From contig CANIHR010000014.1 in the NCBI GenBank assembly GCA_947467185.1, positions 1 through 36,736 of the forward strand: DNA of 36,736 nt. The letters are read 5' to 3'. This document shows, one piece after another, positions 1-36,736 of this stretch; the first letter of the stretch is position 1; every line of letters starts with the position of its first letter. The position numbers and the translations under genes were made by a program. The notes under the pieces were generated by a model. The model saw only the letters and a list, made by a program, of their open reading frames with translations, was not told the DNA's origin and ran no database searches. Source of the DNA: Bryobacterales bacterium. GTDB taxonomy: Bacteria > Acidobacteriota > Terriglobia > Bryobacterales > Bryobacteraceae.

Positions 1-1
1 G

Positions 2-211
2 GCGGTGCTGGCGAAGACGCCGCAGTGTCAGGAGTGCGTGGTGAAGCAGTACTTCCGCTATACGGCGGGGCGGCTGGAGGCGCTGGCGGACAGGCCGGTG
101 ATTCTGAAGGCTGTGGAAGATTTCCGTCGCTCCGGGTTTAAGTTCCAGGAGATGATGGTTTCGTTGACGCTGTTGCGGGAGTTCGCTCCGACGACAGTTG
201 CTGTGAAGTGA
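2..211 (+). CDS. C-terminal end of DUF1592/DUF1588/DUF1585-type protein (partial)
   Basis: The reading frame is open from the left edge of the window to a TGA at 209-211, so only the last 69 codons are present. The fragment has the pattern [19 protein letters not shown] followed by a short helical tail with '[12 protein letters not shown]', which matches my memory of the C-terminal DUF1585 domain of large planctomycete/acidobacterial proteins that also carry DUF1587, DUF1592 and a cytochrome-c-like domain. The DUF1552 gene starts 13 bp later with a good ribosome binding site. That gene order is the usual one for this family, so the two are probably co-transcribed. The biochemical function of the family is unknown to me. 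The upstream domains lie outside the window. Confidence 0.8.
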
Positions 212-224
212 GAGGAAGGGTCCT

Positions 225-1559
225 ATGTCTCAGGTAATCGTCAATCGCGTTAGAACTTCTCGCCGGAGCCTGTTGAAGGGTATTACGGCGGCGGGCGCAC
301 AGATCGCTGTCGGGCTGCCGCCGCTGGTGTCGATGTTTAATTCGACCGGCACGGCTTATGCGGCGGCGACGCCGGCTGAGACGGTGAAGCCGATTGAGAC
401 GCGTTTCGTGCTGTGGTTCAACGGCAACGGCATTCCGGAGCGGTACTGGATTCCGACCGAAGAGGGCACGGATTACGAGATTACGCCGTGTCTGGCTCCG
501 CTGGCGGCTTGGCGCAAGGACGTGCACGTGCTGAGCGGCGTGGATAACGCGGCGGCGGGCGGCAAGGGCAACGGACATACGAATTCGATGTCGGGGCTGA
601 TGACCGGCACGGATTTCACCGGGCGTGGGCCGTCGGGGCCGTCGATTGATCAGATGATCGCTGCGAAGATCGGCGCTGATTCGCGGTTCCGGTCGCTGCA
701 GATTGGTGTGGCGCAGGAGTCGTTCGGCGAGAGTATGCAGCGGAATATGAGCTGGGCGGGGTATGAGCGCGCGCTGCCGCCGGAGATGATTCCGCATCGC
801 CTGTTTGACCGGTTGTTCGGCAAGCAGGAAGAGGGTTGGGTGAACCGGAAACGGTCGGTGCTGGATACGGTGCTGGCCGATGCGACGACGCTGCAGAAGC
901 GGTTGCCGACGGAGGATAAGGCGCGGGTAGAGGAGCATCTTTCGGGGATTCGGGATTTGGAGCGGGCGATTGCGGGGCTGCCGCCGGAGTATCAGAAAGT
1001 TGATCCGCCGGATTTTGACGGGGATATGAAGGACTGGCCGCGGATTGCGAAGCTGCAGAGTGATTTGCTGGTGCAGGCGTTTGCGACGCGGCAGACGCGG
1101 GTGGCGTCGTATATGTTGACGAAGTGCCAGAGCATCAGCCGGTTCCCGTGGCTGGGATATACGTCGGCACGGCACCACGATTACACGCATGCCGAGGGTA
1201 AGACGGCGGGCGCGGATGGCGTGGAAGGGCAGCGCGTGCTGCGGGATATTTGCCGGTGGCATGTGGAGGAGTTCGCGTATCTGGTGTCGAAGCTGGAGTC
1301 GGTGCCGGAGGGTGACGGGAATTTGTTTGACCACACGACGCTGATTTTTGCGCACGAGCATGCGGAGGCGAATCCGCATAAGAACAGCGGGCTGGCGATG
1401 ATTGTGGCGGGCGGGAGTAAGCGGCTGGCGAAGGGCGCGCATACCAAGGTGACCGGGACTGTGGGCGATGTTTATGTCACGGTGGCGGATGAGGTTGTGG
1501 GCGCTGGGATTGGGAAGTTCCCGACGGCTGGTCGGAAGATGGGCGCTTTGCTGGTGTAG
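225..1559 (+). CDS. Tat-exported DUF1552 family protein
   Basis: 444 aa. The N-terminus has a twin-arginine signal (SRRSLLKG at about residues 12-19, then a hydrophobic stretch), so the folded protein should be exported to the periplasm. The rest has the features of DUF1552: an early '[18 protein letters not shown]' segment, 'LSGVDN', '[11 protein letters not shown]' and a late '[27 protein letters not shown]' segment, which resembles the alkaline-phosphatase/sulfatase-like fold of related DUF1501 proteins. The ATG has AGAGGAAGG about 7 nt upstream. It follows the DUF1585-type gene by 13 bp and is likely its operon partner. No enzymatic activity is established for the family. The length is normal for DUF1552. 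Confidence 0.88.
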
Positions 1560-1577
1560 GGGTGACTTCCGCCGCCT

Positions 1578-1589
1578 TGTAATATTACA
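1578..1589. promoter_or_regulatory. 12-bp perfect palindrome, candidate operator of the XRE gene
   Basis: TGTAATATTACA is its own reverse complement. It sits 21 bp upstream of the ATG of the XRE-family regulator, in the only AT-rich patch between it and the DUF1552 gene. Small XRE regulators of two-gene modules usually repress their own promoter through such a site. The palindrome also contains -10-like hexamers, so binding could block RNA polymerase. The role is inferred from sequence only. Confidence 0.5.
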
Positions 1590-1610
1590 TGTTAGGCTCG
1601 GAGTGTAAGG

Positions 1611-2243
1611 ATGTCTCCGAATCTTCAGCTTTGGCGTAAACGCAATCGCCTGACCCAGGTGGATGCGGCGACTTTGCTGGGCGTGTCTCAGACGTATTTG
1701 TCATTGCTGGAGAAGGGGCTGCGGCCGGTGACTCCGGAGCTTCGGAGCCGGTTGTCCGCGTCGGTTGTGGCACGGGACAGGGGTGGGGTTTCGGAAGACC
1801 GGTTGCGCGCGGATTTGAGTGCGCTGGGGTATCCCGGTTTCACTCATATCGCGGCGACTCGTGGGCTGGTGCGACCGGATGTCCTGATGGTGTCGGTGCT
1901 GGCGATGCCGGATGCGGACGCTCGCATCGTGGAGGCTCTGCCGTGGGTGGTTCGGGAGTGCAGCGACCGGATGAATTTCGCGTGGCTGGTGCGGCAGGCG
2001 AAGCTGCGCAATTTGCAGAACCGGGTTGGTTTTGTGTTGCAGTTGGCTGAGGGGACTTCGGTGGGTGTTGCGAAGGCTGTCGCGGAACTGGAACGGGCGC
2101 GGTTGTTGCAGGAAGATACGCTTTGCTGGGATTCTATGCGGCCCAAGACGCGGTCGGTGCTGCGGGAACGGCGGAGTGAATTGGCTGCTCACTGGAATGT
2201 GGTGACGATGCTAAGGACGGAGGAGATGAGCCGTGTTCAGTGA
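1611..2243 (+). CDS. XRE-family HTH regulator, probable antitoxin-like partner
   Basis: 210 aa. Residues about 5-50 form a Cro/C1-type helix-turn-helix (LWRKRNRLTQ, then AATLLGVSQTYLSLLEKGLRP). The C-terminal 130 residues hold a conserved-looking 'ALPWVV...WLVRQAKLRNLQNRVGFVLQLAE' block. I associate this block with XRE proteins encoded next to DUF6036-type nucleotidyltransferases, from memory and not from a search. The ATG has GGAG 7 nt upstream. The gene overlaps the next one by 11 bp, which suggests translational coupling and a two-gene module of the toxin-antitoxin kind. A perfect palindrome just upstream may be its own operator. It could simply be a stand-alone regulator. Confidence 0.8.
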   Translation: MSPNLQLWRKRNRLTQVDAATLLGVSQTYLSLLEKGLRPVTPELRSRLSASVVARDRGGVSEDRLRADLSALGYPGFTHIAATRGLVRPDVLMVSVLAMPDADARIVEALPWVVRECSDRMNFAWLVRQAKLRNLQNRVGFVLQLAEGTSVGVAKAVAELERARLLQEDTLCWDSMRPKTRSVLRERRSELAAHWNVVTMLRTEEMSRVQ

Positions 2244-2583
2244 TCGACCGTGCGAGCCGTGGCTTTCGTTTCTGAGTGGTCTGGATGCCCAACTGGATGA
2301 AGTGGTGGATCTCCACTGCATCGGTGGTTTCGTGGTGAGTCAGTTGTACGGGTTCGCGCGGGAGACGGCGGATCTGGCGCTGACGAAGCTGGAACGGAGC
2401 AACGATCGCGACATTCGTGATGTGAAGTATCTGGCGCATGCGGGGTTGATTCAGCGGGATACGCTGGTCTCCCGCTATGAGGAAGAATTAGAGCCTTACA
2501 TCACGGGGCGGACGCCGACCTGGCACCGGACGACGCTGGGGCTGGATGAGTGCTGGCCGGAGAGTTCCGCAGCTACAGGGTGA
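2233..2583 (+). CDS. Shortened DUF6036-like nucleotidyltransferase (probable internal deletion)
   Basis: 116 aa, GTG start at 2233 with GGAGG about 9 nt upstream, inside the end of the XRE gene. Residues about 1-37 (PWLSFLSGLDAQL, then LHCIGGFVVSQLYG) look like the start of a DUF6036/AbiEii-like nucleotidyltransferase. Residues about 43-75 (DLALTKLERSNDRDIRDVKY) look like the late helical part of the same family. Full-length relatives, as I remember them, have about 80-100 residues between these blocks, including the catalytic acidic residues and much of the nucleotidyltransferase core. Here 'RETADL' runs straight into 'ALTKLER'. The frame is intact, so this is an in-frame internal deletion and not a frameshift. 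The protein is probably inactive as an enzyme. The call rests on remembered family motifs. Confidence 0.6.
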   Translation: MFSDRPCEPWLSFLSGLDAQLDEVVDLHCIGGFVVSQLYGFARETADLALTKLERSNDRDIRDVKYLAHAGLIQRDTLVSRYEEELEPYITGRTPTWHRTTLGLDECWPESSAATG

Positions 2584-2911
2584 GGACGAAGGCGATGACG
2601 TCTTCTTTTTCCTGCTCGGTGAGGCGGTCTTTCAGTTTGGGCATTTCGGCGGGGCCGTCGTTGACTATGTCGAGGAGGCGGTCGTGGGTGGCTTTTCGGC
2701 CGGTGGGGAGCTGGCCGTTTTTGATGCCCTGGAGGCCGGGGCCGACCTTTTCCTCACGGCTGTAGGCTTCGTGGCATTCTCCGCAGATGTTTTCGAAGAC
2801 GATCTTGCCTCGGGTGATGTCTCCGGTGGGGCGTTTGGCCGGTGGGTCGTCGGCTGCCGCAAATGTTAAGAAAAAGGGCACCAGCGCGAGTGCGGTTAAT
2901 GCTCGTTTCAT
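2573..2911 (-). CDS. Small periplasmic c-type cytochrome
   Basis: 112 aa. A signal peptide (MKRALTALALVPFFLTFAAA) is followed by one haem-binding motif CGECH at about residues 42-46 and a C-terminal 'EMPKLKDRLTEQEKEDVIAFV' segment. The Met of that segment is the likely second axial ligand, as in class I cytochromes c. It should carry one covalent haem in the periplasm. The ATG at 2911 overlaps the stop of the upstream FGE/sialidase gene as ATGA, so translation is probably coupled. The reading frame stays open upstream of this ATG, but the extension lies within the upstream gene and has no signal-peptide character. The 3' end overlaps the convergent nucleotidyltransferase-like gene by 11 bp. 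It is a probable electron carrier for an unknown partner and a client of the Ccm system at 21802-28660. Confidence 0.88.
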   Translation of the reverse strand: MKRALTALALVPFFLTFAAADDPPAKRPTGDITRGKIVFENICGECHEAYSREEKVGPGLQGIKNGQLPTGRKATHDRLLDIVNDGPAEMPKLKDRLTEQEKEDVIAFVLTL

Positions 2912-5178
2912 CGGACCAGATTCCCCTTCACGAATTCGTATTTGCCGGTCGAGTTTCCGTTGGTGTCGAATGATTCGGCGGGGCCTTCCGCTACTTGGTT
3001 TTTCCAGGTGGAAACGTGTTTGGGCTTGCCGTTGGGCCAGTACTGTTTCCATGTGCTGTGGTCGGCTTCGTGCTGCCACTCCCAGCGGATCTGGCCGGTT
3101 TCGTCGCGGTAGATTTCGGGGCCGGTCTTTTTGCCGTTCTTCCAGGTGACTTCGTACTGCTTTGTCCCGTTGGGGTAGAGCCAGGTTTCAGGGCCGTCGA
3201 GGAGGTATTGTCCGGCGGCGGTCTGGCCTCCGGTCCACTTTGCGTCGGGCTGGTTCTGGGGGACGCGGCGGGTGACGGCTGCTTCGGGCGACGGCGCGCC
3301 TCCGGCCAGGATCCAGGCTTCGTTGAATTCGAATTCCTGGCTGGGGTGGTTCATGCTGGTGAGGACGTGGATCAGGCCGTCCTGCCCTTCGACGACGTTG
3401 ACGTAGCCGAAGGTCGCGTACTCGTGGAAGTCCTCGTTCCAGCCCTTGCGCTTTGGCAGGACGTGGGCTTCGTGGGGCAGGGCGGTGGGGATGGTGCGGG
3501 TTTTCCAGGTCTTGCCGTCGTCGGCGGAGAGGGCGACGAAGGCTCCGTGTTCGGTGACGCCAGAGGGTTGTTTGCCGCGGCGGTCCTGCCAGTCGGAGGC
3601 GAAGAGGAGTTTGCCGCTGCGGAGGCGCAGGATCATGGGGCGCTGGTTGGAGCCGAGGGCGGGGAACCGGGTCTTTGTGACGGTCCAGGTTTTGCCGCCG
3701 TCCTTTGAAATGGACTGGGGCATGAACCCGTCGATGTTGGTGTTCTTGCCGCCCATGCCGAGGATGCTGCCATCGCGGAGGGTCACGAAGGTGGTGTGGC
3801 GGCCCCCGGTGCGGCCGAGGGTGTCGGACCAGGTTTTGCCGGAGTCGTCGCTGGCCCAGAGCATGGATTCGCCATCGACGGCGTCGGACGAGACGTACAT
3901 GCGGCCGCCGCGGCCACGGAAGGCGTTGGTGATGGGCTGCGGGGTGTAGCCGGAGACGGGGCCACGGAGGAGGGGGAGTTCAGGGGCGGTCCAGGTGCGG
4001 CCGCTGTCGGTGGAGGTCTGGGTGCGGAAGGGGACTCCGTCGAGACCGGCACCGCCTCCGAAGAACCTTATGGTGCCTCCATCGTTCCAGAGCAAGGCGG
4101 ACTGGTCGTTGACGTCGGCGAAGTCGTAGAAGAGGGTGGGCATGTCCCACTCTTCGCTCCCGAAGCGGCGGCGGTAAGCGACGAAGGTGGTGTCGGGGAG
4201 GTATTCGGTGGAGGTGGTGGTGGCGGAGAAAGCGATCTCGAGGATGTCCCCATTGGGGAGGACGGCGGCTCCGGCGGAGTGGTTGTGGCCGAGGACTCCG
4301 GGATCGATTCCGGCGGCGGCGATAACGGCGGGGTCGGCGTTATCGGGCGGGATGGGGAGCATGGGGCGCTGGCGGAACCAGGGCTTCAGGGGGGAAGGGC
4401 CGAGCGTTACGGGGCCGGATTGCTTGACGAACTGCTGCCAGAGTTTGGGTTCGACTTTGGTGGGGACAGTTTTGGGGGCAGCGCCCATGACAATGCGGAA
4501 GCCGATGGGATGGCGGCCGGAGAGGCCGGGGGCGACGCTGGCGCGGTTGGTGACGCGGCGATACGGGGGCATCCAGCCGGAAGGGCCTTTGGAATAAGTA
4601 CCCATGATGCCTCCGCCGCGGACGACACGGGACCAGCCGGTGGCCGGGCCGACGGGGTCGGTGGCGGCTTCGGGGGAATAGGGGCCGTACCAGTCGGCCA
4701 CCCATTCGGGGGCTGCTGAATCGAAGTTCAGGAGTTTCAGCGGGGTGGCTCGTTTGGCGGCGTATTCCCACTCGGCTTCGGTGGCGAGGCGGTAGGGGAG
4801 TTCTTCGCGGCGGCTGAGCCATTCGCAGAAGAGGGTGGCTTCCTGCCAGCTCATGCCGGTGGCCCAGGGGGAGAAGAGGCCGAGGTCCTGGGCGTCGGCG
4901 CGGAATTCCGCGAACTGGGCGACGGTGATTTCGGTTTGGGAGACGAAGAAATCCTGCGAGATGGTGACGTCGTGGACGGGCTTCTCGTCGTATTCGGTTG
5001 GACGGCGTCCGTCGTCACCCATGCGGAAGGCTCCAGCGGGGACACGGATCATCTGGATGCCGATGCTGTTTTTGTACTGCGTGGCGGCGGGGTCGACGAC
5101 CTGCTTTTTGGCGGCGAAGGCCAGGAGAGCTGCGGCGCCGAGGGTGATTCCGAGGGCGCTCCGCTTGAACCAGTTCAT
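2908..5178 (-). CDS. FGE-fold / sialidase (BNR) / MORN-repeat fusion protein
   Basis: 756 aa. It starts at the ATG at 5178 (MNWFKRSALGITLGAAALLAFAA, a signal or anchor); the open frame upstream is antisense to the oxidoreductase gene. Three parts follow. Residues about 35-230 resemble the formylglycine-generating-enzyme/SUMF1 fold (VPAGAFRMGDDGRRP, YRLATEAEWEYAAK, EWVADWY, VVRGGG, IGFRIV). Residues about 260-630 are sialidase-like, with four Asp-box motifs (STDSGRTW, SDDSGKTW, SKDGGKTW, SADDGKTW). Residues about 660-756 have MORN/YwqK-like repeats (YPNGTKQYEVTWKNGKKTG, WPNGKPKHVSTWKN). The FGE part lacks the usual C-terminal cysteine and seems shortened between AEWEYAAK and EWVADWY, so it is probably not a catalytic formylglycine synthase. 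The gene lies 5 bp downstream of the oxidoreductase. Role unknown; extracytoplasmic glycan or surface work is a guess. Confidence 0.82.
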   Translation of the reverse strand: MNWFKRSALGITLGAAALLAFAAKKQVVDPAATQYKNSIGIQMIRVPAGAFRMGDDGRRPTEYDEKPVHDVTISQDFFVSQTEITVAQFAEFRADAQDLGLFSPWATGMSWQEATLFCEWLSRREELPYRLATEAEWEYAAKRATPLKLLNFDSAAPEWVADWYGPYSPEAATDPVGPATGWSRVVRGGGIMGTYSKGPSGWMPPYRRVTNRASVAPGLSGRHPIGFRIVMGAAPKTVPTKVEPKLWQQFVKQSGPVTLGPSPLKPWFRQRPMLPIPPDNADPAVIAAAGIDPGVLGHNHSAGAAVLPNGDILEIAFSATTTSTEYLPDTTFVAYRRRFGSEEWDMPTLFYDFADVNDQSALLWNDGGTIRFFGGGAGLDGVPFRTQTSTDSGRTWTAPELPLLRGPVSGYTPQPITNAFRGRGGRMYVSSDAVDGESMLWASDDSGKTWSDTLGRTGGRHTTFVTLRDGSILGMGGKNTNIDGFMPQSISKDGGKTWTVTKTRFPALGSNQRPMILRLRSGKLLFASDWQDRRGKQPSGVTEHGAFVALSADDGKTWKTRTIPTALPHEAHVLPKRKGWNEDFHEYATFGYVNVVEGQDGLIHVLTSMNHPSQEFEFNEAWILAGGAPSPEAAVTRRVPQNQPDAKWTGGQTAAGQYLLDGPETWLYPNGTKQYEVTWKNGKKTGPEIYRDETGQIRWEWQHEADHSTWKQYWPNGKPKHVSTWKNQVAEGPAESFDTNGNSTGKYEFVKGNLVR

Positions 5179-5183
5179 GCGGA

Positions 5184-7226
5184 CTAGTCTAATCGTTCGG
5201 CTTCGACGAGGCAGTTGTAAAACGCGGGGCTGCCGCCGAGGTCGGCTAAACGCTGGCTGGTGAGCATGTTGGTGGAGTTGCCATCGGGCGAGAGTTTGGG
5301 CCAGCGGACGGCGGGGGAGGAGATGACTCCGACAGCGACTTTCTCGGCGACTTCGGCGATGAGGAGGCACTCCCCGCGATCGTTGCGGAGGCGGACCTGG
5401 TCGCCGGTCTGGATGCCGCGGGGGGCGGCGTCGAGGGGGTGGATGACCACTTTCGCGGTCTGGGCGTCGACTTCGTCTTTGTAGCCAAAAGTTCCGTTCA
5501 TGGAATCGTCGTTCTTTGGCGTGATGAGTTCGAGGGGGAAGCGGCGGGCGAGGTCCTGGTCGCCGGCACGGGATTCGATGGGCGGGGTGTAGACGAGGGA
5601 CTCGGCGCGGAATTCGCACTTGCCGGACGAGGTGCCGAAGCCTCCGTTGGCGAAGGGCAGGAAGGGCGTGGGCAGGTTGAGGCGGACGGAATGCTCTGCG
5701 TCGAGGCGTTCCAGGGTGATGCCATCGAGGAAGGGATGGCCGCCGGAGAGCAGGGTGCGGATCATGTCGTCGTCAGAATCCTGGAAGCAGGGTTCGGTGA
5801 AGCCCATGCGGGCGGCGAGCTGACGGAAGACTTCGGTGTTGGGACGAGTATCGCCGGGCGCGGGCAGGGCGGGGCGGGCGAGCTGGAGGTAGTGGTGGCC
5901 GTAGGCGTAATAAAGGTCGGTGTGTTCGAGAAACGTCGTAGAGGGGAGGACGACGTCGGCGAAATCGGCGGTGTCGGTCTGGAACTGCTCCATAACGACG
6001 GTGAAGAGGTCTTCGCGGCGGAGGCCCTGGCGGACGGTGTTCTGGTCGGGGGCGATGGCGGCGGGGTTGGAGTTGTAGACGACGAGGGCCTTGACGGGTG
6101 GCTGGTCGAGTTTGGTGAGGGCGTCGCCCAGAAGGCTCATGTTGACGAGGCGAGCTTCGCGGCCGAGGGGGGAGGCGAGCTGGAGGTCGGCGCGTTCGAG
6201 AGCGGGGCGGTTGAGCTGGAAGGCCGCGGAGGTGGAGAGCTGGAGGCCACCGCCCAGGTCACGCCAGGCCCCGACGAGCGCGGGGAGGAGGGCGATGGTG
6301 CGGACGGACATGGCACCACGTTCGGAACGCTGGACGCCATAGTTGACGCGGATGGCGGCGGGGCGGGTGGTGGCGTACTCGCGGGCGAGATCGACGATGT
6401 CCTGGGCGGGGATACCGGTAGCTTCGGCGGCGCGGCGGGGATTCCAGGCCTCGACCTTCCCCCAGAGGCCGTCGATGCCGAGGGTGTGGTCGGCGACGTA
6501 CTGCTTATCTTCGAGGCCTTCATTAATGATGACGTGCATCATGGCGAGGGCGAGGGCGGCGTCGGTGCCGGGGCGGATTGCGTAGTGGCGGTCGGCGAGC
6601 TTGCCGGTGCGGTTCTCACGGGGGTCGATCACGTAGAACTTTGCGCCGTTGCGGCGGGCTTCCACGATGAAGGGCCACAAGTGGACATTGGTGCCGAGGA
6701 TATTGGCACCCCAGGCGACGATCAGTTTGGCGTGGCGGAAGTGCTCGGGTTCCATGGCGTAGCGGACGCCGAGGGCTTCGGTGAGGCCGGCCCCACCGGT
6801 GGAGGAGCAGATGGTGCGATCGAGGCGGGAGGCTCCGAGGCGGTGGAAGAAGCGGCGGTCCATGCCGGCTCCGTTGAGGATTCCCATGGTGCCGGCGTAG
6901 GAGTAAGGAAGGACGGCTTCGGGCCCGAATTCGGCGGCGGTGGTTTGGAGGCGGGTGGCGATGAGGTCGAGCGCGGCGTCCCAGGAGATGGGTTCGAAGC
7001 GACCTTCGCCTTTGGCTCCGACGCGGCGGAGTGGGGCGAGGAGGCGCTGGGGGGAGTATTCGCGATCGAGGTAGCGGGCAACCTTGCCGCAGAGGAAGCC
7101 CTGGGTGATGGGGTGGTCGGGGTTGCCGCGGAGGCGTGAGCCACGCCCGGTTTCGTCCACGTTGATGAGGAGGGAGCAGGCGTCGGGGCAATCCAGAGCG
7201 CAGACGGAGTGGCGGGTGGAGGTCAC
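5184..7226 (-). CDS. Molybdopterin-dependent oxidoreductase, [4Fe-4S] containing
   Basis: 680 aa. Cys9, Cys13, Cys17 and Cys46 give the C-x3-C-x3-C...C pattern of the N-terminal [4Fe-4S] domain of the DMSO-reductase superfamily. The body has the usual landmarks (YSYAGTMGILNG, TICSSTGGAG, VAWGANILGTN, PLVGAWRDLGGGLQ) and a C-terminal molybdopterin-dinucleotide-binding domain from about residue 565 (ELITPKNDDSMNGTFGY, GDQVRLRNDRGECL). There is no signal peptide, so it is probably cytoplasmic, and no electron-transfer subunit gene is adjacent. A serine or cysteine in 'ICSSTG' may ligate the metal; the substrate cannot be told. The GTG start lacks a Shine-Dalgarno but has TAGAAT 6 nt upstream, as for a leaderless message. 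First gene of a three-gene operon. Confidence 0.9.
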   Translation of the reverse strand: MTSTRHSVCALDCPDACSLLINVDETGRGSRLRGNPDHPITQGFLCGKVARYLDREYSPQRLLAPLRRVGAKGEGRFEPISWDAALDLIATRLQTTAAEFGPEAVLPYSYAGTMGILNGAGMDRRFFHRLGASRLDRTICSSTGGAGLTEALGVRYAMEPEHFRHAKLIVAWGANILGTNVHLWPFIVEARRNGAKFYVIDPRENRTGKLADRHYAIRPGTDAALALAMMHVIINEGLEDKQYVADHTLGIDGLWGKVEAWNPRRAAEATGIPAQDIVDLAREYATTRPAAIRVNYGVQRSERGAMSVRTIALLPALVGAWRDLGGGLQLSTSAAFQLNRPALERADLQLASPLGREARLVNMSLLGDALTKLDQPPVKALVVYNSNPAAIAPDQNTVRQGLRREDLFTVVMEQFQTDTADFADVVLPSTTFLEHTDLYYAYGHHYLQLARPALPAPGDTRPNTEVFRQLAARMGFTEPCFQDSDDDMIRTLLSGGHPFLDGITLERLDAEHSVRLNLPTPFLPFANGGFGTSSGKCEFRAESLVYTPPIESRAGDQDLARRFPLELITPKNDDSMNGTFGYKDEVDAQTAKVVIHPLDAAPRGIQTGDQVRLRNDRGECLLIAEVAEKVAVGVISSPAVRWPKLSPDGNSTNMLTSQRLADLGGSPAFYNCLVEAERLD

Positions 7227-7323
7227 AAGTCAATTCTAACGGGGAAACTGGTACTTCAATTGGTACCTTCTGCGGTTGACTTTACTGGTTCGACACCGGT
7301 TCCGAACGTTATACTCGTATAGA
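7227..7323. promoter_or_regulatory. Divergent promoter region with repeated TGGTwC motifs
   Basis: 97 bp between the oxidoreductase and the TPR membrane protein. On the minus strand TAGAAT (7233-7238) lies 6 nt before the GTG at 7226, with TTGAAG (7254-7259) 15 bp further upstream. On the plus strand TATACT (7310-7315) lies 8 nt before the TTG at 7324. Between them are four related short direct repeats: TGGTACTTC (7249), TGGTACCTTC (7261), TGGTTCGAC (7286) and CGGTTCCGA (7297). Their start-to-start spacings of 12, 25 and 11 bp could reflect a regulator bound along one DNA face. Assignments are by eye. Confidence 0.45.
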
Positions 7324-9471
7324 TTGACCCCTGAGAAGCCTGCCGTCGCGACCAAAGCGCCGATTGACTACCTGTTCTGGTGGCTCTCGCCGATCATTCT
7401 GTTGATCCTTGGCGCGTTCTGCTGGTCGAACCATTTCGACGCCGGTTTTCATCGGGACGACTTTCCGAACATTGTGAATAATCGCCATGTTCGCGACGCG
7501 GAGACGTTCCCGCTGATCAGTTCTCCGCTGGCGTACAGCGAGGACATGGGACACGCCGATTTCCGGCCCTTGCTGGCACTGCTGTTTGCGGTGGATTTCA
7601 ACATCAAGCACGACGGGTCGCCTTCGATCTTCCAGATGAGTACGTTCCTCTGGTTTCTGCCGCTGCCGTTTCTGATCTACCTGATGGCGAGGCTGCTGCC
7701 GGGGGCGAAGCATCTGACGGCGCTGTTTACGGCGATCCTGTTTGCGGTGCACCCGATTGTTTCCGACACGCTGAATTACATTTCGCGGCGCGGGGAATTG
7801 ATAGCGGCGGGCGCGGTGGTGGCGGCGATGGTGGTCTGGGTGGCGTATCCGGACCGGCTGCCCCTGACGCTGGGGATTGATCTGTACCGGATTCCGAAGA
7901 CGTGGTGGCAGGAATTCACGTTCAACAACGGCAAGCAAATGGAAGCCTGGTACAAGATCTGGCTGCGAGGGCCCCGTATCTACTACTTCCTGCCGCTGGT
8001 TGTGGGGGTGTTGTGTTCGCCTGCGACGACTGCATTTGCAGCTGTGGGCGCGGCGTGGCTTTGGGTGTATCCGCCGAAAGAAATCTCGGGGAAATGGAAG
8101 AGGCTTTATCCGGGAGTCATTTTCTGCGGAGCCTGGCTGTTGCTTCACACCGTGCTGACGTGGAGATACCTTGCTCCGCTGCGGGCCCCGGCGCTGCAGT
8201 ACTGGCTGGGGCAGCCTCGGGTGGCGGTGCAGTATTTTATCTGGTTCTTCACACCCTTCAATATGAGTGCGGACGCGGGTCTGTTGCCGGAGCTTCGGTT
8301 CTGGCCGCCGGAGATTCTGCTGGGAATTATTGGCACGGGCGCACTGGTGTTTATAGCGATAAAAGCGCGGAAACACGAATTGTGGCGACCGATGGCGTTT
8401 GGTATTGCATGGTTTCTGGCCGCACAGATTCCGTTTGCGCTTGTACCGCAGACGTCGGCCGATTCCGGTGCGCGGATGTTCGTCCCGTCGATCGGGTTGG
8501 CGCTGGCAGTGGGCCATGTGCTGATGCTGGCGGTGGAAAAGGCGCAGGAACGGGAGTCGGGGGCGCTGCCGCTTGCGTTTGGGCTTTCGACTTCGCTGCT
8601 GGTGCTGCTTGCGGTGATGGGCTGGCTGACTTTCGAGCGGAACAAGGTGTGGGAAAGCGACCGGACGCTGTGGATGGATACGGTGAACCGGAGTCCGGGG
8701 AATCAGCGCGCACTGGTGAACTATGCCTGGGAAATGATCAATTTTGAGGATCTGACGACGGCGGCGGAATACGCGAATCGTGCGGACAAAGCGGCGCCGC
8801 AGGATGCTCACTCGGAAGTACTGGTGGCTAAGGCGCTGGATCGTATGGGGGTTGAGGATCGGGCGGAGTTCCACTACAAGAGGGCGATTGAGCAGTGGCC
8901 GCAGTACGCGGGGGCGATGTCCTCTTATGGGACGTGGCTGGTCGCGCATCAGCGATACGCCGAGGGTACGGACTGGTCAGAAAAGGCGTTGCGTCTGAAT
9001 TACCGGGACAATGTGGCCCGGGGCAACCTGATGGATACACATTCGGCGGCGTTTGAGTGGGAAGCAGTGAATCAGATGGCGCGGCAGGCGCTGGACGTGG
9101 AGCCCGATAACGCGAGGGCGAAGCTGGGGTTAGCGATGTCCGAGGATGCGCTGAACCGGGTGAGCCGGGCGGAGAAGAACCCCGACGGCACGGCTACATC
9201 GGATGATTACCTGACGTTGTCGGTGGCGTACTTCCGGGCGAAGCGCTATGAAGACTGCGTAACTACCGCGCGGAAAGCCCTGAAAATAAAGGATGATCTG
9301 GCTGAGGCGCACTCGAATATCGCGACCTGTCTGCACGCTATGGCGCGGGACGAAGAGGCGATTACGGAGTTGCGTGAGGTAGTTCGTCTGCGGCCCGATA
9401 TGCGTGTGGCACAGGTCAATTTGTGGATCCTGGAAGAGGATCAGAGGAAGAAACGCGCGACGGTTAAGTAG
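7324..9471 (+). CDS. Polytopic membrane protein with C-terminal TPR repeats
   Basis: 715 aa from the TTG at 7324. An alternative TTG at 7276 would add 16 residues (TLLVRHRFRTLYSYR and its start residue) whose codons do not match the gene and which would cover the -10-like TATACT. The N-terminal 440 residues hold about ten membrane segments. An early luminal/periplasmic 'HFDAGFHRDDFPNIVNN' Asp-Asp motif resembles the first loop of GT-C glycosyltransferases and the eukaryotic TMTC-type TPR transferases. From about residue 450 there are tetratricopeptide repeats (PGNQRALVNYAWEM, AEFHYKRAIEQWPQYAGA, DLAEAHSNIATCLHAMARDEEAI). It is likely an inner-membrane sugar transferase or scaffold with periplasmic TPRs. 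Acceptor and donor are unknown. The porin-like gene follows 31 bp later. Confidence 0.82.
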   Translation: MTPEKPAVATKAPIDYLFWWLSPIILLILGAFCWSNHFDAGFHRDDFPNIVNNRHVRDAETFPLISSPLAYSEDMGHADFRPLLALLFAVDFNIKHDGSPSIFQMSTFLWFLPLPFLIYLMARLLPGAKHLTALFTAILFAVHPIVSDTLNYISRRGELIAAGAVVAAMVVWVAYPDRLPLTLGIDLYRIPKTWWQEFTFNNGKQMEAWYKIWLRGPRIYYFLPLVVGVLCSPATTAFAAVGAAWLWVYPPKEISGKWKRLYPGVIFCGAWLLLHTVLTWRYLAPLRAPALQYWLGQPRVAVQYFIWFFTPFNMSADAGLLPELRFWPPEILLGIIGTGALVFIAIKARKHELWRPMAFGIAWFLAAQIPFALVPQTSADSGARMFVPSIGLALAVGHVLMLAVEKAQERESGALPLAFGLSTSLLVLLAVMGWLTFERNKVWESDRTLWMDTVNRSPGNQRALVNYAWEMINFEDLTTAAEYANRADKAAPQDAHSEVLVAKALDRMGVEDRAEFHYKRAIEQWPQYAGAMSSYGTWLVAHQRYAEGTDWSEKALRLNYRDNVARGNLMDTHSAAFEWEAVNQMARQALDVEPDNARAKLGLAMSEDALNRVSRAEKNPDGTATSDDYLTLSVAYFRAKRYEDCVTTARKALKIKDDLAEAHSNIATCLHAMARDEEAITELREVVRLRPDMRVAQVNLWILEEDQRKKRATVK

Positions 9472-9489
9472 TCCCGAGGGGAGGGACGA

Positions 9490-9495
9490 TAAAGT
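9490..9495 (+). promoter_or_regulatory. -10-like hexamer before outer-membrane barrel gene
   Basis: TAAAGT ends 7 nt before the ATG at 9503. A GGAGGG run exists at 9480-9485 but is 17 nt from the ATG, too far for a normal Shine-Dalgarno. This fits a leaderless or near-leaderless transcript. Weak when taken alone. Confidence 0.3.
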
Positions 9496-9502
9496 AATTT
9501 GT

Positions 9503-10132
9503 ATGCGCTTCCTCCGCCCTGGATACTTCCTCACTGCTGCCGCTGCTGCGTCGGTTCTTCTGGTTCAACCCGCACTTGCACAAAAAGAAGTTGCTGTGAC
9601 GCTGGGGCAGATCTCCGGCCCGAACCGCACGACCAAGACAGGGGTAAGTATTACGCCTTCCAATGCTTTCGCGGTACAGGGCAGCTTTGGGAAGATGGTC
9701 CGCAGCTATAAACTGTTCGACCTTTACGGTGAAGTGAACGCGGTAGTGAGTCCGTACCAGAGTTTTTCGAGCGGCGCGACGGCAGTGACGAAGGATGTGA
9801 CGGCGTTTTATGTGACGCCCGGGGTGCGGCTGAAGTTCTATCCGAAAAAGAAGCTCTCGCCGTTTGCCGTTGTGGGTGGTGGCGCGGCGATTTATTCGAC
9901 GAGTTCGAAGACGATTGCGGGCGGGACGACGGCGAATTCGGGGTCTTCGGCGAGCGGCGCTCTGGAGTACGGCGGCGGGCTGGAATACCGGGGGAGTTCC
10001 AAAATGTCGATTCGCTTTGAAGCGCGGGATTTTTATACGGGCACCCCGCACTACGGCGTACCCGTATCCGGGAAGGGGCAGTTTAACTTCCTGGTGGGCG
10101 GCGGTTTAGTATTCCACCTTGGCGGTAAATAG
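9503..10132 (+). CDS. Outer-membrane beta-barrel protein (OmpA/OprF-like porin fold)
   Basis: 209 aa. A clear signal peptide (MRFLRPGYFLTAAAAA, hydrophobic core, cleavage after PALA) is followed by alternating hydrophobic strands rich in Gly, Ser, Thr, Tyr: 'FYVTPGVRLKFYP', 'KLSPFAVVGGGAAIYS', 'SGALEYGGGLEYR', 'MSIRFEARDFYTG', 'QFNFLVGGGLVFHLGGK'. This is the pattern of a small eight-stranded outer-membrane barrel. The ATG at 9503 is chosen because upstream in-frame codons encode the end of the previous gene in another frame and the signal peptide begins here. Its partner or ligand is unknown. It probably has its own promoter. Confidence 0.8.
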   Translation: MRFLRPGYFLTAAAAASVLLVQPALAQKEVAVTLGQISGPNRTTKTGVSITPSNAFAVQGSFGKMVRSYKLFDLYGEVNAVVSPYQSFSSGATAVTKDVTAFYVTPGVRLKFYPKKKLSPFAVVGGGAAIYSTSSKTIAGGTTANSGSSASGALEYGGGLEYRGSSKMSIRFEARDFYTGTPHYGVPVSGKGQFNFLVGGGLVFHLGGK

Positions 10133-10149
10133 GCGGCGGTAAGTAAGCC

Positions 10150-10416
10150 TCAGAGGGCCGTTTTTGCGGCCTGCGTGGCGGGTCGCGCGTGGCAGGTGGT
10201 CCAGGCGTGTCTTGCGGGCAAGCCGGGGATCATGGCGGCCACCAGGCGGTCGCGAGCTTCTTTGTGGGCGACGAGGGCCTGATCGGCCTGACGCATGGCT
10301 GCTTCGAGGGCGGTTTTGTCGGCGGACGCCGCTAATTTGTGAACGAGAGTTGTTTGCCGGGAGAACGCCTCCCAGGTTTTGCGGTAAGCCTGCCGCAGAT
10401 TTGCTTTTGTATCCAT
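10150..10416 (-). CDS. Small helical protein of unknown function
   Basis: 88 aa from the ATG at 10416; a GTG directly before it (10419) is possible. The protein is alanine-rich and predicted helical (ANLRQAYRKTWEAFSRQTTL, LEAAMRQADQALVAHKEARD) and ends in a short tail with one Cys and one His close together (WTTCHARPA). There is no signal peptide or membrane segment. It is a convergent single gene, 17 bp beyond the end of the outer-membrane barrel gene. The opposite strand is also open here, but its product is an Arg/Gly-rich shadow. I do not recognise a family. The protein may be real but could be spurious. Confidence 0.55.
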   Translation of the reverse strand: MDTKANLRQAYRKTWEAFSRQTTLVHKLAASADKTALEAAMRQADQALVAHKEARDRLVAAMIPGLPARHAWTTCHARPATQAAKTAL

Positions 10417-10495
10417 CACTCATTTAGACGGTTCGGGGGGCCGAATCGTTCGCGACGCCTCAAATAATTCCGGGTATGGCCGATATGTCCTGCAG

Positions 10496-10849
10496 ATGGA
10501 CGTTTTCCGCCACTGCGCTGAAGAGATTCTGGATGTTGCCCGCATGGGGGGCTCCGAGAGCCTGACGGTGCTGGTTCATGACAACGGGCCTGGGATGCGC
10601 CCGGGGCTGCATCTGATTATGGGCGCGGCACAGGAGGGCTGTCTGCCGCTGCACGGGGCAGGGACGGCTTCGTTTCGGGTAACGAGGCAAGTGGGTGCCG
10701 ACGGTGCATTTATTCGCGTGCGCGGGGCTCAGGGCGCGAGGGACTGCGATCTGCGGGCTGCCACTTTGGCGATGCCGCTACCTCCGCCATTCCTGCTGAA
10801 TAACCAGGCTCTGTATGAGGTGACGGGAGGTCGGGCGCTGGCCGTTTAA
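10496..10849 (+). CDS. Small protein with possible degenerate GHKL ATP-binding motifs
   Basis: 117 aa. Residues about 5-34 read 'RHCAEEILDVAR' followed by 'LTVLVHDNGPGM'. The second is a good match to the G1 box (DxGxG with DNGxGM) of GHKL ATPases such as histidine kinases and MutL, and the first could be a remnant of the N box, with Asp in place of the key Asn. 'GLHLIMGAAQEG' (about 37-48) could correspond to the G2-box helix. The distance between G1 and this helix is very short, so the ATP lid is missing. The reading frame has the codon pattern of its neighbours, so it is likely a real gene. The GHKL reading is a hypothesis. No SD is obvious. The lipoprotein gene starts 10 bp after its stop. 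Confidence 0.5.
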   Translation: MDVFRHCAEEILDVARMGGSESLTVLVHDNGPGMRPGLHLIMGAAQEGCLPLHGAGTASFRVTRQVGADGAFIRVRGAQGARDCDLRAATLAMPLPPPFLLNNQALYEVTGGRALAV

Positions 10850-10852
10850 ACT
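10847..10852 (+). promoter_or_regulatory. -10-like hexamer before lipoprotein gene
   Basis: TAAACT overlaps the stop codon of the previous gene and ends 7 nt before the GTG at 10860, which has no Shine-Dalgarno. It is compatible with a leaderless start. Weak alone; listed because the same arrangement recurs in this window. Confidence 0.25.
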
Positions 10853-10859
10853 GGTTCAT

Positions 10860-11402
10860 GTGAAATCTCGTGCCTCCCGCCTTTGTGCTCTCCTCGCAGT
10901 TGTTCTCCTGGCCACTACCGCCTGCCGGGGGCGTCACAGCCGGACCGAGGTGAAGAATGAAGAGCCTGCGGCGAGCGTGGGCGTGGCTTCGGTGCTGAAG
11001 ATGAGCGACCAGGCTGCGGCGACACAGCTGCTGAAGGGCTTTCATGCGCTGGAGGGCGGGGCGTGGCGCTGGACAGCCGGAACTTTCCAGGTTCTGTTGC
11101 AGCCGCCTGCGGGCTCGGCGCAGAAAGGTGCGACGCTGACGTTCGCGTTCAGTATTCCCGACGTGGTGATCCAGAAGGTGAGCGCAATGGCACTGACGGC
11201 TTCGATTGGCGGTACGAAGCTGAAGACCGAGAGCTATTCGAAGGCCGGTCCGTACACGTTTTCGGCGGATGTGCCTGCCGCAGCGCTGGCGGGCGACGCG
11301 GTAACCATCGATTTCGCGTTTGATAAGAGTTTGCCGGCGGGGTCAGTAGATCAGCGGGAACTGGCGGTGGTGGCTACTTCGGTTGGGCTGGAAAGTAAGT
11401 GA
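10860..11402 (+). CDS. Putative lipoprotein with a beta-sandwich-like domain shared with the next gene
   Basis: 180 aa, GTG start. A basic N-terminus and hydrophobic stretch lead to Cys22 in 'LLATTAC', an imperfect lipobox. The mature part contains 'GFHALEGGAWRWTAGTFQVL', then a strand-rich region, then 'VDQRELAVVATSVGLE'. The same landmarks, in the same order and spacing, occur in the last 113 residues of the downstream membrane protein (LPLETGFRWMPG ... NNRELGLIVGRIEI), so the two genes share a domain. I have no family name. The stop and the next start overlap as GTGA, so translation is coupled. It probably acts outside the cytoplasm together with the downstream GT-C-like protein. Confidence 0.7.
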   Translation: MKSRASRLCALLAVVLLATTACRGRHSRTEVKNEEPAASVGVASVLKMSDQAAATQLLKGFHALEGGAWRWTAGTFQVLLQPPAGSAQKGATLTFAFSIPDVVIQKVSAMALTASIGGTKLKTESYSKAGPYTFSADVPAAALAGDAVTIDFAFDKSLPAGSVDQRELAVVATSVGLESK

Positions 11403-13324
11403 GTACCGGCACTGGCGGGCCATCTCCGAAGAGTGTCCTGCGTTTTGTTGTCCTGATTTCTCCCATTCTGTTTCTGCTGGGGCTGTATCGCGAAGGTCTG
11501 GACATTTGGTTCATGCAGGATGACTTTGCGTGGCTGAGTTTGCTGCGGCAGGCCAACAGCCCATCGGACGTGTTCCGGATCTTGTTTGAACCGGCGGCAC
11601 AAGGGACGATCCGGCCGTGGAGTGAGCGGGGCTTCTTCCTCCTGTTCCAGTATCTGTTCGGGCTGGACAACTATCCGTTCCGGTTGATGGCGTTTGCCAC
11701 GGCGGCGGCGGATGCGCTGCTGATCGGCTGGGTGATTCGGCGGCTGACGGGTTCGGGGATGAATGCGGCGGTGGCTGGCGCGGTGGCGGGGATCGCCTGG
11801 ATCGCGAACGCTTCGCTGGTGGTTGCGATGACCTGGAGTTCCGCCTGGAACGAATTGCTGTGTCCGTTTTTCCTGCTGACCGCGCTGGTTTGCTTTGTGA
11901 AGTTCGAAGAGACGGGCCGCCGGGTGTTCTGGTGGTTGCAGTTGGTGGTTTTTGTGCTGGGTTTCGGGGTGCTGGAGATCAATGTGGTCTATCCGGCGAT
12001 CGCGGTGGCCTGGGTGTTGTTCGTTTCGGGGAAAGAAAAGAAGCGGCTGCTGCTGCTGGCCGAGGCCCCGTTGTTCGTGATCTCGGTGGTGTACTTCCTG
12101 ATCCACCGGGCGGTGGCGCCGTTGCCCGCAACGGGTGCTTATGCGCTGCATTTCGACGGGGCGATCTTTAAGACGCTGGCGCTGTACGGGAAATGGTCAC
12201 TCTTGCCGGCTGACTGGGTCGCGTGGAAACACTCGGCGCTGGCGGGGAAGGTGATTCTGGGGACGGGGCTGGTGGGAATCGCCGGGCTGGTGGTTGTGGA
12301 GTTTCGGCGGGGCCGTACTGTGGCGCTGTTTTTCGCTGCGTGGTTCCTGATTACGCTGGGGCCGCTGCTGCCGCTTTCGGGGCATCGCAGCGATTATTAC
12401 CTGACGATTCCGGTGATTGGCGTCGGGATGCTGGCGGGCTGGAGTGTGGGGGCGGCATGGAAATCCGGGTCGGGTGAAGGCAAGCGGGCCTGGCAGGCAA
12501 TTCCGGTATTTTGTGTCATTGTTTATCTGGCAGGGATGGTGCCGGTGGCACGAACCGCGACGGCGTGGTGGTATGTGCGGGCCGAGGCAGTGCGGACTCT
12601 GGTGCTGGGTGTGGAAGCGGCGCATAAGGCGCATCCGGATTCGGTGATCGTGCTGGAAGGGGTTACGACCGAGTTATTTAACAACGCGATTGGGCATTCG
12701 CCTTTCTATCCGTCGGGGATCGACAAGGTGTATCTGGCCCCGGGGTCGGAAGCGAAGATTGCTTCGGCGCCGGAATTGGCGGAGTTCAAAGATCTGGTAC
12801 TGGAGCCCTCAGTACTGCGAAATGCGTTGACGTCGGGTCGCGCAGTGGTATACTCCATTTCTGGCGATCATCTCCGGAATATAACGGAGATATACAAGCG
12901 GTCTGCTCCGGATCGACTTGCTGATCAGTTGCCGAGTCGCGTCGACATCGGCAATTCTTTGTACTCCTGGCTGGTTGGCCCAGAGTGGCTTCCGCTCGAG
13001 ACCGGTTTCCGTTGGATGCCGGGTCGTGGAACGGTACGACTGCATGGTCCGGTCTCTGTCGGGAATAAATTAAGTCTTGACGGGTATAGTCCGGAAGAGC
13101 AGTTGAAGCGTTCTCCGCGTCACTTGACCGTCCTGATGGATGGTATAGTACTCGGACAAACGCAAATCGTACATCCGGAAAGTAACTTCCATCGTCTATT
13201 TCCTATACCAGAAAGTCTGGTTGGAAAAAAAGAAGTGGAACTGGAGATCCGGGTGGACCCTGTGGAGCGTATTAACAACAGGGAACTGGGTTTGATCGTG
13301 GGAAGAATTGAGATTCTTCCGTAG
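11399..13324 (+). CDS. GT-C-like polytopic membrane protein with extracytoplasmic C-terminal domain
   Basis: 641 aa, GTG start in a 4-bp overlap with the lipoprotein gene. After the first membrane helix comes 'FMQDDFAWLSLL', an Asp-Asp motif in the first periplasmic loop typical of GT-C fold glycosyltransferases that use polyprenyl-linked sugars. About ten membrane helices follow to about residue 410. The last 230 residues are soluble. Within them, residues 529-641 are a strand-rich domain also found in the upstream lipoprotein. From roughly 12840 onwards codon use changes: many A/T-ending codons such as ATA, GTA, CAA, AAA and GGT, unlike the GGG/GCG/CTG-rich part before it. This suggests the C-terminal part has a different history. 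Donor and acceptor are unknown. Confidence 0.75.
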   Translation: MSTGTGGPSPKSVLRFVVLISPILFLLGLYREGLDIWFMQDDFAWLSLLRQANSPSDVFRILFEPAAQGTIRPWSERGFFLLFQYLFGLDNYPFRLMAFATAAADALLIGWVIRRLTGSGMNAAVAGAVAGIAWIANASLVVAMTWSSAWNELLCPFFLLTALVCFVKFEETGRRVFWWLQLVVFVLGFGVLEINVVYPAIAVAWVLFVSGKEKKRLLLLAEAPLFVISVVYFLIHRAVAPLPATGAYALHFDGAIFKTLALYGKWSLLPADWVAWKHSALAGKVILGTGLVGIAGLVVVEFRRGRTVALFFAAWFLITLGPLLPLSGHRSDYYLTIPVIGVGMLAGWSVGAAWKSGSGEGKRAWQAIPVFCVIVYLAGMVPVARTATAWWYVRAEAVRTLVLGVEAAHKAHPDSVIVLEGVTTELFNNAIGHSPFYPSGIDKVYLAPGSEAKIASAPELAEFKDLVLEPSVLRNALTSGRAVVYSISGDHLRNITEIYKRSAPDRLADQLPSRVDIGNSLYSWLVGPEWLPLETGFRWMPGRGTVRLHGPVSVGNKLSLDGYSPEEQLKRSPRHLTVLMDGIVLGQTQIVHPESNFHRLFPIPESLVGKKEVELEIRVDPVERINNRELGLIVGRIEILP

Positions 13325-13708
13325 GGATCGGTAACGCGGGGAAAATTTCCAGCGACATATAGACCTTGGGCTTGAATTCGTATAGGCTGGTCCATCACGC
13401 GGAATTCGGGATGGGTTTTGGTTTGGCAACCAACGTGCTAGTACGAGGGAGCGAAACCCGGGAAGCTGAAAGGCCGGGCTGGCAGGTTAGCAAAAGTTAA
13501 GCTTTCGGCACTAAGATTTTTTGAAACTTTGAGAGCAGATCGTCGTCTTATCTCATAACGAGCGAAACGAAGCGACTTTCGGCGACACAAAGCGTAAGCA
13601 GACAAGATTCGACAAGAGCCAGGCCGATGATCGGGCTGGCAGCAGGAGCCGCCAGCGGAAAGTCGGCGGCAGGGCCGAGAGTTTGGCTCAAGAAAGACAG
13701 GTAATACT
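13325..13708 (+). other. 384-bp non-coding region with serial hairpins, candidate structured leader or small RNA
   Basis: No convincing protein gene is present. Inverted repeats I can pair by hand: TTGGTT/AACCAA with a 4-nt loop (13418-13433); CCCGG/CCGGG (13457-13461 with 13474-13478); CGAAA/TTTCG (13563-13567 with 13577-13581); GCCAG.CCGAT/ATCGG.CTGGC (13618-13640); GCCGCC/GGCGGC (13648-13653 with 13665-13670). GCGAAAC occurs twice (13451 and 13562) and a related GCGGAAAG once (13655), next to the stems. The last hairpins end about 40 nt before the DksA/TraR-like ATG. Either a long 5' leader or an independent RNA would fit. I could not match it to RNase P, SRP, tmRNA or 6S RNA signatures. 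Confidence 0.45.
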
Positions 13709-14086
13709 ATGACCAAGGCTGAATTGGAGAAGGCAAAAAACGTACTGGAGGCAAAGATGGCGGAACTGTCGGGTTCTCTCCGGAACCGCGACGAAATCGT
13801 CATCGAGAAGGCGCCGGACGCACTGGATGAAGTGCAGCTGGCAGGAGAACGCGAACTCGCGATCCGCAATCTGGACCGTGACTCGAACATGCTGCGGCAG
13901 ATTCGCCGGGCACTGCACCGCATCGCGGATGGATCTTACGGGATCTGCCTGCACTGTGAAGAAGAAATCTCGCCGAAGCGCGTGGTCGCGGTACCGTGGG
14001 CTGCGTATTGCATTAAGTGCCAGGAGCAGGTTGACCGTCATGAGATCCAGGTGGATGAATCCGCCGATCTCTTCGCGGCTGCGTAA
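13709..14086 (+). CDS. DksA/TraR-family C4 zinc-finger protein
   Basis: 125 aa. An N-terminal coiled-coil hairpin (about residues 1-75, KAELEKAKNVLEAKMAEL ... MLRQIRRALHRIADGSYG) is followed by a C4 zinc finger with Cys80, Cys83, Cys101 and Cys104 (CLHCEEEISPKRVVAVPWA..C..C). This is the architecture of DksA/TraR proteins, which enter the secondary channel of RNA polymerase and tune initiation, often with ppGpp. The tip acidic residues may be in DALDE (38-42), as in DksA. The length is shorter than E. coli DksA and typical of the general TraR/DksA group. It follows a 384-bp structured non-coding region and is followed by a strong hairpin, so it is probably monocistronic. Confidence 0.9.
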   Translation: MTKAELEKAKNVLEAKMAELSGSLRNRDEIVIEKAPDALDEVQLAGERELAIRNLDRDSNMLRQIRRALHRIADGSYGICLHCEEEISPKRVVAVPWAAYCIKCQEQVDRHEIQVDESADLFAAA

Positions 14087-14113
14087 GCTTCCGACTTCGG
14101 ACGCAAGAAACTT

Positions 14114-14150
14114 AGGGCGGACTCTGACTTTTCGGTCAGATGTCCGCCCT
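14114..14150. terminator. Terminator hairpin between convergent genes, possibly bidirectional
   Basis: AGGGCGGAC...CTGAC, loop TTTTCG, GTCAG...GTCCGCCCT forms a stem of about 14 pairs with one small internal loop. It lies between the stop of the DksA/TraR-like gene (14086) and the convergent stop of pgeF (14174). The T tract after it is interrupted on the plus strand (TCGTGTTTGTG) and on the minus strand (AAGTTTCTTG), so it may work in both directions with modest strength. Confidence 0.75.
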
Positions 14151-14173
14151 TCGTGTTTGTGTCGAGGTACTTT

Positions 14174-14800
14174 TCAGGCGAGACCGATGAAGGAGATCAT
14201 GCGGCCGCTCTCATCGGGTTCTCGCCGGAAGGAAAAAAAGTCCAGGGAGCAGTATGTACAGTTTTGTGACACCCAGATGTTTCTTACCCCGGCCTGGGTC
14301 AATTGCAGCGAATTGACGGATTTCAGGTTGACCTTCGCCGGGACCTCGGTCTGTTCCAATTCGGGCACCCATGTACCGAATTGGCGCGCCACAACGGGAC
14401 CCACTTCGTAGCAGCAGCCTCCGATTGAGGGTCCGATGGCGGCGATGACGTCGCCGGGGCGGGTACCAAAGCGGTGGGTCATGCGGGCAAGGGCTTCGGG
14501 GACGATGCGGGTGGCGGTGCCACGCCAGCCGGCGTGAACGGCGGCGACGACGCGATTTACGGGGTCTGCCAGCAGGACGGGGACGCAATCGGCGGTTCGG
14601 ACGCCCACGACCGCGCCGGGTTCATGAGTGACGAGGCCGTCGCCCTCAGCGATACGGTCGCCGCGCTCGGTTTCGACGTGGAGCACCACGCACGAGTGAA
14701 TTTGACGGAGGGTGGTAATTTCTACCGGGTAATCGGAGTGCCGGGTACCGAAGCCATGGCGGAGCCAGGGGAGTTCGGAGAGGTTGGGGGCGGTGATCAT
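14174..14800 (-). CDS. pgeF: PgeF/YfiH-type laccase-domain protein (purine nucleoside phosphorylase family)
   Basis: 208 aa. All landmarks of the Cu-oxidase_4/YfiH family are present: 'QIHS' with His35, 'AEGDGLVT', 'RTADCVPVLLAD' with Cys72, 'AVHAGWRGTA' with His89, 'AIGPSIGGCCYEVG' and the terminal 'CTYC...FFSFRR'. His35, Cys72 and His89 are the expected zinc ligands. Family members are reported as purine nucleoside phosphorylase/adenosine deaminase enzymes and, in E. coli, as a peptidoglycan editing factor that prevents serine misincorporation. It is slightly shorter than E. coli YfiH (about 240 aa), with a short N-terminus. It diverges from the GT-C gene at 14824 with only 23 bp between starts. 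Confidence 0.92.
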   Translation of the reverse strand: MITAPNLSELPWLRHGFGTRHSDYPVEITTLRQIHSCVVLHVETERGDRIAEGDGLVTHEPGAVVGVRTADCVPVLLADPVNRVVAAVHAGWRGTATRIVPEALARMTHRFGTRPGDVIAAIGPSIGGCCYEVGPVVARQFGTWVPELEQTEVPAKVNLKSVNSLQLTQAGVRNIWVSQNCTYCSLDFFSFRREPDESGRMISFIGLA

Positions 14801-14823
14801 GAAGTAAACTTCGATCTTACGGC

Positions 14824-16443
14824 ATGATCCCAGGCTTGAAAAAAATCACGGTTCCCCTGCTTGGCTGCCTGGCGTTCTTCCTGACCGGGCTGGCGCTGCT
14901 TCCTTATCCGGGGCTGCAGAACGACGAATTGTTCTTTTCGGGGCCGATCTACGCGCCGGATTCGGCATTTTTCAAGCTGGAAGTGGGGTCGTGGAAGATC
15001 CCGTTCATGGTGATGAGCTATTCCGGGGCGCTGAAGACCTGGCTTTACGCGGGGCTGTTTCGGTTTCTGGCGGCGGATCAATGGTCGGTCCGCCTGCCGG
15101 TGCTGCTGATGGGCCTGGGGACAATCTGGCTGACGTGGCGTCTGGTGGTCAGACTGGCGGGGAATCGGGCGGCGGCGGTGACAGTGGCGCTGCTGGCGAC
15201 GGACACGATGTTTCTGATGACCGACCTGTTCGACTGGGGTCCGGTGGCGATTCAGCATTTGCTGCTGCTGGGTGGGTTGCTCGCGGCTCACCTGTGGCTG
15301 ACGGAACGCAGTGAGAAGTGGCTCATTGCCGCGGCGGCGTGTTGGGGACTGGGGCTGTGGGACAAGGCGCTGCTAATCTGGCCCCTGGCAGGGCTGGGTG
15401 TAGCTGCGCTGCTGCTGTATCCGAAGCAAGCGCTGGCGGCGATGCGGCCGCGGACGGCAGGGGTCGCTTTGGGGGTGTTTCTTCTGGCGGCCGCCCCGCT
15501 TGTCTGGTATAACGTGGCACGGCCGGGTGAAACCGCGAGGCAGAACACACACCTGGAATTTTCCGAGCTGAAGGGCAAGGTGGAGGTTCTGCGGCAGACG
15601 GTAAACGCGTCCAGTTTGTACAACTACATGATCTTTCGCGATGCGACGGATTCTCCGCGTCCTCCGCGGACCCGCCTGGAGCGGATCAGTGTGAAGCTGG
15701 CAGCCGCTTCCGGGAGCCATTACAAGAACTGGATGCTCTGGGCGTGGGGGGCGGGACTGGTGCTTTCACTGACGCTGTGGGGTTCACCGCATTTCCGGGT
15801 GCTGCTGTTTCTGCTGGTGGCGAGCGGCGTTTGCTGGGTGCAAATGGCGCTGACGAAGGGGGCGGGTGGCGGAACACACCACACGATCCTGATGTGGCCG
15901 CTGCCGGTGATGTTCCTGGGGATCGTGTTTTCAGAGATTTCCGGGCGAATTCCGAAGGTGGGCGTGCCGGTTTTGTGGGTGGCGATTGGCGCGCTGTGTG
16001 CACAGAATCTGTTGACGACGAACCAGTATCTGGCGAAGTTCGTGGTGAACGGCCCCGGGGCCGGATGGACGGATGCGGTGTATCGCCTGGCAGAGACTGC
16101 GGATCACAAGACGGCCAGTTGGTATGGGCTGGTGGACTGGGGCTACCTGAATGGCCTGCGGTTGCTGCACGAGGGTGATTTGCCGATGTTTGTGACGAGT
16201 GTTCCGGCTGAGGGGCAGGTTCTGAGCGAGGCCGAGAAGCAGGAATTGACGCGGCAGATCAGCAACCCGGATTTCCTGTTCATTCAGCACACGGCGGACA
16301 AGCAGATGTTTCCTGGCATCAATGACCGCCTGCGGTCGGCGGCCGAGGGGCTGGGGTACAGGGAAGTTGTGGAGAAGACGGTTCCGGATCGAAATGGCCG
16401 GCCGGTTTTCGAATTGTTTCGTTTTCGCAGGGAGGGCAGTTAG
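14824..16443 (+). CDS. GT-C (ArnT/PMT-like, GT39/GT83) membrane glycosyltransferase
   Basis: 539 aa. After an N-terminal membrane helix comes 'YPGLQNDELFFSGPIYAP' with the acidic Asp-Glu pair of the first periplasmic loop of GT-C enzymes. Around ten membrane helices extend to about residue 395, including 'RLPVLLMGLGTIWLTWRLV' and 'THHTILMWPLPVMFLG', followed by a soluble periplasmic C-terminal region of about 140 residues. It probably transfers a sugar from a polyprenyl-phosphate carrier to an exported acceptor; which acceptor cannot be told. There is no good Shine-Dalgarno before the ATG. The sixA-like gene begins 2 bp after its stop, so they are co-transcribed. Confidence 0.8.
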   Translation: MIPGLKKITVPLLGCLAFFLTGLALLPYPGLQNDELFFSGPIYAPDSAFFKLEVGSWKIPFMVMSYSGALKTWLYAGLFRFLAADQWSVRLPVLLMGLGTIWLTWRLVVRLAGNRAAAVTVALLATDTMFLMTDLFDWGPVAIQHLLLLGGLLAAHLWLTERSEKWLIAAAACWGLGLWDKALLIWPLAGLGVAALLLYPKQALAAMRPRTAGVALGVFLLAAAPLVWYNVARPGETARQNTHLEFSELKGKVEVLRQTVNASSLYNYMIFRDATDSPRPPRTRLERISVKLAAASGSHYKNWMLWAWGAGLVLSLTLWGSPHFRVLLFLLVASGVCWVQMALTKGAGGGTHHTILMWPLPVMFLGIVFSEISGRIPKVGVPVLWVAIGALCAQNLLTTNQYLAKFVVNGPGAGWTDAVYRLAETADHKTASWYGLVDWGYLNGLRLLHEGDLPMFVTSVPAEGQVLSEAEKQELTRQISNPDFLFIQHTADKQMFPGINDRLRSAAEGLGYREVVEKTVPDRNGRPVFELFRFRREGS

Positions 16444-16445
16444 GC

Positions 16446-16928
16446 ATGGAACTTTATCTGATGCGGCATGGCATTGCGGAAGACGGCGAGCCGGGGTCTC
16501 CGGATTCGGCGCGGCGACTAACCGAGGAAGGAAAGGTGAAGGCGGCAGGGGTCCTGAAACTGGCGAAGAAGGCCGGCGTACAGCCAGACCTGATTCTTTC
16601 CAGCCCGTATGTGCGGGCGATGGAGACGGCTCAGATTGCGAAGGACGTCCTTGGTGTGGCCGGCGAGATTGTGGAATTGCCGGCGCTGGTGCCGCACGGG
16701 ACTCCCGAGAACGTCTGGCGCGACATTCGGGATTACGGGGACTACTCGACGATTTTGCTCGCGGGGCATGAGCCACTGATGGGGCATCTGGCGGGGTACC
16801 TGCTGAATGCGCCATCGCTGGTGGTGGAGGTGAAGAAGGCCTCGGTCATTCGGATCGACTTTGCAGGTACAGGGCCATCTCCGCGAGGGGTCTTGCGCTG
16901 GATGCTGGTATCTGCCATGGTTGAGTAA
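16446..16928 (+). CDS. sixA: SixA-like histidine phosphatase
   Basis: 160 aa. The RHG motif (LMRHGIAEDG, Arg7-His8-Gly9) opens the protein, followed by 'SSPYVRAMETAQI' and 'LLAGHEPLMGHLAGYL'. Together these supply the catalytic His8, the arginine pair and the second His of the histidine phosphatase superfamily branch 1. Length and motifs match SixA, which removes phosphate from phosphohistidine on phosphotransfer proteins. It starts 2 bp after the GT-C gene, which gives no obvious functional link. The exact substrate is not known; related short phosphoglycerate-mutase-like proteins act on other phosphoesters. Confidence 0.88.
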   Translation: MELYLMRHGIAEDGEPGSPDSARRLTEEGKVKAAGVLKLAKKAGVQPDLILSSPYVRAMETAQIAKDVLGVAGEIVELPALVPHGTPENVWRDIRDYGDYSTILLAGHEPLMGHLAGYLLNAPSLVVEVKKASVIRIDFAGTGPSPRGVLRWMLVSAMVE

Positions 16929-16941
16929 GAGGTTCTTTACA

Positions 16942-17193
16942 TTGGCACGTGGCTGGGAAAGTAAGTCGGTCGAGATGCAGATGGAGGAACGGCAGGCTCC
17001 GCCTGTGCCTCATGGCAACCATCGGCCCGGGGCGGCGGAAGACAGGCAGCGCGAACTGCTGGAAATGACGCGGCGGCGGCTGCTGGTGGAACTGGATGCG
17101 GCGACGCATCCGGCGCATCGGGCGCAAAAGCAGAAGGCCATTGACCATCTGGATGAACAACTGGCTCAGCTGCGTCAGCAACAAGCGGGTTAA
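16942..17193 (+). CDS. Small helical protein of unknown function
   Basis: 83 aa if begun at the TTG at 16942, which has AAGAGG about 10 nt upstream; an ATG at 16975 would give 72 aa, and the frame is open further back into sixA. The C-terminal 55 residues are a charged helix (RQRELLEMTRRRLLVELDAA, HRAQKQKAIDHLDEQLAQL), compatible with a short coiled coil. No membrane or signal segment. It follows sixA by 13 bp. Not recognised. The start site is uncertain, but the repeated heptad-like pattern and position support a real gene. Confidence 0.5.
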   Translation: MARGWESKSVEMQMEERQAPPVPHGNHRPGAAEDRQRELLEMTRRRLLVELDAATHPAHRAQKQKAIDHLDEQLAQLRQQQAG

Positions 17194-17226
17194 ACCGCAC
17201 CCTCGCGTTAGCATGAAATATACGCT

Positions 17227-18408
17227 GTGAAGGGTTCCCCGCTCCTACCGATATTCCTGATTGTGCTGGTGGACGTGCTCGGTTTGAGCATCATCCTCCC
17301 GTTGCTGCCGTTTTACGCCGAGCACTTCGGGGCGTCGGCGACGGTGATTGGCATGCTGGCGTCGTCGTTTGCGTTCTGCCAGTTGATTGCGGGGCCGATT
17401 CTGGGCAAGCTTTCGGACAAGATGGGGCGGAAGCCGCTGCTGATTGTCAGCCAGATCGGGACGTGTATTGGGTTTCTGATTCTGGCCGGAGCGCAGTCGC
17501 TGTGGATGGTGTTCCTGTCGCGGATTATCGACGGGGCAACTGCAGGGAATCTTTCGCTGGCCCAGGCATACATCTCCGATGTGACAAAGCCTGAGGAGCG
17601 GACAAAATCGTTCGCGGTGATCGGGATCGCGTTCGGCATTGGGTTTCTGATTGGTCCGGCGCTTTCGGGTTTCCTTTCGCACTACAGCTACACGTACCCG
17701 ATTCTGGTGGCGGCGGCGCTGTCGGCGGGGAGTGTGGTCTGCACCGCGACGTTGCTTCCGGCCGTGGAGCCGCATACTTTGGGGCAATCGGGGCCGGGCG
17801 GGAAACGACTGGGCGTTCTGGACTGGAAGAGCTACGCGCAGTACTTCAAGCGTCCGGAACTGGGGCCCCTGCTGGTGCAGTTCTTCTTCTTCGCGTTCTC
17901 GTTTTCGATGTTCGTGAACGGTTTCGCCCTGTTTTCGCAGCAGAGGTTCGGTTGGGACGCGATGCACGTGGGGTATTTGTTCGCGTGGGTCGGGTTTCTG
18001 GGGATTATCCTGCAGGGCGGGCTGATTGGGCGGCTGGTGAAGAGGTACGGCGAATTGTCACTGGTACGGAGTGGGTTCGCCGTGACGGCGCTGACGTCAT
18101 TCTGGCTGGCGAGCGTGCATTCGCTGCGGGAAATTGTGGTGAACACGGGAATCGCGTCGTACGGGACGGGGGTGGTTCGCCCGGCGGTGACGGCACTAAT
18201 CACGCACAAGGCTTCGAAGCAGGAACAGGGCGTAGTGCTGGGGCTGACGCAGTCGCTGACGTCGGTGTCGGCTATTGTGGCACCGGTGATTGCCGGGGCG
18301 CTGATTGACAGGGGCTGGCTTGCCGCATGGGCTATAGGCGTTGGCCTGGTCGCCCTATGCGGCATGATCGCAGCGTATCGGTATAAACCCGAACAGTTAG
18401 CGGATTAG
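17227..18408 (+). CDS. MFS transporter, TetA-like drug/multidrug efflux type
   Basis: 393 aa, GTG start. Twelve membrane segments are visible. The MFS motif A lies between helices 2 and 3 (GKLSDKMGRKPLL, about residues 60-72), the motif-C-like 'GIGFLIGPALSGFLS' is in helix 5, and the second half repeats the layout. The opening 'IFLIVLVDVLGLSIILPLLPFYAEHFG' is typical of TetA/class G-like 12-TM antiporters. It probably exports a small molecule by proton exchange; the substrate is unknown. No Shine-Dalgarno is evident. Its stop overlaps the convergent SMP-30 gene's stop by 4 bp. Confidence 0.88.
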   Translation: MKGSPLLPIFLIVLVDVLGLSIILPLLPFYAEHFGASATVIGMLASSFAFCQLIAGPILGKLSDKMGRKPLLIVSQIGTCIGFLILAGAQSLWMVFLSRIIDGATAGNLSLAQAYISDVTKPEERTKSFAVIGIAFGIGFLIGPALSGFLSHYSYTYPILVAAALSAGSVVCTATLLPAVEPHTLGQSGPGGKRLGVLDWKSYAQYFKRPELGPLLVQFFFFAFSFSMFVNGFALFSQQRFGWDAMHVGYLFAWVGFLGIILQGGLIGRLVKRYGELSLVRSGFAVTALTSFWLASVHSLREIVVNTGIASYGTGVVRPAVTALITHKASKQEQGVVLGLTQSLTSVSAIVAPVIAGALIDRGWLAAWAIGVGLVALCGMIAAYRYKPEQLAD

Positions 18409-19457
18409 CAGATGTGCGCGCCGCGCGTTTCCACGTAGACGGAGTAGAGGGACTGGCTGGCCGTCATGAAGAGGCGGTTGCGGTTGCGTCCGCCGAAGCA
18501 GAGGTTGGCACAGGTTTCGGGGAGCAGGATCTGCGCGATCAGGTCGCCGTTGGGCGCGAAGATGTGGACACCGTCGTAGCCGGGGCCAACCCAGCCTAAA
18601 CCGGCCCAGATGTTGCCCTGAATGTCGGCGCGGACGCCGTCGGCGAAACCGGTTCCCTTGCCCTTGATGGCGGTGTTGATGAAAACTTTGCTGTTTTTCA
18701 GCTTTGTGCCGTCGATGTCGTACTGCTGGATGATGTTGGGCAAGCCGGGTTCGTGGCTGGAGCCGGTGTCGCAGACGTAGAGCTTCTTGTAGTCGGGCGA
18801 GAAACAGAGGCCGTTGGGCTTGTGGAGGTCGTCGGCGAGCTTAGTGATCTGGCCAGTCTTATCGACGCGGTAGATGGCTTCCTTGAGCTCCATCTTGGCG
18901 AGGTGGCCTTCGTACGCTACGAGAATGCCATAGCCGGGGTCGGTGAACCAGATGCTGCCGTCCGGGTGGACGATGGCGTCATTCGGGGCATTGAGGGGCT
19001 TGCCTTCGAACTTATCGGCGATGACGGTGACGGCGCCGGAGGGTTCGTAGCGGACGACGCGGCGGGTGTCGTGTTCGCAGGAGAGCTGGCGGCCTTCGTA
19101 ATCGAAGGTGTTGCCGTTGGAGTAGTTGGCGGCGGAGCGGTAGACGCTGACGTGGCCATCCTCTTCGATGCGGCGGAGCTGCCGGTTATTGGGGATGTCG
19201 CTCCAGACGAGGCTTTGCGCATTACCGTCCCAGGCCGGACCTTCGGCCCAGCGGCAGCCAACGTAAAGGCGCTCGATCACTGAGTTGTTGACCTTGGCTT
19301 TGAAGCGCTTGGGGTCGTGGACGACGAAATCGGGGTCGGGGTAACCGATGGGGTCTTTGCCGGTCCAGTCGCGTTTGGTCTGGGCGGCGAGAGTGGTGAC
19401 GGCGGCGGCACCGAGGGCGGTGGCGAAGAGGGAGCGGCGAGTCAGGTTCGTGGACAT
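18405..19457 (-). CDS. Tat-exported SMP-30/gluconolactonase-like beta-propeller
   Basis: 350 aa from the ATG at 19457. A twin-arginine signal (LTRRSLFATALGAAAV, residues about 5-20) is followed by a six-bladed propeller of the SMP-30/gluconolactonase/LRE family. 'WAEGPAWDG' gives the metal-binding Glu, 'LNAPNDAIVHPDGSIWFTDP' the Asn and substrate-pocket residues, and 'GFADGVRADIQGNIWAG' the catalytic Asp. It probably hydrolyses a sugar lactone in the periplasm. The open frame extends 11 codons upstream, but that would remove the Tat signal from its normal position. TATACT lies 8 nt before the ATG and no Shine-Dalgarno is visible. Confidence 0.87.
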   Translation of the reverse strand: MSTNLTRRSLFATALGAAAVTTLAAQTKRDWTGKDPIGYPDPDFVVHDPKRFKAKVNNSVIERLYVGCRWAEGPAWDGNAQSLVWSDIPNNRQLRRIEEDGHVSVYRSAANYSNGNTFDYEGRQLSCEHDTRRVVRYEPSGAVTVIADKFEGKPLNAPNDAIVHPDGSIWFTDPGYGILVAYEGHLAKMELKEAIYRVDKTGQITKLADDLHKPNGLCFSPDYKKLYVCDTGSSHEPGLPNIIQQYDIDGTKLKNSKVFINTAIKGKGTGFADGVRADIQGNIWAGLGWVGPGYDGVHIFAPNGDLIAQILLPETCANLCFGGRNRNRLFMTASQSLYSVYVETRGAHIC

Positions 19458-19465
19458 CACAATGA

Positions 19466-19471
19466 AGTATA
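19466..19471 (-). promoter_or_regulatory. -10 element of the SMP-30-like gene
   Basis: On the minus strand TATACT (5 of 6 to TATAAT) ends 8 nt before the ATG at 19457, in a 32-bp divergent gap shared with the CapA-like gene. The short distance implies a leader of at most a few nucleotides. No clear -35 hexamer was found. Confidence 0.4.
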
Positions 19472-19489
19472 TATCCGCCGTGGCGGACA

Positions 19490-20395
19490 ATGGTTGTGCA
19501 GATGACTCGACGGCACGCCCTGGCCCTGTTTACCACCGCAGCTACCGCGCAGGAGACGAAGATCCTGTTTGGCGGGGATGTGATGCTGGCGCGCGGGGTG
19601 GCGCGGGCGGCGCAGGCGCATAACGATTATTCGTGGCCGCTGCGGGAGATTGCTCCGGTGTTTCGCGAGGCGGATATCGCGTTTGTGAATCTGGAGGGGC
19701 CGTTTGCGGAAAAGCCGCGCCCGAACAGCACGAATATGTTGTTCCGGGTGCAGCGGGAGATGGTGGCGGGGCTGGCGACGGCGGGGATTGATGTGGTCTC
19801 GACGGCGAATAATCATGCGCGGGACGCGGGATCAGCCGGGATTGATTTAACGCTGGAGGTGCTGCGGGAGCAGGGGATTCTGGCGGCGGGGACGGGGAAG
19901 GATTTCGCCGAGGCCCATGCCGGGGTGGTGCTGACGCGCAACGGGGTCCGGTTCGGCTTTTTGGCGTATACGTACGACGCGAACAACGGGAACTATACGG
20001 ATGTGGAGCCGCGGATCGCTCTGGCGGATGTGGCGCAGATGCGGGTCGACGTGGCGAGTCTGCGGCAGCGGGCCGAGGTGGTGATTGTTTCGATGCACCA
20101 CGGGTGGGAGTATTACACGACTCCCAATGGCCACCAGAAGATGTTTGCGAAGGCTGCGATAGATGCCGGGGCGGCGGTGGTGGTGGGGCATCATCCGCAT
20201 GTTGTCCAGCCGTGGGAACGGTACAGCGACGGGGTCATTTTCTATTCGCTGGGGAATTTGGTGTTCGACCAGGCTGAGCCGGCGGGAACGAAAAAAGGGC
20301 TGCTCGCGGAAGTGACCTTCCGGGGAGCAGCCCTTAGTGATGTGAAGACGATGCCGATTGAGATCGCGGGTGGTGCGCCGCGACTTACTGCTTGA
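19490..20395 (+). CDS. CapA/PGA-capsule-like metallophosphatase-fold protein
   Basis: 301 aa. Conserved PGA_cap blocks are clear: 'ILFGGDVMLARGV' near the N-terminus, 'FVNLEGPF', 'VVSTANNHARDAG', 'HHGWEYYTTPN', and 'VVVGHHPHVVQPWE' with 'IFYSLGNLVFDQ'. These are the metal-site and fold signatures of the calcineurin-like CapA family, linked to poly-gamma-glutamate or capsule synthesis in Bacillus. The N-terminus (MTRRHALALFTTAATAQ from an internal ATG at 19502) looks like a short export signal with an RR pair, so 19502 is a possible alternative start. The last 40 codons overlap a minus-strand terminator hairpin at 20291-20335, so the C-terminus may have been shaped by it. Confidence 0.85.
   Translation: MVVQMTRRHALALFTTAATAQETKILFGGDVMLARGVARAAQAHNDYSWPLREIAPVFREADIAFVNLEGPFAEKPRPNSTNMLFRVQREMVAGLATAGIDVVSTANNHARDAGSAGIDLTLEVLREQGILAAGTGKDFAEAHAGVVLTRNGVRFGFLAYTYDANNGNYTDVEPRIALADVAQMRVDVASLRQRAEVVIVSMHHGWEYYTTPNGHQKMFAKAAIDAGAAVVVGHHPHVVQPWERYSDGVIFYSLGNLVFDQAEPAGTKKGLLAEVTFRGAALSDVKTMPIEIAGGAPRLTA
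20291..20335 (-). terminator. Intrinsic terminator for the minus-strand enolase-like gene, inside capA-like coding sequence
   Basis: On the minus strand the arms AAGGGCTGCTC and GAGCAGCCCTT pair over 11 bp, with an inner GGAAG/CTTCC extension, and are followed directly by a run of T (the plus strand has AAAAAA at 20291-20296). This is a canonical Rho-independent terminator. It is placed about 65 bp beyond the stop of the minus-strand gene at 20400. It lies wholly within the 3' coding part of the convergent CapA-like gene. Confidence 0.85.
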
Positions 20396-20399
20396 TGGC

Positions 20400-21785
20400 C
20401 TATTGTTTGATGATCTGGCCGTCGCGCTTGCGGACTTCGCCCCAGCCTCCGTTGAGACCGTTGCGGGGATTGCCGGTTTGGCTGCTGGGGGCGGCTCCGG
20501 TGCCGGGCGTGCCCTGGAAGGGGAACTTCGCGGCTGCCTTTTCGTCGATTTCGATGCCCCAGCCGGGTTTGGTGCTGGGCCAGACGTAGCCGTCTTCAAG
20601 AACCGGCACGCCGTGGAAGACTTCACGGGTGTTGGCGTTGAATTCGGAGTATTCCTGGACGCCGAAGTTGTAGCTGACGACGTCGAGGGTGACGTTGGCC
20701 ATGTGGCCGATGGGGGAGACATCGCCGGGGCCGTGCCAGGCGGTCTTGACGCCGAACAATTCGCCCAGAATCGCGACCTTGCGGCAGGGGGTGAAGCCGC
20801 CGGCCTGGGAGACGTGGATGCGGATGTAGTCGATGAGTCGCTCGCTCATCAGGGGCAGCCATTCGTGGGGGCTGTTGAAGAGTTCACCCATGGCGATGGG
20901 CGTGGCGCACTGCTGGCGGATCTGACGGAACCAGGCGAGATCTTCGGGAGAGAGCGGGTCTTCGAGGAAGTAGAGCTTGAACTTCTCGCAGTCCTTCGCG
21001 AACTGGACAGCCTGAGTGGGCGTGACGCGTTCGTGGACATCGTGGAGGAGTTCGATTTCGTCGCCCATTTGTTTGCGGCACTCTTCGAAGAGCTTGAGGG
21101 CGCGGCGGATATAGGGCTGGGGCTCAAAAACGGAGCCCGTGTCGCGGAGACCCTTGACCTGCGGGCCGCCACGGCCACCACCAGCGCCGTAACCTTCGTA
21201 GCCCGGAGTGCCAACCTGCACACGAATGTGGCGGATGCCCTGGGACTGGAACTGCTTCGCCATGTCGATGCACTGCTGGAAGTCGGCACCGGAGGCGTGG
21301 CGATAAACATCGGCCGCTTCCCGGCACTTGCCGCCAACAAGGTCATAGACGGGCATTTTGGCCATCTTGCCTTTGATGTCCCAGAGGGCCTGATCGACGC
21401 CCGAGATGGCGTTGTTGAGGACGGGGCCGTTCTTCCAGTAGGAGCTGTCGTAGCACATCTGCCACGTGTCTTCGATCCGGTCAACGGGGTGGTTGAGGAG
21501 AAGGGGCTTGAGGTAGCGTTCGACGGCGGGCTTGACGAGGTCGGCGCGCTGGGTGAAGGTAGCGCAGCCGTAGCCGTAGAGGCCGTCCTGGTCGGTGAGG
21601 ATTTTGACGACGGTGAGGCGGACACCCGCGGGGGCAGTCTCGATCACCTGGACGTCTTTGATTTTCGGGGCGGGAAGGCCGCGGACGGCCTTCTCTACGG
21701 CGGTCTGGGCTTGCTGTTCGCGAGGAGTGACGAGGCCTCCGAGGCCTGCGGCTGCGATTGATTTCAGCAGGTTGCGACGTTGCAT
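20400..21785 (-). CDS. Tat-exported enolase-superfamily dehydratase (mannonate dehydratase/RspA-like)
   Basis: 461 aa from the ATG at 21785, with AAGGAGA upstream. A Tat signal (QRRNLLKSIAAAGLGGLV) is followed by an enolase-superfamily N-terminal cap and TIM barrel. 'LLHDVHERVTPTQAVQFAK' carries the first metal Asp and the downstream His; 'YFLEDPLSPEDLAWF' and 'PIAMGELFNSPHEW' carry the two Glu ligands; then 'HGPGDVSPIGHMANVTLDV' and a C-terminal 'YVWPSTKPGWGIEIDEKAA'. These match the mannonate/gluconate dehydratase (ManD, RspA) subgroup. Members are usually cytoplasmic, so the Tat signal is notable. The Gly/Pro/Thr-rich tail after the barrel is an extra. It follows ccmD by 16 bp and may be co-transcribed with the ccm operon. 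Confidence 0.87.
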   Translation of the reverse strand: MQRRNLLKSIAAAGLGGLVTPREQQAQTAVEKAVRGLPAPKIKDVQVIETAPAGVRLTVVKILTDQDGLYGYGCATFTQRADLVKPAVERYLKPLLLNHPVDRIEDTWQMCYDSSYWKNGPVLNNAISGVDQALWDIKGKMAKMPVYDLVGGKCREAADVYRHASGADFQQCIDMAKQFQSQGIRHIRVQVGTPGYEGYGAGGGRGGPQVKGLRDTGSVFEPQPYIRRALKLFEECRKQMGDEIELLHDVHERVTPTQAVQFAKDCEKFKLYFLEDPLSPEDLAWFRQIRQQCATPIAMGELFNSPHEWLPLMSERLIDYIRIHVSQAGGFTPCRKVAILGELFGVKTAWHGPGDVSPIGHMANVTLDVVSYNFGVQEYSEFNANTREVFHGVPVLEDGYVWPSTKPGWGIEIDEKAAAKFPFQGTPGTGAAPSSQTGNPRNGLNGGWGEVRKRDGQIIKQ

Positions 21786-21801
21786 GGGCGGGTGGTTCTC
21801 C

Positions 21802-21963
21802 TTAACGGGGGTGGTTGTCTTTGTCCGCAACGAGGGATTTCAGGCGTGCCAGCTCGCGGTCAATGCGGCGTCCTCTGCTGACGAGCAGGAAGACGAACGC
21901 CGTGATGATGATCCACGCGGCCGAGTAGCCGTAGAACAGAAATGTGAGATTCGTAATGTCCAT
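21802..21963 (-). CDS. ccmD: CcmD-like small membrane protein
   Basis: 53 aa. One N-terminal membrane helix (LTFLFYGYSAAWIIITAFVFLLV) is followed by a basic, helical tail with Arg-Arg and 'RELARLKSLVADKD'. Size, topology and position right after ccmC are those of CcmD, the small subunit that stabilises the CcmABC complex and helps release holo-CcmE. The ATG is 47 bp after the ccmC stop. Easily missed because it is so short. The Tyr residues in the helix start fit the conserved aromatic of CcmD. The stop lies 16 bp before the enolase-like ATG. Confidence 0.85.
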   Translation of the reverse strand: MDITNLTFLFYGYSAAWIIITAFVFLLVSRGRRIDRELARLKSLVADKDNHPR

Positions 21964-22010
21964 CGAAGGAAGCCCTCTGATTCTATAACGTCGTGTTTAT
22001 GTCGGGGGAA

Positions 22011-22691
22011 CTAGATCGAATGCAGTTCGCGGCGGAGCGAGTCGATTTCGCGCTGGGCCGTTTCCTGATGCTGCCGAATCAGGATGAGTGCGGTGCAGAT
22101 GAGGAAGACAGCGAGGACGCCGAGCCCGAAGGGGGCGTGGAATTCCTTGGCCATGGTGCCGGTCTCGAGGACCGGGCCAGGGTGCTGGGTGCGGACGTTC
22201 GGCAGGCGGATCGCCATGAGAACGAGCGGGATATCCGCGTAAGCAAAGATGGCGACGAAGGCCGAGAGCGTGGCGCGCTGGGTGGGTTCGGCGATGGCCG
22301 GGCGGACGAGCAGGTAGCCGAGGTAGAGGAGGAAGCACATCAACTGGCTGGTCATGCGGAGATCCCACGCCCACCAGATGCCCCACTGATTGCGGCCCCA
22401 GATGCTGCCGGTGACGAGGTTGACGAGGACGAGCATGGTGCCGACTTCGATGCAGGAGACCGAGATGGAATCCCAGACGAAGTTCTTCTTCACCAGGAAG
22501 AGAATGCTGGTGATGAGGGAGACGGTGAAGAAGATCTGGGCGTTGATGGCGGCCGGGACGTGGATGAAGATGATGCGGTAGATGGCCCCCTGCATGGCTT
22601 CGTCGGGAAGATCCATGAAGACCGTTTTCAGGTTGGGGATCATGACCAGGGCGGCCAGGATTGCCAGTAGGTAAATTGCTTTTTCTCGCAT
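22011..22691 (-). CDS. ccmC: CcmC, haem handling protein of cytochrome c maturation
   Basis: 226 aa. Six membrane segments with the tryptophan-rich haem-binding motif 'WGIWWAWDLRMTSQL' (about residues 103-117), and His in 'IFIHVPAAI' and near the last periplasmic loop. CcmC presents haem to CcmE in the periplasm together with CcmA, B and D. The ATG has GAGGAGAAAC close upstream. Length is normal for CcmC. It follows ccmB by 10 bp. Confidence 0.93.
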   Translation of the reverse strand: MREKAIYLLAILAALVMIPNLKTVFMDLPDEAMQGAIYRIIFIHVPAAINAQIFFTVSLITSILFLVKKNFVWDSISVSCIEVGTMLVLVNLVTGSIWGRNQWGIWWAWDLRMTSQLMCFLLYLGYLLVRPAIAEPTQRATLSAFVAIFAYADIPLVLMAIRLPNVRTQHPGPVLETGTMAKEFHAPFGLGVLAVFLICTALILIRQHQETAQREIDSLRRELHSI

Positions 22692-22701
22692 TCGTTTCTC
22701 C

Positions 22702-23385
22702 TCAGACTATCAGGATGAACTCAATCATGTAGAGCGCCAGGGACGTGTAGATAACGTCGAACCCGATGAGGAGGCGGAGTGAGGCGATGGCCTCTCCGGA
22801 CATGGGTTCTCCCTGTAAAAGCGCGGTTGTGGTGCCCATCGCGCCGATGAGCAGCGGAATCAGGATGGGGTAGAGCAGGACCGGCAACATCAGTTCGCGG
22901 AGGCGGATATTGACGGTGACGGCGGAGAACGCCGTGCCGACAACGGTGATGCCCCAGGTGGCGAGCGCCATCACGAGGAGCAGGCCCGGGAAGTTCTGGG
23001 TCCAGTGGATGTTGTAGAAGAGGCCGAAGACGGGGAGCGAAATCAGCTCGACAATGAAAAGCAGGAAGAAGGCCGCGACGGACTTGCCAAGAAAGATGGA
23101 CCAGGCGGGGGCGGGGGAGGCGATCAGGACGTCGAGGCAGTCGTTGGGGAGTTCGCGGGCGAAGCTGCGGTTGACGATGAGGGCCCCGGCGAAGGAGAAG
23201 ACGAGCCATAGGAGGCCGCCGGCGATGGCGTAGAGTTCTTCGCGGCCGAGGTCGAAGGCAAAGCTGAACAGAACGAGGATGACGAGCGCGAAGGAGGCGC
23301 TCGCGTTGATGGATTCCTTAGTCCGGAGTTCCGTCTGGAGATCTTTTTTCGCGATGGCGAGGGCGGTGATCAGGCCACGTTTCAT
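22702..23385 (-). CDS. ccmB: CcmB, membrane subunit of the CcmAB ABC complex
   Basis: 227 aa, six membrane helices. The N-terminal amphipathic 'AIAKKDLQTELRTKESINAS' and 'LLWLVFSFAGALIVNRSFARE' segments are typical of CcmB, the integral partner of the CcmA ATPase. The complex uses ATP to release haem-loaded CcmE from CcmC. The start overlaps the ccmA stop as ATGA. Confidence 0.93.
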   Translation of the reverse strand: MKRGLITALAIAKKDLQTELRTKESINASASFALVILVLFSFAFDLGREELYAIAGGLLWLVFSFAGALIVNRSFARELPNDCLDVLIASPAPAWSIFLGKSVAAFFLLFIVELISLPVFGLFYNIHWTQNFPGLLLVMALATWGITVVGTAFSAVTVNIRLRELMLPVLLYPILIPLLIGAMGTTTALLQGEPMSGEAIASLRLLIGFDVIYTSLALYMIEFILIV

Positions 23386-24092
23386 TCCTGTACCTGCCTG
23401 TCTCCGTAAGTGCGGTAGAGCCAGCCGGGGTCGGCCAGCATTTCGGGCGTCTGGGGGCCGGTGTGGACGATTTTGCCCCGTTCGAGGAGCGCGACGTTGG
23501 TGGCCAGTTCCATGGCTTCACGGATCTGGTGGGTGGACATGACGATGGTGGCGCCCCGGGAGAGGGCATCTCTCAGGAGAGCCTGTAGGACGTTGATGGC
23601 GCGGTCATCGAGGGAGGTGAAGGGCTCGTCGAGGAGGAGGAGTTCGGGTTGGTGGAGAAAGGCGCGCGCGACGGCGAGGCGCTGGCGCATGCCGCGAGAA
23701 AATTCGCGGGCCATGCCGTCTTTCACGCGTTCGAGGCCGACGCGTTCGAGGGCTTCGATGGCGGCCTTTTCGGGGTTTTCAACGCCGAGGAGGCGACCGA
23801 AGAGCAGGAGGTTTTCGATGGCGGAGAGGTCGTCATAGACGCCAATGCCGTGGCCGAGATAGCCGGTCTTGCGGCGGACGACATCACCACGGCTGGCATC
23901 GCCAAAGATCTTCACCTCGCCTTTGGTGGCGCGGGAGAGGTTGGCGAGGATGCGCAGCAGGGTAGTCTTGCCGGCGCCGTTGCGGCCGAGCAGGGCCATG
24001 CAGGCTCCCTGGGGTACCTGGAGACTGGAGCCACGGAGGGCGGGGTAGTCGCCGAAGTACTTCCAGACGCGATCAGCTTCGACCGCGAGCAT
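23382..24092 (-). CDS. ccmA: CcmA, ATPase subunit of the haem-release ABC complex
   Basis: 236 aa. Walker A GRNGAGKTT (36-44), ABC signature 'FSRGMRQRLAVARA' (a variant of LSGGQ that is common in CcmA), Walker B 'LLLLDEPF', and the H-loop 'MSTHQ'. It hydrolyses ATP on the cytoplasmic face with CcmB. The start overlaps the end of the upstream carboxypeptidase-regulatory-like gene by 20 bp, and the stop overlaps ccmB by 4 bp, so the operon is tightly coupled. Confidence 0.94.
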   Translation of the reverse strand: MLAVEADRVWKYFGDYPALRGSSLQVPQGACMALLGRNGAGKTTLLRILANLSRATKGEVKIFGDASRGDVVRRKTGYLGHGIGVYDDLSAIENLLLFGRLLGVENPEKAAIEALERVGLERVKDGMAREFSRGMRQRLAVARAFLHQPELLLLDEPFTSLDDRAINVLQALLRDALSRGATIVMSTHQIREAMELATNVALLERGKIVHTGPQTPEMLADPGWLYRTYGDRQVQE

Positions 24093-25188
24093 TTTTGGTG
24101 GCCTTTTTCACTGCGGCTGCTTCGGCTGCCGCTTCCGTTGTGGCTGCCGGGACAGCTTTCCGGTAGAGGAGGATGAAGCCGATGGCGAGCATGGAGAAGA
24201 CGCTCAGGAGAAGCCACTTCACGGCGAGGAAAGTCGCCAGAATGTCCGCCGAGCCGAGGGTCAGACCGTAGAGCTTCGGCAGGTTCATGGTGAGAGCGGG
24301 CTGGCCGTTGCCGCCTTCGCCTCCACCTTCGCCACCGCCGGCGGCTGCCGCGGAATCGGCAAGCGATCCGGTGCCTTCCACCTTGAATTCGATAGCAGGG
24401 CCGTCCACACCCCAGATAGTGGCTTTGGTGCGGGGTTCCTGGCCGAGATTCTTCAGGCCGTCGCCCTTAAATTCGACGCCCACGGGGGCGATGATGCGGG
24501 TCTGACCACCTTTGGTGAGGATCTGGTCCTTGAAGACGCCGGGGACGGGGAAGGGCATGGTCCACTGCAGGTCTACGCGGGATTCGCCGGGCTTGATGGG
24601 GAAATCGAGCTTGTACGTGTTGGGTTTGGGGCCTGGATCCGGAGCTTTGCGGAGCGGCAGACCGCCGGGGGCGAGGGCGTTGACTTCCACCTTTCCCTGC
24701 GACTGCGGGGGGAGGTAGAACTGGAGCGTGCCGGTGTCGGGATTGTTCCAGGTGGTCTTGCCGTCGTTCCGGATGACGTAGCTTTCGCTGACGGTGAGGG
24801 TCCCGTCGGCGGAGGGTTCCAGCAGGATCATGTGCTGGTCAATCTGAGCCGCGCCCTGAGCTTTGCTGGATTCGAAGACGGGGATTTCGACCGCTGTTAC
24901 GGGCGAACCCGGGGGCAGCATCTTGTTGTACTGGACTCCGCCGTAGACGGCCTGGAGCAGCAGGGGGCCGCCGCCTTTGCCGGGGGCGACGTCTTCGGTG
25001 AAAACGAACTTGCCCTGAGCGTCGGATTTGACGCTGTTGATGAACTGGGGACCCTGCTGGCTGGTCTGGAAGAGGGTGACGGTGGCGCCGGAAGCGGGTT
25101 TGCCGGTGGAGGAGTTGGTGACGACACCATCGACGCCCGCGAGGGCCAGGGGGGCGCAAAGGAGGATGCTTGCTACGAGACGTCTCAC
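24073..25188 (-). CDS. Carboxypeptidase-regulatory-like domain membrane protein in ccm operon
   Basis: 371 aa, GTG start at 25188 overlapping the TAG of the zinc-ribbon gene by one base. A signal peptide (about 20 residues) is followed by a carboxypeptidase-regulatory-like beta-sandwich (GVVTNSSTGKPASGATVTLF ... SDAQGKFVF, about residues 18-90). Then come a larger strand-rich region, a Gly-rich linker near residue 290, and a single membrane helix (AVKWLLLSVFSMLAIGFILLY) near the C-terminus with a basic alanine-rich cytoplasmic tail. So the bulk is periplasmic. It is placed between ccmH and ccmA and overlaps ccmA by 20 bp. It is not a known Ccm component to me. A periplasmic chaperone or apocytochrome-binding role is only a guess. 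Confidence 0.8.
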   Translation of the reverse strand: MRRLVASILLCAPLALAGVDGVVTNSSTGKPASGATVTLFQTSQQGPQFINSVKSDAQGKFVFTEDVAPGKGGGPLLLQAVYGGVQYNKMLPPGSPVTAVEIPVFESSKAQGAAQIDQHMILLEPSADGTLTVSESYVIRNDGKTTWNNPDTGTLQFYLPPQSQGKVEVNALAPGGLPLRKAPDPGPKPNTYKLDFPIKPGESRVDLQWTMPFPVPGVFKDQILTKGGQTRIIAPVGVEFKGDGLKNLGQEPRTKATIWGVDGPAIEFKVEGTGSLADSAAAAGGGEGGGEGGNGQPALTMNLPKLYGLTLGSADILATFLAVKWLLLSVFSMLAIGFILLYRKAVPAATTEAAAEAAAVKKATKNARGRS

Positions 25189-25625
25189 TATGCGGTCTCC
25201 GTTTCGGACATCGGTTTGCCGCATTCGCCGCAGAATTTCAGGGCTTTTTCAAACTGTGCTCCGCAGGTGGGGCAGGTGTGTTTTTGCGCGACCGGCGCGG
25301 GGGCCGGGGGGGCTGGTTTGGCTGCCACCGTTTTCGCCACGGGCTGGCCAAGTTCGGCTTTCAGGCGGTCTTCCTCGGCGCGGACCTTGGCGAGTTCCTT
25401 CTGGAGCTCGATTTTGGTTGAGTTGTAGTCTTCGTCGGAGAGTTTGTCCAGACGGTATTCGAACTGGAGGTCGCGCAGACCTTCGTAAATGGCCGCTTTT
25501 CGCTCATCCAAATGGCGGAAGGGGGAAACAGGGGCAGCCGTTGGCAAATCCACGGCTCGGATAAAGATCAGGTAGCCGACCATGGCGGCTCCCAACAACG
25601 CTCCAGCGATCAGGCTTGGGTCCAC
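25188..25625 (-). CDS. CcmI-like N-terminal anchor fused to a C-terminal zinc ribbon
   Basis: 145 aa, GTG start. A single N-terminal membrane helix (IAGALLGAAMVGYLIFI) leads into 'ERKAAIYEGLRDLQFEYRLDKLSDEDY', which resembles the conserved segment after the first helix of CcmI. A coiled coil (ELQKELAKVRAEEDRLKAEL) and a Pro/Ala linker follow, then a four-cysteine zinc ribbon (CPTCGAQFEKALKFCGECG) at about residues 118-136. The usual TPR domain of CcmI is absent. In this topology the zinc ribbon would be cytoplasmic if the N-terminus is out, or periplasmic if in. It starts 7 bp after the ccmH stop. Possibly an adaptor of the maturation complex. Confidence 0.78.
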   Translation of the reverse strand: MDPSLIAGALLGAAMVGYLIFIRAVDLPTAAPVSPFRHLDERKAAIYEGLRDLQFEYRLDKLSDEDYNSTKIELQKELAKVRAEEDRLKAELGQPVAKTVAAKPAPPAPAPVAQKHTCPTCGAQFEKALKFCGECGKPMSETETA

Positions 25626-25632
25626 TGCGAAC

Positions 25633-26133
25633 TTATTCCAGTCTTTCCGTATCCCGTTCGATCTCGGCGCGATATTTCGCGTAGATCGGATCTTCGGGTT
25701 CCAAATGTGCCTGCCCGGCGATGGCAGGCTTCAGGGTCTTCGGGCCCATCATCTTTTTCAGAACGATCCAGACCACGCCCGCGCCGACGAGCAGCGACAG
25801 GTAGGGGATCATCCAGAAGAAAGAGTTGGGGTCCTGGCGGAAGATTTTCTCGCCGTATTCTTTGACGAACGATGCAATGATGGCCTCGTCACTTTGGCCG
25901 TTTTTTTGCATCTCCCAGATCTTCGTGCGGGCCGGTTTACAGAAGTGGCACTGGCCCGACGACATATTGCAATTCAGGTTCTCGAGACAGGAACCACACT
26001 GGCAGGAGAGCTTGTTGCCGACGCGCTTGACCTCATCGCTTTCGATTTGCGAAGCGGTCTGGGCGAGGGCGGAATGGCTCAGGGTGGCGAGGGCCACCAG
26101 GAGCAGAAGAAAACTAAACTTCAACCGGCGCAT
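25633..26133 (-). CDS. ccmH: CcmH-like protein with an atypical cysteine cluster
   Basis: 166 aa. Signal peptide to about residue 25; a three-helix CcmH/CycL core ('DEAIIASFVKEYGEKIF' is highly typical); then a membrane helix (FFWMIPYLSLLVGAGVVWIVL) and a short tail. The family's LRCxxCQ redox motif is replaced by 'LSCQCGSCLENLNC' with further 'QCHFC': Cys44, 46, 49, 55, 62 and 65. Ordinary CcmH reduces the apocytochrome CxxCH disulfide; here six cysteines could give other redox or metal chemistry. The start overlaps ccmF by 20 bp. No ccmG/DsbE thioredoxin gene is in the operon. Confidence 0.85.
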   Translation of the reverse strand: MRRLKFSFLLLLVALATLSHSALAQTASQIESDEVKRVGNKLSCQCGSCLENLNCNMSSGQCHFCKPARTKIWEMQKNGQSDEAIIASFVKEYGEKIFRQDPNSFFWMIPYLSLLVGAGVVWIVLKKMMGPKTLKPAIAGQAHLEPEDPIYAKYRAEIERDTERLE

Positions 26134-28120
26134 TGGCTTTGGCCACTCCCACGACTTCGGTACGCGTATAAGCCCGCGCGACTTTGCTCGGAATGAGGCA
26201 AACGAGGGTGCCTCCGATGACTACGAGAATGCCGATCCAGATCCACTCGACGAGCGGGAAAACGTAGGCCTGCAGAGTGGCTTTGTCACCGGAACGGGCA
26301 GCGTAGTTGATGTAGAGATCTTCGTTGAGACGGCTGCGGAGGGCGACGATCGCGGTGGCCTGCTGGGCCGCCTTGTAGAACCGGCGGGTGGGCTCCACGA
26401 TTTCGATGAAGCTACCGTTTTTCGAAACTTCGAGTTTGGCGGTTTCCCACTGGTAGTTGGCGGTGTCGCCTTCGGTGAGGTCGAGAACCTTGAGGTCGTA
26501 GGAACCGACCTTCATGGTTGCTCCTTTGGCCACTTCGCCGACCGAGGTCTGGTTAAAGGGATGGCCGCTCCAGCCGATGAACATCAGCACCATGCCCATG
26601 TGGACGAGGTAACCACCGTAGCGGCGGGTGTTGCGGTGGGTGAGTTCGATGACGGCGGGGATAAAGCCTGTCTTTGTCTTTTCGCTGATAGCGTTGGCAC
26701 CACGGAAGAATTCGAGCACGATGGTGGCGGTGACGAAGAAGCAGAGGCTGAGCGAAATGATGGAGTACGGGTAGCGCATGCCGAAGGCGAACAGGAGGCC
26801 GGCGGTGACGAGAGTGCCGATGCCGGGCCACTGGAAGTTCTTGCGGAGGCTGTCAATGGAGGTACGCCGCCAGGCGAAGAGAGGTCCGACGCCCGTTAAG
26901 AAGAGCAGCGCGAGACCGATGGGGACCATGAGGCGGTTGAACCAGACGGCGTCGAGGCTGATCTTTTCGTTGGAGAGCTTTTCAGTGATGACCGGGAAGA
27001 GGGTGCCCCAGAGGACGGCGAAGCAACTGGCGAGCAGAATCAGGTTGTTAAACAGGAAGCTGGATTCGCGGGAGACGACGCTTTCGAGGTCGGATTCACT
27101 GCGGAGGTAGTTCAGGCGGTCCAGGATGAGCCAGACCGTGGCAGCGATTCCAAGCGCGAGGAAGGCGACGAAGTACTTGCCGATGGGGGATTCCGCGAAG
27201 GCGTGGACGGAGCTGACGATACCGGAGCGGGTCAGGAAGGTACCGAAGATGCAGAGGAAGAACGTGGACGAGATGAGCACCATGTTCCAGACCTTCATCA
27301 TGCCCTTTTTTTCCTGCATCATGACGGAGTGGAGGAAGGCGGTGGCGCCGAGCCAGGGGAGGAGGGAGGCGTTTTCAACGGGATCCCACATCCAGTATCC
27401 GCCCCAGCCGAGGACGTGATAGGCCCAGGCGGAGCCGAGACCGATGCCCATGCCCTGGAACAGCCAGGTGACGATGGACCAGCGGCGGGTGGTGTGGATC
27501 CAGCTTTCGCCCGGCGCCTTTTCGATGAGGGAGGCCATGGCGAAGGCGAATGGGACGGCGAAACCGACGTAACCGAGGTACAGGAAGGGCGGGTGAATGA
27601 CCATCGCCCAGTACTGCAGGAGGGGATTGAGGCCCATGCCGTCCGCGACGGAGGTGACTACTTTATCGACGGCCAGAACCTGGAAGGGGCTGGCGATAAA
27701 GGCGTTGAGGATGAGGAAGAAGACCTGGATGACGGAGAGGATTGAGACGACCCACGGCAGCAGATTGCGGTGCGCCTTGCGGGAGGTGAGGACGGCGACA
27801 GCTGCGTAGGTGGAGAGCAGCCAGCTCCAAAAGAGGAGCGAGCCTTCCTGTCCGCCCCACCAGGCGGCGAACTTGTAGAAGCCCGGCATCTCACGGTTGG
27901 TGTGGCTGGCGACGTAGGCCATGCGGTAGTCGCTGGTCATGAGACCGTAGACGAGGATGCCGGCGGCAGTGGAGACGAGCGCCCAGACGGCGAGCACAGC
28001 CCTTTCTCCACTGAGCGTGAGGAACGGTTTCCCCTTCAACCGCCCGACAACACTGGAGATGATTGCGTACAGCGAGATGCAGAACGCCAGAAGCAGCGCA
28101 AGTGCGCCTACGTTTTCCAT
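26114..28120 (-). CDS. ccmF: CcmF, haem lyase subunit
   Basis: 668 aa with about 14-15 membrane segments. The CcmF haem-handling motif 'WGGYWMWDPVENASLLPWL' (about residues 240-258) is intact, as is 'HPPFLYLGYVGF' with its ligand His. 'YGGYLVHMGMVLMFIGWSG' provides a further conserved His, and a large periplasmic domain precedes the last helix (FPLVEWIWIGILVVIGGTLV). CcmF transfers haem from CcmE to the cysteines of the apocytochrome. Length is normal. No clear Shine-Dalgarno before the ATG at 28120; a strong hairpin lies between ccmE and ccmF. Confidence 0.94.
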   Translation of the reverse strand: MENVGALALLLAFCISLYAIISSVVGRLKGKPFLTLSGERAVLAVWALVSTAAGILVYGLMTSDYRMAYVASHTNREMPGFYKFAAWWGGQEGSLLFWSWLLSTYAAVAVLTSRKAHRNLLPWVVSILSVIQVFFLILNAFIASPFQVLAVDKVVTSVADGMGLNPLLQYWAMVIHPPFLYLGYVGFAVPFAFAMASLIEKAPGESWIHTTRRWSIVTWLFQGMGIGLGSAWAYHVLGWGGYWMWDPVENASLLPWLGATAFLHSVMMQEKKGMMKVWNMVLISSTFFLCIFGTFLTRSGIVSSVHAFAESPIGKYFVAFLALGIAATVWLILDRLNYLRSESDLESVVSRESSFLFNNLILLASCFAVLWGTLFPVITEKLSNEKISLDAVWFNRLMVPIGLALLFLTGVGPLFAWRRTSIDSLRKNFQWPGIGTLVTAGLLFAFGMRYPYSIISLSLCFFVTATIVLEFFRGANAISEKTKTGFIPAVIELTHRNTRRYGGYLVHMGMVLMFIGWSGHPFNQTSVGEVAKGATMKVGSYDLKVLDLTEGDTANYQWETAKLEVSKNGSFIEIVEPTRRFYKAAQQATAIVALRSRLNEDLYINYAARSGDKATLQAYVFPLVEWIWIGILVVIGGTLVCLIPSKVARAYTRTEVVGVAKANAPVEV

Positions 28121-28153
28121 GATTTTGTTGGACCCAGCTTTCGATACTTTACT

Positions 28154-28184
28154 GCCCGGAATCCGAGTTTACGGATGTCCGGGC
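28154..28184 (-). other. Intercistronic hairpin between ccmE and ccmF
   Basis: GCCCGGA-ATCCG, a 6-nt loop, CGGAT-g-TCCGGGC gives a 12-bp stem with one bulge in the 78-nt gap. There is no T run on either side, so it is unlikely to be an efficient terminator. It may protect the 3' end of a processed ccmE message and set a different CcmE to CcmF ratio. Confidence 0.5.
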
Positions 28185-28198
28185 TGGTGCATTTGAAA

Positions 28199-28660
28199 CT
28201 AGAGGCTGGAGCGGTACGACGAGCTCTGGCCTTCGTTGACGATCTTTTTCTGCAGGCCATCCGGAGCCATTCCGGGCTTCGGGGCGTATTTGGAGGCGCA
28301 CTTGGCCTGGACTTCCTGCGCGTGGAAGACGCCGGAATCGTCAAGGCGTCCACCAGCGAGAGCCTGGGCACCGTCCTTAAAGGTATCGGGCAGCGGATCG
28401 CGACCTTCATAGACAACGGCGAGGACTTTCGATTCCTGCACGAGGTTGAATTTGACGGTACCGGCTACACGGACGATGGAATTTTCCTGAATGTCGCCAC
28501 CGACGCGAACGCGTTTGGACGAAGCCTGGTGGCCCATCTTATTGAGTTCGGTGATGGTGACGTAATAGGTTTTCGAGCTTTGAATCGACGCCGTGGCGAC
28601 CCAGGTGATGGAGCCGACGATCAGGGCGATCAAGATTCCGAACTTTGCGTACTTGCGCAT
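28199..28660 (-). CDS. ccmE: CcmE haem chaperone, Cys-type (CxxxY) variant
   Basis: 153 aa from the ATG at 28660, with GAGGAGAG 7 nt upstream. An N-terminal membrane anchor (FGILIALIVGSITWV) is followed by the OB-fold barrel of CcmE (RVRVGGDIQENSIVR, 'LAVVYEGRDPLPDTFKDG', 'VFHAQEVQAKCASKY'). In ordinary CcmE the haem-binding histidine lies in HxxxY; here the position is Cys121 with Tyr125 (CASKYAP). The CxxxY form is known from archaea and some bacteria as a System I variant that usually lacks CcmH. Here CcmH is present but altered. The chaperone would carry haem through a thioether or similar bond to Cys121. First gene of the ccm operon. Confidence 0.92.
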   Translation of the reverse strand: MRKYAKFGILIALIVGSITWVATASIQSSKTYYVTITELNKMGHQASSKRVRVGGDIQENSIVRVAGTVKFNLVQESKVLAVVYEGRDPLPDTFKDGAQALAGGRLDDSGVFHAQEVQAKCASKYAPKPGMAPDGLQKKIVNEGQSSSYRSSL

Positions 28661-28733
28661 GTGGTTCTCTCCTCGTTTACTGCAACACACAACTCTATAA
28701 GAGTGGCGTACCTAACTCTTTAGTATACCGCCG

Positions 28734-29387
28734 CTAAATTCCGTGGGTACCTTCCGGGTGGCATAGTAAGCATGCCTCCCTGGCTGACGAACCTTCCGCC
28801 GCGAAAACAGTTTCGCCCTGAGTCCAGGAGACCATTTCGGTTCCCGCCATCCGGTTGGACGCCGTATGTGGTTTTTTGCCGGGGTTACCTTTCCAAATTA
28901 CGACTGTACGGTCCTTTTCAGGGGAGCCGCTAATCGCTTCGTACTTTAGAGATGCAACCAGAGTGCCACGGAGATTTACTACCCTTGCGCCGACTACTTT
29001 GACCGACGGGGGATGATCGGGAAGCGCTATCTCTATGCCGCTATGGGACTTAACCCACTGGCGGAGGCGGACGGGGTCATTGGAGTAGATGTCGCAGGCA
29101 TCGGCGGCAGAGGCGAGGGAGGCGATGGTGGAGGGGTCCGGTTGCGCGAATTGGCGCAAACTCCCCCTGGCCTTGCTGAATTCCCAAAGCAGATCGGCGG
29201 ATGCCAGCAGCATCAACAGGGCAATTGCGGGCCACAAAAAGCGAGTTGGGCCTGTTTCGGCACGACTGGCCGCTGCCGGGGCCTGAATGCGGGCCCAGAG
29301 CCGGTCCGGCGCGGTGGCCGGACGTAATTCCTCACGCAATTTATCGGCCAGCCAATTGGGGGTGACGGAACTTTGTTCGGGCGTCAT
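28734..29387 (-). CDS. Transmembrane anti-sigma factor with C-terminal CxxCH motif
   Basis: 217 aa. Its ATG overlaps the stop of the ECF sigma gene (ATGA), the standard sigma/anti-sigma arrangement. Residues 1-48 are a short cytoplasmic domain without a zinc-binding HxxxCxxC. Residues about 49-67 form one membrane helix (FLWPAIALLMLLASADLLW). The remaining 150 residues are periplasmic and resemble the C-terminal part of many anti-sigma factors (VRLRQWVKSHSGIEIALPD ... VVGARVVNLRGTLVASLKYE ... VSWTQGETVFAAEG). The last 13 residues contain Cys206-Leu-Leu-Cys209-His210, a c-type haem attachment motif, on the periplasmic side. The ccm operon begins 73 bp downstream on the same strand. The function as anti-sigma factor is inferred from context and topology. 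Confidence 0.75.
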   Translation of the reverse strand: MTPEQSSVTPNWLADKLREELRPATAPDRLWARIQAPAAASRAETGPTRFLWPAIALLMLLASADLLWEFSKARGSLRQFAQPDPSTIASLASAADACDIYSNDPVRLRQWVKSHSGIEIALPDHPPSVKVVGARVVNLRGTLVASLKYEAISGSPEKDRTVVIWKGNPGKKPHTASNRMAGTEMVSWTQGETVFAAEGSSAREACLLCHPEGTHGI

Positions 29388-29959
29388 TGAGAATCCTTTG
29401 CTGAAGAGGGGCCAAGTTGGGGACGGAGGCGGCGTTCGAGGATGGCGTGGGCGCGGTTGAGGCGCGAGGCGACGGTGCCCGAGGGGCAGTCGAGGATGGT
29501 CGCGATTTCCTCGTAGGGCAGCCCGAGGGAGTAGCGGAGGACGACGATCATGCGGAAATCGGGGTCGAGCCGGGCGATGGCGTTGCGGACCAGGCTGGTC
29601 TGTTCCGACTGGAGGAGGTCTTCCAGGGGGCCGCGGCCTGGACCTTTGAGATAGCTGACGAGGGTATCGACGAGGGGGATGAGGCGGCGGGTCTTGCGTT
29701 TTTGGTCGAAACAGGCGTTGACGACGAGGCGGTAGAGCCAGGAGTCGAAGCGCGAGTCGCCGCGGAAGGTGGTGAGGGCGGCGAAGAGCTTGATGAAGAC
29801 GTTCTGAGTGACATCTTCGGCGGTGGAGGCGTCGCCCGAGTAGCGAAGGGCCAGGGTGTAGACGCGGTCCTTATAGAGGTCAAAGAGGTTGCGCTGAGCC
29901 GCGAGGTCACCGCGACGGCAGGCGTCGAGAAGTTCGGACTGTGTCTCTTCGAGCAGCAA
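29384..29959 (-). CDS. ECF-type RNA polymerase sigma factor
   Basis: 191 aa, TTG start (first possible start after an upstream in-frame TGA; GAGG lies close before it). Region 2 is clear (LFDLYKDRVYTLALRYSGDA, AEDVTQNVFIKLFAALTTFR, FDSWLYRLVVNACFDQKRK), with a linker of about 40 residues, then region 4 (LDPDFRMIVVLRYSLGLPYEEIATIL, GTVASRLNRAHAILERRL). This is the RpoE-like extracytoplasmic-function class. The anti-sigma gene overlaps by 4 bp. An ECF-like promoter (29978-30005) precedes it and may be its own target. The regulon may include the ccm operon downstream. Confidence 0.92.
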   Translation of the reverse strand: MLLEETQSELLDACRRGDLAAQRNLFDLYKDRVYTLALRYSGDASTAEDVTQNVFIKLFAALTTFRGDSRFDSWLYRLVVNACFDQKRKTRRLIPLVDTLVSYLKGPGRGPLEDLLQSEQTSLVRNAIARLDPDFRMIVVLRYSLGLPYEEIATILDCPSGTVASRLNRAHAILERRLRPQLGPSSAKDSQ

Positions 29960-29977
29960 ATTGCCTCAGCACCACTT

Positions 29978-30005
29978 TAGACGCGGGGCGCGGCGGGAAT
30001 CTTCC
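29978..30005 (-). promoter_or_regulatory. Candidate ECF-type promoter of the sigma/anti-sigma operon
   Basis: On the minus strand GGAAGA (30000-30005) is separated by 16 bp from CGTCTA (29978-29983). GGAA(C) -35 and CGTC -10 elements with 16-17 bp spacing are the usual ECF pattern. It lies 18 bp before the TTG start at 29959, which would allow autoregulation. By eye only. Confidence 0.45.
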
Positions 30006-30014
30006 GAAAACTTT

Positions 30015-30716
30015 TTACTTTGCCTGCAGTGCCAGTTTTGCTTTGTGGCGGCGTTCGAGGAGCCAGCCGAGAGCGACGACGCCGAGGGCGCAGCCGCCTT
30101 CGAAGCCGTAGTGCAGCATGGCGGAGGGGTGGAAGGTAGCCTGGAACCAGGGGTCGCCCGCGATCATGTCGCCGCCGACGCGGCCGAGGATAGCGGAGCC
30201 GATCCAGATGATGATCGGGTATTTGTCCATCATTTTGGCGAGCAGGCTGCTGGTGAAGGCGACGAAGGTGATGGAGAGGATCAGGCCGAAGATGAGGAGC
30301 GTGAGGTTGCCCTTGGAGGCCCCGGCGACGGCGAGGATGTTGTCGACGGACATGGTGATGTCGGCGACGAGGATGAGCCAGACCGCGTGTTTGAGGGATT
30401 GGACGTGGTGCTCTTTGCCGACGGCTTCCTCGGCTTCGGTGAGGAGTTTGACGGCGATCCAGAGGATGACCAGGCCACCGATGAGTTTCAGGAAGTGAAT
30501 CTGCAGGAGTTGCGACGCAAAGAAAGTGAGGATGATGCGAAGGACGACGGCGGCGCCGGTTCCGAACATGATGCCGAGTTTGCGTTGCTTCTCGGGCAGG
30601 GACTTCACCGCCATCGCGATGACGACGGCGTTGTCCCCGCCGAGCAGGATGTCGATCAGGACGATGGAGAGTCCGTCGAGCAGGAAAGTTGAAGTCAATT
30701 GTGGAAACACGCGCAT
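30015..30716 (-). CDS. TerC/YjbE-family integral membrane protein (metal transport)
   Basis: 233 aa from the ATG at 30716; a GTG two codons upstream (30722) is an alternative. About seven membrane helices. The two TerC acidic motifs are present: 'DILLGGDNAVVIAMAV' near the N-terminus and 'ILVADITMSVDNILAVAG' in the middle, whose Asp and Asn residues are the likely metal or ion site. Family members (YjbE, YkoY, TerC, Alx) are involved in manganese export or metal co-insertion and stress. The stop is 55 bp before the start of the sigma factor gene; they may or may not be co-transcribed. No Mn-responsive riboswitch is recognisable in the 110-bp upstream gap. Confidence 0.88.
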   Translation of the reverse strand: MRVFPQLTSTFLLDGLSIVLIDILLGGDNAVVIAMAVKSLPEKQRKLGIMFGTGAAVVLRIILTFFASQLLQIHFLKLIGGLVILWIAVKLLTEAEEAVGKEHHVQSLKHAVWLILVADITMSVDNILAVAGASKGNLTLLIFGLILSITFVAFTSSLLAKMMDKYPIIIWIGSAILGRVGGDMIAGDPWFQATFHPSAMLHYGFEGGCALGVVALGWLLERRHKAKLALQAK

Positions 30717-30811
30717 TGTCACGATAGCAAGCCGGAAGCCGGGGGTGGTGCTGCGGCGTGTCAGGCAAATACCGAATAGTGAGGCGGTCGCCGATCCGGA
30801 GTGCCAATCTG

Positions 30812-30820
30812 TGTTATTTT
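30812..30820 (+). promoter_or_regulatory. Extended -10 element of the first NHL gene
   Basis: TGTTATTTT contains the TGn extension followed by TATTTT (30815-30820), which ends 6 nt before the ATG at 30827. No Shine-Dalgarno precedes the ATG, so a leaderless transcript is likely. The second NHL gene has the same arrangement. Confidence 0.45.
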
Positions 30821-30826
30821 TCTTAA

Positions 30827-33800
30827 ATGCAAAATCGCCTGGTTGGCATTGCGTTACTAATTTCCGCTATTTCCCCCGCATTGGCTCCGGCCCAAACGGG
30901 AACCTGGGTTATCGATACTTTGGCAGGGCGTGATCGTCCGGTTAACGATGGTGGCCCGGGGTATTCGGCACCTCTGAATTTTCCGTACGGAATCGTGGCT
31001 GATTCAAGTGGGAATATCATTTTTGCCGATTCGGGGAACCATCGGGTACGGCGGATTTCGCCATCGGGAACGATTACAACGATCGCCGGGACGGGACAGG
31101 CCGGGTATACGGGCGATGGTGGTGCGGCGACCGCGGCCACTCTGGTGAAACCGCAGGGGCTGGCGCTGGATTCGAGCGGGAGCCTTTACATCGCTGACTA
31201 TACGGCGAACGTTGTTCGCAAGGTGCTGCCCGACGGCACGATTATTACGTGGGCGGGGACGGGCGCACCGGGGAATACAGGGAATGGCGGGAAGGCGACG
31301 TCTGCCACTCTGTTCGGACCGTATGCATTGGCGGCAGATTCCAGCGGAGCGCTGTATATTGCCGATGAACTGAATTCGACTGTCAGAAAAGTGACGGCCG
31401 ATGGTACGATTTCGGCGCTGACGTCGACGAAATTTTCCTATCCGGAGGGGCTTGCTGTCGATTCCACTGGAAATGTTTATGTAGCGACGTATGGCGACAA
31501 CAAGATTTATAAAGTGACGCCGGCCGGCGTGGTGAGTACCGTGGCAGGAACCGGCAGCTATGGCTTCGGGGGCGACGGGAATTTGGCGACTGCCGCTTTT
31601 CTGGCAGGGCCACAGGGGTTGGCGTTTGACGCGACAGGGAATTTGTGGATTTGCGACGCCTACAACAACCGGCTGCGGCGGCTTTCGACGGACGGGAAAA
31701 TTCAGACGATTGCGGGTTCCGGCTCGATTGGCTTGAGTGGATTCTCTTCGGAACCCCTGAACGCCGCCATCTACACGCCGGTTGGGATCGCGCTGGATTC
31801 GAAGGGACTGGTTTACTGGACGGAAATCGGGAACAACCGGGTGCGGGTGTTCAATCCGGCGAGCAAGCAGATCACGGAGATTGGGGGCTTCACGCTGCCG
31901 CTGGTAGCGACGGGCGGGCCGACGGCGCAGACGCTGTTCAATCCCTTCTCGACGGCGGTGGATACGGCGGGGAATCTGTTCATTGCGGACACGACGAACA
32001 ACCTGGTACGGAAGATTACGCCCGCCGGGGTGAGCAGCATTTTTGCGGGTACGGGGCAGGCGAACTTCAATGGCGAAGTGGGCGTGGCCACGGCGACGAA
32101 TATCTCGGCGCCGCAGGGTGTGGCGGTGGATCCGCAAGGCGTTGTCTACATTGCCGAAAGTGGCAGTGGCCGGGTGCGGAAGGTGGATACGACAGGCCGT
32201 ATTTCGACGGTGATGGGGAATGGCACCGGGTTGCCATTCTCCGGGACGTTCGCGGGGAATGCATTCCTGTTTACCCCGACCGGGGTTGCGGCGACGGGCA
32301 ACGGGACGTTCGCGATGGTGGACCAGATCTTCGGGATTGCGGCGCGGGTGGATGCGCTGGGGACCATCACGCTGATTCCGACTTCCGCGGTGAACTTCAT
32401 GACGTATCCGGCGGGGATTGCGGTCTCCGGGGCGAGTACTTATATTGCCGACACATTCGGGAACCGGATTCTGAAGAATACGGGGAGCACGACCACGGTG
32501 ATTGCGGGGACAGGCGCGCCGGGCTATACGGGAGACGGTGCGGCGGCCAACAAGGCGACGCTGTTCCTGCCGAACGGGGTGGCGGTCGATTCGAAAGAGA
32601 ACATCTACATTGCGGACACCGGCAATAACGTGATCCGGATGATCGACACGACGGGCAAGATCACGACGATTGCGGGCACGGGGAAGCCGGGCTTCAGTGG
32701 AGACAAGGGACCAGCGGCTCTGGCGACACTCTCGACGCCGACGGGTGTGACAGTGGATGCCTCGGGGAATCTACTGGTTACGGACCGGAATAACCAGAGG
32801 GTCCGGCAGTTGCAGTTTGTGCAGATTCCGCCGGACTTCACGGTGGGGTCGGATTTCACGTTTAAGGCAGCGAACCGGGGGACGAGTGTGGTTGTGCCTC
32901 TGACGCTGAGTTCGGTGGGTGGTTTTGCGGGGTCAGTGACGCTTACGGTGACGCCGCCCGCGGGAGTGACGGTCGATTTTTCTCCGGCGACAGCGCGGAC
33001 GCTGGCGGCGGGACAGTCGGCACCGGTGAGCGCGACGGTCAAGTTGCCGGCGACGATGGCACCGGATACGGTGACGCTGACCTTTGTTGCGACTGCGGGG
33101 ACAGTGACGCACAACACGGTGGTGACGATCAACGTGACGGATGCGCCGCTGGTGACTTCGAGCGGGATTGTGAATGCGGGTTCGTATTCAGGCGGCGGCG
33201 TGGCGCCGGGCGAGATTGTGGCGGTCTACGGACAGGATCTGGGGCCGGCCGATCTGGCGCTGGGGTCCTTTGATGCGAGCAACGTGCTGAGTTCGACGGT
33301 GGGCGGGACGCAGGTTCTGTTTGACGGGGTTCCGGCGCCGCTGGTGTACGTGACGGCGGGGCAGTTGAGCGCGATCGTTCCCTATTCGGTGGCTGGCAAG
33401 ACCACAACGCAGGTGCAGATCAAGGCGGCAGGGAAAACGTCCACTGCCGTGGCAGTGCCGGTAACGGATGCGGTGCCTGGCATTTTCAATCTGCCGGGCG
33501 TGACGCAGGCCGCATCGCTAAATGCCGATTTGAGCCTGAATAATGCCAGTCAGCCGGCAGAGAAGGGTTCGATTGTGGTGCTGTTTGCGACAGGTGAGGG
33601 GCAGACGAGCCCCGGGGGCGTGGACGGCAAGATCGCGACCGAAGTGTTTCCGAAGCCGGTGCTGCCCGTCACGGTAACGATTGGCGGGGTGGACGCGGAA
33701 GTGGCGTATTACGGCGCGGCACCGTTCCAGGTGGCCGGCGTGATGCAGTTGAACGTAAAAGTGCCGACCTCCGTGACCTCCGGTGATGTTCCGGTGGTCC

Positions 33801-33853
33801 TGAAGGTCGGTACGAAGACTTCACAGGCTCAGTCAACGATTCGCGTGAAGTAG
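30827..33853 (+). CDS. Secreted NHL-repeat beta-propeller protein with TIGR03437 C-terminal domain
   Basis: 1008 aa. Signal peptide (MQNRLVGIALLISAISPALA), then about 640 residues of NHL repeats, each with the pattern 'P.GlAvD..GnlYiADt.NnrVRki...G.itTiAGtG..G..GdGg.A..A.l' (for example at residues 36-75, 85-130, 335-385, 560-660). An immunoglobulin-like domain of about 100 residues follows (from about 665). The C-terminal domain from about residue 777 begins 'SSGIVNAGSYSGGGVAPGEI' and contains 'VYVTAGQLSAIVPYSVAG' and 'KGSIVVLFATGEGQTSPGG'. This is the repeat-associated TIGR03437 domain of Solibacter-like bacteria. An extracellular or surface protein; ligand unknown. A close paralogue follows 43 bp later. 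Confidence 0.9.
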   Translation: MQNRLVGIALLISAISPALAPAQTGTWVIDTLAGRDRPVNDGGPGYSAPLNFPYGIVADSSGNIIFADSGNHRVRRISPSGTITTIAGTGQAGYTGDGGAATAATLVKPQGLALDSSGSLYIADYTANVVRKVLPDGTIITWAGTGAPGNTGNGGKATSATLFGPYALAADSSGALYIADELNSTVRKVTADGTISALTSTKFSYPEGLAVDSTGNVYVATYGDNKIYKVTPAGVVSTVAGTGSYGFGGDGNLATAAFLAGPQGLAFDATGNLWICDAYNNRLRRLSTDGKIQTIAGSGSIGLSGFSSEPLNAAIYTPVGIALDSKGLVYWTEIGNNRVRVFNPASKQITEIGGFTLPLVATGGPTAQTLFNPFSTAVDTAGNLFIADTTNNLVRKITPAGVSSIFAGTGQANFNGEVGVATATNISAPQGVAVDPQGVVYIAESGSGRVRKVDTTGRISTVMGNGTGLPFSGTFAGNAFLFTPTGVAATGNGTFAMVDQIFGIAARVDALGTITLIPTSAVNFMTYPAGIAVSGASTYIADTFGNRILKNTGSTTTVIAGTGAPGYTGDGAAANKATLFLPNGVAVDSKENIYIADTGNNVIRMIDTTGKITTIAGTGKPGFSGDKGPAALATLSTPTGVTVDASGNLLVTDRNNQRVRQLQFVQIPPDFTVGSDFTFKAANRGTSVVVPLTLSSVGGFAGSVTLTVTPPAGVTVDFSPATARTLAAGQSAPVSATVKLPATMAPDTVTLTFVATAGTVTHNTVVTINVTDAPLVTSSGIVNAGSYSGGGVAPGEIVAVYGQDLGPADLALGSFDASNVLSSTVGGTQVLFDGVPAPLVYVTAGQLSAIVPYSVAGKTTTQVQIKAAGKTSTAVAVPVTDAVPGIFNLPGVTQAASLNADLSLNNASQPAEKGSIVVLFATGEGQTSPGGVDGKIATEVFPKPVLPVTVTIGGVDAEVAYYGAAPFQVAGVMQLNVKVPTSVTSGDVPVVLKVGTKTSQAQSTIRVK
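33254..33309 (+). repeat. 56-bp exact repeat, copy 1 (in first NHL gene)
   Basis: Identical over 56 bp to 36336-36391, within the TIGR03437 coding part. The flanking sequences of the two genes also match closely over several hundred bases, while their NHL-coding parts differ at many synonymous and non-synonymous sites. Confidence 0.85.
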
Positions 33854-33878
33854 TGTGGAACCCTGTACCTGGCTTTAG

Positions 33879-33887
33879 TGTGATAAT
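33879..33887 (+). promoter_or_regulatory. Extended -10 element of the second NHL gene
   Basis: TGTGATAAT (TGn then GATAAT, 5 of 6 to consensus) ends 6 nt before GTG at 33894, which is in frame with ATG at 33897. No Shine-Dalgarno is present. It also shows that the second NHL gene has its own promoter despite the 43-bp gap. Confidence 0.5.
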
Positions 33888-33896
33888 TCTCGCGTG

Positions 33897-36736
33897 ATGC
33901 TGAAGCGCCTGTGGCAATTCGTTTGGATATTCGCCGGAATTGCTCCTGCAGGTACAATGGCGCAGACGAATACCTGGGTGATTGACACGGTTGCCGGGCG
34001 CGACCGTCCGGTAACAGAGGGCACCCCTGCTGCGAAGGCTTCTGTGAATCAGCCTGGCGGTGTGGTTGTTGACGGACGTGGCAATGTGATTTTTTCAGAC
34101 TCCGGGAACCACCGGGTTCGGAGAATCAGTCCGGCGGGAACCATCACCACACTGGCGGGAACGGGCGAAGGTGGGTATTCCGGAGATGGCGGGGCCGCTT
34201 CCGCGGCAACGCTCATGCGGCCCGAAGGCCTGGCCCTGGATGCGAACGGCAACCTTTACATTGCCGACTATGCAGCCAACGTTGTGCGAAAAGTGCAGCC
34301 CGACGGAATGATCACGACGTGGGCGGGCACGGGAGTTTCCGGGAACAGTGGAAATGGCGGACGGGCCACCGCAGCTACACTGGCTGGCCCCTGGTCGCTG
34401 GCGATGGACCCCAAGGGCAATCTCTTTATTGGGGAGGATCTGAATTCCACGATACGGAAAGTGACGCCTGCGGGAACGATCTCGCTGTTGTCGGAGACGA
34501 AATTTTCCTATCCGGAAGGGCTGGCGGCTGATTCTTCCGGCAATGTGTATGTCGCGACTTATCCGGCCAGCAGGATCTTCAAAGTGACGCCCTCCGGTTT
34601 GGTGAGTACTTTTGCGGGAACCGGCAGGCTGGGGTTCTCCGGCGATGGAGCGCTTGCCACGGCGTCGGAACTGGCACGACCGACGGGGCTGGCCATTGAC
34701 CCGAGCGGGAATCTCTGGTTAGCGGACACGATCAACAACCGTCTCCGGAAGATTTCGCCCGAGGGGAACATTGAGACGATAATCGGTTCGGGGAATATCG
34801 GTCTTACGCAGTTCGGCACCGATCCGCTGAAGGTTTCGCTTTACGTTCCGACGGCCGTTGCGACCGACGCCCGGGGGTACGTTTACTGGACGGAAACGGG
34901 CAACAACCGGATTTGCGTTTACAATCCCGGGAATCGCCAGATCACGACGCTGGCCGGTGTGCCGTTGCCCCCTGACACGGCCGGCGGGCCGCTGTCACAG
35001 GCCTTTTTCAACCCCTTCTCGAGTGCCTCCGACGAAGCCGGAAACCTGTATATCGCGGACACCAGCAACCACGTTGTTCGCAAGATCTCGCCGGAGGGTA
35101 CGGTCAGTATTATTGCGGGAACGGGGCAGACTGGTTTCAACGGGGAAGCCGGGCCGGCCACGGAGATCACTCTTTCGTCACCCCAGGGCGTGGCGGTAGA
35201 CCCGGACGGTATTGTTTTCATCGCTGACACCGGGAATGGCCGGGTGCGAAAGGTGATGCCCAGCGGATTCCTAGTGACCGTTATGGGGGGAGGAACTTTG
35301 GCGCCGGTATCGCATGCCGAGGGTACAAAGATCTTTCTGGTGGCGCCAACCGGGGTTGCAGCGATCCGGTACGGCTCTTTTGTTGTGGTGGATCAACGGA
35401 TGGAGATAGCCCTCATCGGAGATGCTTCGGGGCATGTTGGAATCTACTCCACCACGGAAGTGTACGGCCTGACGTCGCCCGCCTGTATTGCGGTTGCGGG
35501 GTCATTCCTGACCCAAATCACGGTGTGGGCGGCCGACACCTTCCGTAACCGGATTGTCCGGTTTGGCTTCCCCGAAACCGTGATTGCGGGCACGGGGACG
35601 TTGGGATATACCGGAGACGGTGGACCCGCGAGCCGGGCGACATTTTCACAGCCAGGCGGGATAGCCGCGGACGCGAGCGGGAATGTGTACATTGCCGATA
35701 CCGGAAACCATGTGATCCGCATGATCGACCCTGCGGGCACGATCAGTACGATCGCCGGTACAGGACGTGCCGGATTTTCTGGTGATAAGGGTCCGGCAGC
35801 GCTGGCGCAGTTGTCTTTCCCGACAGGAGTTGCTCTGGATTCTGCCGGAAACCTCCTTGTTACTGACAGCAACAATCAGCGGATACGAAAGCTTCGGTAT
35901 ATTCAGATTCCCGCGGATTTTGCGCTTGGTTCCGATGCCCCTTCGCCGGTCGCGAATCGAGGCAGCACAGTTGTTGTCCCTCTCACACTCACTTCGATTG
36001 CAGGGTTCACGGGGCCGGTCAGCCTTGCTGTGAATCCCCCTCCGGGTATTACGGTGCAGTTCTCTCCTGGGACGGCGTTTTCGATGAGGGCTGGGCAGAA
36101 GAGTGCCATCTCGGTGGCGATCCGGCTTCCGGCGACAACGGCGGCAGGTACGGTGACGCTGACCTTTGGGGCGACTTCGGGGACGGTGACGCACAACACG
36201 CAGGTAACGATCAACGTGACGGATTCGCCGCTGGTGACTTCGAGCGGGATCGTGAATGCCGGTTCCTACAGCGGTGGCGGTGTGGCTCCGGGTGAAATTG
36301 TGGCGGTTTATGGACAGGATCTGGGCCCGGCTAACCTGGCGCTGGGGTCCTTTGATGCGAGCAACGTGCTGAGTTCGACGGTGGGCGGGACTCAGGTGCT
36401 GTTTGACGGGGTTCCCGCACCGCTGGTGTATGTAACGGCGGGGCAGTTGAGCGCCATTGTGCCGTACTCGGTGGCGGGCAGGAGTGCGACGGAGGTGCTG
36501 GTCAAGGTGGCTGGCAAAACCTCTGCTGCTGTGGCAGTGCCGGTGACGGATGCGGTGCCGGGCCTTTTTAATCTGCCGGGCGTGACGCAGGCCGCCTCGC
36601 TGAATGCGGATTTGAGCCTGAATAATGCCCGCCAGCCGGCAGAGAAGGGTTCGATTGTGGTGCTGTTTGCGACCGGTGAGGGGCAGACGAATCCGGGGGG
36701 CGTGGACGGGAAGATCGCAACGGAAGTGTTTCCGAA
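33897..36736 (+). CDS. Second NHL-repeat/TIGR03437 protein (3' end outside window)
   Basis: 946 codons are present; the frame is open to the right edge, so the C-terminus is cut by the window. The start is ATG at 33897 (an adjacent in-frame GTG at 33894 is possible). Signal peptide 'LKRLWQFVWIFAGIAPAG' with cleavage near 'MAQ', then NHL repeats that follow the order of the first paralogue, an Ig-like region from about 35900, and the TIGR03437 domain from about 36240 ('SSGIVNAGSYSGGGVAPGEI'). The TIGR03437 part is nearly identical to that of the first gene at the DNA level, the NHL part is not. Product likely secreted or surface-located. Role unknown. Confidence 0.9.
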   Translation, partial: MLKRLWQFVWIFAGIAPAGTMAQTNTWVIDTVAGRDRPVTEGTPAAKASVNQPGGVVVDGRGNVIFSDSGNHRVRRISPAGTITTLAGTGEGGYSGDGGAASAATLMRPEGLALDANGNLYIADYAANVVRKVQPDGMITTWAGTGVSGNSGNGGRATAATLAGPWSLAMDPKGNLFIGEDLNSTIRKVTPAGTISLLSETKFSYPEGLAADSSGNVYVATYPASRIFKVTPSGLVSTFAGTGRLGFSGDGALATASELARPTGLAIDPSGNLWLADTINNRLRKISPEGNIETIIGSGNIGLTQFGTDPLKVSLYVPTAVATDARGYVYWTETGNNRICVYNPGNRQITTLAGVPLPPDTAGGPLSQAFFNPFSSASDEAGNLYIADTSNHVVRKISPEGTVSIIAGTGQTGFNGEAGPATEITLSSPQGVAVDPDGIVFIADTGNGRVRKVMPSGFLVTVMGGGTLAPVSHAEGTKIFLVAPTGVAAIRYGSFVVVDQRMEIALIGDASGHVGIYSTTEVYGLTSPACIAVAGSFLTQITVWAADTFRNRIVRFGFPETVIAGTGTLGYTGDGGPASRATFSQPGGIAADASGNVYIADTGNHVIRMIDPAGTISTIAGTGRAGFSGDKGPAALAQLSFPTGVALDSAGNLLVTDSNNQRIRKLRYIQIPADFALGSDAPSPVANRGSTVVVPLTLTSIAGFTGPVSLAVNPPPGITVQFSPGTAFSMRAGQKSAISVAIRLPATTAAGTVTLTFGATSGTVTHNTQVTINVTDSPLVTSSGIVNAGSYSGGGVAPGEIVAVYGQDLGPANLALGSFDASNVLSSTVGGTQVLFDGVPAPLVYVTAGQLSAIVPYSVAGRSATEVLVKVAGKTSAAVAVPVTDAVPGLFNLPGVTQAASLNADLSLNNARQPAEKGSIVVLFATGEGQTNPGGVDGKIATEVFP
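36336..36391 (+). repeat. 56-bp exact repeat, copy 2 (in second NHL gene)
   Basis: Exact copy of 33254-33309, 3082 bp downstream. See the first copy. Confidence 0.85.

Follow-up and report, generated by a model that had tools for sequence, protein, structure and literature searches.

Little is understood of how bacteria adjust cytochrome c maturation to demand, and the locus described here raises the question of whether an anti-sigma factor (ASF) could take part in this matching through a haem of its own. The window, by which we mean the whole analysed stretch of 36,736 nucleotides from a Bryobacterales bacterium (Acidobacteriota; GenBank assembly GCA_947467185.1, contig CANIHR010000014.1), had received a first-pass annotation made from the sequence alone. 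It drew attention to a membrane protein with Cys206-x-x-Cys209-His210 within its last 13 residues, to the ATGA overlap of its gene with an ECF sigma gene, and to genes of the cytochrome c maturation (Ccm) system 73 bp downstream. All three statements were borne out on the sequence.

The sigma-ASF-ccm operon

The genes concerned lie on the minus strand in the order sigma-ASF-ccmEFH-x-x-ABC and are given below in the direction of transcription, with the evidence for each assignment in brackets.

29977..30005, minus: ECF-type promoter GGAAG-N17-CGTCTAA of the sigma-ASF-ccm operon (dyad upstream of sigma genes)
29384..29959, minus: ECF sigma factor, TTG start (Pfam Sigma70_r2, 1e-17, and Sigma70_r4_2, 3e-13)
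28734..29387, minus: transmembrane protein, very probably an anti-sigma factor, with C-terminal CxxCH and a predicted c-type haem (open reading frame, conservation, profile match to the zinc branch)
28866..28868, minus: His174, candidate distal haem ligand (loop His conserved in groups A and B)
28758..28772, minus: CLLCH (residues 206-210), predicted to attach haem c and to supply the proximal ligand (invariant, 56/56)
28199..28660, minus: ccmE, with a CxxxY variant of the haem-binding motif (Pfam CcmE, 1.5e-24)
26114..28120, minus: ccmF (Pfam CcmF_C and Cytochrom_C_asm)
25633..26133, minus: ccmH (Pfam CcmH, 1.3e-11)
25188..25625, minus: operon gene for a membrane-anchored protein with a C-terminal zinc ribbon, in a CcmI-like position (weak DZR match)
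24073..25224, minus: conserved operon gene with a carboxypeptidase-regulatory-like domain (ccm-locus comparison, Pfam)
23382..24092, minus: ccmA, ABC ATPase (Pfam ABC_tran; adjoins ccmB)
22702..23385, minus: ccmB (groups in cluster c5 with an orthologue in L035, and that orthologue matches Pfam CcmB, 2.7e-36)
22011..22691, minus: ccmC (open reading frame, WGxxWxWD motif, position)

The ASF reading frame (29387..28734) encodes 217 amino acids with the C-terminus ...SSAREACLLCHPEGTHGI, and its overlap with the sigma gene (29959..29384) reads ...TCTCAATGACG; ccmE starts at 28660, which sets the distance of 73 bp from the ASF stop. Three operon products have features of their own. CcmE carries KCASKY, in which a Cys replaces the usual haem-binding His; the CxxxY type of CcmE is a variant known in some other bacteria and archaea. 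The product of 25188-25625 combines a membrane segment with a zinc ribbon (CPTC...CGEC) where CcmI might be expected, and both genera that share this arrangement keep the gene in their ccm loci. The product of 24073-25224 has a C-terminal membrane helix beside its carboxypeptidase-regulatory-like domain, which is unusual in a ccm operon.

Relationship to zinc anti-sigma factors and conservation of the motif

The structure model of the window ASF begins with a short helical N-terminus followed by one transmembrane helix (about residues 47-77). The remaining part is built of helices and about six strands, its last helix bearing the CxxCH, and the single transmembrane helix would place this domain on the periplasmic side. 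Pfam searches up to E=10 found no domain in the protein, including no cytochrome and no anti-sigma family, and its N-terminus is without Hx3Cx2C, the zinc motif that typifies zinc anti-sigma factors.

Its affiliation became apparent from two of its most distant relatives (L048 and L049), which join a normal zinc-type N-terminus to the same C-terminal motif. A profile built from these two found a phylum-wide branch in several other families (A3; hereafter the zinc branch, or group B), in which H30, C34 and C37 of the Hx3Cx2C motif are invariant and which matches RsiW (5.9e-9) and RsrA. Aligned by hhalign, the window and zinc branches matched with 99.7% probability over 202 columns, the zinc finger being absent from the window branch (group A). 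In fold comparisons, RsiW was nearest to the zinc-branch N-terminus at Z 7.6, below the reliability mark of 8. The periplasmic domain most resembled the C-terminal domain of RseB/MucB, the sensor partner of RseA/MucA, at Z 6.5-6.9, a likeness of fold only, with all top rows (Z 5.9-6.9) below 8; unlike in RseB/MucB, the domain here is part of the anti-sigma factor itself and has the haem motif on its last helix. Pfam cytochrome matches in the zinc branch were isolated, weak and limited to single members. A search for plasmid-borne relatives of this branch found none, and one scan of genome contigs returned only two close relatives.

The missing zinc motif and Pfam anti-sigma match would also suit a small membrane cytochrome that carries electrons or assists the Ccm system and is no anti-sigma factor at all. 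We regard this as very unlikely: the protein is homologous to zinc anti-sigma factors over most of its length, in every case where the contig reaches far enough to tell, its gene lies just 3' of one for an ECF sigma factor, often overlapping it, and in other genera the pair occurs without adjoining ccm genes. The window protein is thus, with high confidence, an anti-sigma factor. Because it has no zinc-finger part in its anti-sigma domain, sigma binding is predicted from gene context and homology.

The C-terminal motif is conserved far beyond the overall similarity of these proteins. It is kept in all 18 aligned group A relatives, which share 23-64% identity with the window ASF, and C206, L208, C209 and H210 make up four of only nine invariant columns in that alignment. 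Across the haem clade as a whole, all 56 distinct sequences carry CxxCH, including homologues down to about 25% identity, and every full-length relative of the same clade in the same gene order ends in it. Homologues in the same context without the cysteines or the histidine, which the first-pass annotation had named as telling against its proposal, were not found; all sigma-adjacent members of the clade keep the motif. L026, the one ordinary zinc anti-sigma factor among the relatives, is without CxxCH. When zinc-type proteins were scored with a profile from which the motif had been left out, all those at or above 139.5 bits carried CxxCH, these positives including the training members of the profile, and all those at or below 129.7 bits were without it. 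In a tree built without the motif columns, the CxxCH-negative proteins formed a single clade (support 100/98), and the motif therefore changed state once. A chance CxxCH in an ordinary anti-sigma factor is ruled out by the counts of 18/18 and 56/56, and its probability is negligible: the motif is strictly conserved across homologues about 25% identical and across the phylum, and, even with the motif columns removed, a clean gap from 130 to 139 bits divides the zinc family.

Several relatives have a much reduced periplasmic domain (L045, L047 and L050), retaining CxxCH and a His, and the mini form in G051 likewise retains the His and the motif (TLHY...ACQACH). Because these shrunken forms still end in CASCH, CHQCH, CRQCH or CQACH, the motif appears to be what selection keeps, and the sequences provide strong evidence that it is held more firmly than the remainder of the domain. 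The G051 protein (L217), encoded in a 137-aa frame upstream of ccmE, consists of a transmembrane helix and a short tail ending TLHYTAAQAPVKFAMQVACQACHNPSEL, and looks like a minimal haem-peptide sensor; the exact GGAAG-N17-CGTC site was not found in the stretch examined at this locus. The short haem anti-sigma factors of L047 and L050, each of about 137 aa (L047:5816-6232 and L050:3197-3610, with CHQCH and CRQCH), have no adjoining ccm or peroxidase gene, and in L047 a metallophosphoesterase gene lies 3' of the ASF gene.

A second histidine, H174 in the window protein, sits in a loop before the last strands. It is present in 24 of 26 window-branch and 28 of 30 zinc-branch sequences (52/56 in total), in the latter typically as xFHY or xFHF, and is missing in two members of each group, with Tyr in its place in the zinc-branch proteins L049 and L098. 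In the CxxCH-negative relatives, the loop is mostly shorter and has no equivalent His motif, scattered His residues often falling just before the following Trp. A proximal His within CxxCH together with a conserved distal His is the pattern expected of a low-spin c-type haem, so the conservation of the second His makes haem ligation more likely. The absence of any cytochrome Pfam family from the window ASF and the four sequences without the loop His speak against the haem reading. With these points included, we still consider it highly likely that a covalent c-type haem is attached to the anti-sigma factor.

The same residues could act without haem, as a periplasmic disulfide redox switch or as a metal site in which CxxC and two His bind, for example, zinc. 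Two Cys and two His would suffice for zinc, anti-sigma factors often use thiol switches, and in another g1 genome the gene next after the ASF encodes a TlpA/CcmG-like thioredoxin (WCRPC). We nevertheless find such a use improbable, since no CxxC variant without the His occurs among the 56 positives and 32 negatives aligned, a free periplasmic CxxCH in a Ccm-bearing cell is a Ccm substrate, and the genes are strongly linked to cytochrome c maturation and to haem peroxidases.

Promoters and gene neighbourhoods

The promoter core GGAAG-N17-CGTC occupies 29980-30005, and the sigma gene begins with its TTG codon about 20 bp further on. The same core is found upstream of sigma in 12 of 12 ccm loci and in 22 of 25 group A sigma regions, against a maximum of 3 in shuffled sequence, and the sigma factors encoded beside group A ASFs are 44-77% identical. 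In the 5.8-Mb genome, the strict form GGAAG-N17-CGTCTAA occurs once, at the window operon (two sites for the backwards control). Because this form is single in the genome, the sigma factor appears to be dedicated mainly to its own operon, and we are confident, though a degree short of certainty, that the ccm genes are driven by it. A wider regulon was not detected: in three genomes, matches to the looser pattern GGAAG-N17-CGTCT were equalled or exceeded by those of the backwards control, so weaker targets are indistinguishable from chance. Across six g2 genomes, a form that ends in CGTCKTA marks the ccm loci and a few scattered sites, the latter no commoner than in controls.

A sigma gene lies upstream of the CxxCH ASF gene in 48 fetched regions and in the window. 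The order sigma-ASF-ccmE recurs in 15 genomes of two genera, a count made up of the window, 12 fetched relatives in which it continues through ccmF-ccmH, and G041 and G051, where the pair (with the mini form in G051) lies directly upstream of ccmE; in L031, one of the 12, the contig edge removes the sigma gene. The g1 genome with the TlpA/CcmG-like gene after the ASF is of the same genus as the window and adds a further link to cytochrome c maturation. Adjacency to ccm as a general rule was rejected, as most ccmE loci checked outside the two genera are without the pair; it is confined to some members of these genera, and most ccm operons in the family lack it. The comparison suggested in the first-pass annotation thus gave a divided answer, in that CxxCH is conserved beside sigma genes and ccm neighbours recur in the 15 genomes, but not as a general property of these anti-sigma factors.

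The zinc branch has a different setting. Its sigma-ASF pairs are often divergent from a CCP_MauG di-haem peroxidase gene (PF03150, 5e-62), in loci that also carry a phosphoesterase and a monohaem cytochrome; other divergent partners are a protein with two CxxCH motifs or a peroxidase of KatG type that apparently bears a signal peptide. The KatG-type cases are L129 and L132 (genes L129_3 and L132_6), each divergent from the haem anti-sigma pair with the same promoter. This promoter, GGAAT-N15-GTGTT, differs from that of the window branch and lies upstream of both the sigma gene and the divergent gene, facing both directions in 9 loci. Its exact form gave 10 matches in eight genomes, all in sigma/divergent-gene intergenic regions, and the backwards control had no match. 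One motif thus occurs in two independent contexts, that of cytochrome c maturation and that of haem peroxidases.

The ties of the sister branch to haem peroxidases point equally to a haem that senses peroxide or redox state. The covalent haem of the same protein would then serve as a chemical sensor of H2O2, of the redox state of the periplasmic electron chain or of a gas such as NO, a reaction at the iron changing the domain and freeing sigma, with Ccm as the response in the window and haem peroxidases in the sisters. The divergent peroxidase-linked genes, the shared two-way promoter and its confinement to those intergenic regions fit this explanation, as does the finding that c-haem Cache sensors bind NO (PMC12889525). 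For the window branch, no peroxidase target was seen and the only strict target is the Ccm operon; moreover, with a second His conserved, the haem would probably be six-coordinate and slow to react unless a ligand leaves. We hold this explanation to be a serious possibility at somewhat below even chances.

Proposed mechanism and known systems

The mechanism that we infer, from topology and haem attachment to sigma binding and release, starts from what is observed: the gene order, a conserved CxxCH and loop His, and a promoter whose strict form is restricted to this operon. On the cytoplasmic side, the N-terminus of the single-pass ASF would hold the ECF sigma factor encoded with it. The RseB/MucB-like periplasmic domain would bear a c-type haem bound covalently through thioethers to Cys206 and Cys209, with His210 as its proximal and His174 as its probable distal ligand. 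Free sigma would bind GGAAG-N17-CGTC and transcribe sigma, anti-sigma and ccmEFH-x-x-ABC, so that the anti-sigma factor would control the Ccm machinery and also be its client. With the haem absent or oxidatively altered, the domain would stop keeping sigma bound, or regulated proteolysis would cut it, and the released sigma would raise Ccm output; a loaded, intact anti-sigma factor would keep the operon off.

The first-pass annotation had proposed that the cell senses its haem supply or maturation capacity in this way, a reading that finds partial support here. Feedback from maturation capacity is attractive because the regulated Ccm genes would attach the ASF's own haem. Pure maturation sensing leaves the link of the sister branch to peroxidases unexplained, and whether the signal is haem loading or maturation, and not redox, we judge to be about evenly balanced. 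Maturation feedback and haem-based redox or peroxide sensing share covalent haem on the ASF as their core claim. The economical reading is a local loop of a haem-bearing anti-sigma factor, its sigma factor and dedicated haem-protein genes, and it suggests that these membrane switches read out haem state directly as gene expression. The whole proposal for the window, an anti-sigma factor with covalent periplasmic haem, a ccm operon under its sigma factor and release gated by the state of the haem, is one that we favour by a modest degree. Its extension to the phylum, in which these anti-sigma factors are c-type cytochromes, haemylation of the window ASF reports Ccm capacity and the sisters read peroxide or redox state, is more tentative and falls a little short of an even chance. 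If true, periplasmic haem state would be transduced directly to RNA polymerase, and the proteins would make up a large family open to testing, its promoters already predicted, on which a biosensor for Ccm capacity or for peroxide in the periplasm could naturally be modelled.

Several known systems share one feature each with this proposal, and none is an anti-sigma factor with its own CxxCH. Transmembrane class I (zinc) anti-sigma factors (RsiW, RsrA, RslA and ChrR) likewise have an ECF partner, operon overlap, a single transmembrane helix and a sigma-binding N-terminus, to which the haem clade adds the C-terminal CxxCH and the loop His, the window protein being without the zinc part. RseB-like sensors have the periplasmic fold discussed above. 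The c-haem Cache sensors (sCache_heme, DUF3365/Tll0287; GSU0582) are likewise sensor domains that gained CxxCH, and their reported outputs are kinases, MCPs and GGDEF/EAL proteins, with sigma nowhere mentioned (PMC12889525); their fold differs, and DUF3365/Tll0287 had no Pfam match in the window ASF or the zinc branch. In HasS/HasI haem-acquisition surface signalling, haem status likewise sets anti-sigma/ECF activity, but the haem binds non-covalently to the hemophore and the outer-membrane receptor, not to the anti-sigma factor (PMC11442138). The first-pass annotation had known of no anti-sigma factor that is a c-type cytochrome, and the literature searched, which included ECF papers but not the main ECF classification paper, contains no description of one.

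Beyond the operon, on the plus strand at 30827-36734, the window encodes two adjoining NHL-repeat paralogues of about 1000 aa each, with near-identical C-terminal parts.
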